Origin: Sphingopyxis sp. HIX
Lineage (GTDB): Bacteria; Pseudomonadota; Alphaproteobacteria; Sphingomonadales; Sphingomonadaceae
Assembly: GCF_001468285.1 (NCBI RefSeq)
Contig: NZ_LNSB01000031.1
Span: 1-64,000 of the forward strand
Length of the DNA: 64,000 bases
Direction: 5' to 3'
Shown here one piece after another: positions 1 through 64,000 of this stretch (position 1 is its first letter; each line of letters opens with the position of its first letter). Under the pieces are notes generated by a model. That model made no database searches and had not been told where the DNA came from. It saw nothing but the letters and a program-made list of their open reading frames with translations. Both the position numbers and the translations under genes were made by a program.

Positions 1-1408
1 GGCGGGATCGCCGCCGATCGTTTTTGCGGCAGGTGACCTTGCCCCCTTTCTCTATGCGATCCCGCTGGCGCTGCTGTTCGGAGTGATGCTGCTCGCGGTG
101 GTGCGGCTGTTCGCGATGCGGAGCCGCGCCGAGATCTTGACCAACGGCTCGTGGCTGTCGGCGCTGGCCGAGGCGCAGCGGCGCATGGGGTTCAAGCATG
201 GCACGGCGTTGCTCGTCAGCGAGGAATTGCGTTCGCCGATCAGCTGGGGCGTGCTGCGCCCGACGATCGTGCTGAGCCCCAAGGCGGTGAGCGCGACCGG
301 CGAGGCCGAGGCGATCATCGCGCACGAACTGGCGCATGTCGCGCGGCTCGACTGGGCGAAGCTGCTCGGCGCGCGCGTCGCCTGCGCGGTCTTCTGGTTC
401 AATCCGCTGGTGTGGATGCTCGCGCGTGAGAGCCATCAGCTGCGCGAGGAAGCCGCCGACGACGCGGTGCTGATGGCCGACATCGACGGCCCCGACTATG
501 CGAGCCTGCTGGTCGGCGCGGCGCGCCACGACAACCAGGGCGCGCTGCTCGCGGCGCATGGCGTCGCGCCGGGCAAGTCGAGCCTGAAGCGCCGCATCAC
601 CCGCGTGCTCGACAGCGGGCTGAAGCGCGGTCCGGCGAGCGCGAGCTGGATGCTGATGAGCCTGTTGCTGCTCGCGGGGGTCACCGCGCCGCTGGCGGCC
701 TTTTCGGCGACCGCGGACCGCGACGCGGCGGTCGAGAAAGCCGTCGCCGAAGTGTCGCAGGCAAAGGCACTGGCCGAATCGCAGTCCGCCGATGCGGCGC
801 GCGTTGTCGCCGAGGCCGACCGCGACGTCGCGGCGGCGAAGGCCAAGGCGCTGACCGCCGACGAGCTGGTGAGCATGCGCGCGGTCGGGGTTACGCCCGA
901 ATATGTCGCCGAGATGCGCGAGCATGGCGGCGCGCTCGACGCCGACGACATCATCGCGGCGCGCGCGAGCGGGCTCGACCCCGCCTATATCCGCGAGATG
1001 CGCGGGATCGTCCGCGGCGCCGATTTCGGCGAGCTGGTCGGCGCGCGGCAATTGGGGGTCACGCCGGCCTTCGCCCGCGACATGAAATCGCATTTCCCCG
1101 GCGTCGGGATCGACGACCTGATCGCGCTCAAATCGATGGGGGTCGACTGCGATTTCGTCACCGAGATGCAGAAGTCGGGGGTGCGCATGCGCGATGCCGA
1201 CGATGCGATCGAATTGCGCGCGACGGGCATGTTCGTCGCCAGCAAGGCGTCCAAGGGCGGCAAGGGGGACAAGGGACCCAAGTCGGCAACGGTGCGGATG
1301 GGTCCGGGGCCCGGCGCCGGGGTGATCGAGGTGCGCGATGCCGACGGGTCGGTGGCGCGCGTCGAAATGCCCGCGGCGCCCGTGCCCCCGGTGCCGCCGA
1401 CCCATTGA
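1..1408 (+). CDS. M56 (BlaR1-like) membrane metallopeptidase, 5' truncated
   Basis: The reading frame is open from base 2, so the true start and probably the N-terminal membrane helices lie left of the window. A hydrophobic stretch opens the visible part, then the zinc motif HELAH (bases 323-337) followed by the WFNPLVW and E-x-x-AD motifs typical of M56 antirepressor peptidases. A further hydrophobic segment (about bases 640-710) precedes an alanine-rich, probably coiled periplasmic linker. The C-terminal 150 residues contain four or five copies of a roughly 28-residue unit of the form GVTPEYVxEMR followed by a DD-[IL]I acidic helix. The family normally pairs with a BlaI/MecI repressor, which would be expected just upstream, outside the window. 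The next gene, a lipoprotein, carries the same repeat, which suggests one functional unit. The function of the repeats is unknown. Confidence 0.85.
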   Translation, partial: AGSPPIVFAAGDLAPFLYAIPLALLFGVMLLAVVRLFAMRSRAEILTNGSWLSALAEAQRRMGFKHGTALLVSEELRSPISWGVLRPTIVLSPKAVSATGEAEAIIAHELAHVARLDWAKLLGARVACAVFWFNPLVWMLARESHQLREEAADDAVLMADIDGPDYASLLVGAARHDNQGALLAAHGVAPGKSSLKRRITRVLDSGLKRGPASASWMLMSLLLLAGVTAPLAAFSATADRDAAVEKAVAEVSQAKALAESQSADAARVVAEADRDVAAAKAKALTADELVSMRAVGVTPEYVAEMREHGGALDADDIIAARASGLDPAYIREMRGIVRGADFGELVGARQLGVTPAFARDMKSHFPGVGIDDLIALKSMGVDCDFVTEMQKSGVRMRDADDAIELRATGMFVASKASKGGKGDKGPKSATVRMGPGPGAGVIEVRDADGSVARVEMPAAPVPPVPPTH

Positions 1409-1525
1409 GCTGACGTCCGGACGTTCGTCCGCACCCACAAGCTGCTGATCGAAGCTGTTTTGAAAAATGTCGCTGCGGCGGCGAGCGATGGCGCTCGTCT
1501 GGCGCACGAAGGGAGGAGTGTTGCC

Positions 1526-2392
1526 ATGAAGACCCTGATTTTCGCCTCGAGCCTGGCGATCCTGTCGGTGCTTGCCTGCACCACGCCCAGCCAGCCGGCG
1601 ACGGCGGCGGCGCAGGAAGCCGGTACGGACAATGGCGCCGAGCGCGGCGACGTGCGCTGGACCGTCGAGCCCGCCGGGGGCAAGGAGGGGGCGCCCAAGC
1701 TGCGCCTGAGCCACGCCAAGTCGAGCAGCGACCTGTCGCTCGACGCCGACCTGTCGGTGCAGCGCCCCGAATTCGACGCGGCGCAAAGCGCGCTGGGCGG
1801 CACTGGACCGGTGCGCTTTGCGGTGCGCCACGCGTCGGGCACGCTCGAATGCAGCGGCACGCTGGCGAAGAGCTACAAGGGCGAGGGGCGGTGCAGCTTT
1901 ACCCCCGATGCGGGCTTCGAGCGCGAGCTCGCGGCACGCGGGCTGACGCCCGACACGCGCGGCGACCTCTTTGCGATGTTCATCGTCGATGCGACGGTCG
2001 AACTCGCCGACGGGCTGACCGCCGAGGGGGTGAAGCCCGCGGATTCGGACGAACTGATCGCGGCGGCGGCGCTCGACGTGACCCCCGATTATGTCCGCGG
2101 CTTCAAGGGCACGTCGCTGCAGCTGAGCGAGGTCGACGATGCCGTCGCCTTCCGCGCGCTCGGCGTGTCGGGCGATTATGTCCGCGACCTCAATGCGGCC
2201 GGCTTTGCCAAGCTCGGCATCGACGACGTCACCGGCATGAAGGCGCTGGGAGTCACCGGCGACTATGTCCGCGAGCTGCGCGCCGCGGGCTACGCGAAAT
2301 TATCGGCAGAGGATGTGATCGGGATGAAGGCGATGGGGGTGACGGGCGACTATGCCCGGCGGATGAACGGCGCGGCAGGGGGCACCCGGTGA
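1526..2392 (+). CDS. Lipoprotein with M56-type GVTxDYV repeats
   Basis: A 288-residue predicted lipoprotein. The ATG at 1526 is chosen because GGGAGGAG lies 7 bases upstream and the product then begins with a signal peptide ending in the lipobox LSVLAC. An in-frame start at 1460 would put 22 unlikely residues in front. The middle region is a compact secreted domain of unknown type. The last 110 residues hold four units of about 29 residues, each with GV(T/S)(G/P)DYVR, matching the C-terminal repeats of the upstream M56 peptidase. The stop overlaps the GTG start of the downstream TonB-dependent receptor (GTGA), so the two are translationally coupled. Plausible roles are a partner or sensor for the peptidase. 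No named family was recognised beyond the repeat. Confidence 0.75.
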   Translation: MKTLIFASSLAILSVLACTTPSQPATAAAQEAGTDNGAERGDVRWTVEPAGGKEGAPKLRLSHAKSSSDLSLDADLSVQRPEFDAAQSALGGTGPVRFAVRHASGTLECSGTLAKSYKGEGRCSFTPDAGFERELAARGLTPDTRGDLFAMFIVDATVELADGLTAEGVKPADSDELIAAAALDVTPDYVRGFKGTSLQLSEVDDAVAFRALGVSGDYVRDLNAAGFAKLGIDDVTGMKALGVTGDYVRELRAAGYAKLSAEDVIGMKAMGVTGDYARRMNGAAGGTR

Positions 2393-4497
2393 ACCATCGA
2401 AAGAGCCTGGGGACGAGCCTTGCCGCGGTCGCCGCGGTCCTGACGTCGGTCCCGGCCGCGGCGCAGGACGCCCCGACCGGCGACACCCCGCCGCCCGCGC
2501 CGACCGAGGCGCCGGTCGGCGGCCAGCGGACGCAGGGGCAGGTCTATAGCCCTGCCGATTTCGCGCGCTACGCGCCGAACAACGCCTATGACATGCTGAT
2601 CCAGGTCCCCGGCTTCTCGATCCGCGACAACGAGAACCTCCGCGGGCTGGGGGTCGCGACGGGCAATGTGCTGTTCAACGGCGAAAGGCCGTCGAACAAG
2701 GCCGACGACATGTACACCCAATTGTCGCGCATCCCCGCGGGCAACGTCGAACGCATCGAGATCGTCGACGGCGCGACGCTCGACATCCCCGGCCTGTCGG
2801 GGCAGGTCGCCAATATCGTCTACCGCGCCGACAGTTTCTCGGGCCAGTTCTCGTGGAAGCCGCAATTCCGTCCGCATTACACCGATCCTTTGTTCACCCG
2901 CGGCGACGTGTCGGTGCGCGGGCGCAAGGGCGAGATCGAATATGAGGCGGCGCTCAGCAACGACGATTCGGCGCGCAGCGGTGCCGGCGGGCCGACGATC
3001 ATCACCGACGGCGCGGGCAATATCATCGAGCGGCGGCGCGACGTGTGGAACACTCATTTCGACACGCCCAAATTGTCGGGGCGCATCACCTGGGATCCCG
3101 CGGGCGACACCGTGGCGAATTTCGGCGGCCATTATCAGCGCAAATACGACCGCTATTACGAGGATGGCGTGCGCAGCGGGCCCGGCCTCGTCGACCGTTT
3201 CCGCACCGTGCGCGACAAGGCCGACAGCTGGAATTACGAGATCAGCGGCGATTATCAGTTCGGCGTCGGTCCCGGCAAGCTCAAGCTGATCGGGCTGCGG
3301 CGCTTCAGCCACGAACCCTATTCGTCCGAAGTCATCACGACTTTCGCAGACGGCCGCCTCGCGGAGGGCGACCGCTTCGCGCAGGTCGGCGACCTCGGCG
3401 AGACGATCGCACGCGGCGAATATCAGTGGAAGATGTGGGGCGGCGACTGGCAATTGTCGGGCGAGGCCGCGTTCAACACGCTCGACAATGTCGCGTCGAC
3501 TGGCGAGCTCCAACCCGACGGCAGCTTCGACAAAAAACCCTTCCTGCCCGGTACCGGCGGGGTCAGCGAAGACCGTTACGAGGGGCTCTTGAGCTTCGGA
3601 CGCAAGATCACCGACACTTTCTCGTTCCAGCTGGTCGCGGGGGCCGAACATTCGACGATCGTCCAGGCGGGGCCCGATGGCGTCAGCCGCAGCTTCGCGC
3701 GGCCGAAGGGCTCGCTGACGCTGTCGTGGAAGCCCTCGGCCGATTTCGATGCTTCGCTCAAAATCCGGCGGCGCGTGCTCCAGCTTTCCTTCTACGACTT
3801 CCTCGGCCGCGCCTTCCTCAACGACGGCAACCAGAACGAGACCAATTTCGACCTCCGCCCGCAGCAGGACTGGAGCTACGAGGCCGAGATCAACAAGAAG
3901 CTGGGCGCCTGGGGCTCGACCAAGATCATCCTCGTCCACCGCGACGTCGAGGATCGCGTCGACATCATCCCCGTCGACGGCGGCGGCGAGGCGGTGGGCA
4001 ATATCGCCAAGGCGAAGGCGAGCGCGATCGACTGGACCGCGACGATCAACCTCGATCCCGCCGGGATTAAGGGGATGAAGCTCGAGCCGCGGCTGCTGCT
4101 CCAGACCAGCTCGCTGCGCGATCCCTTCACCGGCGAGAAACGCCAGTGGAGCGGCTTCACCGACACCGTCGCCTCGATCGGGGTGCGCCACGACATCCCG
4201 GGCAGCGATATCGCGTGGGGCGCGAATGCCGAATATGCGCATTACCAGCCCAACTACCGCCGCAACCAGGTCGACAAGGTGTGGGAAGGGCCGGTGTGGG
4301 CGTCGGTCTTTGTCGAGCACAAGGATGTGATGGGGCTGACGATCCGCGCGACGATCAACAATATCGTCAACGCGCGCTCGCGCCGCGACCGTATTGTGTA
4401 TGAGGGCGTGCGCGGCGAAAGCGACATCGACTTCATCGAGGATCGCAACCGGCTGATCGGCCCGATCTTCTCCTTTTCGGTGCGCGGGACGTTTTGA
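2389..4497 (+). CDS. TonB-dependent outer membrane receptor
   Basis: A 702-residue outer membrane receptor. The GTG at 2389 is chosen because it overlaps the preceding stop codon and is followed at once by a signal peptide ending in AAAQ. A plug domain follows (about residues 40-150: NAYDMLIQVPGF, the NVLFNGERPSNK loop, and the VERIEIVDG motif), then a long beta barrel ending in the terminal aromatic signature SVRGTF. No N-terminal signalling (STN) domain is visible. Substrate cannot be read from the sequence. Coupling to a BlaR1-like peptidase and a lipoprotein is unusual and suggests uptake or sensing controlled by regulated proteolysis. That link is inference from gene order. Confidence 0.88.
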   Translation: MNHRKSLGTSLAAVAAVLTSVPAAAQDAPTGDTPPPAPTEAPVGGQRTQGQVYSPADFARYAPNNAYDMLIQVPGFSIRDNENLRGLGVATGNVLFNGERPSNKADDMYTQLSRIPAGNVERIEIVDGATLDIPGLSGQVANIVYRADSFSGQFSWKPQFRPHYTDPLFTRGDVSVRGRKGEIEYEAALSNDDSARSGAGGPTIITDGAGNIIERRRDVWNTHFDTPKLSGRITWDPAGDTVANFGGHYQRKYDRYYEDGVRSGPGLVDRFRTVRDKADSWNYEISGDYQFGVGPGKLKLIGLRRFSHEPYSSEVITTFADGRLAEGDRFAQVGDLGETIARGEYQWKMWGGDWQLSGEAAFNTLDNVASTGELQPDGSFDKKPFLPGTGGVSEDRYEGLLSFGRKITDTFSFQLVAGAEHSTIVQAGPDGVSRSFARPKGSLTLSWKPSADFDASLKIRRRVLQLSFYDFLGRAFLNDGNQNETNFDLRPQQDWSYEAEINKKLGAWGSTKIILVHRDVEDRVDIIPVDGGGEAVGNIAKAKASAIDWTATINLDPAGIKGMKLEPRLLLQTSSLRDPFTGEKRQWSGFTDTVASIGVRHDIPGSDIAWGANAEYAHYQPNYRRNQVDKVWEGPVWASVFVEHKDVMGLTIRATINNIVNARSRRDRIVYEGVRGESDIDFIEDRNRLIGPIFSFSVRGTF

Positions 4498-4514
4498 GCG
4501 TCTAGCATGGCGGG

Positions 4515-4898
4515 GTGACGACCCGCCGCACCAAAATCTATTTCGACGGCGGCGCGCGGCCGAACCCGGGGGCGATGGAGATCGCCGTCGTCTGCCGCGG
4601 CGTCGCTCATGTCGAGCGCGATATCGGCGTCGGCAGCAGCCTCGACGCCGAGTGGCTGGCGCTGATCGCGGCGCTGCGGCTGGCGCGGGCGCGGGGGCTC
4701 GACGATATACTGCTGCTCGGCGACGCGGCGGCGGTCGTGGCGCAGGCGAATGGCGTCGTACCCGCACGTGGCAGGGCGTCGCAGCATCTCGCCGTCTTTC
4801 GCGCACTGGCGGGTGAAGCGGCGGCCCCGCGAGTCCGCCATATCGGGCGCGCGCAGAATCTGGCGGGGATCGCGCTCGCGCGGCTCCATCCGCGATAG
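4515..4898 (+). CDS. RNase H-like domain protein, one acidic residue missing
   Basis: A 127-residue protein with the RNase H fold signature. FDGGARPNPG (D11) begins the first strand, E46 lies in SLDAEWLAL and D70 in LLLGDAA. These match three of the four acidic residues of the RNase HI active site. In the last helix the usual N-x-x-A-D-x-L-A is NLAGIALA, so the fourth Asp is absent. The GTG start at 4515 is needed to retain the first strand, and a nearby ATG at 4508 stops after three codons. The gene is 17 bases behind the TonB receptor and may be cotranscribed. It could be an active RNase H variant, since some enzymes tolerate loss of the fourth Asp, or a degenerate nucleic-acid binding paralogue. 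Confidence 0.7.
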   Translation: MTTRRTKIYFDGGARPNPGAMEIAVVCRGVAHVERDIGVGSSLDAEWLALIAALRLARARGLDDILLLGDAAAVVAQANGVVPARGRASQHLAVFRALAGEAAAPRVRHIGRAQNLAGIALARLHPR

Positions 4899-4921
4899 TC
4901 CGCGGCTTCGGCCGGACCTGA

Positions 4922-6103
<1,182 letters not shown>

Positions 6104-6144
6104 TCGAAGCTTCCCCCAGCGGCTTTCCCCAAAGCCGCACGCGT

Positions 6145-6180
6145 CGCGCCGTTCTCCACCCCCCCCCGGAGAGCGGCGCG
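6145..6180. repeat. GC-rich hairpin with poly-C loop
   Basis: Arms 6145-6157 and 6168-6180 are complementary at 12 of 13 positions, with a ten-base loop made almost only of C. It lies between the convergent mreB-like and tetR genes. It lacks a T run on either side, so it is not a classical intrinsic terminator, but it could stall transcripts from both sides. Confidence 0.5.
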
Positions 6181-6287
6181 ATTGCGTTTCCAGAGCCGGC
6201 GCCCGAAGGCGCCCGGGCTCGTGCCGGGCGTGTTGCGATGCGGTGGAGCAGGCTGAAGGCGCGACCCGGCGCTTCCCCGGCGCCGGT

Positions 6288-6944
6288 TCAGCGCGTTTCG
6301 GGTCCCCAGGCGCGGTAGAAGGTGTCGACCGCGGCGTCGACCTCGGCGGCGAGGCGCGAAGTGTCGCGGCCTTCGGGCAGGCCGAGCACCGCATGCTGGT
6401 AGAGGCCCGACTGGCAGAGGCCCGAGAAATGGCGGACCGCCTGCATCGGGTCGCCTTGGCGCAGTTCGCCGCGTACCATCTTCTCGGCGACCCACAGCGC
6501 GGCGCGCGCCTTCCCCCGGCGTGGACCGCGCTCGTAGAAGGTTTCGGCGAGATGCGGGAAGCGTTCGGCCTCGCCGACGACGAGGCGGAAAAGCGAGAGC
6601 AGGGGCGTCGTCACCAGCGCCGCCATCAAGATATTGCCGAAACCGGTGAGCACCTCGACCACCGGCCGGTCGACGGGCAGGTCGACGTGCAGCGCGGTGC
6701 CATATTCGCCGACGATGTCGTCGACGACCGCGGCGAACAATTCCTCCTTCGACGGGAAATAGGTCCAGAGCGTGGTCTTCGACCCGCCGACCTTGGTGGC
6801 GATCGACGACATCGTCGTGCCCGCATAGCCGTTGGCGAAAAACTGCGCGCGGGCGGCGTCGACGAACGCCTTGCGCCGCGCCGCGGCGGCGTCGTCCAGC
6901 GTTACGGTGTCCGTCGTACTGTCTGGTATCATTTCAATTGACAA
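6288..6944 (-). CDS. TetR/AcrR-family repressor, efflux regulator
   Basis: A 218-residue regulator with an N-terminal TetR helix-turn-helix (about residues 25-70, including FANGYAGTTMSSIA and GGSKTTLWTYFPSKEELFAAV) and a C-terminal ligand domain of the type seen in AefR-like proteins. The TTG at 6944 is given as start because GGAG lies six bases upstream; an ATG at 6932 is the alternative. It is divergent from the nodT/emrA/emrB-type operon, and the 50-base gap plus the first codons contain two related 16-base sites, so it very likely represses both itself and the pump. The ligand is unknown. Confidence 0.88.
   Translation of the reverse strand: MSIEMIPDSTTDTVTLDDAAAARRKAFVDAARAQFFANGYAGTTMSSIATKVGGSKTTLWTYFPSKEELFAAVVDDIVGEYGTALHVDLPVDRPVVEVLTGFGNILMAALVTTPLLSLFRLVVGEAERFPHLAETFYERGPRRGKARAALWVAEKMVRGELRQGDPMQAVRHFSGLCQSGLYQHAVLGLPEGRDTSRLAAEVDAAVDTFYRAWGPETR
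6915..6930. promoter_or_regulatory. Candidate TetR operator O2
   Basis: The 16-base segment read on the minus strand, GATACCAGACAGTACG, matches 12 of 16 positions of the better palindrome at 6972-6987. It covers the first codons of tetR, about 57 bases centre to centre from the other site. Confidence 0.5.
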
Positions 6945-6971
6945 CGCATTCTCCGGGGTTCATTGGCGCAT

Positions 6972-6987
6972 GATACCAGCTAGTATC
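6972..6987. promoter_or_regulatory. Candidate TetR operator O1
   Basis: GATACCAGCTAGTATC is a near-perfect 16-base palindrome (arms GATAC/GTATC, centre AGCT). It ends ten bases before the ATG of the outer membrane factor gene, where it could block transcription of the efflux operon. Size and symmetry fit TetR-family operators. Confidence 0.65.
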
Positions 6988-6997
6988 GTTGGACGCC

Positions 6998-8416
6998 ATG
7001 CTCTCCAGATTTTTTCTCTCGACCGCGCTTTTGGGCCTGCTTGCGGGCTGTGTGAGCACCCCCGACGTCGGGCCCAAGCCCGTTCCGGTCGCCGCCGAGT
7101 CGCTCGACTCGCGCGCCTCCTTCGCCGATGCATCCGGCCAATGGCCCGCCGAAGGCTGGTGGCAGGCGATGGGCGATGCGCAGCTGACGGCGCTGATCGA
7201 CGAGGGGCTGGCGGGGTCGCCCGACGTGGCGATCGCCGCGGCGCGCGTGCGCACCGCCGATGCGCTGGCGCAGCAGGCGGGCGCGGCGCTCGGCCCGCGC
7301 GTCGGGGTCGAGGGCAGTGCGGGCGGCGTCCAGCAGAGCAAGAATATGGGCATCCCGCCGCAGTTCGTGCCCGACGGCATCCAGGACACCGGCCGCCTCG
7401 CCGCGACCTTCGGCTTCGACCTCGACCTCTGGGGCCGCAATCGCGCGGCGCTGGCGGCGGCGACCTCGGAGGCCGAGGCGGCGCGCGTCGATGCGGCGCA
7501 GGCGCGGCTGATGCTGACCACCGGAATCGCGGCGGCCTATGCCGACCTCGCGGGGCAGTTCGCCGCGCTCGATGTCGCGAAGGACGCGCTGCGCGTGCGC
7601 GACGCGAGCGGCACCCTCTCGGCCGAGCGTGCCCGGGCGGGGATCGAAAATCTGTCGGCGCAGCGCCAGGCCGAGAGCCGCGCCGCCGCGGCGCGCGGCG
7701 ACATCGTCGCGCTCGAGGAAGCCATCGCGCTCACCCGCAACCGCATCGCGGCGCTGGTCGGCGCGGGCCCCGATCGCGGTTTGGCGCTGGCGCGGCCGAC
7801 CTTGGCGGTGCCCGCCGCGGGCCTCCCCGCCGATGCCGGGATCGCGCTCGTCGGGCGGCGTCCCGATATCGTCGCCGCGCGGCTGCGCAGCGAGGCGGCG
7901 GCAAAGCGCATCGATGTCGCCAAGGCCGATTTCTATCCGAACATCAGCCTGTCGGCGCTCGTCGGCCTGCAGTCGCTCGGCCTGTCGAACCTGTTCGACA
8001 AGGGCTCCGAATATGGCAATGGCGGGGTCGCCTTCACGCTGCCGATCTTCGACAGCGGGCGGCTGCAGGGCCGCTATCGCGGTGCGCGCGCCGACTATGA
8101 CGTCGCGGTGGGCAACTACGACAAGGTGCTGATCGGCGCGCTGCGCGAGGTCGCCGATATTGTTCAGAGTCGCACTGCCAATGCGCGCCAGCTGGCCGAG
8201 CGCCGCGCGGCGCTGGCGGCGGCGGCCGAGGCGTCGAAGCTCGCGAGCCTGCGCTACCGCGCCGGCCTCTCGAACCAGATCGCGGTGCTCACCGCCGAGG
8301 ACAGCGCGGTCGCGCTGGCGCGCGCGGTCGCGGACCTCGAGGCGCGCCAGCTCGCGCTCGACATTTCCCTGATCCGTGCGCTCGGCGGCGGGTACCAGAC
8401 TTCAACAGGAGAGTGA
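6998..8416 (+). CDS. NodT-type outer membrane efflux lipoprotein
   Basis: A 472-residue TolC-like outer membrane factor, the exit duct of a tripartite pump. The ATG at 6998 starts a lipoprotein signal ending in the lipobox LLAGC; an in-frame TTG lies at 6989. Two repeated OEP domains form the periplasmic helical barrel, visible as long alanine-rich helices with the conserved FGFDLDLWGRNRAAL and PNISLSALVGLQ segments. The stop overlaps the region of the membrane fusion protein start, so the operon is tightly coupled. Substrates are not predictable, but the set resembles Emr/Far-type multidrug pumps. Confidence 0.9.
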   Translation: MLSRFFLSTALLGLLAGCVSTPDVGPKPVPVAAESLDSRASFADASGQWPAEGWWQAMGDAQLTALIDEGLAGSPDVAIAAARVRTADALAQQAGAALGPRVGVEGSAGGVQQSKNMGIPPQFVPDGIQDTGRLAATFGFDLDLWGRNRAALAAATSEAEAARVDAAQARLMLTTGIAAAYADLAGQFAALDVAKDALRVRDASGTLSAERARAGIENLSAQRQAESRAAAARGDIVALEEAIALTRNRIAALVGAGPDRGLALARPTLAVPAAGLPADAGIALVGRRPDIVAARLRSEAAAKRIDVAKADFYPNISLSALVGLQSLGLSNLFDKGSEYGNGGVAFTLPIFDSGRLQGRYRGARADYDVAVGNYDKVLIGALREVADIVQSRTANARQLAERRAALAAAAEASKLASLRYRAGLSNQIAVLTAEDSAVALARAVADLEARQLALDISLIRALGGGYQTSTGE

Positions 8417-8418
8417 TG

Positions 8419-9567
8419 ATGGCCGACGAAACGGCTGCGACCCCCGCCGAAACCTCCCCCGACTTGGGCGGCAATGGCGCCAAGCGCAGGAAATTCCTGC
8501 GCATCCTGGCGATCGTCGTCCTGTCCGCGGCGCTGCTGTGGGCGGCCTGGTATTATCTGACGCAGGCGGGGCGCGTGCACACCGACAACGCCTATGTCGG
8601 CGCCGATTCCGCCGTCGTCACCGCGCTCGTCGCGGGGCCGGTGCAGGAAGTGCGCGTCGCGGGCACGCAGGCGGTGAAGAAGGGCGACATCCTCGTCATC
8701 CTCGACGATGCCGACGCCAGGCTCGCGGTCGCCGACGCGCAGGCGGCGCTGCGTCTCGCGCGCCAGCGCTACGGCCAGGCGGGCGCCAACGCCGATGCGG
8801 CGCGGGCGCGCGTGGTGGCGCGCGGTGCCGATGTCAACCAGTCGCGCGCGCGGCTGCGCGACGCCAATGCGGCGGTCGAAAAGGCGCGCGCCGAACTCGC
8901 GCGGCGTGAGAGCATCGCGGGCACCGGCGCGGTCTCGGCCGAGGAAATCACCGCCGCGCGCGCCGCGCTCCAGTCGGCGAGCGCGGCCCGCGATCTCGCG
9001 TCGGCGGCGATCGCCTCGGCGCAGGCGACGCAGGGATCGGCGAGCGGTGATCTCGGCGCAGCCGAGGCGCTGGTGCGCGGGACGACGATCGACAGCGCGC
9101 CCGACGTCGCCGCGGCGCAGGCGCGGCTCGAAAAGGCCGAGCTCGACCTCGCGCGCACGGTCATCCGCGCGCCGGTCGACGGCATCGTGACGAACAAGCA
9201 GGTCCAGGTGGGGCAGCGCATCGCGGCGGGCGCGCCGATCATGACGATCGTCCCGATCTCGACCGCCTATGTCGACGCCAATTACAAGGAAAGCCAATTC
9301 AAGGACATCCGCATCGGCCAGCCGGTCGAGCTGGTGTCGGACTATTATGGCGACGATGTCGTCTTCCACGGCAAGGTCATCGGCATCGCCGGCGGCACCG
9401 GCGCGGCCTTCTCGCTGATCCCCGCGCAGAATGCGACGGGCAATTGGGTGAAGGTGGTGCAGCGCCTGCCGGTGCGCATCGCGCTCGACCCGAAGGAGCT
9501 CAAGGCGCATCCGCTGCGCGTCGGGCTGTCGATGGAAGCGACGATCGACACGCGTGGCAAGGATTGA
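8419..9567 (+). CDS. HlyD/EmrA-family membrane fusion protein
   Basis: A 382-residue periplasmic adaptor. A cytoplasmic N-terminus of about 30 residues precedes one membrane helix (ILAIVVLSAALLWAAWYYL), then the lipoyl half-motif around VHTDNAYVGAD, a long helical hairpin (about residues 95-220, AxR-rich heptads), the second lipoyl half (VIRAPVDGIVTNKQVQVG) and a beta-barrel domain. ATG at 8419 is favoured because AGGAG sits six bases upstream; GTG 8413 and ATG 8416 are in frame. It joins the MFS pump encoded next to the outer membrane factor. Confidence 0.92.
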   Translation: MADETAATPAETSPDLGGNGAKRRKFLRILAIVVLSAALLWAAWYYLTQAGRVHTDNAYVGADSAVVTALVAGPVQEVRVAGTQAVKKGDILVILDDADARLAVADAQAALRLARQRYGQAGANADAARARVVARGADVNQSRARLRDANAAVEKARAELARRESIAGTGAVSAEEITAARAALQSASAARDLASAAIASAQATQGSASGDLGAAEALVRGTTIDSAPDVAAAQARLEKAELDLARTVIRAPVDGIVTNKQVQVGQRIAAGAPIMTIVPISTAYVDANYKESQFKDIRIGQPVELVSDYYGDDVVFHGKVIGIAGGTGAAFSLIPAQNATGNWVKVVQRLPVRIALDPKELKAHPLRVGLSMEATIDTRGKD

Positions 9568-9576
9568 TCCGAGCCG

Positions 9577-11121
9577 ATGGCCAGCGCCGCCGCCACCACC
9601 CTGCCGGACGAACCCGCGCCGCTGACCGGGGTGCGGCTGTTCGTGGCGGCCTTCGCGCTGGCGCTCGCCAATTTCGTCGTCGTGCTCGACACCACGATCG
9701 CCAATGTCTCGGTGCCGCATATAGCGGGCGGCCTCGCGGTGTCGCCGACCCAGGGGACATGGGTAATCACCAGCTATGCGGTCGCCGACGCGATCAGCGT
9801 GCCGCTCACCGGCTGGCTCGCGATGCGCTTCGGCACGGTGCGCTGGTTCCTCTATTCGATCGTCGGTTTCGGCATCTTCTCCTTCCTGTGCGGCATCGCG
9901 CAGACGCTCGACGGGCTGATCGCCTTCCGCATCCTGCAGGGGTTGTCGGGCGGGCCGCTGATGCCGCTGTCGCAGATCCTGCTGCTGCGTATCTTCCCCA
10001 AGGAGAAAGCGGGGATCGGTCTCGCGATCTGGGCGATGACGACCACGACCGCGCCGATCCTGGGCCCGATTCTCGGCGGGCTGATCAGCGACAATTGGAG
10101 CTGGCCGTGGATCTTCTTCATCAACCTGCCCGTGGTCGCGCTCTGCGCCTTCGGCGTTGCGAGCCTGCTCCGCCCCTTCGAGACCAAGAAGGCCAAGGCG
10201 CGGATCGACACGATCGGGCTGATCCTGCTGGTGCTGTCGGTCGGCGCCTTCCAGCTGATGCTCGATACCGGGCGCGAGCATGACTGGTTCGAATCGACGT
10301 GGATCATCGGGCTCGCGATCGTCGCGGCGATCGCCTTCGCCGCCTTCGTGATCTGGGAGCTCACCGACGAGAATCCCGTCGTCGACCTCCGCGTCTTCCG
10401 CTTCCGCGGCTTCAGCTTCGCGACGATCGCGATCTCGCTGGGTTTCGGCGCCTTCTTCGCGCAGGTCGTGCTGACGCCGCTGTGGCTCCAGCAGGTCGCG
10501 GGTTATACCGCGACCGAGACGGGCTATATCGTCGCGTGGATCGGGGTCTTCGCGGTGCTGATGTCGCCGCTGGCGGCGAGCCTGATCGGCAAGATCGACA
10601 TCCGAATCTCGATCAGCGCGGGCATATTGTGGATGGCCTTCATCTCGATCCTGCGCGCGAGCTGGAACGCCGACGTCGACTACTGGACGCTGGCCATGCC
10701 GCACCTGCTTCAGGGCATGGGCATGCCCTTCTTCTTCGTCGGGCTGACCGCGCTCGCCTTGTCGAGCGTGCCGCCCGACAAGCAGACCTCGGCGGCGGGG
10801 CTGATGAGCTTCCTGCGGACCTTGTCCGGGGCGATGGGCACCGCGATCGCGACCTCGGCGTGGGACACCGAGAACCGCGTCGCGCGCTCCGAACTCGTCG
10901 GCCATATGAACGGGACGTCGGAAACGATGGACCAGCTCCAGCGCGCCGGGCTGACGCTCGAACAGGCGCGCGCGGCGATCGAGCGGCTGGTCGATGTGCA
11001 GGCGGCGACGATCGGCGTGCTCCACCTGTTCCTCGCCGCGGGGGTGGTGTTCGTGATCGCGGCGGTCGCGGTGTGGTGCGCGCCCTTGCCCAAGCAAGTC
11101 TCGATGGGCGCCTCGCATTAG
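9577..11121 (+). CDS. DHA2-family MFS drug transporter, EmrB-like
   Basis: A 514-residue inner membrane proton antiporter with the usual 14 hydrophobic segments of the DHA2 family. Recognisable elements are VVLDTTIANVSVPHIAGGL in helix 1, the WVITSY segment in helix 2, and the motif C region LGPILGGLISDNWSWPWIFFINLPV. It follows the adaptor gene by nine bases, completing a tripartite MFS pump under the divergent TetR regulator. The most likely role is export of amphipathic or aromatic toxic compounds. Confidence 0.93.
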   Translation: MASAAATTLPDEPAPLTGVRLFVAAFALALANFVVVLDTTIANVSVPHIAGGLAVSPTQGTWVITSYAVADAISVPLTGWLAMRFGTVRWFLYSIVGFGIFSFLCGIAQTLDGLIAFRILQGLSGGPLMPLSQILLLRIFPKEKAGIGLAIWAMTTTTAPILGPILGGLISDNWSWPWIFFINLPVVALCAFGVASLLRPFETKKAKARIDTIGLILLVLSVGAFQLMLDTGREHDWFESTWIIGLAIVAAIAFAAFVIWELTDENPVVDLRVFRFRGFSFATIAISLGFGAFFAQVVLTPLWLQQVAGYTATETGYIVAWIGVFAVLMSPLAASLIGKIDIRISISAGILWMAFISILRASWNADVDYWTLAMPHLLQGMGMPFFFVGLTALALSSVPPDKQTSAAGLMSFLRTLSGAMGTAIATSAWDTENRVARSELVGHMNGTSETMDQLQRAGLTLEQARAAIERLVDVQAATIGVLHLFLAAGVVFVIAAVAVWCAPLPKQVSMGASH

Positions 11122-11193
11122 GCTGGCGAGCGCGCTCATCACTTGTTAGGGGGCCCGCGCTAGCCTGAGGGGGCGTAGCGGAAGGGCGCGGCG

Positions 11194-13236
<2,043 letters not shown>

Positions 13237-13356
13237 GGACCGGGCCTAATCCTGCCGCCGACGCCCCGCAAGCCGGGGACTCGACATTCCGGGGTATCGT
13301 TATTATGTATGGTATTGTGTATGGCTTTCTACACGGCTTCATGCAAGGTATCGAAG

Positions 13357-13794
13357 ATGAGCGGCGAACTCGAAGGGCGCGAAAAATGGCTCTGGATCTA
13401 TCGGGCGGGGCTGCATGGCCACTGCCCGCGCTGCGGCGAAGGGCGGATGTTCCGTCGCTGGCTGAAAGTCTCCGACCGCTGCGAGGTGTGCGGGCTCGAT
13501 TATGAGTTTGCGGCGCCCGACGACGGACCCGCCTTTTTCTCGCTCTGCTTCGTCGCCTTTCCCTTGCTCTTCCTCGTCGTGTGGTTCGAGGTCGCGGTGA
13601 ACCCGCCCTGGTGGGTGCATCTTTTGACCTCGGTGCCGTTGATGATCCTGCCGTGCCTCGCGGTGCTGCACCCGATCAAGGGCTGGCTCGTCGCGTCGCA
13701 ATATGTGAACAAGGCGCAGGAAGCGGGCACGGGCGCGCTATGGGCCGAGCTCAACGCGCGCGCCAAAGGGGAGGTTCGGGAGGCGGATGCCTGA
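13357..13794 (+). CDS. DUF983 zinc-ribbon membrane protein
   Basis: A 145-residue DUF983 protein. An N-terminal zinc ribbon (HCPRCGEGRMF and CEVCGLDY) is followed by two membrane helices (about residues 60-85 and 87-110). Start 13357 has AAGG at suitable spacing, while ATG 13321 adds 12 residues without a clear ribosome site. The gene is divergent from the purine phosphoribosyltransferase and overlaps the following regulator by eight bases. The function of DUF983 is unknown. Confidence 0.85.
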   Translation: MSGELEGREKWLWIYRAGLHGHCPRCGEGRMFRRWLKVSDRCEVCGLDYEFAAPDDGPAFFSLCFVAFPLLFLVVWFEVAVNPPWWVHLLTSVPLMILPCLAVLHPIKGWLVASQYVNKAQEAGTGALWAELNARAKGEVREADA

Positions 13795-15130
13795 AGCATG
13801 GGTTCCCGATCTCAGCCGGATGACGGGCGCCAAATATCTGGCGATCGCCGATGCGATGCAGGCGGCGGTCGAGAGCGGGCGGCTGCGCGCGGGCGACCGG
13901 CTGCTGCCGCAGCGCGACTTGGCGGCGCGGCTCGGGGTCGACCTCACCACCGTCACCAAGGCCTATGACCAGGCGCGCGGGCGCGGGCTGATCGGCGCGC
14001 GCGGGCGTGCGGGCAGCTTCATCCTGCCGCAGGACGCGATCGCCGCGGGGCCGCCGCCGCGCGACACGGGCATGAACATGCCGCCCGAGGTCGCGGGCGG
14101 GTCGCTGCTCGCGACATGGGAGCGCACCGCGAGTGCGCTGCTCCGCGCCGAGGGCGCCGGCGGACGGTTGCATTACACGCCCGCGGGCGGGCGCGCCGCC
14201 GACCGTGAGGCGGGGGCGGCCTTGTTCGGCCGGTTGGGGCTGAGCAGCGAGCCCGACCAGCTGATCGTCGCCGCAGGCGCGCAAAATGCGCTGCACGCGA
14301 TCGTTTCTGCGACGCTGAAGCCCGGCGATGTCGTCGCGTGCGGGGCGCATGTCTATTCGGTCTTCCTCGCGCTCGCGCGGCGCTTCGGCCTTCGTCTCGC
14401 ACCGCTCGCCAGCGTCGATGCCGCGAGCCTCGATGCGCTGTGCCGCATCACCGAGGTGGCGGCGCTGTACCTCGTTCCCACCAACGACAATCCGACGACG
14501 CGCACGCTCGATATCGCCGAGCGCGAGGCGCTGGCGGGGGTGCTGCGCCGCCACGATGTGCGGCTGATCGAGGACGACGCCTATGGCCAGCTTCCCGACC
14601 GGCCGCTCGCGCCGGTGACCAGCTTCGCGCCCGAGCTTGGTTTCTATGTCGCGAGCGTGTCGAAGATATTGTCGCCTGCGCTCCGCGTCGCGCATGTGCG
14701 GGCGCCGGGCGTGCGCGACGCATTGGCGCTCGCCGCCGAGGTGCACGCCTCGACGGTGATGGCGCCGCCGCTCGACTGCGCGCTGGTGACGCGCTGGATC
14801 GCGGACGGCAGCTACGCCCGCCTCGCCGCCGAGACGCGAGCGGAGGCGAAGGCGCGGCAGGCGATCGCGGCGTCGGTGTTGCCGCCGGGCAGCTATGCCG
14901 CGCACGAATGCGGCTATCATCTGTGGGTGCCGCTGGCCGCCGGCGCCGATCAGGCGCGTGTGGCCGAGGCGCTGCGCGCCGCGGGGATGACCGCGATCCC
15001 CGCCGATGCCTTTGCCGCGGGCGAAGGCGGCGGGGCGGCGCTGCGCGTGTCGCTCGGCGGCGCGATCACCCGTGCGGGGTTGGCGCGCGGGTTGACGGTA
15101 CTTGAGATGGAGCTGGTGGGGGCGGGTTGA
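13787..15130 (+). CDS. MocR-type GntR regulator with aminotransferase domain
   Basis: A 447-residue chimeric regulator. Residues 10-75 are a winged GntR helix-turn-helix (LLPQRDLAARLGVDLTTVTKAYDQARGRGLIGARGRAG). The rest is a fold-type I aminotransferase domain with the pyridine-ring DDAYGQL segment and the PLP lysine region SVSKILSPALRVAHV. MocR proteins sense PLP or amino acid derivatives. Its start overlaps the end of the DUF983 gene. No adjacent target gene stands out. Confidence 0.88.
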   Translation: MPEAWVPDLSRMTGAKYLAIADAMQAAVESGRLRAGDRLLPQRDLAARLGVDLTTVTKAYDQARGRGLIGARGRAGSFILPQDAIAAGPPPRDTGMNMPPEVAGGSLLATWERTASALLRAEGAGGRLHYTPAGGRAADREAGAALFGRLGLSSEPDQLIVAAGAQNALHAIVSATLKPGDVVACGAHVYSVFLALARRFGLRLAPLASVDAASLDALCRITEVAALYLVPTNDNPTTRTLDIAEREALAGVLRRHDVRLIEDDAYGQLPDRPLAPVTSFAPELGFYVASVSKILSPALRVAHVRAPGVRDALALAAEVHASTVMAPPLDCALVTRWIADGSYARLAAETRAEAKARQAIAASVLPPGSYAAHECGYHLWVPLAAGADQARVAEALRAAGMTAIPADAFAAGEGGGAALRVSLGGAITRAGLARGLTVLEMELVGAG

Positions 15131-15177
15131 AGTCTAGCGGGATAAGAGCGTCGGCTTTGGGGTGGATCTGAGCCATT

Positions 15178-15290
15178 CCCCTCCCTTCTAGGGAGGGGTT
15201 AGGGGTGGGTAGCGAGCGTAGCGAGCAAGAGTAAGAACGCCGCCTTTCGGCGGCAAACCCACCCCCAGCCCCTCCCTTTCAGGGAGGGGA
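15178..15290. repeat. Intergenic palindromic element, family A
   Basis: A 113-base imperfect palindrome. Each end is a hairpin of CCCCTCCCT with AGGGAGGGG, then TTAGGGGTGGGT on the left and its inverted match ACCCACCCCCAG on the right. The core contains AGCGAGCGTAGCGAGC and a GCCGCCTTTCGGCGGC hairpin. Related elements are at 21866-21984, 26916-26939 and 57756-57879, always between genes. Confidence 0.85.
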
Positions 15291-15321
15291 GATTAACGTC
15301 GCCTTCCGCCCGATCCCGGCC

Positions 15322-16017
15322 TCAGGCGTACCCCACCCAGCCGCGCCACGTGAAGGCGGCGTAAAATTGCTCGACCCCGGTGAAGCCCGCGGTGCGCAGC
15401 ACGTCCTCGTCGGCTTCGGGGCTCAGCATCGCCACGTGGGTGGCGACCGCCTGACGACCCTTGGCGACCTGCTCGGGATCGCCGCCCGAGGCGATGGCGA
15501 AGGCGGCGTAGCGGTCGAGCCAGCGGTCGCGCTCGTCCGGGCCTTGCGGGAAGCTGCCGTGCGCGGCGACGAACGGCGCCCCGGGCTTGAGACGCTTGCG
15601 GATTTCGGCGGCGGTGCGGATGCGCTCCTCGGTGGCGAGGAAGTGCAGCGTGAGCAGGCAGATCGCGCCGTCGAAGGGTCCGGGCGGGGCGTCGTCGATA
15701 TAGCCCTCGACCAGCTCGGCGCGATGCGCGTGCGCGCCGAGCGTCTGCGCGGCGAGACCCAGCATCGCGCCCGCGGGATCGACCCCGGTGAAGGTCCAGC
15801 CGGGCCAGGCGTCGGCAAGCGCTTTGAGCTCGAGCCCGCCGCCCGCGCCGAGCACGAGGATATGCGCGTCCGCGGGTACGCGCTCGGCGAGCAGCAGCCC
15901 GGTCATGCGGTGGAGGCCGTCCAGCCCGGGGACGAAACGGCGCGGGCCTTCGGTATAGCGCGCGACGGCCTCGGGATCCTTGAAGCTGTCGAGGAAATGC
16001 TGGGCGCCTTCAGCCAT
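15322..16017 (-). CDS. Class I SAM-dependent methyltransferase
   Basis: A 231-residue methyltransferase. The SAM motif I is [15 protein letters not shown], motif II is [11 protein letters not shown], and [13 protein letters not shown] is the motif IV region. It overlaps the start of the upstream rrf2 gene by eight bases and is probably controlled by it. Homologues of this arrangement suggest a small-molecule substrate, but none can be named. Confidence 0.85.
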
Positions 16018-16468
16018 GGATATGCTCCTGTGCGGTGAGGTTTCGCGCGGCCAAACGCGCGTGGAAATCGGCAGCGAGCGCGGCGAGTGTCACTTCGCCG
16101 AAGCGCACCAGCAGCAGCGCTTCGGCGTCGCGAAAACCGTCGTCGAGCGCGGCGTTGACTGCCTGCTCGACGAGGCAGCCGGGCGCCTCGGTGCGGTTGC
16201 CCATCGCCATCAGCCGCGGCCGGCCGATCGCGTCATAGACGTCGCGCATCGTGATCGCGGCCAAGTCGCGCGCGATCGTCCAGCCGCCGCCATGGCCCTT
16301 TTCGCTGTGCACGAACCCCGCCTCGCGCAGCCCGCCGAGGATGCGGCGGACGACGACGGCATTGGTCTGCATCGCCCTGGCGAGCTGCTCCGACGTCATG
16401 GGCGTGCCCTGCTCGGCCATATGGAGGAGGACGTGGAGCACGCCCGAGAGTCGGCTGTCGCGTTTCAT
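16010..16468 (-). CDS. Rrf2-family transcriptional regulator
   Basis: A 152-residue Rrf2 protein. The winged helix ([43 protein letters not shown]) is followed by the glycine-rich wing [11 protein letters not shown]. Only one Cys is present (PGCLVEQ), so it lacks the three-Cys iron-sulfur set of IscR or NsrR; it resembles the YwnA-like subgroup. It is cotranscribed with the methyltransferase. An AT-rich stretch just upstream (16469-16492) is the probable promoter. Confidence 0.87.
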
Positions 16469-16721
16469 GTAACTTTAAATAGTACGTGAAATACGATCGT
16501 CAAGACGCGGGATTGACCCGCAGCCGCAGAGCGATTAGCCACAGCGGCGATGACCAACGACCGATCCACCCGATTCAAGGCGTATTGGCGCTCCTTTACA
16601 TAGGAGCGGCATGGCATCACCTGTGACCATCGCCGCCGTGACCGGAAGGCGATTGGTTGTTTTCACAGCATCAGACCAGAACCCCCCGGCCGCGGCGCGC
16701 GCTTTTCGAAGAAGACGCGAC

Positions 16722-17240
16722 ATGACCGATACCTTGCTTGCCCTGTCGACCGACCATTGCCGCATCACCCCGCTGTTCGCGGACGATGCGCGCGCGCTCG
16801 CCGCGATCACCGACGAGACGGTGACCTCGCGCGTACATTTCCTGCCTGCTCCCTTCACCGAAGCCGATGCCCGCGCGCTGATCGCGGGGTCGGGCGGCGG
16901 CGATATGTTCCATGCGGTGCGCGATGCGGACGGCCTCGACCTCAACGGCGTGATCGGGGTGCATCGCCGCGTCGGGCAGGAATATGAGATCGGTTACTGG
17001 TTCGCGGCGCGCGTGCGCGGCAAGGGGATCGCGACCGAGGCGGTGCGCGCCGTCGTCGCCGCGCTCGCCGCGTCCCGGCCGGGCGCGCCGATCGTCGCCG
17101 AATGCCATCCCGACAACGAGCCGTCGCGCGCGCTGCTGCGCCGCGTCGGTTTCGTGTCGACGGGACGTCCTGGCAGGCGGCCCGGGCGGATGCTGATGGA
17201 ATGGCGCGCGGCGCCCGCCTGGCGCATCGACGTTTGCTAG
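16722..17240 (+). CDS. GNAT-family N-acetyltransferase
   Basis: A 172-residue acetyltransferase of the RimJ/RimL-like GNAT_3 class. The acetyl-CoA loop is RVRGKGIATEAV, followed by ECHPDNEPSRALLRRVGFV, the usual beta6-alpha4 region. ATG 16722 has GAAGAAGA upstream and gives the normal N-terminus. The frame is open back to an ATG at 16611 with a good AGGAG, which would add 37 atypical residues and cannot be excluded. Confidence 0.8.
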   Translation: MTDTLLALSTDHCRITPLFADDARALAAITDETVTSRVHFLPAPFTEADARALIAGSGGGDMFHAVRDADGLDLNGVIGVHRRVGQEYEIGYWFAARVRGKGIATEAVRAVVAALAASRPGAPIVAECHPDNEPSRALLRRVGFVSTGRPGRRPGRMLMEWRAAPAWRIDVC

Positions 17241-17244
17241 CAAT

Positions 17245-17559
17245 CTAGCGGCGGATCAGCGCGACCTGCTGGCGCTGGACCCAGCCCCCGGCGCACGCCG
17301 AGGCATAGCGCAGGTCGAGCCCGGCCGTGGTGCCCGGGCACGTATGGGCCCGGTCGCGGTAGAGGACATAGACCCAGCCGCCGTTGGCGCTGCAGACGAA
17401 CAGCGGCGAACCCCGCCGCAATTTGTCGGTCTTGCGCGCGCCGGGCGATTTATAGACCCAGATCTTCGGACTGCTGCCCGCGGCGAGGCCCGCCGCGCAG
17501 ACCGGCGGCGCGGGCGCGGCTTGCAAGGCAAGGGCGAGGGCGGTCGTCATCGAGAGCAT
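17245..17559 (-). CDS. Small secreted SH3-like protein
   Basis: A 104-residue protein with an N-terminal signal peptide (MTTALALALQAAPAPPVCA) and a short SH3_3-like core: SSPKIWVYKSPGARKTDKLRRG, then GGWVYVLYRDR. Four cysteines could pair in the periplasm. It may bind cell wall material as other bacterial SH3 domains do. Function is not known. Confidence 0.6.
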   Translation of the reverse strand: MLSMTTALALALQAAPAPPVCAAGLAAGSSPKIWVYKSPGARKTDKLRRGSPLFVCSANGGWVYVLYRDRAHTCPGTTAGLDLRYASACAGGWVQRQQVALIRR

Positions 17560-17602
17560 CGGCAGGTTCCTGTGGCGCGGTATCGGATCGCCTTATGCCG
17601 CA

Positions 17603-18343
17603 TTAACCTATGTCTTCGGTTAACGCCTTGACGATCGCCGCGACCGAGGTCGGCGCATAGGCGAAACCCATATGGCCGCAGTCGACCTCGACCTGCCGGT
17701 CGCTTTCATGCTCGCCGCCGCGCGCGCTGTTCACCGCGACGACGCCGTCATAGGCCGACCACAAGGCGAAGGTCGGCATTTCGGGGCGCGGCGCGGGGTG
17801 GAAGTCGATCGGCGGATTCTCGACCGGGTGGCGCGCGATCAGGTGATAGAGACGCCACGCGCGGTTGGCGCGGCGGCTGCCCGAGAAGGGCGAGCCCAGG
17901 GTGACGACGCGCGCGACCTTGTCCGGGTGATGCTTGGCATATTCGCGGGCATAGATGCCGCCGAGGCTCCAGCCGACGAGCGCGGGCGCATGGCCGGTGC
18001 GCTCGATGATCCATTGGACGCGGCCGTCGATGCGCTCGATGATGTCGGGGGTGGCGCCGCGGTTGAAGCCGAGGCCCCAGGCGTAGCAGCGAAAGCCCGC
18101 GCGGCGAAGGTCGGCGCGCAGCGCCTTGGTCGCCCAGTCGCCCGACAGGAAGCCCGGCAGCACCATCACCGGCGGATGGTCGCTGTCGGGATTGGGTTCG
18201 GGCGGCATCGTGCGGACGCGGCCGACCAGCGCGCGGAGGAGCCCCGTCACCTCGCGCCAGAGCAGCCCCAGCGACGGGGGCGCGTCGGGATCGGGGATGC
18301 GCGCCGGCCATTCGGCGCGCCGGGTGAGGAAGCCGCGGATCAT
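17603..18343 (-). CDS. Alpha/beta hydrolase
   Basis: A 246-residue alpha/beta hydrolase of the lipase/esterase type. The oxyanion strand is VMVLPGFLSGDW, the nucleophile elbow GWSLGG, and the catalytic His region VDCGHMGF near the end; WSAYDGVV probably supplies the Asp. It ends close to a TTAACC-9-GGTTAA hairpin at 17604-17624. It lies ten bases behind the sugar dehydrogenase gene and may share its transcript. Substrate unknown. Confidence 0.82.
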   Translation of the reverse strand: MIRGFLTRRAEWPARIPDPDAPPSLGLLWREVTGLLRALVGRVRTMPPEPNPDSDHPPVMVLPGFLSGDWATKALRADLRRAGFRCYAWGLGFNRGATPDIIERIDGRVQWIIERTGHAPALVGWSLGGIYAREYAKHHPDKVARVVTLGSPFSGSRRANRAWRLYHLIARHPVENPPIDFHPAPRPEMPTFALWSAYDGVVAVNSARGGEHESDRQVEVDCGHMGFAYAPTSVAAIVKALTEDIG

Positions 18344-18353
18344 GCGGCGCGCC

Positions 18354-19532
18354 TTACCCCTTCGGGACGAGTTTCACCAGCTTGCCGCCGCTGCCGTCGG
18401 TGAGCAGCCAGACGCTGCCGTCCTCGCGCACCTCGACCTCGCGGATGCGGGTGCCGAAATCCCAGCGGTCGGATTTGTGCAGCGTCTCGCCGTCTACGGC
18501 CATGCGGATCAGGCCCTCGCCCGACAGCGCGCCCATCAGCAGGCTGTTCTTCCAGCCGGGATAGAGGTCGCCGTCGTACCAGGCGAGGCCGGCGGGCGAG
18601 ACGGCGGGGTTCCACCACAGTTTCGGCGCGGCGAATTCGGGGCGCGTCGGGTGTTCGGGGATGTCCTTGCCGTCATAATGGTCGCCGTTCGAGACGACCG
18701 GATAGCCGTAATTGGCTTTCGCCGCGACGAGGTTGACCTCGTCGCCGCCCTTGGGCCCCATTTCCTGGTTCCAGAGCTTGCCCGCGCCGTCGAAGGTCAG
18801 GCCGAGGATGTTGCGGTGACCGAGCGACCAGATCTGCGCGGTGACGCCGCCTTCGGATGCATAGGGATTGTCGGCGGGCACGCTGCCGTCGGGATTGAGG
18901 CGCAATATCTTGCCGAGATTGGCCTTCATGTCCTGCGCGGGGTCGAATTTCTGGCGCTCGCCCGAGCCGATGAAGAGATATTTGCCGTCGGGCGAGAAGG
19001 CGAGGCGGTGCGAGAAATGGCCGCGGCCGCTGACCTTGGGCGACTGGGTCCAGATGGTCTTGAGGCCCTCGATCCTGGGCGAGGCGCCCTGCACCAGCTT
19101 CGCCGTGCCGACCACCGCGCCAAAGGTGCCGCCCTCGCCGGGTTCGACCCAGCTCAGGTAGATCGTGCCGCTCGCCTTGAAGTCAGGGGCGAGGATGACG
19201 TCGCCGAACCCGCCCTGCCCGCCATAGGCCACCGTCGGTGCGCCCGCGACGTCGAGCGTCGAGCCGCCCTCCTGCCAGAGTTTGAGCTTGCCCGATTTCT
19301 CGGTGACCAGCGCTTGGCGGCCGCCAGGGAGGAAAGTCATCGCCCAGGGCTCGTTGAAGCTTTCGACTTCCTCGACCGTGAAGGGCGCCGCGCTGAGCGG
19401 GACCGCGGGCTGTTCGCCATTGGCGTCGATCGCCGCGGTATCGGCGGGGGCGGCTTCGCTCTGCGTCGCGCCCGTCGAGCAGGCGCCGACGAGCATCGCC
19501 GCGGCGATGGCGAAATTGGGCAGGGTCTTCAT
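18354..19532 (-). CDS. PQQ-dependent sugar dehydrogenase-like lipoprotein
   Basis: A 392-residue secreted protein of the soluble aldose sugar dehydrogenase (YliI-like) family, a six-bladed beta propeller that binds PQQ. The start at 19532 gives a signal ending in the lipobox LVGAC. Recognisable family motifs are EVESFNEPWAMTFLPGGRQALVTEKSGKL, HFSHRLAFSPDGKYLFIGSGER, GHRNILGL and WNQEMGPKGGDEVN. The likely reaction is oxidation of sugars in the periplasm with electrons passed to the respiratory chain. Confidence 0.88.
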   Translation of the reverse strand: MKTLPNFAIAAAMLVGACSTGATQSEAAPADTAAIDANGEQPAVPLSAAPFTVEEVESFNEPWAMTFLPGGRQALVTEKSGKLKLWQEGGSTLDVAGAPTVAYGGQGGFGDVILAPDFKASGTIYLSWVEPGEGGTFGAVVGTAKLVQGASPRIEGLKTIWTQSPKVSGRGHFSHRLAFSPDGKYLFIGSGERQKFDPAQDMKANLGKILRLNPDGSVPADNPYASEGGVTAQIWSLGHRNILGLTFDGAGKLWNQEMGPKGGDEVNLVAAKANYGYPVVSNGDHYDGKDIPEHPTRPEFAAPKLWWNPAVSPAGLAWYDGDLYPGWKNSLLMGALSGEGLIRMAVDGETLHKSDRWDFGTRIREVEVREDGSVWLLTDGSGGKLVKLVPKG

Positions 19533-19602
19533 GGATTTGACTCGTTTCGCTGGGGGGATCGAAACCGCAGTCTGCCGCGCGCCGCGCGCAATGTCGAGAG
19601 GG

Positions 19603-20235
19603 TCAGCGGCTCCCCGCCCCATGCCGCGCGGCGATGGTCTCGACGCTGTCCATGATCGCGTCGATCGCCTCGCTCGCGGGTGCGGCGTCGGCGCGCTTCT
19701 GGCTGAAATGGCCGCTGTTCATGATGTCCTCGAGCGCGTGCCGCGCGCGCGAGACGCGGCTCTTCATCGTGCCGAGCGCGCAGCCGCAGATGCCCGCGGC
19801 TTCCTCGTACGACATGCCGCCCGCGCCGACGAGGATCAGCGCCTCGCGCTGGTCCTGCGGCAATTCCATGAGGCCGCGCTGGAGGTCGGCCATCTCGCCC
19901 GATTCCTCCTGGCTGGCGGGGGTCGACAGCGTGCGTTCGACTGCGGTTTCGTCATAATCGCCGACGAACTTGTTCCGGCGCATCTGCGAGAGGAAGGTGT
20001 TGCGCAGGATCACGAAGGTCCACGCCTTGATCGACGTCCCCGCCTCGAAACGGTCGCGCGAGGCCCAAGCCTTGACCATCGTGTCCTGCGTCAGGTCGTC
20101 GGCAAGGTCGGGATTGCCCGACAGGCTGCGGCCATAGGCGCGAAGATGGGGAATGACTCCCGCGAGCAGAGTCTTGAATTCCCGGTCGGAAAGCTGCCCC
20201 TCCTCCCGCTGCGAAACGGCGCTTGCCTGGGTCAT
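19603..20235 (-). CDS. ecfG: EcfG-type general stress sigma factor
   Basis: A 210-residue ECF sigma factor with region 2 (LAGVIPHLRAYGRSLSGNPDLADDLTQDTMVKAWASRDRF) and region 4 (LPQDQREALILVGAGGMSYEEAAGICGCALGTMKSRVSRARHAL). Length and sequence match the alphaproteobacterial EcfG class, which directs the general stress response. Start 20235 overlaps the nepR stop by four bases (ATGA). NepR would hold it inactive until phosphorylated PhyR removes NepR; phyR is not in this window. A second paralogue lies at 21098-21793. An autoregulatory EcfG promoter precedes nepR. Confidence 0.93.
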   Translation of the reverse strand: MTQASAVSQREEGQLSDREFKTLLAGVIPHLRAYGRSLSGNPDLADDLTQDTMVKAWASRDRFEAGTSIKAWTFVILRNTFLSQMRRNKFVGDYDETAVERTLSTPASQEESGEMADLQRGLMELPQDQREALILVGAGGMSYEEAAGICGCALGTMKSRVSRARHALEDIMNSGHFSQKRADAAPASEAIDAIMDSVETIAARHGAGSR

Positions 20236-20465
20236 TCGTGTCCGGGCGCTTTCTGGTCGATCTTGAACAGCAGGTCGAGCATCTCGTCGGGAAGCGGCTC
20301 GGCGACGATATTGCCATAGATGATCTTGAGCTTGGTGCTCACCGGCTCGGGCGCCTGGCGGCCGGTCAGCGCGCGGTGCCACTGGTCGCCGCCGGTGCCG
20401 GGGAAGCTGCCCTGCGACGTCCGGCGACCGTTGGTCGCGGAACCGCGCAGTTCGCTGCCTTTCAT
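20232..20465 (-). CDS. nepR: NepR anti-sigma factor
   Basis: A 77-residue protein whose second half has the NepR signature STKLKIIYGNIVAEPLPDEM then LDLLFKID, the two helices that clamp EcfG. It overlaps ecfG by four bases. Two starts are possible: ATG 20465, used here, leaves a leader of about 25 bases behind the predicted promoter; ATG 20489 would make the message almost leaderless. The N-terminal half is basic and low in complexity, as is usual for NepR. Confidence 0.88.
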   Translation of the reverse strand: MKGSELRGSATNGRRTSQGSFPGTGGDQWHRALTGRQAPEPVSTKLKIIYGNIVAEPLPDEMLDLLFKIDQKAPGHE

Positions 20466-20495
20466 CCTATGATCGCCGTGGGTTGCCATGTCCGA

Positions 20496-20522
20496 GGAAC
20501 GAAAAAAATGCCGCCGAGTTCC
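20496..20522. promoter_or_regulatory. Bidirectional EcfG-type promoter
   Basis: The segment is GGAAC, 17 bases, GTTCC. On the minus strand it reads GGAAC-N16-CGTT, the EcfG consensus, and points at nepR-ecfG. On the plus strand it reads GGAAC-N16-AGTT and points at the BLUF and second sigma factor genes, with a leader of about 135 bases. The minus reading is the stronger one. EcfG control of both directions is inference from the consensus. Confidence 0.8.
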
Positions 20523-20576
20523 CCGGCGCGTTGTTTTTTGCGACGGGATGTGGAGTCGCGCCACTATTTTCAGCCG

Positions 20577-20590
20577 TTAACCCAGGTTAA
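20577..20590. promoter_or_regulatory. Inverted repeat TTAACC-CA-GGTTAA
   Basis: A perfect 14-base inverted repeat in the nepR/BLUF gap, in the leader region of the BLUF transcript. Symmetry and position suit a dimeric repressor or response regulator, but no binding protein is indicated. A looser TTAACC/GGTTAA pair also occurs at 17604-17624. Confidence 0.4.
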
Positions 20591-20661
20591 GCCGCGATCG
20601 GGGGTGGGCGACTAGGGTCGCCCAAAGCCCCCGCGCGTCGCGGCGGCGGGAGGGTCGCGCA

Positions 20662-21066
20662 TTGCTGTCGGTCATTTATGTAAGCGTCGCCGACCCCGGC
20701 CTGACGCCGGACGATATCGCGTCGCTGGTCGAGGGCGCGCAGCGGTGCAACGCGCGCGACGAGCTGACCGGCGCGCTCATCTACAATGGCCAGAATTTCA
20801 TGCAGCTGCTCGAAGGTCCGGTGGCGAAGGCCGAGGCGTGCCTCGCGCGTATCCGCGCCGACCGGCGCCACAACGGGATGATCGAGATCCGGCGGCGGCT
20901 GGTCACGACCCGCGAGTTCGCCGGCTTCTCGATGCTCTACAGCCCGCTGTTCCGCGACCATGACGAGGATCTGTCGCGGCTCGCGGCGCAGGGCACGCTC
21001 GACCCGCAGGACGAAAGGCTGATCGCGAACTTCCTCGCGCTTGGCCGGCACGGCGGCGCAGGGTGA
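20662..21066 (+). CDS. Stand-alone BLUF blue-light photoreceptor
   Basis: A 134-residue BLUF protein, a flavin-binding blue-light sensor. Flavin contacts expected in the family are present: Y6 in VIYVS, N30 in AQRCNARDELTG, and Q48 in FMQLLEG. The semi-conserved Trp of strand beta5 is replaced by F89 in FAGFSM, while M91 is kept. There is no EAL or other output domain, so it probably acts by protein contact like short PixD-type BLUFs. TTG 20662 is the start, with GGGAGGG upstream. It lies 31 bases before a second EcfG-type sigma factor, which suggests the two are cotranscribed and that light feeds into the stress response. Confidence 0.87.
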   Translation: MLSVIYVSVADPGLTPDDIASLVEGAQRCNARDELTGALIYNGQNFMQLLEGPVAKAEACLARIRADRRHNGMIEIRRRLVTTREFAGFSMLYSPLFRDHDEDLSRLAAQGTLDPQDERLIANFLALGRHGGAG

Positions 21067-21097
21067 CCCTGCTGGCGCCATCCCATAGGACTTTGCA

Positions 21098-21793
21098 TTG
21101 GCGGCCGAACGGGCTAAGCCCGCAAAAGATGATGTTAAATTTCCCGGCCGCGCCCCGGCGTCCCCAGCGGCGCCCCCGATGACCCGCGACACCGCCCGGC
21201 CGCTCGACGACGCGACCTTCAAGCGCGAACTCGCCGCGATGCTGCCGCATCTGCGCGCCTTCGGGCGCAGCCTGTGCGGCAACGCCGACCTCGCCGACGA
21301 CCTGGTCCAGGAAACGATGCTGAAGGCGTGGAAGGCGCGCGAGCAATATATTCCCGGCCCGTCGAGCATGAAGAGCTGGGCCTTCGTCATCCTGCGCAAC
21401 TGTTTCCTGTCGCAGATGCGGCGCAGGAAATTCACCGCCGATTATGACGAGCTCGCCGCCGAGCGGCTGCTCGTCGCGCCCGACGACCAGGACGACAGCC
21501 TGCACCTCGCCGACGTCCAGCGCGGGCTGATGCAATTGCCCGTCGACCAGCGCGAGGCCCTGGTGCTGATCGGCGCAGGGCAGCTGAGCTACGAGGAGGC
21601 CGCGGCGATCTGCGGCTGCGCGGTGGGCACGATGAAGAGCCGCGTGTCGCGCGCGCGCACCGCGCTGCACGCGATCCTCGAGGGCGGGCAGATGCCGCTG
21701 CGCAGCGACGACGAACTGCCCGCGAGCGAGGCCTTCCGCAGCATCATGGACGATGTCGACAGCCTGACCTCGAACGGGCCGAGCGGGGGGTAA
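21098..21793 (+). CDS. Second EcfG-type sigma factor paralogue
   Basis: A 231-residue ECF sigma factor highly similar to the EcfG at 19603-20235: region 2 is MLPHLRAFGRSLCGNADLADD then LVQETMLKAW, and region 4 LPVDQREALVLIGAGQLSYEEAAAICGCAVGTMKSRVSRAR. TTG 21098 has AGGA seven bases upstream; ATG 21179 would remove 27 residues of poorly conserved N-terminus and lacks a ribosome site. It has no NepR of its own, so it either shares the neighbouring NepR or is released from it. It follows the BLUF gene. Confidence 0.9.
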   Translation: MAAERAKPAKDDVKFPGRAPASPAAPPMTRDTARPLDDATFKRELAAMLPHLRAFGRSLCGNADLADDLVQETMLKAWKAREQYIPGPSSMKSWAFVILRNCFLSQMRRRKFTADYDELAAERLLVAPDDQDDSLHLADVQRGLMQLPVDQREALVLIGAGQLSYEEAAAICGCAVGTMKSRVSRARTALHAILEGGQMPLRSDDELPASEAFRSIMDDVDSLTSNGPSGG

Positions 21794-21865
21794 GGCCCTC
21801 TGCTTACTTGGTTCGGTAGGGGAGGGTTCCGGGCGTTAGCTGCCGATGAAGGACTAAACTGATGT

Positions 21866-21984
21866 CCCCTCCCGCAGGCGGGAGGGGCAGCGAGACTTGG
21901 GCGCTTGCGCCCTAGTCGCAGCGGGGTGGGCCGTTGCAACGCCGCATGCCCACCCCCAACCCCTCCCGCAAGCGGGAGGGGAGG
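21866..21984. repeat. Intergenic palindromic element, family A
   Basis: Terminal hairpins CCCCTCCCGCAGGCGGGAGGGG (shortened here by naming: arms CCCCTCCCGC/GCGGGAGGGG) at both ends flank a core with a GGGCGCTTGCGCCC hairpin and GCGGGGTGGGC/GCCCACCCCC arms. It lies between the convergent sigma factor and saccharopine dehydrogenase-like genes. Confidence 0.85.
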
Positions 21985-22022
21985 TCAACGTCAGTTCCCC
22001 ACCCCAACGCCACCATCCGCCG

Positions 22023-23126
22023 TCACTCGCCGCAATCGTCGCGGCTGGTCTTGATCCCCAACACGGCAAAATCCGCGGCGAACTCGGCGAGCGGCAGCAT
22101 CCCCGCACAGGCGCGGGCGCCGGGGTCGGGGGCGTGGCCGTCGCGAAAGCGGCGCAGCATCGCGAGCGCGGCCAGCGTCGGCACATAGGGCCCGCGATTG
22201 CCGTCGGCGCGCAGCGTCCAGCGCGCGGCGGCGGTCTTTCCGTCGGCGTCCTGCCCGTCGACGCGGACGTCCATCGCGCCGACATCGCTGCCGAAGGGCA
22301 GCAGCAGCCGTGCGATCGCGAGCAAGGGCCGGGCCGCGGGTTGCAGGCTGCGGAGCCATCCCCAGCGCACCGGCAGCGCCAGCAGCGCGAGACCGAGGTG
22401 CAGGATCGACAATTCCATGCCGGCAAAAAATTCGGCGCTTTGCGCGGGGCGATAGCGCGCGACGAGCAGATCCTGTTCGGGGGTGTCGCACACGCTTGCC
22501 CAGCGGTTGCCGACGCCCGGCACCGCCCAGCGCTGTGTCATCCCCCAGCCCGGCACTTGGGTCCAGCGCCCGCCGCGCCACACGCGCACCGGATGGCCGA
22601 CATAGGAGAGGATCGCCTGTACCACCGCGAGCCCGCGCGGCGCGCGGTTGCCGGGGAAGATACCGATGCGGATGGCGTCGATCCGGCCCCAGCGCGCGAC
22701 CAACGCGTCGAGCACGGCGTGCGACAGCGCGGGGATCGAGCTGGCGCCGGTCGTGACGCTCATCCCCGCGGCCTTCGCCGCCGCATCGTGTGCGCCGATG
22801 GCGGCGACGAAATCGCGCCCGTCGGCGAGGTCGACATAAGAGACGCGCGCCGCGATCGCCGCCTCGATCACGGTCGGGGCCGAGGCTTGGAACGGCCCCG
22901 CTGCATCGACGACGAGGTCGAAACCGGCGAGGTCGGCACCGGTCAGGCTTTCGCGATCGACTATTCGTACCGGCAAACCGCCGAGCCGCGCCGCGAGCGC
23001 ATCGAGCTTCGACCGGTCGCGCGCCGCGAGCGTGAGCGCGATGCCCTGTTCCAGAACGGCCCGTGCGGCGAGGCGGCTGCCGAAGACGCCCGTCGCGCCG
23101 ATCAGCAGCACGCGAAGGTCAGCCAT
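22023..23126 (-). CDS. Saccharopine dehydrogenase-like NAD(P)-binding protein
   Basis: A 367-residue protein with a Rossmann domain (VLLIGATGVFGSRLAARAV) and the saccharopine dehydrogenase-like middle region (FDLVVDAAGPFQ, YVDLADGRDFV). It may be a membrane-associated trans-acting enoyl reductase-like or other oxidoreductase; a hydrophobic stretch (LSILHLGLALLALPVRWGWL) lies near residue 240. Its start overlaps the DUF4166 gene by eight bases, and both are under the GbsR-like regulator. Substrate is unknown. Confidence 0.75.
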   Translation of the reverse strand: MADLRVLLIGATGVFGSRLAARAVLEQGIALTLAARDRSKLDALAARLGGLPVRIVDRESLTGADLAGFDLVVDAAGPFQASAPTVIEAAIAARVSYVDLADGRDFVAAIGAHDAAAKAAGMSVTTGASSIPALSHAVLDALVARWGRIDAIRIGIFPGNRAPRGLAVVQAILSYVGHPVRVWRGGRWTQVPGWGMTQRWAVPGVGNRWASVCDTPEQDLLVARYRPAQSAEFFAGMELSILHLGLALLALPVRWGWLRSLQPAARPLLAIARLLLPFGSDVGAMDVRVDGQDADGKTAAARWTLRADGNRGPYVPTLAALAMLRRFRDGHAPDPGARACAGMLPLAEFAADFAVLGIKTSRDDCGE

Positions 23127-23790
23127 CGCGGAACAGCCCGTGCTGGTTGACCAGTTCGCCGAGGCGCGGGTGGGTGACCTTGAGGTCGAAGGCGAAGCGC
23201 GCGTGGCCGAGGTGCTGGTGCGTCACCACCGTCTCGCCCGGCGTGAGCCAGGCGGGGAGCCGCAGCCGCAGGCGGCCGGCCTGCCAGAAATAATGGTCGG
23301 AGGTGAAGATCAGCGCGTCGGCTTCGGCGCGCACGGTCAGCGCCATGCCGAAACCGCGCCCGATATGCTCCTCCAGCCCTGTCGGACCGGCGAAGCTCTT
23401 GGCGCTGTGGATCGCCTGCGGATGGCCCCGGCGGCGGCCGTAGAGCCGCGTCCAATATTGGCCGCCGCTATGGCGCTCCTCGCTGACCGCGACCGCCGCG
23501 GGGGCGGGGCCGCTGGCCTCGAGCGGCAGCGGCGCGCCGATCAGGCGGCACAGCTGCGCGAGGAGCCAGCCCACCCGGGAGAGCCGCGTCCACACGATCT
23601 CGCCGCCGTAGGTCGCGACCGCCTGCCCCGTGAGCCGCTTGGCGAAGCGGCGGCGCACGTCTTCGGGCAGCGCGTCCCAGTCGCCGCGCGGGACGAGGCG
23701 GCGGAAGCGCGTGTCGTAAAGCGGCTCGTCGTCGCGCAGCGACGGGGCGGGGGCCGTTTCGACCGGTTCGCGCTGCGCTCCGCCCCACAT
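23119..23790 (-). CDS. DUF4166 domain protein
   Basis: A 223-residue protein of the DUF4166 type, with the family patterns YDTRFRRLVPRGDWDALPEDVRRRF near the start, GGQYWTRLYGR in the middle, and FDLKVTHPRLGEL near the end. It sits between the regulator gene (ten bases away) and the saccharopine dehydrogenase-like gene, a pairing that suggests a joint role. The family has no established activity. Start 23790 is the first ATG in frame. Confidence 0.75.
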   Translation of the reverse strand: MWGGAQREPVETAPAPSLRDDEPLYDTRFRRLVPRGDWDALPEDVRRRFAKRLTGQAVATYGGEIVWTRLSRVGWLLAQLCRLIGAPLPLEASGPAPAAVAVSEERHSGGQYWTRLYGRRRGHPQAIHSAKSFAGPTGLEEHIGRGFGMALTVRAEADALIFTSDHYFWQAGRLRLRLPAWLTPGETVVTHQHLGHARFAFDLKVTHPRLGELVNQHGLFRDG

Positions 23791-23800
23791 CGTCCGTCTC

Positions 23801-24370
23801 CTACTGCTTGCCCTTGCCGGGCCGCCAGTTGATCAGTTTCGTCACCCCCGCGCCGAGCTTGATCAGCCGCATCAGCGCGGGCTTGGGCACGCTCAGCATC
23901 TCGTCGTGCCAGCGGCTCATCGTCGTGACGAAATCGAGCATGTCGGCGAGCCGCGCCTTGGCACCGTCGCTGAGCCCGGGATCGTGCGCCGCGCGGGCGA
24001 CGCAGGCCTTGAGCGCCGCCTCGGCGGGGTCGACCTCGCGCGCCTTGCGCCCCGCGGCGATGCGTGTGACCATTTCCCAGATATCGGTCTCGGCGGTGAA
24101 ATGGTCGCGCCGGTCGCCGAGCAAAGGCACGCGCTCGATCAGCCGCCAGCCCAGCAGTTCCTTGATCGAGTTCGACACGTTCGAACGCGCGAGGCCCAGA
24201 AGGTCGGCGATCTCCTCGGCATGCAGCGGGCGGTCGGACACGAACAGCAGCGCATGGATCTGCGCCACCGAGCGGTTCACGCCCCATTGCCCGCCGAGAT
24301 TGCCCCAATGGAGGATGAACTCGGTCGCCGCCGGGGAGAGTTTTGCGTCATGTTCTATTATTTCTGTCAT
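23801..24370 (-). CDS. GbsR-like MarR-family regulator
   Basis: A 189-residue winged-helix regulator. LHAEEIADLLGLARSNVSNS then IKELLGWRLI is the recognition helix region, and the remainder is the GbsR-type dimer domain. It is first in an operon with the DUF4166 and saccharopine dehydrogenase-like genes. The ATG at 24370 sits in the centre of a 30-base palindrome and close to the predicted transcription start, so the message may be leaderless; ATG 24421 is an in-frame alternative lying upstream of the promoter -35 box, hence unlikely. Autorepression is expected. Confidence 0.82.
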   Translation of the reverse strand: MTEIIEHDAKLSPAATEFILHWGNLGGQWGVNRSVAQIHALLFVSDRPLHAEEIADLLGLARSNVSNSIKELLGWRLIERVPLLGDRRDHFTAETDIWEMVTRIAAGRKAREVDPAEAALKACVARAAHDPGLSDGAKARLADMLDFVTTMSRWHDEMLSVPKPALMRLIKLGAGVTKLINWRPGKGKQ

Positions 24371-24405
24371 AACAGAAATAATAGTCGGGACAGGAATGGA
24401 GTCAA
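24355..24405 (-). promoter_or_regulatory. Promoter and palindromic operator of the GbsR-like gene
   Basis: On the minus strand TTGACT (24405-24400), a 16-base spacer and TATTAT (24383-24378) form a strong sigma-70 promoter. A perfect palindrome with 13-base arms, CTATTATTTCTGT and ACAGAAATAATAG around CATA (24355-24384), covers the -10 box, the start point and the ATG. Binding there would block transcription, and the regulator itself is the natural candidate. Confidence 0.78.
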
Positions 24406-24465
24406 GTCTGGCGTGATTCATGGGGCCGGGGTAGGGAAGCGGCGGGCATGCTTGGGGATGCGAAT

Positions 24466-25164
24466 ATGCGAAAGACGATGCTCGCGTTGGTTATGGCGAT
24501 GGCGCTCGCCGCGCCGGTGGCGGCAGCCGACACCGCGGCTGAGGCCGAGATCGCCGCGATCGAGGCGATGGGCGAGGCTATCGCGCGGCTCGATTACGAC
24601 AGCCAGAAGGATGCGATGCGCGACGGCTATGTGGCGATGCGCGATCGCGCCAGGGCCGCGGCCGAGCTTTATGCCGGCGATCCCGCGACGGCGAACCGGC
24701 TGCGCGCGCTGCAGGGCCATGCGATCTTCAACGCCGCGCAGCATAACGATCCCGAATGGGCCGATGTCGAGGGGCAGAAGGCCGAGATCATATGGCTGGC
24801 CGAGACGGTCGAGGTGCTGGCGCCGGTGCTGGCGGCGGGCGTCGCGGGCGACGACGACCGGCCCAATTACGCGTTTCGCGGCGCCGCGGGGCAGCTCTAC
24901 AGCCTCGGCGTCCGCTTCCGCGACCCGCGCCTGCCGGACTGGTCGGCAACGCGCGTGCTCGCCAACCGCTATCGGTCGAAGGCCTTTCCCGACAGCGATT
25001 TCGAGAAACATCTGCTGGTCGAGGCGCTCTATGACCATGCCGTGCAGGTGAAGGATCGCGGGCTGATCGACGAGGCCGACGGGCTCGCCGCGACGATCCG
25101 CGAGGAGGATTTGCGCGAGGCCGTGCAAGACATGCGCGCGATGGCTTTGGCGTCCGGCCTATGA
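24466..25164 (+). CDS. Secreted protein of unknown function
   Basis: A 232-residue predicted periplasmic protein. MRKTMLALVMAMALAAPVAAA is a signal peptide, and GGGGA lies seven bases before ATG 24466. The mature part is helical and charged, with no recognised domain. It diverges from the GbsR-like operon. Nothing in the context points to a function. Confidence 0.6.
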   Translation: MRKTMLALVMAMALAAPVAAADTAAEAEIAAIEAMGEAIARLDYDSQKDAMRDGYVAMRDRARAAAELYAGDPATANRLRALQGHAIFNAAQHNDPEWADVEGQKAEIIWLAETVEVLAPVLAAGVAGDDDRPNYAFRGAAGQLYSLGVRFRDPRLPDWSATRVLANRYRSKAFPDSDFEKHLLVEALYDHAVQVKDRGLIDEADGLAATIREEDLREAVQDMRAMALASGL

Positions 25165-25243
25165 TTGCCGGCGCGCGCGGGTTGCGGCGGCGGCGCGCGC
25201 GGCCTATGTTAGCCGCCTGATTTCGCAGGAATAGGTAGCCGTC

Positions 25244-25342
25244 ATGGATTTCATCGCCAAGCCATCGCCCCAGAGCCTTGCCTTGCAGGATGATTTCCAT
25301 GCCCTCGATTACCTTCGCGAATCTTCACTACACCACGCCTGA
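25244..25342 (+). CDS. Possible leader ORF upstream of ABC-F
   Basis: A 32-codon open frame from ATG 25244 (AGGT seven bases upstream) that runs across the ABC-F start codon at 25299 and ends 44 bases inside that gene in another frame. Several ABC-F genes are controlled by leader peptides where a stalled ribosome opens the main start. The overlap here could couple or occlude ABC-F translation. The evidence is positional only, and it may be chance. Confidence 0.3.
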   Translation: MDFIAKPSPQSLALQDDFHALDYLRESSLHHA

Positions 25343-26882
25343 CGCGCAGCCGCTGTTCACCGGCCTCGACCTCGGCTTCGCTGCCGAGCGGACGGGGCTC
25401 GTCGGCCGCAACGGGGTCGGCAAGACGAGCTTGCTGCGCCTGATTGCGGGCGAGATCGAACCGCAGGCGGGGAGCGTTTCGGTGTCGGGCACGTTCGCGG
25501 TGCTGCGCCAGAGCGTCCGGCCCGGCGTGGGCGAGACGATCGCCGATCTGTTCGGGGTGGCCGATGCGCTGGCGCTGCTCGCGCGCGCCGAAACCGGGAC
25601 CGCAACGGTCGACGAACTCGCCGAGGCCGACTGGACGCTCGAAAGCCGGATCGAAACCGCACTCGGCCGCGTCGGGCTCGATGCGACGCCCGAGACTTTG
25701 CTCGCCGGGCTGTCGGGCGGGCAGCGGACGCGCGCGGCGCTCGCTGCGGCGATCCTCGCCGAGCCCGACTTCCTGCTGCTCGACGAGCCGACGAACAATC
25801 TCGACCGCGAGGGGCGCGAGGCGGTGCGCGACCTCGTGCGCGACTGGCGCGGCGGGATGATCGTGGTCAGCCACGATCGCGAACTGCTCGAGGAAATGGA
25901 CGCGATCGTCGAGCTGAGCTCGCTCGGCGCCGCGCGCTACGGCGGGAACTGGAGCGCCTATCGCGCGCGCAAGGATGCCGAGCTTGCGCAGGCCGAGCAG
26001 GGGCTCGCCGACGCCGAGCGGCATTCGGCGCAGGTCGCGCGCGAGATCCAGGGCGCGAGCGAGCGGCAGGCGCGCAAGGACAAGGGCGGGCGCAAGAAGG
26101 CCGCGAAGGGCGACATGCCGCGCATCCTGATCGGCGCGCTCAAGCGCCGCGCCGAAGAGACGGCGGGCGCGGGGGCGCGGCTGGCGGAGCGCAAGCGCGC
26201 CGAGGCCGGCGAGACGCTCGTGGCGGCGCGCGCGAAGGTCGAGGTCCTGCAGCCGCTGACCGTCGAGATCGCGCCGAGCGGGCTCGCGGCGAACCGGACG
26301 GTGGTCGAAGTCGAGGAGGTGTCGGCGGGATATGCGCCCGGGATACCGGTTGTCGATGGGCTGAGCTTCACGGTGACCGGGCCCGAGCGGGTCGCGGTCA
26401 CCGGACCCAACGGGTCGGGCAAGTCGACCCTGCTCGCATTGCTCACCGGGCGGCTGGTGCCCTGGGCGGGACGGGTGCGCGTCGTGCCCGAGCATGCGAT
26501 GCTCGACCAGACGGTGTCGTTGCTCGATCCCGCGCTGTCGATCCGCGACAATTTCCGCCGCCTGCATCCCGAAACGGGCGAGAATGAATGCCGCGCGGCG
26601 CTCGCGCGCTTCCGTTTCCGCGCCGACGCGGCGTTGCAGCTGGTCGGCACGCTGAGCGGGGGGCAGATGCTGCGCGCCGGGTTGGCGTGCACCCTGGGCG
26701 CGCCGAAACCGCCGCTGCTGCTGATCCTCGACGAGCCGACCAACCATCTCGACATCGACTCGCTGGAGGCGGTCGAGGCGGGGCTGCGCGGCTATGACGG
26801 GGCCCTGCTGGTGGTGAGTCACGATGCGGCGTTTCTGGAAGCGATCGGGGTGGAGCGGCGGGTGGAGCTTGGCGGTGGCTGA
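25299..26882 (+). CDS. ABC-F family ATPase
   Basis: A 527-residue soluble twin ABC protein without membrane helices. ABC1 has Walker A GRNGVGKTSL, signature LSGGQRTRAAL and Walker B FLLLDEPTNNLDREG; ABC2 has GPNGSGKSTL, LSGGQMLRAGL and LLILDEPTNHLDID. The linker (about residues 210-330) is basic and helical. ABC-F proteins act on the ribosomal E site in translation rescue or antibiotic protection. ATG 25299 follows AGGA at good spacing. The short linker and sequence do not allow assignment to EttA, Uup or a resistance type. Confidence 0.9.
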   Translation: MPSITFANLHYTTPDAQPLFTGLDLGFAAERTGLVGRNGVGKTSLLRLIAGEIEPQAGSVSVSGTFAVLRQSVRPGVGETIADLFGVADALALLARAETGTATVDELAEADWTLESRIETALGRVGLDATPETLLAGLSGGQRTRAALAAAILAEPDFLLLDEPTNNLDREGREAVRDLVRDWRGGMIVVSHDRELLEEMDAIVELSSLGAARYGGNWSAYRARKDAELAQAEQGLADAERHSAQVAREIQGASERQARKDKGGRKKAAKGDMPRILIGALKRRAEETAGAGARLAERKRAEAGETLVAARAKVEVLQPLTVEIAPSGLAANRTVVEVEEVSAGYAPGIPVVDGLSFTVTGPERVAVTGPNGSGKSTLLALLTGRLVPWAGRVRVVPEHAMLDQTVSLLDPALSIRDNFRRLHPETGENECRAALARFRFRADAALQLVGTLSGGQMLRAGLACTLGAPKPPLLLILDEPTNHLDIDSLEAVEAGLRGYDGALLVVSHDAAFLEAIGVERRVELGGG

Positions 26883-26915
26883 TTGGCGGCTTCGGGGTGG
26901 GTTTTGGATATCGAA

Positions 26916-26939
26916 CCCCTCCTCTGAATCAGGAGGGGG
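26916..26939. repeat. Remnant of family A element
   Basis: A single hairpin with arms CCCCTCCT and AGGAGGGG about seven bases of loop, preceded by GGGGTGGGTTTT. It looks like one end of the family A palindrome whose other half is lost. It lies between the convergent ABC-F and rlmE genes. Confidence 0.6.
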
Positions 26940-26971
26940 CTGGGACCGTCCGTATTCGTCCTGCCGCCGAC

Positions 26972-27685
26972 CTAATCCTCCGCTGCGTCCTTCCGCCCCT
27001 TGAAGCCTTGCGCGACCACGAACAATTCGGGCGATCCCTTGCGGCTCGACGGCGGCTTGGCGTGCTTCACGGTCGCGAAATTCCGCTTGAGCAGGGTCAG
27101 CAGGCTGTGGTCGGCGCCGCCCGCGAAGACCTTGGTGACGAAGGTGCCGCCGGGCAGCAGGGTGCGCACCGCGAAATCGGCGGCGGTCTCGGCAAGGCCA
27201 ATGGTACGCAAATGGTCGGTCTGCGGATGGCCGACGGTGTTCGCCGCCATGTCCGACATGACGAGGTCGGGGGCGGTGCCCAGCGCCTCCATCAGCGCGC
27301 CCGGCGCGGCATCGTCCATGAAATCCATCTGCAGGATCTCGACCCCCTCGATCGGCTCGCATTCGAGCAGGTCGATCCCCGCGATCTTCGCGCGCGGGTT
27401 GGTCTTGCGCACGACCTGCGACCAGCCGCCCGGGGCGATGCCCAGGTCGACCACCGCGCGCGCCTTTTTGACGAAGGCGAATTTCTCGTCGAGCTCGATC
27501 AGCTTGTACGCGGCGCGCGAACGATAGCCCTCGGCCTGCGCGCGGCGGACATAGGGGTCGTTGAGTTGACGCGCCAGCCAGCGCGTCGACGATGTCGTGC
27601 GCTTCTTCGCGGTCTTGACGCGGACGTGCAGCCCGCCGCGGCTGCCCCGGCCGCCGCCCTTGGTGCCGCCCTTACCCTGGCTCAT
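26972..27685 (-). CDS. rlmE: 23S rRNA 2'-O-methyltransferase RlmE (FtsJ)
   Basis: A 237-residue RrmJ/FtsJ family enzyme that methylates the ribose of U2552 in 23S rRNA. Motif I is VVDLGIAPGGWSQVV, followed by GIDLLECEPIEGV and the catalytic segment DLVMSDMAAN. The catalytic Lys lies in FVTKVFAGG. A glycine- and basic-rich N-terminal tail (about 30 residues) precedes the family core. Its start overlaps the end of the ppx gene, giving a two-gene operon. Confidence 0.93.
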   Translation of the reverse strand: MSQGKGGTKGGGRGSRGGLHVRVKTAKKRTTSSTRWLARQLNDPYVRRAQAEGYRSRAAYKLIELDEKFAFVKKARAVVDLGIAPGGWSQVVRKTNPRAKIAGIDLLECEPIEGVEILQMDFMDDAAPGALMEALGTAPDLVMSDMAANTVGHPQTDHLRTIGLAETAADFAVRTLLPGGTFVTKVFAGGADHSLLTLLKRNFATVKHAKPPSSRKGSPELFVVAQGFKGRKDAAED

Positions 27686-28776
27686 TTGCGATACTCGCGC
27701 CGCGTCACCGGAATGTCGCGCCCCTGCATCGCCAGCGTGCGGAGGATGCCTTCGCGGATGCCGCGGTCGGCGACCCCGACGCGCGCGGCGGGCCACAGGT
27801 CGATGATGCTTTCCAGGATCGCGCAACCCGCGACGACCAGATCGGCGCGCTCGCGCCCGATGCAGCCGATCTCGGCGCGGTCGGCGATGCTCGCCTCGGC
27901 CAGGCGGCGGCTGATGTCGCGCATCGCGTCGCAGGGGACGACCAGCCCGTCGACCGCGCGCCGGTCGTAGCGCGGCAGGTCGAGGAAGACGCTGGCCAGC
28001 GTCGTTACCGTGCCGCTGGTGCCCAGCAGGCGTAGCGGCTGCCCCGCATGGCGCTCGGCGCGCGCGGCAAAGGCGGCAAAGGCCTCGCGCGTCGTCTCGC
28101 GCATATGCTGATAGCTCGCCTGGCGCTCGGCCATGGTTGCGCCGGTGGACGAGGCATGTTCGGTCAGTGACACCACGCCCCACGGCACGCTCACCCAGTC
28201 GCGGATCGCGACGTCGTTGCCGCTGCCCTCGACGTGCATCAGCTCGGTCGAGCCGCCGCCGATGTCGAAGATCAGCGCCGGGCCGTCGCCGGGCTCCATC
28301 AGATTGTGGCAGCCGAGCACCGCCAGCCGGGCTTCCTCGGCGGGCGAGATGATGTCGAGCACGATCCCTGTTTCGCGCTTCACCCGGTCGGCCAGTTCGT
28401 GCCCGTTGGCGGCGCGGCGGCACGCTTCGGTCGCGACCGCGCGTGATAGGCTGACGTGGCGGCGGCGCAATTTGTCGGCGCAGATCGACAGCGCTGCGAC
28501 CGCGCGGTCCATCGCCGCCTCGCTGATCCGGCCGCTGCCGTGCAGCCCCTCGCCCAGCCGGACGATGCGCGAAAAAGCGTCGATGACGACCAGTTCGCCG
28601 TCCTGCGGCCGCGCGATCAGCAGCCGGCAATTGTTGGTGCCAAGGTCGATCGCGGCATAGCTTTTGGGCCGCGTAAAGGGTGCGGGCCGGTCATGACCGC
28701 CGGCCGGTTTCCGATTCTGCGCCGCTGCCGCCCCGGGCCGCGGCGACCGCCCCTGGGGCGCTGCCATTTGCCGCAT
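27682..28776 (-). CDS. ppx: Exopolyphosphatase (Ppx/GppA family)
   Basis: A 364-residue ASKHA-fold phosphatase that hydrolyses polyphosphate or pppGpp. AIDLGTNNCRLLIARP is the phosphate 1 motif, GPALIFDIGGGSTELM the phosphate 2 motif, and LRLLGTSGTVTTLA the third. It is shorter than E. coli GppA and lacks its C-terminal HD-like domain, which is usual in alphaproteobacteria. ATG 28776 is chosen; in-frame start at 28767 is possible. Four-base overlap with rlmE. Substrate preference is open. Confidence 0.88.
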   Translation of the reverse strand: MRQMAAPQGRSPRPGAAAAQNRKPAGGHDRPAPFTRPKSYAAIDLGTNNCRLLIARPQDGELVVIDAFSRIVRLGEGLHGSGRISEAAMDRAVAALSICADKLRRRHVSLSRAVATEACRRAANGHELADRVKRETGIVLDIISPAEEARLAVLGCHNLMEPGDGPALIFDIGGGSTELMHVEGSGNDVAIRDWVSVPWGVVSLTEHASSTGATMAERQASYQHMRETTREAFAAFAARAERHAGQPLRLLGTSGTVTTLASVFLDLPRYDRRAVDGLVVPCDAMRDISRRLAEASIADRAEIGCIGRERADLVVAGCAILESIIDLWPAARVGVADRGIREGILRTLAMQGRDIPVTRREYRK

Positions 28777-28988
28777 GGCTATTCTTACCTGTTTCTCACG
28801 CGCCCGAAGACCGGACGTGCACTTGGGGGCAAGCCTAGGCGCGCGGGGGGGTAATGGCAACCCCGGGGGCGGGTGGCAGGGTCGGGATGGCGAGCTGCTC
28901 CCATGCGATCCCCGGCCCCCCGCAAAAGCGATGGGGTGTCGACTCCGTCAACGTCCGCCCGAAAGTCGCCACGGGAACTCTGGAAAAC

Positions 28989-29028
28989 AAAAAAGGGACC
29001 GGAAGCACGCGCTTCCGGTCCCTTTTTT
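28989..29028 (-). terminator. Intrinsic terminator after rplQ
   Basis: AAAAAAGGGACCGGAAGC and GCTTCCGGTCCCTTTTTT are perfectly complementary around ACGC, with T runs on both strands. It stands 21 bases after the rplQ stop codon. It could also stop transcripts coming from the left. Confidence 0.93.
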
Positions 29029-29048
29029 GTTCGATCGAAAGTCCGAGT

Positions 29049-29471
29049 TTACGCGGCTTCCATCTCGTCGTCATACTGCTCGACGGGGCCCGAATCCTGG
29101 CCCTTGGCGTCGACGTCGCGATCGACGAATTCGATGATCGCCATCGGGGCGGCGTCCGAGGCGCGGATGCCGGCCTTGATCACGCGGGTGTAGCCGCCGT
29201 TGCGATCCTTGTAGCGCTCGGCGATCGTGTCGAAGAGCTTCTTCAGCTGGGTTTCGTCGAGCAGGCGGCTCTGCGCGAGGCGGCGATTGGCAAGGCCGCC
29301 GCGCTTGGCGAGCGTGACCAGCTTTTCGACATAGGGACGCAGTTCCTTCGCCTTGGCGACGGTGGTCATGATCTGCTCATGCTTGATGAGCGAGGCCGAC
29401 ATGTTGCGGAACATCGCGGTACGATGCGCGCTGGTGCGCTGCAGCTTCCGGCCACCCGATTTATGACGCAT
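29049..29471 (-). CDS. rplQ: 50S ribosomal protein L17
   Basis: A 140-residue L17, part of the large subunit near the exit tunnel. [20 protein letters not shown] is the conserved start and [18 protein letters not shown] the family core; the acidic C-terminal extension is typical of alphaproteobacteria. rplQ normally follows rpoA directly. Here it is separated by a 2.6 kb SIR2-TPR gene with hairpins on both sides, and a promoter-like sequence of its own lies at 29592-29619. Confidence 0.97.
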
Positions 29472-29555
29472 AATCCATTCCTTCGTTTGTCAGAGGGGCC
29501 GTACAAGGTACCCCAAGCCAGGCCCGTTTACGGGTGAGCCCAAACCCTGAAACGA

Positions 29556-29580
29556 AAAGCGGGGCGCGTGGCCCCGTTTT
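29556..29580 (-). terminator. Hairpin between SIR2-TPR gene and rplQ
   Basis: CGGGGC and GCCCCG pair around a short loop, flanked by AAAAG and GTTTT, so it reads as a terminator on either strand. It may end the SIR2-TPR transcript. It also lies just downstream of the putative rplQ promoter, where it could act as an attenuator. Confidence 0.55.
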
Positions 29581-29591
29581 CTTCGCGGGTG

Positions 29592-29619
29592 CCTTTAGCG
29601 AAAACGGGCGGAGAGTCAA
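29592..29619 (-). promoter_or_regulatory. Putative rplQ promoter
   Basis: Minus-strand TTGACT (29619-29614), 16 bases, TAAAGG (29597-29592). The TGA of the SIR2-TPR stop codon is part of the -35 box. If real, it lets rplQ be expressed independently of rpoA, which the inserted gene and terminators would otherwise prevent. The -10 box is weak. Confidence 0.45.
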
Positions 29620-32216
29620 GCTGGCGGCGGCGCACAGCCGACATCGGCGAGCGCCGCCTGAAATTCGGGGGTGTCGCGAATCGCATCGAAGTCGGTGTCG
29701 GTGGTGATGTGGTCGCAGGACGGGAAGTCCAAAGCTGTGCGCTGGGATTTACGCAACCAGTTCGCCGCCTCCGCCGCCTGACCTTGTAAGGCCGATAGGC
29801 AGGCCAGATTATAGGCGGCTGATCCGGGCAGGATGGTCTCGGCTTGCATAAACTTGCTTTCCGCTCCGTCGAACAAGGCTGCCGCTTCCTTGCCCGATTT
29901 GCGTTTCGCCTGTTCCATCAGCGCGACACCCCAATTGTTCAGCGCTTCATGCATGTCGGGCTTGATTGCAAACGCGTCGGCATATTTCGCATAGGCCTCA
30001 GCGAAGAGAACGTCGCCTTCCTCGCCCGGCGTGCGTTCCGCCTGCTCCGACAGCGCTATACCCCAATTGTTCAGCGCTTCATGCTTGTCGGGCTTGATCG
30101 CGAGCGCGGCGGCATATTTCATATAGGCCTCAGCGAAGAGCGCGTCGCCTTCCTCGCCCGGCGTGCGTTCCGCCTGATCCGACAGCGCTGTACCCCAATT
30201 GAACAGCGCTTCATGCATGTCGGGCTTGATCGCGAGCGCGGCGGCATATTTCGCATAGGCCTCAGCGAAGAGCGCGTCGCCTTCCTCGCCCGGCGTGCGT
30301 TCCGCCTGCTCCGACAGCGTGACACCCCAATTGTGCAGCGCTTCATGCTTGTCGGGCTTGATCGCGAGCGCGGCGGCATATTTCGCATAGGCCTCAGCGA
30401 AGAGCGCGTCGCCTTCCTCGCCCGGCGTGCGTTCCGCCTGATCCGACAGCGTGACACCCCAATTATGCAGCGCTTCATGCTTGTCGGGCTTGATCGCGAG
30501 CGCGGCGTTATATTTCGCATAGGCCTCAGCGAAGAGCGCGTCGCCTTCCCCGCCCGGTTTGCGTTTCGCCTGATCCGACAGCGCGTTACCCCAATTGAAC
30601 AGCGCTTCATGCTTGTCGGGTTTGATCGCGAGCGCGGCGTCATATTTCGCATAGGCCTCAGCGAAGAGCGCGTCGCCTTGCTCACCCGGTTTGCGTTCCG
30701 CTTGATCCGACAGCGTGACACCCCAATTGAACAGCGCTTCATGCTTGTCGGGTTTGATCGCGAGCGCGGCGTCATATTTCGCATAGGCCTCAGCGAAGAG
30801 CGCGTCGCCTTCCTCGCCCGGTTTGCGTTTCGCCTGCTCCAACAGCGCGGTGCCCCAATTGTTCAGCGCTTCATGCTTGTCGGGTTTGATCGCGAGCGCG
30901 GCGTCATATTTCGCATAGGCCTCAGCGAAGAGCGCGTCGCCTTGCTCACCCGGTTTGCGTTCCGCCTGCTCCAACAGCGCGACACCCCAATTGTACAGCG
31001 CTTCATGCATGTCGGGCTTGATCGCGAGCGCGGTGGCATATTTCGCATAGGCCTCAGCGAAGAGCGCGTCGCCCTCCTCGCCCGATTTGCGTTCAGCTTG
31101 GTCCGACAGTACGTTGCCCAATTCTGTCGCGGCCCATGCGGCAAGGTCGCGGTCCGCTTCGTCGGGACTTGCTGTTGTGCCAAATATATCCAACACGTCC
31201 TGATATCGTCCGTCCGCCATCAATTGTGTAATCTGCGACCTTTCCGGAAAACGCTCGGCCGCCTGCTCCAATCGCTGCTGCGCTTGCGTCAGCAACAGGT
31301 CGTTCGGGCTGTTTCCGTCGCTATCAAAGGGCGCTATCGCCCCCAGAACGTCCTTCATATGGCCAAAGGGATCGGCGAGGCATTGCGGTGCCGGGACTTC
31401 AAGAGCATTGGCCAGTTCGATAAAAAACGGATCGCCGGGGGCGTTGCGGACGACCCAGCAATTTTCCTTCTCCAGCAATTTTTCGCACACATTGGCGGCC
31501 GGGTCGCGGTCGTCGTGACAGACCCAGAACAGCCCGTGGTTAAACGGCGCCAACTCGGCGATCCGATCCACCAGCGGGTCGCACTCGCCGCTATAGCCGG
31601 CGATGATGATCGGCTTTCCCTTCATCGCCGCGTCGAGCACCGGCCGGATGCGATCGGCCTGCTGCTGCAATTTGTCGGCGGTGTTCAGCAACAGGAAGCC
31701 GGTATGCTGACCGTGCAGGTGGAAGATCGCCGATCCCTTGACGAAGGACCGGTCGAAATTGATCTGGTTGTTCGCATCGTCGCGCAGCCCGGCCAGATCG
31801 TAGATCGCCGGAAAACGGTTGAACATCGCGCAGGCGCGCGAGGCGAGGGGATCGAAATTGGGGGTCAGGATCGTATCGATCACCCCTGCGGCCTCGAGGC
31901 GTGCGATGCCGATATGTGCCCAGTTGATCCGCGCCCGGTCGATGTCCTCGCGGACCAACTGCACCTGCAAGGCGGTGGGAAGCGCCGCCATGCACTCGGC
32001 GTAGCCGGGATTGCCCGGGGTTTCGGCCGCCTCGCAAGCTTTGGCGTAGCTTTGGGGATAGCCCTTCCGGATTCTTTCGACGAAATCGCCCGCAAGCCCG
32101 ATGCCCGCCGTCTTGGAGACGCCGGCGCCGACCAGCACGCAGGCCTTGACGCCGCCGACATGGGCACCGCGCACCAGCTCGGCGACCTGAAGAATGCTCG
32201 CTTCTTTCAATGGCAT
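29616..32216 (-). CDS. SIR2-domain protein with tandem TPR repeats
   Basis: An 866-residue protein. Residues 1-280 are a SIR2 (sirtuin-like, NAD-binding) domain: VGAGVS (29-34), TPNFD (118-122), the catalytic HG in FHLHG (H168), and GYSG (207-210). All elements expected of an active NAD-cleaving domain are present. Residues 376-771 are nine nearly identical 44-residue TPR-type units (core AEAYAKYDAALAIKPDKHEA), then a degenerate tenth and a short tail. ATG 32216 has GGGGAGG just upstream. The gene lies between rpoA and rplQ, which are normally adjacent. SIR2 domains joined to sensor modules occur in antiviral NADase systems such as Thoeris ThsA and DSR; a defence or stress role is inferred, not shown. 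No partner gene is adjacent. Confidence 0.9.
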   Translation of the reverse strand: MPLKEASILQVAELVRGAHVGGVKACVLVGAGVSKTAGIGLAGDFVERIRKGYPQSYAKACEAAETPGNPGYAECMAALPTALQVQLVREDIDRARINWAHIGIARLEAAGVIDTILTPNFDPLASRACAMFNRFPAIYDLAGLRDDANNQINFDRSFVKGSAIFHLHGQHTGFLLLNTADKLQQQADRIRPVLDAAMKGKPIIIAGYSGECDPLVDRIAELAPFNHGLFWVCHDDRDPAANVCEKLLEKENCWVVRNAPGDPFFIELANALEVPAPQCLADPFGHMKDVLGAIAPFDSDGNSPNDLLLTQAQQRLEQAAERFPERSQITQLMADGRYQDVLDIFGTTASPDEADRDLAAWAATELGNVLSDQAERKSGEEGDALFAEAYAKYATALAIKPDMHEALYNWGVALLEQAERKPGEQGDALFAEAYAKYDAALAIKPDKHEALNNWGTALLEQAKRKPGEEGDALFAEAYAKYDAALAIKPDKHEALFNWGVTLSDQAERKPGEQGDALFAEAYAKYDAALAIKPDKHEALFNWGNALSDQAKRKPGGEGDALFAEAYAKYNAALAIKPDKHEALHNWGVTLSDQAERTPGEEGDALFAEAYAKYAAALAIKPDKHEALHNWGVTLSEQAERTPGEEGDALFAEAYAKYAAALAIKPDMHEALFNWGTALSDQAERTPGEEGDALFAEAYMKYAAALAIKPDKHEALNNWGIALSEQAERTPGEEGDVLFAEAYAKYADAFAIKPDMHEALNNWGVALMEQAKRKSGKEAAALFDGAESKFMQAETILPGSAAYNLACLSALQGQAAEAANWLRKSQRTALDFPSCDHITTDTDFDAIRDTPEFQAALADVGCAPPPA
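29904..31091 (-). repeat. Nine tandem 132-bp repeats within the SIR2-TPR gene
   Basis: Nine consecutive 132-base units encode the 44-residue TPR copies. Units differ by only a few bases, mostly in the codons for the second to fifth residues and around the KPDK/KPDM position. Such similarity suggests recent unequal crossing-over, so copy number may vary between strains. It is not a CRISPR array: the units abut without spacers and stay in frame. Confidence 0.95.
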
Positions 32217-32262
32217 CAAATACCTCCCCTTTCCCGGAAGCTATTCGCTGCGCGCACAAATG

Positions 32263-32290
32263 AAAAGAGCCGCCCGAGGGCGGCTCTTTT
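32263..32290 (-). terminator. Intrinsic terminator after rpoA
   Basis: AAAAGAGCCGCC and GGCGGCTCTTTT pair around CGAG, with T runs on both strands, 34 bases after the rpoA stop codon and before the SIR2-TPR gene. In an uninterrupted alpha operon no terminator is expected here. Confidence 0.9.
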
Positions 32291-32323
32291 GCCAATCGAA
32301 AAAATATCGGGATAGCAGCGCTA

Positions 32324-33382
32324 TCAGCCCAACAGCTCCTGTTCGAGCTTCTTGGCCATTTCCTCGATATTCTCCGGCGGCCAGCCGGGGATGTCCATGC
32401 CCAGGCGCAGGCCCATCGACGACAGCACTTCCTTGATTTCGTTCAAGGACTTGCGGCCGAAGTTCGGCGTGCGCAGCATTTCGGCTTCGGTCTTCTGAAC
32501 GAGGTCACCGATATAGATGATATTGTCGTTCTTCAGGCAGTTGGCCGAACGGACCGACAGCTCGAGCTCGTCGACCTTCTTCAGGAGGAAGCGGTTGAGC
32601 TGGTTGACGTCGCTCTCGTCGGCGGTGGTGGGCGAGGCCGCCATGCCGATCATGCCGCTGTCGTTCATCGCTTCTTCGAAGTGGACGAAGACCTGCAGCT
32701 GGTCCTGGAGGATGCGCGCGGCGTAAGCGACGGCGTCTTCCGGGGTCACGGTGCCGTCGGTGTCGACGGTCAGCGACAGCTTGTCATAGTCCAGTTCCTG
32801 GCCGATGCGGGCATTGTCGACCTTGTAGGCGACCTGGCGCACGGGCGAGAAGAGCGAGTCGACCGGGATCAGGCCGATCGGCGCGTCGGCCGGGCGGTTG
32901 GCGGTCGCGGGGACATAGCCCTTGCCGGTGTCGGCGACGAGTTCCATGTTGAGCGTCGCGCCATCGTCGAGGTGGCAGATGACATGGTTCGGGTTCATCA
33001 CCTTGATGTCGCCCGACACCATGATGTCGCCGGCCTTGACGGTCGCGGGACCGGTCGCCGAAAGCTGGAGCCGCTTCGGGCCTTCGCCTTCCATCTTGAG
33101 CGCGATCTGCTTCACGTTGAGGACGATGTCGGTGACGTCCTCGCGCACGCCGGCCAGGCTCGAGAATTCGTGCAGGACGTTCTCGATCTTGATCGACGTG
33201 ATAGCCGCACCCTGGAGCGACGAGAGCAAAACGCGGCGCAGCGCGTTGCCGAGCGTCAGGCCGAAACCGCGCTCAAGCGGCTCGGCGACGAAGGTCGCCT
33301 TGCGCTTGCCGTCGCTGCCGGCCTTGATTTCCAGGTTGCTGGGCTTCTTCAATTCCTGCCAGTTCCGGATATTGACAGTCAT
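32324..33382 (-). CDS. rpoA: RNA polymerase alpha subunit
   Basis: A 352-residue alpha subunit. The N-terminal dimer domain has [21 protein letters not shown], and the C-terminal domain has [20 protein letters not shown] and [13 protein letters not shown], the UP-element and activator surface. Length is normal for the family. It follows rpsK in the alpha operon, and is followed by a terminator rather than by rplQ. Confidence 0.98.
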
Positions 33383-33488
33383 GGACTTCCCTTTGCTTTT
33401 GGCGGGACAGGGCGGGGGCGGAAACCGACCGGTCCGGCGTTAGGAGGTGGCGGATGCGGCCCCGACCGGGGCGCATCCGAAGCAGGCG

Positions 33489-33878
33489 TCAGACGCGGCG
33501 GCGCTTGGCCGGGCGGACGCCATTGTGCGGGATCGGGGTCACATCGCGGATCGAGGTGATGTGGAAACCGACCGCCTGCAGCGCGCGGAGCGCCGATTCG
33601 CGGCCCGCACCCGGGCCCTTGACTTCGACTTCGAGGGTGCGGACGCCATGTTCGGCGGCCTTCTTGCCGGCGTCTTCGGCGCACACCTGGGCGGCGTACG
33701 GGGTCGACTTGCGGCTGCCCTTGAAGCCCATCATGCCGGCGCTCGACCAGGCAATCGCATTGCCCTGCGCGTCGGTGATGGTGATCATCGTGTTGTTGAA
33801 GGTGGCGTTGACGTGGGCGACGCCCGACGAGATGTTCTTGCGTTCGCGCCGACGAAGACGCTGCGGTTCACGAGCCAT
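33489..33878 (-). CDS. rpsK: 30S ribosomal protein S11
   Basis: A 129-residue S11 of the small-subunit platform. [46 protein letters not shown] and the basic tail [11 protein letters not shown] are diagnostic. It lies between rpsM and rpoA in the usual order. rpsD, which sits between S11 and rpoA in enterobacteria, is absent, as usual in alphaproteobacteria. Confidence 0.98.
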
Positions 33879-33992
33879 GATATAATCCTAACCTAATCCT
33901 GAATGGCCGGTGGCGGGCTGGAGGCCGCTGCCCCGGCAGGGAAAGCAAGGAAGCGCGCCGCCCTCTTGGAAAGGGTGCAGGCGCGCTCGACC

Positions 33993-34361
33993 TTACTTCT
34001 TCTTGCCGGCGATCGGCTTGGCCTTGCCCTTGCGGGTGCGCGCATTGGTGTGCGTGCGCTGGCCGCGGACCGGCAGGCCCTTGCGATGACGCAGGCCGCG
34101 ATAGCAGGCGAGGTCCATCAGGCGCTTGATGTTCATCGCCGTGGTGCGGCGAAGGTCACCCTCGACCGTGTGGTCGGCGTCGAGCGTTTCGCGGATCTGC
34201 AGGACTTCGGCGTCCGACAGGTCCTGCACGCGGCGCGTGTGGTCGATGCCCAGCTTGTCGGCGATGTCGACGGCGGTCTTGCGGCCGATGCCGTGGATAT
34301 AGGTGAGCGCGATGATCACGCGCTTGTTGGTGGGCAGGTTGACGCCCGCGATACGTGCCAT
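33993..34361 (-). CDS. rpsM: 30S ribosomal protein S13
   Basis: A 122-residue S13 at the subunit interface. [28 protein letters not shown] and the C-terminal [17 protein letters not shown] are typical. ATG 34361 is the family start; the frame is open seven codons further. It is first in its cluster here: a promoter lies just upstream, and secY/adk, which precede it in many genomes, are not within the window. Confidence 0.97.
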
Positions 34362-34494
34362 GGATACTTTCTCCTGCTCCACAGGGTCGCTGGCAACGGC
34401 CCCATCTCAAAGCGTCTGATTTCCAACGCAAAAAACGGACCACGAATGCGCAGCTGCGCTTCGCCGTCCGGTCAGGCTGTCGGAATGGAAGGCG

Positions 34495-34523
34495 CAAGTA
34501 AGGTGAGTCGCCTGAATTGTCAA
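34495..34523 (-). promoter_or_regulatory. Promoter of the rpsM-rpsK-rpoA operon
   Basis: Minus-strand TTGACA (34523-34518), a 17-base spacer, TACTTG (34500-34495), about 135 bases ahead of rpsM. The -35 box is a perfect consensus. The long leader would suit ribosomal protein feedback, though no specific structure was identified. Confidence 0.7.
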
Positions 34524-34581
34524 GCGAACTGCGGCGCGATGATGGGGTTTCCGCGACGCGGAAACGATGGCGTGAGCCCCG

Positions 34582-35373
34582 CTATTCCTTGGACGTAAGC
34601 GCAACCGCGCGATCGTGCAAGCGCGCGACGACGGCCCGGTGGATTCCGGGGGCGCAGGCGATGACGCCGAAGGCCTGCGCGCGCGGGGTGTTGAAGCGCA
34701 GCGGCTCGCCGAAGGCGTCCGAAACCGCCGCTCCCGCCTCGGCCGCGATCAGCGCGGCGGCGGCGACGTCCCATTCGAAACCCCAGCGCAGGGTCGCGAC
34801 CAGGTCGGCGCGGTCGTCGGCGACCAGCGCCATGCGGAGCGCGATGCTGTTCGGCTTGGTCACCATGATCAGGTCGCGGTCGATCTTGGGCAGGCTGTCG
34901 GCGGGAACGCGCGAGCCGTCGAAGATCATCCGGCGGCTGGCGCGCAGCGCTTCGCCGTTCAAGGTCGCGCCCTTGCCCTTTTCGGCGACCCACAATTCGT
35001 CGAGCGCGGGGGCATAGAGCACGCCGAGCTCGGGCGCGCCGTCGACGACCAAGGCGACCGACACGCACCAGCCGGGGCGGCCGCGGATGAAGTCGCGCGT
35101 GCCGTCGATCGGGTCGACGCACCACATCGCGCGGCACGCCAGGCGGTCCTCGTTGTCGGCGGTCTCCTCCGACAGCCAGCCCGCCTCGGGCACCATTGCG
35201 CCGAGCACGGCTTTAAGCCGCGCATCGACCGCGAGGTCGACGTCGCTGACCGGATTGTCGTGCGACTTGTGCCAGACGTCGACCGGCCGGCCCTCGCCGC
35301 GCCAGCGCGCAATCGCCATGTCGCCGACCTCGCGGGTGGCGGCGATCACGGCTTCGAGGTTGCGACCCGGCAT
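34582..35373 (-). CDS. Inositol monophosphatase family protein, CysQ-like
   Basis: A 263-residue lithium-sensitive phosphatase family member. Metal ligands appear in SEETAD (Glu), DPIDGTRDF (two Asp) and WDVAAAALIAAEAG. The DGTRDF variant is typical of the CysQ-like 3'(2'),5'-bisphosphate nucleotidase branch, which removes PAP from sulfate assimilation. Histidinol or inositol phosphate are alternatives. It starts seven bases after the end of pmbA and is likely cotranscribed. A GTTTCCGCGACGCGGAAAC hairpin follows it. Confidence 0.82.
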   Translation of the reverse strand: MPGRNLEAVIAATREVGDMAIARWRGEGRPVDVWHKSHDNPVSDVDLAVDARLKAVLGAMVPEAGWLSEETADNEDRLACRAMWCVDPIDGTRDFIRGRPGWCVSVALVVDGAPELGVLYAPALDELWVAEKGKGATLNGEALRASRRMIFDGSRVPADSLPKIDRDLIMVTKPNSIALRMALVADDRADLVATLRWGFEWDVAAAALIAAEAGAAVSDAFGEPLRFNTPRAQAFGVIACAPGIHRAVVARLHDRAVALTSKE

Positions 35374-35380
35374 GGCGTTC

Positions 35381-36724
35381 TCAGCTCGAGGCGACGGTCA
35401 TGCCGTCGATGCGCAGCGTGGGAACGTTGGTCGCGTGGCGGAAGGCGAGGTCGTCGGCGGGGATGAGCGCGGCGAACATGTCGATCAGATTGCCGGCGAT
35501 GGTGAATTCGGCGATCGGTTCGGCGAGCTCGCCGTTCCGGATCGCGAAGCCCGACGCGCCGCGGCTGTAATCGCCGGTGACCGGGTTGACCCCCTGGCCG
35601 ATCAGCTCGGTGACATAGATCCCCTCGGCGACCCCCTCCATCAGCGCGGCCGGGGTGACGCTGCCTGCGGCGAGATGGACGTTGCTCACGGCAACCCCCG
35701 ATGCGCCGCCGCCGCGGCTGGCGTGGCCGGTGGGGGTGAGGCCGAGCTGCTTGGCCGAGGCGGTGTCGAGCAGCCAGCCCGTGAGCTTGCCCGCGGCGAC
35801 GAGGTCGCGCGCCGCGGTCGGCAGGCCCTCGCCGTCGAAGGCGCGGCTGCGCAGCCCACGCGGCCGGTGCGGCTCGTCGCGGATGATAATCGCGCTGTCG
35901 AAGAGGACCTGCTCCTCCTTGCCGAGCAGGAAGCTGGTGCCGCGCGCGATCGCCGGACCGCTGATCGCGCCGAGCAGGTGGCTGACGAGACTGTTAGAGA
36001 CGCGCGGGTCGAAGACGACGGGGAGTTTGCCCGTCGGCGCCTTGCCGGGATTGAGCCGCGCGACCGCGCGGGTGCCCGCGCGCGTGCCGATGTCCGCGAC
36101 GCCTTCGAGGTCGGCGAGGTAATGCGCGCTGTGCCAGCCATAGTCGCGCTGCATGCTCGCGCCTTCGCCGGCGATGACGCTCGCCGAGAGGCTGTGCCCG
36201 CTCGCGCCGTAACCGCCCGCGAAGCCGTGGCTGGTCGCGAGCGCGATGCGCGTGCGGCTGTGGCTTGCGGTGCCGCCCTCGCTGTTGGTCACCCCGGCGA
36301 CCGCGCGCGCGGCCTCCTCGACCGCGCGCGCGGCGGCGCGCAGCGCCTGCGGGTCAGCCTCGCTCGCGTCGTCGAGGTCGAGGTCGGGGATCGGGCCCTT
36401 ATAAAGGAGCTCTTCGGGGGCGAGGCCGGCGTAGATATCCTCGGGCGCCTCGCGTGCCATCGCGACGCACCTTTCGACCAGCTTCGCCAGTTCGCCGGCG
36501 TCCATGTCGGCGGTCGACACGCTCGCGCTGCGCTGGCCGACGAAGACGCGGAGCGCGATGTCCTGCCCTTCGGAGCTCTCGACATCCTCCAATGCGCCGA
36601 GGCGCATCGAGACCGAGGTCGCGGCGTTGCAATAATAGAGCGCGTCGGCGGCGTCGGCGCCCGCCTTGGTGGCGGCGTCGCACAGCATCTGCGCACGGTC
36701 GAGGGCTTCGGCTACGGTCAGCAT
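35381..36724 (-). CDS. pmbA: Metalloprotease-like PmbA/TldE
   Basis: A 447-residue member of the TldD/PmbA family. VVFDPRVSNSLVSHLLGAIS, GTSFLLGKEEQVLF, and the C-terminal GVNPVTGDYSRGASGFAIRNGEL are diagnostic of the PmbA (TldE) subunit. It lacks the HExxxH zinc motif of TldD, with which it forms a protease that degrades unstructured peptides. tldD is not in this window. It is upstream of the CysQ-like gene by seven bases. Confidence 0.92.
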   Translation of the reverse strand: MLTVAEALDRAQMLCDAATKAGADAADALYYCNAATSVSMRLGALEDVESSEGQDIALRVFVGQRSASVSTADMDAGELAKLVERCVAMAREAPEDIYAGLAPEELLYKGPIPDLDLDDASEADPQALRAAARAVEEAARAVAGVTNSEGGTASHSRTRIALATSHGFAGGYGASGHSLSASVIAGEGASMQRDYGWHSAHYLADLEGVADIGTRAGTRAVARLNPGKAPTGKLPVVFDPRVSNSLVSHLLGAISGPAIARGTSFLLGKEEQVLFDSAIIIRDEPHRPRGLRSRAFDGEGLPTAARDLVAAGKLTGWLLDTASAKQLGLTPTGHASRGGGASGVAVSNVHLAAGSVTPAALMEGVAEGIYVTELIGQGVNPVTGDYSRGASGFAIRNGELAEPIAEFTIAGNLIDMFAALIPADDLAFRHATNVPTLRIDGMTVASS

Positions 36725-36783
36725 GGCCGCGCCTTAGGGCGCGCGCGCTTTGCCGTCAAAATCTTATCGGTGGGGCGGGGCGC

Positions 36784-37182
36784 TCAGCCGCCGATGACCG
36801 AGAGGCCGGTGGTCGCGGCCATCGCGCCGCTGACCCAGACGAAGGGCAGCGCGAGCGCGGCGACCCACAGGCGGCGGACGTCGCGGCGGAAGCGCGCGTG
36901 CAGCCCCCAGCTGGCGAGCGCCTGGCGGCTCAGATGATACCAGCGGCGTTCGGTGGTCCGCGCGATCGGCACCGCGAGCGCGAGCAGTAGCGCGAGCGCA
37001 ATAAAGGTGAGCGCGGTCGGCGCGCCCGCGGCGATCGCGCTCGACACGAGCCAGATCTGCAGCACGGCGAAAACGAGGAGCGCGGCGGCGGCGTGGAAGG
37101 TCATTCGGCGGCCCAAATGGCGTGCCGTGGGCACACTGCGGGTCGAGCGCCTGAACAGGCGCGGTCCGAATGTCGATGCCAT
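36784..37182 (-). CDS. Small membrane protein of unknown function
   Basis: A 132-residue protein with three probable membrane helices (AAALLVFAVLQIWLVSSAIA, TFIALALLLALAVPIA, WVAALALPFVWVSGAMAAT) and basic connecting segments. No family recognised. It lies 59 bases after pmbA's start on the same strand and may be cotranscribed. Confidence 0.65.
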   Translation of the reverse strand: MASTFGPRLFRRSTRSVPTARHLGRRMTFHAAAALLVFAVLQIWLVSSAIAAGAPTALTFIALALLLALAVPIARTTERRWYHLSRQALASWGLHARFRRDVRRLWVAALALPFVWVSGAMAATTGLSVIGG

Positions 37183-37516
37183 TTTTTCAGCCTCCCCGGC
37201 CGGCGATTCCCAGAAACGACACGTTTTCAGCCATAAATGACCGAGTCAAGACAAGGTGCCCGTGATTCGTTAAATTTGCCTTCGATTCGCCCCGGATTCG
37301 CAACGATTTCGCGATGGGAGGCGGGCATGCCGCCATTTTGGCAGCGAAACTGGCCTGAAAAGGCCTTCGACATGCTTGCGCTCGCGACTCGGCGGCGGCG
37401 GCGCGCTTCGTCGACCGACGACTGGTTTCCGTCGAAACCTTGCATCCGGGCGAACGCCTGATAGCGTCTAGATCCTGTCCGTTCGGATCAGTTCGAAAAC
37501 ACAGGGGAAATCATCG
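37183..37516. other. 334-base gap without a convincing gene
   Basis: Divergent promoter region between the small membrane protein and the S9 peptidase. Short open frames occur on both strands but lack ribosome sites and recognisable sequence. A weak sigma-70-like pair, TTGCAT and TAGCGT 16 bases apart near 37440-37467, could serve the peptidase. No repeat element was seen. Confidence 0.5.
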
Positions 37517-39463
37517 ATGCGTTATCTTGCCCTTCTGGCCGCGCTTGCGCTGCCGCTCGCGCCCGCGCTCGCGCAGGAGGCGGCGAAGCCCGCCGGCGCC
37601 GACGTGGCACCCAAGCCGGCGGCACTGGTTGCCGACGGCATGCCCGACGTGCCCGCCGAACTCGCGGCGGCGACGCGGCCCTATATGGAAAATCGCGGCG
37701 CAGGCTTCGTCGGCTGGAACCCGGTTGACAAGTCGATGCTGATCTCGACGCGCTTCGGCAACACCAACCAGATTCACCGCGTCGCGGTGCCGATGGGCGA
37801 CCGCAAGCAGCTGACCTTCGAGGCCGAACCCGTCGGCGGTGCCGCCTGGTCGCCGAAGACCGGCGACCTGATGCTGGTGCAGAAGGACATCGGCGGCAAT
37901 GAATTCTATCAGATCTATGCGATGAAGGACGGGCGGCTCGAGCTGCTCACCGACGGCAAGAGCCGCAACGGGCTCAACGCGTGGAGCAAGGACGGCCAGC
38001 TCGTCGCTTACACCTCGACGCGCCGCAACGGGCGCGACAGCGACATCTATCTGATCGACCCGCGCAATCCCAAATCGGACCGGCTGGCGGCGCAGGTCGA
38101 GGGCGGCGGTTGGGGCCTGCTCGACTTCGCGCCCGACAAGAGCTGGGCGCTGGTCGGCAAATATACGTCGGTGCAGAAATCGGACTTCTTCCGCCTTGAT
38201 CTCAAGACGGGCGCGATGACCCCGATCGGCGACCATGCGCAGTCGGTGTCGCGGGGTGGCGGCCAGTTCGCGCCCGACGGCACGATCTGGATCACCAGCG
38301 ACGAGGGCGCCGAGTTCGAACGGCTCGGCACGCTCGACCCCGCGACGGGGGCGTTCACGCCGAAGGGCCCGGCGGAGAAATGGGAAGTCGGCGGCTTCGA
38401 CGTCGCCGACGACGGCAGCTTCATCGCCTATACGGTGAACGAGGCGGGCATGTCGAAGCTGCGCCTGCTCGACCCGAAGACCGGCGCGGTGCGCACGGTC
38501 GAGGCGCTGCCCCCCGGGATCATCGGCGGGGTCGAGATCGCGCCCTGGGGCGAGATCGGGATCAGCTTCACCTCGGCGCGCGCGGCGGCTGATGCCTATA
38601 GCGTCGATCCCAAGACGCTGAAGGTCACGCGCTGGACCGAAAGCGAGACCGGCGGCCTCGACGTCACCAAGAATGTCGAGCCCGAGCTGGTCAAGGTGAA
38701 GAGCTTCGACGGGCTCGAGGTGTCGGGCTTCCTCTATCGCCCCGACCCGGCGAAATTCCCCGGCAAGCGCCCGATGATCATGAACGTCCACGGCGGGCCC
38801 GAGGGGCAGTCGCGGCCGGGCTTCATGGGGCGCACCAACTATCTGATCAACGAGATGGGCATCGCGGTCTTCTATCCCAACGTCCGCGGCTCGACGGGCT
38901 ATGGCAAGACCTTCGTCAGCCTCGACAACGGGCCGTTCAAGCGCGAGGACAGCGTCAAGGACATGGGCGCCTTCCTCGACCATTTCGCGAAGGACAAGGC
39001 GCTCGACCCCGCGCGTTTCGCGCTGACCGGGGGCAGCTATGGCGGCTATATGTGCTATGCCGCGGCGATCCATTATTCGGACAAGCTGCGCGCGAACCTC
39101 TGCGTCGTCGCGATCTCGAACTTCGTGACCTTCCTCGAAAATACGCAGGATTATCGCCGCGACCTTCGCCGCGTCGAATATGGCGACGAGCGCGATCCGG
39201 CGCAGCGCGCCAAGCTGCTCGAAATCTCGCCGCTGACCCGCGTTGCCGAGATCAAGAAGCCGCTGTTCATCGTCACCGGCGCCAACGACCCGCGCGTGCC
39301 TGCGTCGGAGGCCGACCAGATCGTCAAGGCGGTGCGCGCGAACGGCGGCACGGCGTGGCACCTCGTCGGCACCAACGAGGGCCATGGCTTCGCGAAGAAG
39401 GAAAATGCCGACTATAATTTCTGGGCGTCGCTGGTGTTCTGGAAGCAATATCTGCTGAATTGA
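37517..39463 (+). CDS. S9 family prolyl oligopeptidase-like peptidase
   Basis: A 648-residue exported peptidase. A signal peptide (ending ALAQ) precedes a beta-propeller region with repeated SxDG and WSPKTGD patterns, then an alpha/beta hydrolase domain with nucleophile GGSYGGY (S507) and catalytic His in GHGFAKKEN (H623). It probably trims dipeptides or oligopeptides in the periplasm, as dipeptidyl-peptidase-like S9 enzymes of sphingomonads do. GGGGAA precedes the ATG. Confidence 0.9.
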   Translation: MRYLALLAALALPLAPALAQEAAKPAGADVAPKPAALVADGMPDVPAELAAATRPYMENRGAGFVGWNPVDKSMLISTRFGNTNQIHRVAVPMGDRKQLTFEAEPVGGAAWSPKTGDLMLVQKDIGGNEFYQIYAMKDGRLELLTDGKSRNGLNAWSKDGQLVAYTSTRRNGRDSDIYLIDPRNPKSDRLAAQVEGGGWGLLDFAPDKSWALVGKYTSVQKSDFFRLDLKTGAMTPIGDHAQSVSRGGGQFAPDGTIWITSDEGAEFERLGTLDPATGAFTPKGPAEKWEVGGFDVADDGSFIAYTVNEAGMSKLRLLDPKTGAVRTVEALPPGIIGGVEIAPWGEIGISFTSARAAADAYSVDPKTLKVTRWTESETGGLDVTKNVEPELVKVKSFDGLEVSGFLYRPDPAKFPGKRPMIMNVHGGPEGQSRPGFMGRTNYLINEMGIAVFYPNVRGSTGYGKTFVSLDNGPFKREDSVKDMGAFLDHFAKDKALDPARFALTGGSYGGYMCYAAAIHYSDKLRANLCVVAISNFVTFLENTQDYRRDLRRVEYGDERDPAQRAKLLEISPLTRVAEIKKPLFIVTGANDPRVPASEADQIVKAVRANGGTAWHLVGTNEGHGFAKKENADYNFWASLVFWKQYLLN

Positions 39464-39472
39464 CGATCATCG

Positions 39473-39606
39473 ATCCTCCCCACTTGTGGGGAGGTGGCAG
39501 CGCGCAGCGCTGACGGAGGGGGCTATCGTCCTGACGCGGCGTTGCGTCAGGCCGCGAGCCCCCTCCACCGCCTTCGGCGGTCCCCCTCCCCGCGAGCGGG
39601 GAGGAT
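39473..39606. repeat. Intergenic palindromic element, family B
   Basis: About 134 bases, with end hairpins of ATCCTCCCCAC type on the left and CGAGCGGGGAGGAT on the right, and inner inverted segments GGAGGGGGC/GCCCCCTCC around a CTGACGC/GCGTCAG stem. A sister element is at 41080-41227. Confidence 0.85.
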
Positions 39607-39692
39607 CATGCGGTTCGCACCCATTTGACTCTCCGCTCCCTCGCGCCCAGTCTTCGATGACGGGGCAGGGGGGGCAAAGGAGGGGGGGCAGC

Positions 39693-41024
39693 ATGGCAAA
39701 AGCGGCGATAGTCTTGGGTCTGGCGGCGATGCTGGGGCTCGCCGGATGCGCGGCAGCACCGGCGCCTTCGAACGGCGCGCGCCCGCTGATCGCGGTGCAG
39801 GCCGGCCAGCCCGGCAGCTTCCTAACGCTCTCCGACGTCCATTACGATGGCAACAGCACCGATATCTGGGGCCAAGGCCAGGAAACGAGCGCGATCCTGT
39901 GGACGCGCGCGCAGGCCGAGGCGAAGCGGGCGATCGCCGCCGACGATCCGGGGTTCATCCTCTATCTCGGCGACCTGCCAGCGCATGGCGAGCCCCAGGC
40001 GACCCGCGAAACGCAGTTCAAGGTGGTGCTCGACGGGTTGCAGGGGCTGGTCGCGGGGACGAAGAAGAGGCTGCTCTTCCTGCCCGGCAACAACGACAGC
40101 GACGGCGAGGATTATTGCGCCTTCACCACCGGCGGCCAGACGCCGTTCGACGCCGCGAGCGACCCTTCTGCCTGGCCGGTGATCAACGCGCAGCCGGGCG
40201 ATATCATCGACGCAGGCCAGCTCGCGCGCGGTTTCTATTCGGCCTATCCGCTCGGCAAGCCCGCGCCGGGCGTCCCGGCCGCGGGGCTGCGGCTGCTCGC
40301 GCTCAACACGGTGATCTTCAATCCCAATTACGGGACTTTCCAGGGCGCGAGCTGCGTCGATGCCGCGACGCGGCAGGCCGACGCCAATGCGCAGATCGAA
40401 TGGCTCTACGCCCAGCTGGCCGATGCGGCGCTCAAGAAGGAGAAGGTGATCGTCGCGATGCATGTGCCGCCGGGGATCGATGGCTATGGCGGCGGGGCGA
40501 ACTGGGACCCGGGGCGGGCTTATACCGGGAGCGCGCCGGGGCTGACGCGCTATACCGGGCGGCCGGTGCAGGACGTCTATCTGGCGCTGGTCGGGGCTTT
40601 CTCGAAGCAGATCGTCGGGACCTTGAGCAGCCACACGCATCTCAACGACCTGCGCCGGCTGCGCGATTGCGACGGCAACGTCACCGAACTCGACCTGTCG
40701 ATCCCCGCGGTGACCACCGACCATGGCAGCAACCCCGCGATGAAGCTGCTGCGCCACGACGCGCGCTACGAGTGGCTGGCGGCCGAGACGCGCTACGCCA
40801 GCGAGGCGACGGGCAAGGACTGGGTCGCGGCCAATCGCTTCGGCTTTGCCGACAATTATCCGTGCACGGCCTGCGACGGCAGCGAGACGCTGGGCGAATG
40901 GATCGCGAAGGTGCCCGAGCAGGCGTTGCTGGGCGACATGCTCGGCTATCTGATGGTCAAGCGCTCGGTGCCGACCAATCCGCGGCATTATCCGGCGTCG
41001 ATGGATGTGACCTGCAGCGGGTGA
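39693..41024 (+). CDS. Metallophosphoesterase lipoprotein
   Basis: A 443-residue calcineurin-like phosphoesterase. ATG 39693 follows AAAGGAGG, and the product begins with a lipobox GLAGC. Metal ligands are visible in order: LSDVHYDGN, YLGDLPAHG, PGNNDSDGE, AMHVPPG and SSHTHLND. The overall layout resembles the acid sphingomyelinase/Phm5-type branch, so a phosphodiester or polyphosphate substrate in the envelope is likely. Palindromic elements of family B flank the gene on both sides. Confidence 0.87.
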   Translation: MAKAAIVLGLAAMLGLAGCAAAPAPSNGARPLIAVQAGQPGSFLTLSDVHYDGNSTDIWGQGQETSAILWTRAQAEAKRAIAADDPGFILYLGDLPAHGEPQATRETQFKVVLDGLQGLVAGTKKRLLFLPGNNDSDGEDYCAFTTGGQTPFDAASDPSAWPVINAQPGDIIDAGQLARGFYSAYPLGKPAPGVPAAGLRLLALNTVIFNPNYGTFQGASCVDAATRQADANAQIEWLYAQLADAALKKEKVIVAMHVPPGIDGYGGGANWDPGRAYTGSAPGLTRYTGRPVQDVYLALVGAFSKQIVGTLSSHTHLNDLRRLRDCDGNVTELDLSIPAVTTDHGSNPAMKLLRHDARYEWLAAETRYASEATGKDWVAANRFGFADNYPCTACDGSETLGEWIAKVPEQALLGDMLGYLMVKRSVPTNPRHYPASMDVTCSG

Positions 41025-41079
41025 AGGCGGGATAGACGGCGGTCGGAGGGCGCCTTCGGGGTGGGGAGCGGGCGTTCTT

Positions 41080-41227
41080 AATCCTCCCTGCGGCGAAGCC
41101 GTGGGGAGGGGGACCGCCCGCAGGGTGGTGGAGGGGTCGATGCGATACGCGTCAGCGTTAGAGGCCTCCACCCCTCCACCATGCTTCGCATGGTCCCCCT
41201 CCCCATCGCTTCGCGACAGGGAGGATT
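41080..41227. repeat. Intergenic palindromic element, family B
   Basis: About 148 bases. ATCCTCCCTGC starts it and GACAGGGAGGAT closes it; inner arms include GGGGAGGGGGACC/GGTCCCCCTCCCC and GGTGGAGGGG/CCCCTCCACC. Compared with the copy at 39473-39606 the internal hairpins are longer. Confidence 0.85.
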
Positions 41228-41280
41228 AGGAATGTCCGCTCCCGCCCTACCCCCCAATCGGGCGTACGGACAGTATCAGC

Positions 41281-41889
41281 TCAATTCTGCGGCGGGACCG
41301 GAAGTTCGCTCGCTTCGGGGTCGGCCTGTTCGCGCTGCGGCGCGGTGCCGTTGGCCTGGGCTTCCAGGTCCTGTGCCGCCTTCTGGCGCTCGGCGAGCGC
41401 GCGTTCCTCGGCGACGACCGCGGCCTCGACCTCGTCGGCGGCGGCGTCGATGCCCGCGATGCGCTTGGCGCGCTCGTCGGCGATCATCGCCTGCCAGTCG
41501 GTCTTGTCGGCGGCCTGCTCCTCGGCCCGCGCGCCCGCGACGAGCGCCTGCGTGCAGCCGGTGAAGCCGCCGAGCCCGACCGGCGAGCAGCTGTCGGTGC
41601 CGAAGCGGCCGACGCGCTCCATCGTCGTCACGCGGTTGAGCCACGCCTGGTTGCGCGGGTCGAGCGGGTCGCCCCCGCGGAACAGCTGCGGCACGCGGTA
41701 ACGGTCCTGTTCGGGCAGGCGGTTACACACGACGATCTCGTCGGCGGCGCTCGGCGCGCACTGGTCATTGCCATAGACGATGACCTGGTTGATCTTCTCG
41801 GCGGCGCTGGTGTCGGCCTCCTGCGCGGCGGCGGGAAGCGCGAACAGGCTGCCGGCGAGGAACAGCGCGGCGAGGGGGAGGCGGGTCAT
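41281..41889 (-). CDS. Secreted protein with C-terminal coiled coil
   Basis: A 202-residue predicted periplasmic protein. ATG 41889 starts a signal peptide ending in AAAQ. The central part has four or five cysteines around CNRLPEQDRYRVPQLFR and TGCTQALVAG, motifs common in sphingomonad proteins of unknown role. The C-terminal 80 residues are a charged coiled coil (EEQAADK to AQDLEAQ). Confidence 0.65.
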   Translation of the reverse strand: MTRLPLAALFLAGSLFALPAAAQEADTSAAEKINQVIVYGNDQCAPSAADEIVVCNRLPEQDRYRVPQLFRGGDPLDPRNQAWLNRVTTMERVGRFGTDSCSPVGLGGFTGCTQALVAGARAEEQAADKTDWQAMIADERAKRIAGIDAAADEVEAAVVAEERALAERQKAAQDLEAQANGTAPQREQADPEASELPVPPQN

Positions 41890-41966
41890 CGGATCATCCT
41901 TCGTCGTTTGATGCGGCATGACACCGCGCGCCTGCATCCGTCATGAACGGGCAGGCCTTTTCCTTA

Positions 41967-42485
41967 TCAGATACGCTTCGACAGCGCGATGGCTGCACGG
42001 CAGCCCGCGCGGATCGCGAAGCTCAAGAGCGGGTAGCCCGGCGCGCTTTCGGCACCCGCGGCGAGCGCGGCTTCCTTGTGCTCGAGCTCCTCGGCGCGGA
42101 AATCGGCGACCGCGGCGCTGAGTTCGGGATCGCTGTCGCCGAGCGCTTCGAGCTGGTGCTGGTAGTGGCGGTCGATCTCGGTCTCGACCGCGGCGGTGCA
42201 CGCCATGGCGGCGCGCGGCCCCATCGCGGCGGTCACCGCGCCGAGCGCGAAGCCGGCGACGTTCCACACCGGCTGCAGCGCGGTCGGTCGCACGCCGCGC
42301 TTCGCGACCATCGCGTCGAAGAATTTGCGGTGACGCTCTTCCTGCTCGGCCATATGCGCGATCTCGCGCGCCATCGGGTGGCGGTCGCCCATCACCGCGA
42401 GCTGGCCGGCGTAGATGCGCGTCGCGCCATATTCGCCCGCCTGGTCGACGCGGATCATCGACGCATTTTTGTCGCTGCTGCTCAT
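41967..42485 (-). CDS. coq7: Demethoxyubiquinone hydroxylase Coq7
   Basis: A 172-residue di-iron monooxygenase of ubiquinone synthesis, hydroxylating C6 of the quinone ring. Ligand motifs appear in order: VDQAGEYGA (Glu), EQEERHRKFF (ExxH), VETEIDRHY (Glu) and RAEELEHKE (ExxH). Its ATG overlaps the dsbB stop codon, so the two are coupled. Confidence 0.93.
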   Translation of the reverse strand: MSSSDKNASMIRVDQAGEYGATRIYAGQLAVMGDRHPMAREIAHMAEQEERHRKFFDAMVAKRGVRPTALQPVWNVAGFALGAVTAAMGPRAAMACTAAVETEIDRHYQHQLEALGDSDPELSAAVADFRAEELEHKEAALAAGAESAPGYPLLSFAIRAGCRAAIALSKRI

Positions 42486-42964
42486 GCCGCCGATGTGGAC
42501 CGGCGGCGCAGCAAGATCAAGACGAGCAGCGCGCCGGCGAAGGAGAAGATCGCGTTGAACCCCGCGAGCGAGATGCCGCCGAGCGTCCATTGCGCGACGT
42601 CGCAGCGGACGATCGGCGCCGCCATGATGCTGTCGAGCGTCACCGGCCCGCTGCCCGTGGTGCTGCAGGTCGTGAGCCCCTGCCACCAGCCATATTCGAC
42701 GCCGGCGTGGAAGACGCCGATCGCGCCGCTCACCGCAATGGCGATCGCGGCGAGCAGCGTGAAGGCGCGCATCGCGCGGTCGTTCTTGTTCAGCAGCAGC
42801 GCGAGCAGCGCGAGCAGGATCGCCGCCTGGTGCGGCCAGCGCTGCCAATAGCACATCTCGCACGGGTGCAGGCCGAAGCCGAGCTGCGACACCAAAGCGC
42901 CGCCGTAGAGCAGCAAGGGCGCCGCGAGCGCGACGAGCGGCGCGGCGATACGCGAGTTCAGCAT
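42482..42964 (-). CDS. dsbB: Disulfide bond formation protein B
   Basis: A 160-residue inner membrane quinone reductase with four helices that reoxidises DsbA-type thiol oxidases. The first periplasmic pair is C35-E-M-C38 in HPCEMCYWQRW and the second C100/C121. Start ATG 42964 is used; TTG 42967 is adjacent. It pairs with coq7, the quinone synthesis gene, which fits because DsbB delivers electrons to ubiquinone. Confidence 0.88.
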   Translation of the reverse strand: MLNSRIAAPLVALAAPLLLYGGALVSQLGFGLHPCEMCYWQRWPHQAAILLALLALLLNKNDRAMRAFTLLAAIAIAVSGAIGVFHAGVEYGWWQGLTTCSTTGSGPVTLDSIMAAPIVRCDVAQWTLGGISLAGFNAIFSFAGALLVLILLRRRSTSAA

Positions 42965-42983
42965 CAAACCTACCTGTATAGAT

Positions 42984-43061
42984 CGTCATCCCGGCGAAGG
43001 CCGGGATCTCGCCGGTGCGATGCGACGCCAGGTCGAGATCCCGGCCTTCGCCGGGATGACG
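42984..43061. repeat. REP-like element, family C (perfect 28-bp inverted repeat)
   Basis: Arms 42984-43011 and 43034-43061 are perfect inverted copies of 28 bases, beginning CGTCATCCCGGCGAAGG on one side and ending GCCGGGATGACG on the other. Each arm also folds on itself (CCCGGCGAAGGCCGGG). It stands 12 bases after ctpA and before dsbB, where it could end or stabilise the transcript. Confidence 0.9.
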
Positions 43062-43073
43062 GAGGAAAGAAAA

Positions 43074-44471
43074 TCAGTTGCGGCGCACCGGCTTGGCGGC
43101 GGGCTTGGCGGGCGGTTTGGTCGACTGCGCCATGCGCGCCGCGGGGTTGATCCGGCCGATGGTCTGCAGCGCATAGTTCAGCTGGAAATCGTCGATACCC
43201 TTGGCCTTCAGCTCCTCGGCGGTCGCGGTGAAGCGCGGATCGTCCTTCTCGTCCTTTTCGAGCAGGCTGTTGTCGACCTTCTTCTCGTTGACGAGGTGGC
43301 GGCGCAAATCGCTCTCGCGGAAGCGCGGGCGATCCTTGTAATCGGGGTCCGACAGCTGCGGCACGCGGATGTCGGGCTCGATCCCGCCTTCCTGCACGCT
43401 GCGCCCCGACGGCGTATAATAGCGCGCCGTGGTCAGCCGCAGCGCGGTGGTTTCGGTCAGCGGCAGCACCGTCTGCACCGATCCCTTGCCGAAGCTGCGC
43501 TCGCCCATCACGACCGCACGGTGCTGGTCCTGCAGCGCGCCCGCGACGATTTCGGAGGCTGAGGCCGACCCCGCATCGATCAGCACGATCACCGGCGCGC
43601 CGCCGGCGAGGTCGCCGGGCTCGGCGAAATAGCGTTCGATGTCGCCCTTGCGGCGGCCGCGCTGCGAGACGATCTCGCCGCGTTCGAGGAACAGGTCGCT
43701 GATCCCGACGGCTTCGTCGAGCAGCCCGCCCGGGTTCGAGCGCAGGTCGAGCACCCAGCCGCGCGGCTTCTTGCCCATCGATTTTTCGACCGCCAGCATC
43801 GCGGCGCGCAGGTCGGTGGTCGCGTCGGCCGAGAAGCTGGTCACGGTCAGCACGCCGACGTCGCCCTTCGCTTCCCATTTGACGGGCTTCAGGTCGATGA
43901 TCTCGCGCGTCAGCGACAATTCCATCGGCTTGCTCTGGCCTTCGCGTACGACGGTGATGTCGACTTTGGTGCCCGGGCGTCCCTTCATCTGTTCGACCGC
44001 CTCGTCGAGGGTCAGGCCGAAGATCAGTTCCTTGTTGATGTGGGTGATATAGTCGCCCGCCTTGATGCCCGCGCGGTCGCCGGGCGTGTCGGACATCGGC
44101 GCGATGACCTTCACGACGCCGTCCTCCATCGTCACCGAAAGGCCGAGCCCGCCATATTCGCCGTCGGTCTGGGTGCGCAGGGTCGAAAAGCCGTGCGCGT
44201 CGAGATAGCCCGAATGCGGGTCGAGGCTGGCGAGCATGCCGTTGATCGCGCCCTCGATCAGTTTCGAATCGTCGACCGGCTCGACATAGTTCGACCGCAC
44301 CTCGAGGAAGACGTCCATGAAGCGCGAAATCTCGTCGGTCGTCGCGGTGTCGACGGTCGCCATCGCCCCGGTCGCGAGCGGCACCAGCGCGAGCGTGCTG
44401 AGCGCGGCGGCGCCCTGCCACAGCGCGAAACGGCGCTTCGTCGACACGGGTTTCTTGGTCGTTTCGGTCAT
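43074..44471 (-). CDS. ctpA: S41 family carboxy-terminal processing protease
   Basis: A 465-residue tail-specific protease. A signal-anchor (ALWQGAAALSTLALVPLATGA) is followed by a PDZ domain (LGLSVTMEDGVVKVIAPM to the GIKAGDYI segment) and the S41 catalytic domain with the Ser in IDAGSASASEIVAGAL and Lys in FGKGSVQT. It processes or degrades periplasmic proteins and is commonly next to envC, as here. It ends with a lysine-proline-rich tail. Confidence 0.93.
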   Translation of the reverse strand: MTETTKKPVSTKRRFALWQGAAALSTLALVPLATGAMATVDTATTDEISRFMDVFLEVRSNYVEPVDDSKLIEGAINGMLASLDPHSGYLDAHGFSTLRTQTDGEYGGLGLSVTMEDGVVKVIAPMSDTPGDRAGIKAGDYITHINKELIFGLTLDEAVEQMKGRPGTKVDITVVREGQSKPMELSLTREIIDLKPVKWEAKGDVGVLTVTSFSADATTDLRAAMLAVEKSMGKKPRGWVLDLRSNPGGLLDEAVGISDLFLERGEIVSQRGRRKGDIERYFAEPGDLAGGAPVIVLIDAGSASASEIVAGALQDQHRAVVMGERSFGKGSVQTVLPLTETTALRLTTARYYTPSGRSVQEGGIEPDIRVPQLSDPDYKDRPRFRESDLRRHLVNEKKVDNSLLEKDEKDDPRFTATAEELKAKGIDDFQLNYALQTIGRINPAARMAQSTKPPAKPAAKPVRRN

Positions 44472-44604
44472 GATCGTCTTTCAGCCTTTGGCGGAGTCTG
44501 CGCCTTATATCCCCGGCGAGCCATATTCCTATGCATTGTCCGGGGCGTCAAGCGGCGCTTCCCGATAGGGGACAGCAGCGAAACGGGGGATTAACGGGCC
44601 CCGT

Positions 44605-45819
44605 TCAGCCCAGCATCGAGGCGATGTCGACGGGGCGTCCGGCGCGGCGCAGCTCGACGGTGATGAAGGCGTCGTCGGCGCCCGCGCGGCCGATCGGCGC
44701 GCCGGCATCGACGCTGTCGCCGACGCTTGCCGACAGCGCGATCATCCCGGTCAGGAGCGAGGTCCAGCCGCCGCCATGGTCGATGATCACGATCTTGCCA
44801 TAGCCGCGATAGTCGCCGGCGAAGCTCACGCGGCCGGGCGCGGGGGCGACGACCTGGCCGCCGGGCCGCGCGGCGATGGTGATGCCGCGCGAGCGTACCC
44901 CGCTGTCGTCGACCTCGCCCAGCCCCGCGACGATGCGCCCGACGACGGGCAGGCGATAGGCGCCCTCGGTCAGCTGGGCCTCGGCGTTGGGTCGCGGTGC
45001 GGCGGTGGGATTGCCGCTGGCGGGGTTGCGCGGCCGTGCGACCGGTCCCGCGAGCGCGGCAAGTTCGGCGCGCACCGTGCCGTCGGCCTCGAGCGTGTCC
45101 ATCAGCTCGACGATGTCGCGCGCCTTTTCGCCCAGCCCGAGCGCGCGGTCCGCCTCGAGCCGCGCGCTGCTCATCAGGTCGCGCGAGCGCAGGCGGCCCT
45201 CGTTCTCGAGCCGCGTCAATTCGTCGCGCCGCGTCGCGAGCTGCTTCCGGCTCGCCGCGAGCGCCGCCAGCGCGACCGACTGCTGCCGCCGCGTCTCGCG
45301 CAATTGGGCGAGTTCGCGGCGTACGCCCGCGGTGCGGCGTTCGATCACCGGCATCACCGCGTCGAGCACCGCGCGCGCATGCACCATGTCGGTGAGCGAG
45401 CCCGGCTGCGCGAGCACGCTCACCGGCGGCTGGCGCGAGAGCTGTTGGAGCGAGGCGGTGAGTTCGAGCAAGGGCGCTTCCTGCTCTGCCAGCGCCGCGC
45501 GCTGCGCCGCGAGCCTCCGCCCGACCAGCGCGACGCGCGCCTCGCCCGCGCTGATATCGGCCTCGGCCGACTGGATGCGCGCCGCGAGCGCGGCGCTGCG
45601 TTTCCTCAGCCGGTCGGCGGCGTCGGTCGCCGCCTGCGCCTGGCGCTCGAGCGCGGCGCTACGCGCCATCGCGTCGGCCGATTGCGCCTTGGCGCTGACC
45701 AGCTGCTGGCGCTCGGCGGCGGCGATCGCCGCGGGGTCGAAGACGTCGCTCTGCGCGACGGCGAGCGCGCCCCCGGCGAGCGCCAAAGCCAATATGGGCA
45801 GGGCGAAGGCGCCTCTCAT
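44605..45819 (-). CDS. envC: Murein hydrolase activator EnvC-like
   Basis: A 404-residue periplasmic protein. A signal peptide precedes a long coiled coil (about residues 35-230, AER/AAL heptads), then a LytM (M23) domain from VAGLGEVDDSGVRSRG to VELRRAGRPVDI. The zinc ligands of active M23 enzymes are lost: the usual HxxxD is absent and HLHFE is ITVELRR, as in EnvC, which activates amidases rather than cutting itself. Its ATG overlaps the rlmH stop by four bases. Confidence 0.87.
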   Translation of the reverse strand: MRGAFALPILALALAGGALAVAQSDVFDPAAIAAAERQQLVSAKAQSADAMARSAALERQAQAATDAADRLRKRSAALAARIQSAEADISAGEARVALVGRRLAAQRAALAEQEAPLLELTASLQQLSRQPPVSVLAQPGSLTDMVHARAVLDAVMPVIERRTAGVRRELAQLRETRRQQSVALAALAASRKQLATRRDELTRLENEGRLRSRDLMSSARLEADRALGLGEKARDIVELMDTLEADGTVRAELAALAGPVARPRNPASGNPTAAPRPNAEAQLTEGAYRLPVVGRIVAGLGEVDDSGVRSRGITIAARPGGQVVAPAPGRVSFAGDYRGYGKIVIIDHGGGWTSLLTGMIALSASVGDSVDAGAPIGRAGADDAFITVELRRAGRPVDIASMLG

Positions 45820-46244
45820 TGCTGGCCCTCGCGGTGATAGGGGTGGCCTGCGATGATGCTGGTCGCGCGCCACAATTGCTCGGCGAGCATCGCGCGCGCC
45901 ATCAGATGCGGCCAGGTCGCGCGGCCGAAGGCGATCGCCTTGTCGGCGTTCTTGCGTTCGTCGGGGGTGAAGCCGTCGGCGGCACCGAGGCAGAAGCGTG
46001 TCTCGCGCACCCCGTCGTCGCGCCAGCGTTCGAGGAGTTTGGCTAGGTCGAGCGAGCTGATCTGTTCGCCCGTCTCGTCGAGCAGGATGGTGCGGCTGCC
46101 GGGCGCCGCGGCGGGGACCTTGCCCCCGGTGTCGGGCAATTCGCTGATCTTCTGCGGCCAGGTCACGCGCTTCATATAGCGCTCGACCAGCTCGGCCTCG
46201 GGCCCGCGCCCGATGCGCCCGCGCGCGATGATGTGCAGCAACAT
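45816..46244 (-). CDS. rlmH: 23S rRNA (pseudouridine1915-N3)-methyltransferase
   Basis: A 142-residue SPOUT enzyme that methylates the pseudouridine in helix 69 of 23S rRNA. RYMKRVTWP, the SAM-knot segments ILLDETGEQISS and FCLGAADGF, and the end HPYHREGQQ are characteristic. It follows rsfS by 33 bases in the conserved order nadD-rsfS-rlmH. Confidence 0.95.
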   Translation of the reverse strand: MLLHIIARGRIGRGPEAELVERYMKRVTWPQKISELPDTGGKVPAAAPGSRTILLDETGEQISSLDLAKLLERWRDDGVRETRFCLGAADGFTPDERKNADKAIAFGRATWPHLMARAMLAEQLWRATSIIAGHPYHREGQQ

Positions 46245-46277
46245 GACGCCTCGCCTAGCCTGTGCGAGGCTGAGGCG

Positions 46278-46673
46278 TCAATTTACCGCGGCAACCGGCG
46301 GCGCGTCGCCGAACGACCACATGCGCTCGAGGTTGTAGAAGCTGCGCACCTCGGGACGGAACAGGTGGACGATGACGTCGCCGGCATCGATCAGCACCCA
46401 GTCGGCGTTGGGCAGGCCCTCGACACGGACGAGGCGGCCCGCTTCCTGTTTGATCCGCTGCGCCAGCTTGTCGGCGATCGCCGAGACATGGCGCGTCGAC
46501 CGGCCGCTCGCGATCACCATATGGTCGGCGATGCTGCTCTTGCCGGCAAGCGGGATGGAGATGGTTTCCTGGGCCTGGTCCTCGTCCAGCTGGTGGAGGA
46601 TCAGCGCGTGGAGGGCGTCCACGCTGTCGTTCGGTGCGGCGCCGGGCGCGGCATCCTTACTGGCGGCTATCAA
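46278..46673 (-). CDS. rsfS: Ribosomal silencing factor RsfS
   Basis: A 131-residue RsfS/YbeB that binds L14 and blocks subunit joining in starvation. SIADHMVIASGRSTRHVSAIADKL and GLPNADWVLIDAGDVIVHLFRPEVRSFYNLERMW are diagnostic. It overlaps nadD by four bases. Confidence 0.95.
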   Translation of the reverse strand: MIAASKDAAPGAAPNDSVDALHALILHQLDEDQAQETISIPLAGKSSIADHMVIASGRSTRHVSAIADKLAQRIKQEAGRLVRVEGLPNADWVLIDAGDVIVHLFRPEVRSFYNLERMWSFGDAPPVAAVN

Positions 46674-47323
46674 GCTTTTTCATTCCTTTCATGCGCTGCC
46701 AGGCGCGAATGCGTCAGCGGGTCGCGCATCGCGCGGCCTGCATAGCGTTCGAACCAGCGGGGGTTGGCCTGCCGTATTGCAGTTGCGGATCGCACATCGG
46801 GCGAAAATCGCAGGAACACGAGGGCAGGCGGTCTCCAGTCCGTCCAGTGAGATTTCTGGTCGCCGGGCCGGACGAAGCGCCGAAGCCAACCCATCGCCTC
46901 TGCAGCATGGGTGCGGCCATTATAGCCCGGACGCGCGATAACCGCAATCGGCATGAGTCGCGCAATCCCCCGCCAGTCGCGCCAGCGGGGCAATTGGGCG
47001 AGATTGTCGGCCCCCATGATCCAGACGAAGCGGCGATTGGGGTATTTGCGCACCAGCTTTTTGAGCGTGTCGACGGTATAGCGCGTGCCGAGCTCGGCCT
47101 CGATCGCCGTGGCGCGGATCGGCGAGCGCCGCGCGGCGCGCTGGGCGGCGCCGAGCCGCGCGGGCAGCGGCGCCATGCCCTTGGCGGGCTTGAGCGGATT
47201 ACCCGGCGAGACGAGCCACCAGAGCTCGTCGAGCCCCAGCGCGTCGATGGCGTTGAGGCTGATCGCCCGGTGCCCGCCATGCGCCGGGTTGAAGCTGCCG
47301 CCGAGGAGGCCGGTGGTGATCAC
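46670..47323 (-). CDS. nadD: Nicotinate-nucleotide adenylyltransferase
   Basis: A 217-residue nucleotidyltransferase of NAD synthesis. GLLGGSFNPAHGGHRAIS contains the HxGH-type ATP site, and SPDVRSATAIR the second nucleotide motif. The best start is GTG 47323, which overlaps the TGA of the ParE-like toxin gene (GTGA), so nadD translation may be coupled to the toxin gene. Upstream starts would include toxin sequence. NadD is normally essential, which makes the junction notable. Confidence 0.92.
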   Translation of the reverse strand: MITTGLLGGSFNPAHGGHRAISLNAIDALGLDELWWLVSPGNPLKPAKGMAPLPARLGAAQRAARRSPIRATAIEAELGTRYTVDTLKKLVRKYPNRRFVWIMGADNLAQLPRWRDWRGIARLMPIAVIARPGYNGRTHAAEAMGWLRRFVRPGDQKSHWTDWRPPALVFLRFSPDVRSATAIRQANPRWFERYAGRAMRDPLTHSRLAAHERNEKA

Positions 47324-47604
47324 AGGAGCGACTGCCAGTCGCTGCGGTTGTGGACGAAGCGCACGATGGTGATCGCATGCCGGTCGACTTCGTATAGCAA
47401 CAGAAATGGATGGTCGGCGACAGGCCATTTCCTGATCCGCGACCCCATGATCGCCGGGCCGACCTGGGGATGCTGGACCAAAAGGCTGGTGGCCAAAAGA
47501 ACGGCTTCCAGCATCTTAGCACTTGAGCCCATGCCTTCGTCGTCGAGAAAGTCGGCGGCTCGAAAAAGTTCTTCTTGAGCGGTGTCCGCCCATTGCAGCC
47601 GCAT
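47320..47604 (-). CDS. ParE-like toxin (RelE/ParE family)
   Basis: A 94-residue protein with the RelE/ParE fold pattern: WADTAQEELFRAADFLDDEG, VGPAIMGSRIRKWPVADHPF, LLYEVDRHAITIVRFVHNRSDW. ParE-type toxins poison gyrase; RelE relatives cut mRNA, and this sequence fits ParE better. ATG 47604 shares one base with the antitoxin stop. Its own stop overlaps the nadD start, an unusual position for a toxin. Confidence 0.85.
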   Translation of the reverse strand: MRLQWADTAQEELFRAADFLDDEGMGSSAKMLEAVLLATSLLVQHPQVGPAIMGSRIRKWPVADHPFLLLYEVDRHAITIVRFVHNRSDWQSLL

Positions 47605-47858
47605 CAAGCTGCTTTACGCCCCGCGATCCGGGCCTCGATTTCGGCGACCACCTCTTCGTGCGGCACGACACGCCCCGCTGCAATATCGTCCAGCCCGACC
47701 TGGATGAAATCGACGAACTCCAACTCCTTCGTCGCGGCGCTGTCGAGGAGACGGCCGATCACCCAAGCGCGGCTGCGCTCGTTGAATGCTGCGATCCGAT
47801 CCAGCTTGGCGAGAAGATCGGCGTCGATACGGGCGGAGATGACGGCATGCTTGGTCAT
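47604..47858 (-). CDS. ParD/CopG-like ribbon-helix-helix antitoxin
   Basis: An 84-residue antitoxin. Residues 5-45 (ISARIDADLLAKLDRIAAFN then ERSRAWVIGRLL) form a ribbon-helix-helix DNA-binding domain; the rest (DDIAAGRVVPHEEVVAEIEARIA) is the toxin-binding tail. It precedes the toxin with a one-base overlap and is preceded by a promoter with a palindromic operator, as expected for autorepression. Confidence 0.85.
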   Translation of the reverse strand: MTKHAVISARIDADLLAKLDRIAAFNERSRAWVIGRLLDSAATKELEFVDFIQVGLDDIAAGRVVPHEEVVAEIEARIAGRKAA

Positions 47859-47864
47859 GGGCTC

Positions 47865-47893
47865 GGTGTATCACTTGTATACAAACGACTCAA
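47865..47893 (-). promoter_or_regulatory. Promoter and operator of the toxin-antitoxin pair
   Basis: Minus-strand TTGAGT (47893-47888), a 17-base spacer, TACACC (47870-47865). The palindrome TTGTATACAA (47875-47884) lies inside the spacer, with an extra TGTATC half-site near the -10 box. This is a usual layout for ribbon-helix-helix autorepression. Confidence 0.6.
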
Positions 47894-47912
47894 GGAAGCG
47901 TGCGACTGCTCC

Positions 47913-48515
47913 CTAGGGACGATCCTCGATCGCGGGGATCGTCGTGCACAGGATTTCGCTGCCATATTCGTCGATTGCGTGGCGCATGAAGCCATAGGTC
48001 ACGAGCCTTTGTTCGACCTGCTCATGGTCGGCCCCCATATTCTCTTCGAAATGCGTGTCGCACCAGCGGGCGAAGGGCGTCGCCGTCATGCAGGCGTTCA
48101 GCGCGGCCAGTTCGAACGGCGAGAGATTCTTCTGCAGTCCTTCGAGTTCGATCTGCTCGGCAAAATGGGCATAGGGAATGTTATAGCCGTTCATGGTGAC
48201 CATGTCCGAACGCGACCGGAAATCTTCGTCGATGCCGTCGATCGTCTTGTTCGGCAGCCGAAACTCCGTCCGGACACTGGCCTTCGGCACCGAATAACAA
48301 CGGGCCGGCATTGAAATGGAGAACGAAAGCGGCGCTTCGCCGATATGCAATCGTCTGTGCTCGGCGGCGACTTGCAACGCGATGGCGGCCTTGGCGTTGC
48401 CGGCTTCGTCCTTGTCAGCCAACAGGAATGGGAACAGGTCGCGCGCCATCGACCAGCAAAAGGGGGTCGCGGCGACTGCCAGGATGACCAAGGCGAATTT
48501 GATTCGGCGGCGCAT
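47913..48515 (-). CDS. Signal-anchored protein of unknown function
   Basis: A 200-residue protein with an N-terminal membrane or signal segment (FALVILAVAATPFCWSMA) and a mature domain with several Cys (SISMPARCYSVPKAS, ALNACMTATPFARWCDTHF). Base composition and codon use look less GC-rich than flanking proA and nadD. It lies with the toxin-antitoxin pair between those two conserved genes, so it was probably acquired with them. No family recognised. Confidence 0.6.
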   Translation of the reverse strand: MRRRIKFALVILAVAATPFCWSMARDLFPFLLADKDEAGNAKAAIALQVAAEHRRLHIGEAPLSFSISMPARCYSVPKASVRTEFRLPNKTIDGIDEDFRSRSDMVTMNGYNIPYAHFAEQIELEGLQKNLSPFELAALNACMTATPFARWCDTHFEENMGADHEQVEQRLVTYGFMRHAIDEYGSEILCTTIPAIEDRP

Positions 48516-48551
48516 CAATGGCTCACCGTCGAAATCGCCTGTTTGCCGCGC

Positions 48552-49832
48552 TCAAGGCCGCACCTGCCCCGACCCGCGCACCAGCCATTTGTAGGTGGTG
48601 AGCCCTTCCAGCGCGACCGGGCCGCGCGCGTGCAGCCGCCCCGTCGCGATGCCGATCTCGGCGCCCAGCCCGAATTCGCCGCCGTCGGCGAATTGCGTCG
48701 AGGCGTTGTGCATCACGATCGCGCTGTCGACTTCGGCGAGGAAGCGTTCGGCGACGGCGGTGTCCTCGGTGACGATCGCTTCGGTGTGCTTGCTCGAATG
48801 CGCGTCGATGTGGGCGAGCGCGCCCGCGAGGCCGCCGACCATCGCGACCGAGACGATCGCGTCGAGATATTCGCAGTCCCAGTCGTTCGCGCTCGCGGGG
48901 GTGACGTGCGGGCTCAATGCCGCGACCTCCTTGTCGCCGCGCACCTCGCACCCGGCCTTGACCAGTGCATCGACGATGGCGAGCGGGGCGGGATAGGCGC
49001 GGTCGATCAGGATCGTCTCGGTCGCGCCGCAGACGCCGGTGCGGCGCATCTTGGCGTTGACCGCGAGGTCGATGGCCTTCGCCGGATCGGCCGCGCCGTC
49101 GATATAGAGATGGTTGATCCCGTCGAGATGCGCGAGCACGGGCACGCGCGCCTCGTCCTGCACGCGCGCGACCAGGCTCTTGCCGCCGCGCGGGATGATG
49201 ATGTCGACCAGCCCCTGCGCGCGGAGGAGCGCACCGACCGCGGCGCGATCCTGGGTCGGGACCAGCTGCACCGCGTCGGCGGGCAGGCCCACCGAGGCGA
49301 GCCCGGCGGCGAGCGCCGCATGAATCGCGCGATTGCTCTGCACCGCTTCGCTGCCGCCGCGCAGGATCACCGCATTGCCCGACATGAGGCCGAGCGAAGC
49401 GGCGTCGGCGGTGACGTTGGGGCGGCTTTCGTAGATGATGCCGACGACGCCGAGCGGCACGCGCACGCGGCTGAGTTCCATCCCGTTGGGGCGTACCGCG
49501 CGGTCGATTTCCATGCCGACGGGGTCGGGCAGCGCCGCGACCGCCTCGACCGCGTCGGCGATGCCGCCGAGCCGCGCGTCGTCGAGCCGCAGCCGGTCGA
49601 GCATCGCCGCCGACAGGCCCGCGCCCTTGCCCGCCGCCATGTCGCGCCGGTTCGCGTCGAGGATCGAGTCGGCGCGCAGCCGCAACTGCGCCGCGGCGGC
49701 GCGCAGCCCCGCGGCCTTGTCGGCGGTCGGCACCACCGCCAGCCTTTTCGCGGCGGCGCGCGCGCGCGCGCCCATGTCGGCGATCAGCGCATCGGCATCG
49801 GGAACGGCGGACAGATGGGCTTTGGCGGTCAT
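48552..49832 (-). CDS. proA: Gamma-glutamyl phosphate reductase
   Basis: A 426-residue NADPH-dependent reductase of proline synthesis, of the aldehyde dehydrogenase fold. VPLGVVGIIYESRPNVTADAASL, LRGGSEAVQSN, IPRGGKSLV and the catalytic Cys in RTGVCGATETILID are diagnostic. Length is normal. proA is usually directly upstream of nadD in alphaproteobacteria; here three accessory genes intervene. Confidence 0.96.
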   Translation of the reverse strand: MTAKAHLSAVPDADALIADMGARARAAAKRLAVVPTADKAAGLRAAAAQLRLRADSILDANRRDMAAGKGAGLSAAMLDRLRLDDARLGGIADAVEAVAALPDPVGMEIDRAVRPNGMELSRVRVPLGVVGIIYESRPNVTADAASLGLMSGNAVILRGGSEAVQSNRAIHAALAAGLASVGLPADAVQLVPTQDRAAVGALLRAQGLVDIIIPRGGKSLVARVQDEARVPVLAHLDGINHLYIDGAADPAKAIDLAVNAKMRRTGVCGATETILIDRAYPAPLAIVDALVKAGCEVRGDKEVAALSPHVTPASANDWDCEYLDAIVSVAMVGGLAGALAHIDAHSSKHTEAIVTEDTAVAERFLAEVDSAIVMHNASTQFADGGEFGLGAEIGIATGRLHARGPVALEGLTTYKWLVRGSGQVRP

Positions 49833-49910
49833 GCGCGGCCCCTATCATGCTTTGCGCCGACGGTGAAAGTCCCCCGTTGCGCCTGCGGCCTGCGCTGCTA
49901 CCTAGGCGGC

Positions 49911-51032
49911 ATGACAGGGGACATCGAAGGCATCGGGGCGGCGGTGACCGCGGGGCTGGCGGCGCGCGCGGTCGAGCCGGGGCACGGGCATGCGGCGGCG
50001 CACGAGGGGCTGCGCTGCCTCAATTGCGGCACCAGCCTGCAAGGCTCGCATTGCCATCATTGCGGCCAGCGCGCCGACGTCCACCGCAGCTTCGGCGCGA
50101 TCGGCCACGATCTGGTCCATGCGATCTTCCATTTCGAGGGCAAGATCTGGAACACTTTGCCCTTGCTCGCCTGGCGGCCGGGCGATCTCACGCGCCGCTA
50201 TATCCACGGCGAGCGCGCGCGCTTCGTCTCGCCGCTCGCCTTGTTCCTGTTCGCGGTGTTCCTGACCTATGCGGTGCTCGCGATGGTCGGCAGTGGCGGC
50301 GGGCTAGGCGAGGGAATCGCCAAGGCGGCCGACGCGCAGACGCGCTCGAACGCGCTCGAGGCGAGCTTCGACGAGGAGGTCGCGCGCGTCGAGGCGCGGC
50401 TGGCGGCGAAGGATGTCACCGTCGAGGAGAAGAAAAGGCTGATCGAGGAGCGCGAGACGCTGGAGAAAGGCGCCGCCTATCTGGGCGTCGAGCCCAAGAT
50501 GACCGACGAGGAACGCGCCAAGGGGCCGCCGGTGCTCGAAGATCCCAAAGAGCAGGTGATGAGCAGCGCCGATTTCCTGTCGCGGCTGAAGGTCGATACC
50601 GGGGTGCCCGCGATCGACAAGGGGCTGACCAAGGCTTTCGCCAACCCCGCGCTGATCTTCTACAAACTCCAGGCGAACGCCTATAAATTCGCCTGGGCGT
50701 TGATCCCCTTGTCGCTGCCCTTCATGTGGCTGCTCTATCCGTTCAGCCGCCGCTTCCACACCTATGACCATTTCGTCTTCGTCACTTACTCGATCAGCTT
50801 CATGCTGCTCTTGTTCGTCGTGGTGCGGCTGCTCAACCTGACCGTCGTCGGCGATGTCGCGACCTTTTTCGCGATGCTCTACGTTCCCTTCCACATGTAC
50901 CGTCAGCTGCGCGGCGCCTATCGTTCGTCGCGCTTCGGATCGCTGGTGCGCGCGAGCCTGCTGCTCTTTTTCAGCCTGTGGGCGGTGATCACCTTCATGC
51001 TGCTGCTGCTCGCCTTGGGCACGATGGGGTAG
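49911..51032 (+). CDS. DUF3667 zinc-ribbon membrane protein
   Basis: A 373-residue protein. The N-terminal zinc ribbon LRCLNCGTSLQGSHCHHCGQ and the following HDLVHAIFHFEGKIW mark DUF3667. Four or five membrane helices follow, with a soluble charged loop (about residues 145-230) between the first pair. Function unknown. It is divergent from proA. Confidence 0.82.
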   Translation: MTGDIEGIGAAVTAGLAARAVEPGHGHAAAHEGLRCLNCGTSLQGSHCHHCGQRADVHRSFGAIGHDLVHAIFHFEGKIWNTLPLLAWRPGDLTRRYIHGERARFVSPLALFLFAVFLTYAVLAMVGSGGGLGEGIAKAADAQTRSNALEASFDEEVARVEARLAAKDVTVEEKKRLIEERETLEKGAAYLGVEPKMTDEERAKGPPVLEDPKEQVMSSADFLSRLKVDTGVPAIDKGLTKAFANPALIFYKLQANAYKFAWALIPLSLPFMWLLYPFSRRFHTYDHFVFVTYSISFMLLLFVVVRLLNLTVVGDVATFFAMLYVPFHMYRQLRGAYRSSRFGSLVRASLLLFFSLWAVITFMLLLLALGTMG

Positions 51033-51090
51033 CACCGAAACGTCACAAAGACCGGGCAGAGAACCGGCGCGTGTCAAAGGGAGAATCGCG

Positions 51091-52722
51091 ATGCACGAGC
51101 TTTGGGGCCAGATCGACCGCCGCCTGCTGATCAAGCTCGGCACCGCGGGGCTCGGCGCGCTGGCGCTGCCCGGCGCGGCGCATGCGATGATGGCGCAGGG
51201 CTTCACCCACGGCGTCGCGAGCGGCGAGCCGGGGGCGAACAGCGTGCTCCTCTGGACGCGCTACGCCGCAGCCTCCGATGCGCGCCTGACCGCCGAAGTC
51301 GCCGAAACCCCCGACTTCGCGAGGATCGTCGCGGGCGGCGCGGTGACCGCGCGCGGCGAGCGCGATCATACCGCGAAGCTCACGGTCGACGGCCTGCTGC
51401 CCGGCCGCTGGTATTTCTACCGCTTCGTCGCGCCCGACGGGACCAAGTCGGTCACCGGCCGCACGCGCACCTTGCCGCAGGGGCCGACGAGCGCCTTCAC
51501 CCTCGCGCTCTTTTCCTGTTCGAACCTGCCCTTCGGCTGGTTCAACGCCTATGCGCATGCGAACGCGCGAAACGACATCGACCTCGTCGCGCATGTCGGC
51601 GACTATCTCTACGAATATCCGGTCGGCAACTATCCCTCGCGCGGCCAATTGCTGCCCGGGCGCGAGATCCAGCCGGCGCACGAGATCGTCGCGCTCGCCG
51701 ACTATCGCCTGCGCTACGCCGCCTATCGCGCCGATCCCGACCTTCAGCGGCTGCACCAGCTGTTCCCGATGATCGCGCAATGGGACGATCACGAGTTCGC
51801 CAACGACGCGTGGAAGGGCGGCGCCGAAAACCACAATGAAGGCGAAGGCAGCTGGACCGACCGCATGGCCGCCGCCGAGCGCGCCTACCGCGAATGGATG
51901 CCCGTCGCCGAGACGCGCTGGCGCGACTATCAGGTCGGCGACCTCGCGACGATCTTCCTGCCCGAAACGCGCGTCACCGGCCGCGACCGTCCGTTTGAAT
52001 TCGACGAGATCGTCGCCGGCGGCGGCGATGAGACCGCCAAGCTCAAGGCCTTTGCCGAAACCGCCTATCGCGACCCCGCGCGCCAGATGCTCGGCGCCGA
52101 TCAGGAGAAATGGCTGTTCGACGGTTTCGCCGCCTCGACCAGGGCGGGCACGCGCTGGCAGGTCTGCGCGCAGCAGGTGGTGATGGGCAGCGTCTTCACC
52201 CCGCCCGAATCGGAGAAGTGGTTCGGCACCGACCTGTCGGAGAATATCCGCCGCCGCGTCGCCACCGCGCAGGCCGCGGCGAAGGCGGGGCTGCCGCTCA
52301 ACATGGACGCGTGGGACGGCTATCCCGCGGCGCGCGCGCGGCTGCTCGCCGCGGCGCAAAAGGCCGATGCCGACCTCGTCACGCTGACCGGCGACACGCA
52401 CAATGCCTGGGCCTATGATCTCAGCGAAGGCGGGAGCCCCGCGGGGATCGAGATCGCTGGGCAGAGCGTCACCTCGCCGGGTTACGAAAGCTATACGCGC
52501 GGTATTTCGGACGAGACGCGCGTCGGCGCGATCCGCGCCGCGTCGCCGCAGCTCAAATGGGCGAACACGCAGGACCGCGGCTATGTCACCGTCGCGCTGA
52601 CGCCCGACAAGGTGACCGCGAGCTGGCACCTGCTGGAGACGATCCGCGAGCACAGTCCGACGATGAAGGCCAGCCACAGCATGGCCGCGATGCGCGGACG
52701 GCGGACCTATAACGCCGCCTGA
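51091..52722 (+). CDS. phoD: PhoD-like alkaline phosphatase, Tat-exported
   Basis: A 543-residue secreted phosphodiesterase/phosphatase. A twin-arginine signal (DRRLLIKLG) precedes the N-terminal beta domain and a metallophosphatase domain with SCSNLPFGWFNAY, HVGDYLYEYP, WDDHEFANDAW and TLTGDTHNAW. PhoD enzymes need iron and calcium and release phosphate from diesters outside the cell. Its end overlaps the convergent lipoprotein gene by 16 bases. No pho box was identified. Confidence 0.9.
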   Translation: MHELWGQIDRRLLIKLGTAGLGALALPGAAHAMMAQGFTHGVASGEPGANSVLLWTRYAAASDARLTAEVAETPDFARIVAGGAVTARGERDHTAKLTVDGLLPGRWYFYRFVAPDGTKSVTGRTRTLPQGPTSAFTLALFSCSNLPFGWFNAYAHANARNDIDLVAHVGDYLYEYPVGNYPSRGQLLPGREIQPAHEIVALADYRLRYAAYRADPDLQRLHQLFPMIAQWDDHEFANDAWKGGAENHNEGEGSWTDRMAAAERAYREWMPVAETRWRDYQVGDLATIFLPETRVTGRDRPFEFDEIVAGGGDETAKLKAFAETAYRDPARQMLGADQEKWLFDGFAASTRAGTRWQVCAQQVVMGSVFTPPESEKWFGTDLSENIRRRVATAQAAAKAGLPLNMDAWDGYPAARARLLAAAQKADADLVTLTGDTHNAWAYDLSEGGSPAGIEIAGQSVTSPGYESYTRGISDETRVGAIRAASPQLKWANTQDRGYVTVALTPDKVTASWHLLETIREHSPTMKASHSMAAMRGRRTYNAA

Positions 52723-53609
52723 TCACGGCAGTCGGGCGGCCAAGAGCGGTCGGGATCGGGCACCAGGTCGATCAGGAACATCTCGCCCGAGCGTGCGCCG
52801 TGGCGCTGCGCGAAGAGCAGCCGGTCGCCCTTCGGCGACAGCAGCGGGCCGACCTGGAACTGGTCAGGGTCGGCGGGGATCCGCCCCACCTCGACCCAGC
52901 GATCGCCCGCGCGGCGGTAGCGGTAGAGGTGCGAGCGGTCGCCGCGGTCGGACACGGTGATCAGCGTGCGGCCGTCGCGCGACATCTCGGCCTCATAGTC
53001 GTTGGCGCCCGCGCTCGCCGGCGGGCCGAGATTGGCCACCGTCCATTCGCCCGGCCGCACCTCGGTCGCGACATAAATGTCGCCGCCGCCCGCGCTGCCC
53101 TTGCGGCTCGACCCGAAGATCAGGCGCCCCGCGGCATCGACGCGCGGTAGCAGTTCGGCGGCGGGCGAGTTGACCGGTTCGGGCAGGCGCTGCGGCTCGT
53201 CCCAATCGCCGCCCGCCGTCCGCTCGACGTACCAGATGTCGAAATCCTCTTTTTCGGGCGCGTGGCGCGACGAGATATAATAGAGCCGCTTGCCGTCGGG
53301 CGTCACGAAGGGGTCGGCCTCGATCACCGGCAGCGGTAGCGCAAAGGACGGCGGCACCGGCGCACCCCAGGCGCCCTTTTCGCAGCTCGATTGCATCAGG
53401 CGGTAGGTCGCGAAATCCTTGTCGGCGGCGAGATAGATCATCACTCGCCCGTCGGGGGTGAAGGTCGGCGAGGATTCATAGCCGTCGCTCGCGATCGCGG
53501 CCGGGGTCCATAGCGTCGCGGCGCGCGGCACCGGCGTGTCGGCCGCGGCGCCGCATGCGCCGAGCAGCACGGTGCAGGACAGGATCGCGGCACGGGCGGC
53601 AAATGGCAT
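52707..53609 (-). CDS. TolB-like WD40 beta-propeller lipoprotein
   Basis: A 300-residue predicted lipoprotein (lipobox LLGAC; ATG 53609). The rest is a PD40/WD40-like propeller with repeated motifs FTPDGRVMIYLA, VTPDGKRLYYISSR, RLIFGSSRKG, MSRDGRTLITVSDR and LSPKGDRLLFAQ. It resembles TolB-domain proteins that bind partners or peptides in the periplasm. It converges on phoD. Specific role unknown. Confidence 0.8.
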   Translation of the reverse strand: MPFAARAAILSCTVLLGACGAAADTPVPRAATLWTPAAIASDGYESSPTFTPDGRVMIYLAADKDFATYRLMQSSCEKGAWGAPVPPSFALPLPVIEADPFVTPDGKRLYYISSRHAPEKEDFDIWYVERTAGGDWDEPQRLPEPVNSPAAELLPRVDAAGRLIFGSSRKGSAGGGDIYVATEVRPGEWTVANLGPPASAGANDYEAEMSRDGRTLITVSDRGDRSHLYRYRRAGDRWVEVGRIPADPDQFQVGPLLSPKGDRLLFAQRHGARSGEMFLIDLVPDPDRSWPPDCRDQAAL

Positions 53610-53726
53610 GGACTTTCCCTCCGGCAGGGCGCTAGCAGAAGCGCGGCGGATTTGTGCCGCTTTGCCCAGCGCCTGGCCATCGTCCGATCGGCGGCGGCGG
53701 CGCCGAAAGGGCGGCGGGGAGAGGAT

Positions 53727-54143
53727 ATGGACGCGATCGACCGGCAAATATTGGCGATGCTGCGCGGCAATGCCCGCCTGCCGCTCAAGACGATCGCCGC
53801 GACCGTCGGGCTCGCGCGCAGCTCGGTGCGCGAGCGGCTGTCGAAGCTGGAGGCGGCGGGGACGATCGGCGGCTATCACGCGCGCGTCGCCGACGAGGGC
53901 GCGATCGGCGCGATCCTGCAGCTGCGGCTCGCGCGCACGCCCTCGCCCGACATCGTCGCCGCGGTGACCGGCATGGCCGAGGTCGCGCGCTGCTATTCGC
54001 TGAGCGGCGAGATCGACCTGCTCGTCGAGATTGTGGCACAGGACTCGGCGACGCTCAACGCCGCGCGCGACCGGATCGCGCTGATCGCGGGGGTCGAGGA
54101 TACGACGACGGCCTTGATCCTGAAGCGCGACAAGGATCGCTAG
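53727..54143 (+). CDS. Lrp/AsnC family regulator
   Basis: A 138-residue regulator. An N-terminal AsnC helix-turn-helix (MDAIDRQILAMLRGNARLPL, SSVRERLSKLEAAGTI) is followed by the RAM ligand domain (EVARCYSLSGEIDLLVEIVAQDSATL). ATG 53727 has GGGGAGAGGA upstream. It probably responds to an amino acid. The 3' end overlaps the convergent RidA gene by four bases. Confidence 0.88.
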   Translation: MDAIDRQILAMLRGNARLPLKTIAATVGLARSSVRERLSKLEAAGTIGGYHARVADEGAIGAILQLRLARTPSPDIVAAVTGMAEVARCYSLSGEIDLLVEIVAQDSATLNAARDRIALIAGVEDTTTALILKRDKDR

Positions 54144-54610
54144 ACGGCGGCGATCGCCTCGATCTCGAGCAGCCAGGCTTCGTCGTAGATGTCGGCGACG
54201 ACGATCGTCAGCGCGGGCGAATGGCCGCCCAGCACCTCGTGCCGCACCCGGTAATTGGCCTCGCGATATTGCCGGTCGGACAGAAAGACGGTGACCTTGA
54301 CCAGGTCGCGAAGCGTCATGCCGCCCGCTTTCAGCTGCGCCTCGACATTGCGCCACACCAGCCGGCACTGGTCCTCGAACCCCGCGGGAACCGCGTCCTT
54401 TTCGTCGACCGGGATCTGCCCGCTGACAAACAGCCAGCGCGTCGGCGCTTCGACCAGATGCGCCTGCGCATAGGAAACGCCGGTGGGGTTGATCGCGCGA
54501 TTGGGCATGGCGGGCCTCGTCTGTCCGGTGGAAGGAAGGATCAGCCCCGCCAGCGCGCCCGCGCAGAGCGTTCGGCGCGAGAGGCGTGCAGTGAGGGGCG
54601 AGCGATCCAT
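54140..54610 (-). CDS. RidA-family protein, possibly exported
   Basis: A 156-residue RidA/YjgF-like protein, a family that hydrolyses reactive enamines and imines. The core has INPTGVSYAQAHLVEAPTRW, LFVSGQIPVDEKD and VKVTVFLSDRQYREANYRVRHE. The long form begins with a twin-arginine-like leader SRRTLCAGALAGLIL, which would send it to the periplasm. A shorter start at 54508 (GAGG seven bases upstream) gives the usual cytosolic length of 122 residues and is equally possible. The catalytic Arg near the usual site is not obvious. Confidence 0.75.
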   Translation of the reverse strand: MDRSPLTARLSRRTLCAGALAGLILPSTGQTRPAMPNRAINPTGVSYAQAHLVEAPTRWLFVSGQIPVDEKDAVPAGFEDQCRLVWRNVEAQLKAGGMTLRDLVKVTVFLSDRQYREANYRVRHEVLGGHSPALTIVVADIYDEAWLLEIEAIAAV

Positions 54611-54694
54611 GGCACAAGCCTAGGCGATGCCGGCGCCAGGGCGCCATCGCCCGATGGGCGGCACCGCCGCCACAAGGGCGGCGTCGGGGCGTGC

Positions 54695-54722
54695 TTGACA
54701 TTCATAACCATCTGGTTATGAG
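54695..54722 (+). promoter_or_regulatory. Promoter and operator of the ArsR-AHSA1 operon
   Basis: TTGACA (54695-54700) is a perfect -35 box; TATGAG (54717-54722) is a possible -10 box. Between them lies the perfect palindrome CATAACCA-TC-TGGTTATG (54703-54720). A weaker copy, CATAGCCA and TTGTGA, follows at 54729-54746. The ArsR protein encoded next is the likely binder. Confidence 0.7.
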
Positions 54723-54749
54723 ATAGTTCATAGCCAGAGAGTTGTGAAT

Positions 54750-55076
54750 ATGCCGGAGCCTTCCCCCGACCTGCTCTTCAAGGCGCTCGCCGATCCCAGC
54801 CGGCGCGCGCTGTTCGAACGGCTCTGCCAGCATGGCGAGCAGACCGTCGGCGCGCTCACCGCGGGGGCGGGAATTTCGCAGCCCGCGGTGTCGAAGCACC
54901 TCGGCATCCTCAAGCGGGCGGGACTGGTGCAGGGCCGCGGCGCCGGCCGCCAGACGCATTACAGCGCGCAGCAACGCGCGCTCGCGCCGCTGGTCGACTG
55001 GACCGGGCGCATGAACCGCTTCTGGGAGGCGCGGTTCGACGATCTCGAAAATTTGCTCAAAAGGATGGATCAATGA
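54750..55076 (+). CDS. ArsR-family regulator
   Basis: A 108-residue winged-helix repressor (FKALADPSRRALFERLCQHG, AGISQPAVSKHLGILKRAGLV, GRQTHYSAQQRALAPL). It has no ArsR metal-binding Cys pair, so it belongs to the non-metal group often paired with AHSA1 proteins. ATG 54750 has AGAGAG upstream; GTG 54744 is in frame. The stop overlaps the next gene by four bases. Confidence 0.88.
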   Translation: MPEPSPDLLFKALADPSRRALFERLCQHGEQTVGALTAGAGISQPAVSKHLGILKRAGLVQGRGAGRQTHYSAQQRALAPLVDWTGRMNRFWEARFDDLENLLKRMDQ

Positions 55077-55495
55077 CCGATAACGACGTGTTGAGCGTGA
55101 CCGTGGAGCGCGAAATCCCGCACCCGCCCGAAAAGATCTGGCGCGCGCTGACGACGCAGCATCTGATCGAGGAATGGCTGATGAAGAACGACTTCGGCCT
55201 CGACCTCGGCCATCGTTTCCAGCTGCGCGGCGACTGGGGCCATGTCGACTGCGAGATCCTCGAGGTCGATCCGGGGCGCAGCCTGTCCTACAGCTGGAAC
55301 TATGCGCATGACGATCCGGCGTACCGGCTCGAGAGCACGGTCACCTTCACGCTCGAGGCGATCCCCGCGGGCACCTTGCTGCGCATGGAACAGGTCGGTT
55401 TCCGCCCCGACCAGAAACAGGCCTTTGGCGGCGCCAAGGCCGGCTGGCGAATCCATCTCGAAAATCTCGAGAAAGCCGTGGCTACGCTCGATTGA
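55073..55495 (+). CDS. AHSA1/SRPBCC-domain protein
   Basis: A 140-residue START-like protein. VTVEREIPHPPEKIWRALTTQHLIEEWL at the start, GHVDCEILEVDPGRSLSYSW in the middle and GWRIHLENLEKAVATLD at the end match the AHSA1 type, which forms a hydrophobic pocket. It is coupled to the ArsR gene (ATGA overlap). Pairs like this may sense or bind a small hydrophobic molecule, but the ligand is not known. Confidence 0.85.
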   Translation: MTDNDVLSVTVEREIPHPPEKIWRALTTQHLIEEWLMKNDFGLDLGHRFQLRGDWGHVDCEILEVDPGRSLSYSWNYAHDDPAYRLESTVTFTLEAIPAGTLLRMEQVGFRPDQKQAFGGAKAGWRIHLENLEKAVATLD

Positions 55496-55513
55496 TCGGA
55501 CAGGGAGAGACTT

Positions 55514-64000: not shown

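What the first reader, a model, noticed from the sequence alone, without database searches (positions are those of the whole stretch)
29616..32216. SIR2-TPR gene inserted between rpoA and rplQ
rpoA and rplQ are adjacent in nearly all bacteria. Here a complete SIR2 domain (GAGVS, TPNFD, HG, GYSG) fused to nine identical-looking TPR units lies between them, bounded by a terminator after rpoA and a hairpin before rplQ. SIR2 domains in bacteria often act as NADase effectors of antiviral systems (Thoeris ThsA, DSR, SIR2-Argonaute). A large repeat sensor attached to one, in the alpha operon, is not a system I can name. Defence or self-destruction on ribosome or polymerase attack is a hypothesis.
Basis: partly seen in the sequence, partly recalled or inferred. 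Interest (0 to 1): 0.85.

Follow-up and report, generated by a model that had tools for sequence, protein, structure and literature searches.

The report
SIR2 effector with variable TPR array
A rare, horizontally spread bacterial gene joins a probable NAD-destroying enzyme to a chain of near-identical repeats that differ mainly at their likely binding surface, which looks like a self-diversifying virus sensor; its place between two housekeeping genes is probably incidental.

Summary
An 866-aa gene (29616-32216, minus strand) between rpoA and rplQ encodes a SIR2 domain with intact catalytic residues and a 44-aa TPR array. It is an insertion: 1 of 80 genus genomes has the SIR2 part, and the rpoA-rplQ gap is 106-261 nt in the 29 relatives measured, against 2852 nt here. 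It is not an alpha-operon gene. TPR models match 12 of 15 aligned members, which sit at other loci: after typA, after rho, between era and recO, and in a prophage-like contig. Two further SIR2 relatives lie near Septu or IetAS genes in viral contigs, but I found no TPR model match in them. The SIR2 fold is nearest SPARSA, then ThsA and KomC. Array units are 84% identical, yet vary at recalled TPR groove positions, mostly by amino-acid changes, as in fungal NLR repeats (PMC4986451). An array without identified SIR2 shows the same, so this marks recognition, not defence as such. Best reading: a one-gene abortive-infection receptor, new variant of a known kind. NAD loss and phage defence are inferred.

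The parts
29616..32216 (-). SIR2-TPR gene, 866 aa, ATG start (TTG at 32219 also possible)
31389..32216 (-). SIR2 domain, residues 1-276; N120, D122, H168 at the sites known as catalytic in DSR2 and ThsA; no CxxC motif in residues 1-300
   Evidence: Pfam; structure; conservation
31092..31388 (-). Helical linker, residues 277-375
   Evidence: AlphaFold2 secondary structure, (pLDDT 60s-80s)
29952..31007 (-). Eight near-identical 44-aa TPR units, residues 404-755
29820..29951 (-). Ninth, diverged TPR unit, residues 756-799
29649..29819 (-). TPR end-of-group domain, residues 800-856
   Evidence: NCBIfam NF047558, 48.6 bits over cut-off 32
32263..32290 (-). Perfect inverted repeat with A and T tracts after rpoA, terminator-like
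   Evidence: not listed by the scan
29560..29576 (-). G+C-rich hairpin with a T-rich tail between the gene and rplQ; outside the leader shared by relatives
29478..29541 (-). rplQ leader element shared in the genus; marks the rplQ-side edge of the insert
   Evidence: relatives match at most query positions 85-148
32324..33382 (-). rpoA, upstream neighbour
29049..29471 (-). rplQ, downstream neighbour
   Evidence: Ribosomal_L17

Best explanation
A horizontally acquired, one-gene, anti-phage abortive-infection receptor. The C-terminal TPR superhelix recognises a ligand in its concave groove, most likely a phage protein or a phage-altered host complex. Binding releases or oligomerises the N-terminal SIR2 domain, which then hydrolyses NAD+ and stops the infected cell. 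The array evolves by unit duplication and exchange, which keeps the scaffold uniform, while selection diversifies the groove residues. Shown here: the architecture, conserved catalytic residues, predicted fold, the concerted and groove-variable pattern of the array, rarity, varied loci, and viral-contig settings of relatives. Inferred: NADase activity, the trigger, oligomerisation and the cell outcome.
For: SIR2 fold nearest to SPARSA (8y80_E Z 23.3, rmsd 3.9, 275 aligned), then SeThsA Z 19.8 and KomC Z 19.4; in Foldseek the top rows are SPARSA, ThsA, KomBC and DSR2. By sequence profile the best PDB hits are SPARSA Sir2, E 3.5e-18. GAG, T118, N120, F121, D122, H168 and GY.G are invariant in 18 of 18 aligned sequences; DSR2 uses N133/Y134/D135/H171 and ThsA N112/Y113/D114/H152 (PMC11263360 passages). 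TPR models match 12 of 15 aligned members and TPR_END_plus 9 of 15. L043, same architecture, lies between an integrase and repressor-like genes of an IMG/VR contig. SIR2 relatives L061 and L062 lie about 1.3-1.4 kb from Septu PtuA/PtuB and from IetA/IetS, with one small ORF between. Within-array entropy at TPR positions 2, 5, 9, 12, 13 exceeds the rest in 6 of 6 arrays tested (window 1.09 against 0.22 bits, permutation p 0.00095). Non-synonymous/synonymous events are 68/13 in the groove against 143/101 elsewhere, pooled over 7 arrays, p 1.5e-5. Within-array DNA identity is 0.83-0.91 against 0.57-0.70 between five 44-aa arrays. GC3 is 0.77/0.72 against 0.85-0.89 in three neighbouring genes, consistent with acquisition.
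Against: No activity has been measured. L061 had no Pfam match at E<=0.001 and the family count implies none of a TPR model in L062 either, so the clearest defence neighbours belong to SIR2 relatives without a recognised TPR array. The alphaproteobacterial copies are mostly beside housekeeping genes, not in recognisable defence islands. A TPR array in which I identified no SIR2 (L041) shows the same groove diversity. The groove positions were recalled, and chosen after I had seen the units, so the permutation p-values are not blind; events in a repeat array are not independent. The tyrosine of the DSR2 and ThsA site is phenylalanine in all 18 sequences. Canonical sirtuins match the fold about as well as DSR2 does. 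The only promoter-like site on the gene's strand is weak, lies inside rpoA before the terminator-like repeat (32397-32369), and one match is what shuffles give (0.8).
Confidence: 0.68

Rival explanations
1. Alpha-operon guard: the gene senses attack on RNA polymerase or the ribosome and was recruited to the rpoA-rplQ site for that reason.
For: By eye, 6 of 8 alphaproteobacterial loci I could read have a transcription or translation gene on at least one side (window, typA twice, era, rho, and gatC about 1.3 kb away); the five outside the window were checked with Pfam.
Against: Absent from the rpoA-rplQ gap in all 29 relatives measured. Relatives elsewhere lie in viral contigs, after a potassium transporter, and in island-like settings. 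The two typA cases are probably one event. There is no background rate for such neighbours.
Confidence: 0.08
2. Nonself or kin-recognition receptor (plasmid, prophage or competitor cues), not chiefly anti-phage, again with SIR2-driven suicide.
For: Array evolution resembles the TPR repeats of fungal NLRs, receptors linked to nonself recognition (PMC4986451 passages). One same-architecture relative is itself in a viral contig.
Against: Septu and IetAS near two SIR2 relatives point to anti-phage function, though those two lack a recognised TPR.
Confidence: 0.12
3. A SIR2-family regulatory enzyme (deacylase or ADP-ribosyl transfer) with a TPR scaffold and a cellular role.
For: Canonical sirtuins also match structurally (1ici_A Z 18.3); 14 of 15 members match the CobB model at E<=0.001.
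Against: No CxxC motif in residues 1-300. For the window protein the CobB model scores 23 bits against a cut-off of 320. Sporadic distribution: 1 of 80 in the genus.
Confidence: 0.07
4. Decaying or inactive acquired gene with no present function.
For: Single occurrence in the genus; terminator-like repeat upstream and no convincing promoter.
Against: Full-length open frame, intact catalytic residues, good ribosome-binding sequence, groove changes mostly non-synonymous.
Confidence: 0.05

Closest known systems
DSR2 (defence-associated sirtuin 2)
   Same: One long protein with N-terminal SIR2 NADase and a C-terminal helical sensor that binds phage proteins (PMC11263360 passages); catalytic N, D, H conserved; SIR2 fold match Z 17-18
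   Different: DSR2's sensor is HEAT repeats plus a C-terminal domain; here it is a regular TPR array of near-identical units, with F instead of Y in the NYD motif
SPARSA (Sir2-APAZ with short Argonaute)
   Same: Closest SIR2 domain by fold and sequence; best PADLOC hits are Argonaute-associated SIR2 models
   Different: No Piwi match in the whole genome at E<=0.001; the PADLOC match of the window protein covers only the SIR2 part; sensor is TPR
AVAST type 5 (SIR2-STAND with C-terminal repeats)
   Same: SIR2 effector and repeat sensor, TPR in some (PMC12931631 passages)
   Different: No NTPase family found in this protein
Thoeris ThsA
   Same: SIR2 NADase fold, Z 19.8
   Different: No SLOG or macro domain found; immediate neighbours are rpoA and rplQ, not a TIR gene
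SIR2_2 proteins with a TPR domain in a published sirtuin tree
   Same: A figure legend of PMC12700824 lists TPR among the extra domains of SIR2_2 proteins in its tree (passage), so the domain pair is in print
   Different: I saw only the legend: which proteins, and any function or repeat evolution, were not visible
Fungal NLRs with high-identity TPR/WD/ANK repeats
   Same: Concerted repeats, copy-number variation, variable residues on the concave side (PMC4986451 passages)
   Different: Eukaryotic STAND receptors; here no NTPase was found and the effector is SIR2
PADLOC candidate PDC-S65
   Same: 15 of 15 family members match it; in the window protein over the SIR2 domain
   Different: In the window protein the match does not extend into the TPR array; no paper naming PDC-S65 was found

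Membership tests
SIR2-type NADase effector (SIR2_2) | SIR2 fold with the catalytic N, D and H | tested here: met
   Pfam 24.7 bits (cut-off 24.5); N120, D122, H168 invariant in 18 of 18; fold
SIR2-type NADase effector (SIR2_2) | Hydrolyses NAD+ | not testable with these tools
   needs an assay
DSR2 | SIR2 followed by a HEAT-repeat sensor and C-terminal domain | tested here: not met
   C-terminal part is TPR by Pfam and best matches TPR superhelices; DSR2 HEAT per PMC11263360. Foldseek does align DSR2 chains along the whole model, but at TM about 0.2
DSR2 | Activated by phage tail tube protein | not testable with these tools
   needs experiment
SPARSA / SIR2-Argonaute | Short Argonaute partner | tested here: not met
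   0 Piwi matches in own genome at E<=0.001; neighbours are rpoA and rplQ
Thoeris | ThsA SLOG/macro C-terminus with a ThsB TIR partner gene | tested here: not met
   Pfam lists no such domain in the protein; immediate neighbours rpoA and rplQ. A TIR gene elsewhere in the genome was not sought
AVAST type 5 | Central STAND NTPase | tested here: not met
   no NTPase family; about 100 helical residues between SIR2 and the array
SIR2-HerA | HerA ATPase partner next door | tested here: not met
   neighbouring genes rpoA and rplQ; HerA elsewhere was not sought
Canonical sirtuin deacylase | Zinc module with CxxC pairs (recalled) | tested here: not met
   no CxxC in residues 1-300; CobB model 23 of 320 bits
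PDC-S65 candidate | Match over most of the model | tested here: inconclusive
   only model positions 126-291 of 592 matched; the C-terminal make-up of the model was not seen

The most novel reading that the evidence does not exclude
This is a new class of bacterial immune receptor without an NTPase switch: a SIR2 NADase wired directly to a TPR array that serves as a self-diversifying recognition surface. Units homogenise and change in number while groove residues diversify, as in fungal NLRs. It moves as a single-gene cassette, sometimes in viral elements, and lands between housekeeping genes.
Probability: 0.43. Interest if true: 0.8.

Novelty: new variant of a known kind. Interest (0 to 1): 0.58.

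Why it matters
Antiphage SIR2 proteins are known with HEAT, STAND-plus-repeat, SLOG and Argonaute-linked sensors. A SIR2 joined directly to a near-identical TPR array whose variation sits at the recalled ligand-binding positions would be a bacterial counterpart of the repeat-diversifying receptors of fungi. It would make testable how a bacterium re-targets an immune sensor: swap units or groove residues and read phage range. The SIR2-plus-TPR form is confirmed here in Pseudomonadota and one Armatimonadota MAG and in one viral contig, so it is not a one-off.

Tried and rejected
Alpha-operon role: rejected as the main reading, because the gap is empty in all 29 relatives measured and the gene is in 1 of 80 genus genomes. 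The 29 are the loci fetched, the best rpoA matches among the 59 other genomes; the rest were not measured.

Diversity-generating retroelement as the source of groove variation: the only RVT_1 match in the genome is on another contig; by eye it looks like a retron reverse transcriptase with a phosphoribosyltransferase-like neighbour. No template repeat was sought. Not supported.

Known RNA element: no Rfam match at gathering thresholds in 29000-33000.

Insertion signature: I searched the two junction stretches separately for repeats and saw no sign of a mobile element; they were not compared with each other, so a short target duplication is not excluded.

Relatives. The first genome-contig scan gave none, with patterns that did not suit; a trimmed three-sequence alignment gave 12 loci. 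Of these I left L052 and L060 out of all alignments (no clean SIR2 frame picked), and L064 of the viral scan (24% identity). L063 is the same contig as L043. L056 and G907 appear to be the same MAG and count once. L053's frame ends after the SIR2 domain (298 aa). On re-checking, TPR models match 12 of 15 aligned members; L061 scanned alone had no Pfam match at E<=0.001. The 7 family hits besides the window are 26-34% identical and, by eye, have other C-termini. G534/L041 matches only the TPR part. L050, L054, L056, L057, L043, L061 and L062 were not used in the variability test (too few or irregular units); L049 was used only.

BFVD search (best 50 of 531 rows shown): 12 rows at E<=0.001, mostly repeat proteins of giant viruses; the first SIR2-type row, a giant-virus deacylase, has E 8e-3.

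Paper searches without a named SIR2-TPR defence system: (25 of 36 listed). The library holds open-licence PMC papers only. PMC12700824 does list TPR among the extra domains of SIR2_2 proteins in a figure legend. Papers were read as matching passages only; the rest as search listings. TPR groove numbering (positions 2, 5, 9, 12, 13) is recalled; one search found no paper for it.
Full report
THE OBSERVATION. The gene is real. The minus-strand ORF 29616-32219 (ATG at 32216) codes for 866 residues. Pfam gives SIR2_2 and TPR families and NCBIfam a TPR end domain at 800-856. Tandem Repeats Finder finds a 132-bp unit, 9.3 copies, 91% matches, at 29885-31109. It lies between rpoA and rplQ.

A UNIQUE INSERTION. 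In a genus sample, 59 of 60 genomes, the window's own included, had an rpoA match at the search threshold; one of these is only a 30-base match. Loci of 29 relatives were fetched, the best-matching ones, and in all 29 rpoA and rplQ are 106-261 nt apart, against 2852 nt here. By eye the gap in relatives varies with hairpin-rich repeat sequence. The rplQ leader shared by relatives reaches at most window 29478-29541 (26 of 40 genomes matched at E<=1e-4, own included), so the insert is roughly 29542-32320. The SIR2 part is found in 1 of 80 genus genomes at E<=1e-20. In an order sample, 3 of 396 genomes matched the whole protein at E<=1e-20: the window, G566 (58% identity) and G534, which matches the TPR part only. 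In a family sample, 8 of 298 matched the SIR2 part at E<=1e-5, seven of them at only 26-34% identity. In a class sample, 3 of 385 matched the family profile at E<=1e-40, one of which, G907, appears to be the MAG already found as L056. GC3 of the gene is 0.77 (SIR2) and 0.72 (TPR) against 0.85-0.89 for rpoA, rplQ and the nearby phosphatase gene. This fits horizontal acquisition.

THE FAMILY. One genome-contig scan gave 12 loci, titled Erythrobacter, Hyphomicrobiales, Armatimonadota, Pirellulales, Syntrophales, Bradyrhizobium, Rhodospirillales, Alphaproteobacteria, Moraxellaceae, Gammaproteobacteria, Gynuella and Saprospiraceae; the Pirellulales and Saprospiraceae loci were left out of the alignments. 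The viral scans gave L043 (also listed as L063), L061, L062 and the weak L064. Of the 15 aligned members (window included), 12 match a TPR model, 12 the SIR2_2 model, 9 the TPR end domain. The Syntrophales frame ends after SIR2. L061 had no Pfam match, so L061 and its near twin L062 count as SIR2 relatives only. Placement differs: after typA (G566 and Erythrobacter), between era and recO, after rho, between a carbamoyltransferase gene and gatC, after a potassium transporter (flank domains). L043, with SIR2 and TPR, lies between an integrase and repressor-like genes by eye. L061 has Septu PtuA/PtuB and PDC-S49, and L062 IetA/IetS, at 1.3 kb and beyond. More distant SIR2 genes lie beside integrases in two Vibrio phages, without a TPR match, and in a pleolipovirus as SIR2 plus TPR. 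P2-like phages and P4-like satellites are published hotspots of anti-phage genes (PMC9122126, passages).

ENZYME. In 18 of 18 aligned sequences G30-A31-G32, S34, T118, N120, F121, D122, H168, G169, G207, Y208 and G210 are invariant. N120, F121, D122 and H168 correspond to N/Y/D/H of DSR2 and ThsA (PMC11263360 passages), with F for Y. The AlphaFold2 model of the whole protein has mean pLDDT 88.9, pTM 0.62; that of the SIR2 part 83.1, pTM 0.82. The SIR2 part matches SPARSA (8y80_E Z 23.3, rmsd 3.9, 275 aligned), SeThsA (Z 19.8), KomC (Z 19.4), then canonical sirtuins, SIR2-HerA, DSR2 and Avs5 at Z about 17-18, which are ties. A profile search of PDB sequences also ranks SPARSA Sir2 first (E 3.5e-18). 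There is no CxxC pair in residues 1-300, so the zinc module recalled for deacylases is missing. NADase activity is therefore likely but unproven.

SENSOR. The array folds as a TPR superhelix (OGT TPR domain Z 26.9; consensus TPR Z 24.5). Units are 44 aa here and 44 or 41 aa in relatives. Within arrays they are 75-85% identical in protein for five of six arrays, and 51% for L058. Within-array DNA identity is 0.91 in the window and 0.83-0.91 in the five 44-aa arrays compared, while identity between arrays of different genomes is 0.57-0.70: concerted evolution. Copy number differs between genomes. Variation inside an array is concentrated at TPR positions 2, 5, 9, 12 and 13. In 6 of 6 arrays tested mean entropy there is higher than elsewhere, with permutation p 0.00095, 0.00275, 0.0009, 0.00015, 0.0003 and 0.038. 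Non-synonymous to synonymous events are 68 to 13 there and 143 to 101 elsewhere, pooled over 7 arrays; in the window alone 8 to 2 against 12 to 5, which decides nothing by itself. Caveats: the positions are recalled from the TPR literature and I had seen the units before testing; the events are not independent; and a TPR array in which I identified no SIR2 (L041, 9 units) shows the same pattern, 14 to 2 against 27 to 25, p 0.0001. The pattern therefore says 'diversified binding surface', not 'defence'. The published parallel is fungal NLRs, whose high-identity TPR repeats vary in number and show positive selection on the concave side (PMC4986451, passages).

MECHANISM. The simplest model is a one-gene receptor: groove binding of a phage-derived or phage-altered ligand, release or oligomerisation of SIR2, NAD+ loss, arrest of the infected cell. 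DSR2 and Avs5 work broadly this way with other sensors (PMC11263360, PMC12931631, passages). Binding, oligomerisation and NAD+ loss are inferred here.

THE LOCATION. The position in the alpha operon is probably incidental: a tolerated intergenic site after a terminator-like repeat. Still, by eye 6 of 8 alphaproteobacterial loci have an information-processing gene on a side. No background rate was computed, so this stays unexplained.

KNOWN OR NEW. By tested features it is not a DSR2, SPARSA, Thoeris, Avs5 or SIR2-HerA member. PADLOC models for Argonaute-linked SIR2 and PDC-S65 match 15 of 15 members, in the window protein over the SIR2 domain only. My paper searches found no named SIR2-TPR system in an open-licence library, though one figure legend lists TPR among domains fused to SIR2_2 (PMC12700824). 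I rate it a new variant of a known kind, with the diversifying array as its real interest.

Noticed in passing
L041 (G534 contig 95, 1004-5446): Another high-identity TPR array (50-aa units) in the same family, in which I identified no SIR2, with the same groove-restricted variation; its effector end was not examined.
   Followed up: partly
rpoA-rplQ gaps of L010, L011, L012, L015, L020: By eye the gap in relatives carries hairpin-rich, REP-like sequence of varying length, suggesting a tolerated insertion site.
   Followed up: no
window 29478-29541: A leader element before rplQ shared across the genus, with no Rfam match at gathering thresholds.
   Followed up: partly
window 29592-29619, minus strand: By eye, a TTGACT-16 nt-TAAAGG promoter-like sequence overlapping the gene's stop codon, which could serve rplQ; the scan did not list it.
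   Followed up: no
L083 1213-2361 (G000 contig 24): A retron-like reverse transcriptase with a phosphoribosyltransferase-like neighbour elsewhere in this genome (by eye; RVT_1 by Pfam).
   Followed up: partly
window 57892-59889: A lipoxygenase gene (Pfam PF00305, 239 bits), uncommon in bacteria (recalled).
   Followed up: no
window 34582-36724: Upstream of rpsM lie an inositol-phosphatase family gene and a PmbA/TldD gene, not the secY/adk expected from memory.
   Followed up: no
L061 and L062: Two related viral contigs carry a SIR2 gene of this subfamily, without a recognised TPR, in the same setting but with different defence genes nearby (Septu plus PDC-S49, or IetAS).
   Followed up: partly
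alphaproteobacterial relatives L040, L049, L050, L055, L056: They sit beside typA, era/recO, gatC and rho; whether this preference is real is untested.
   Followed up: partly
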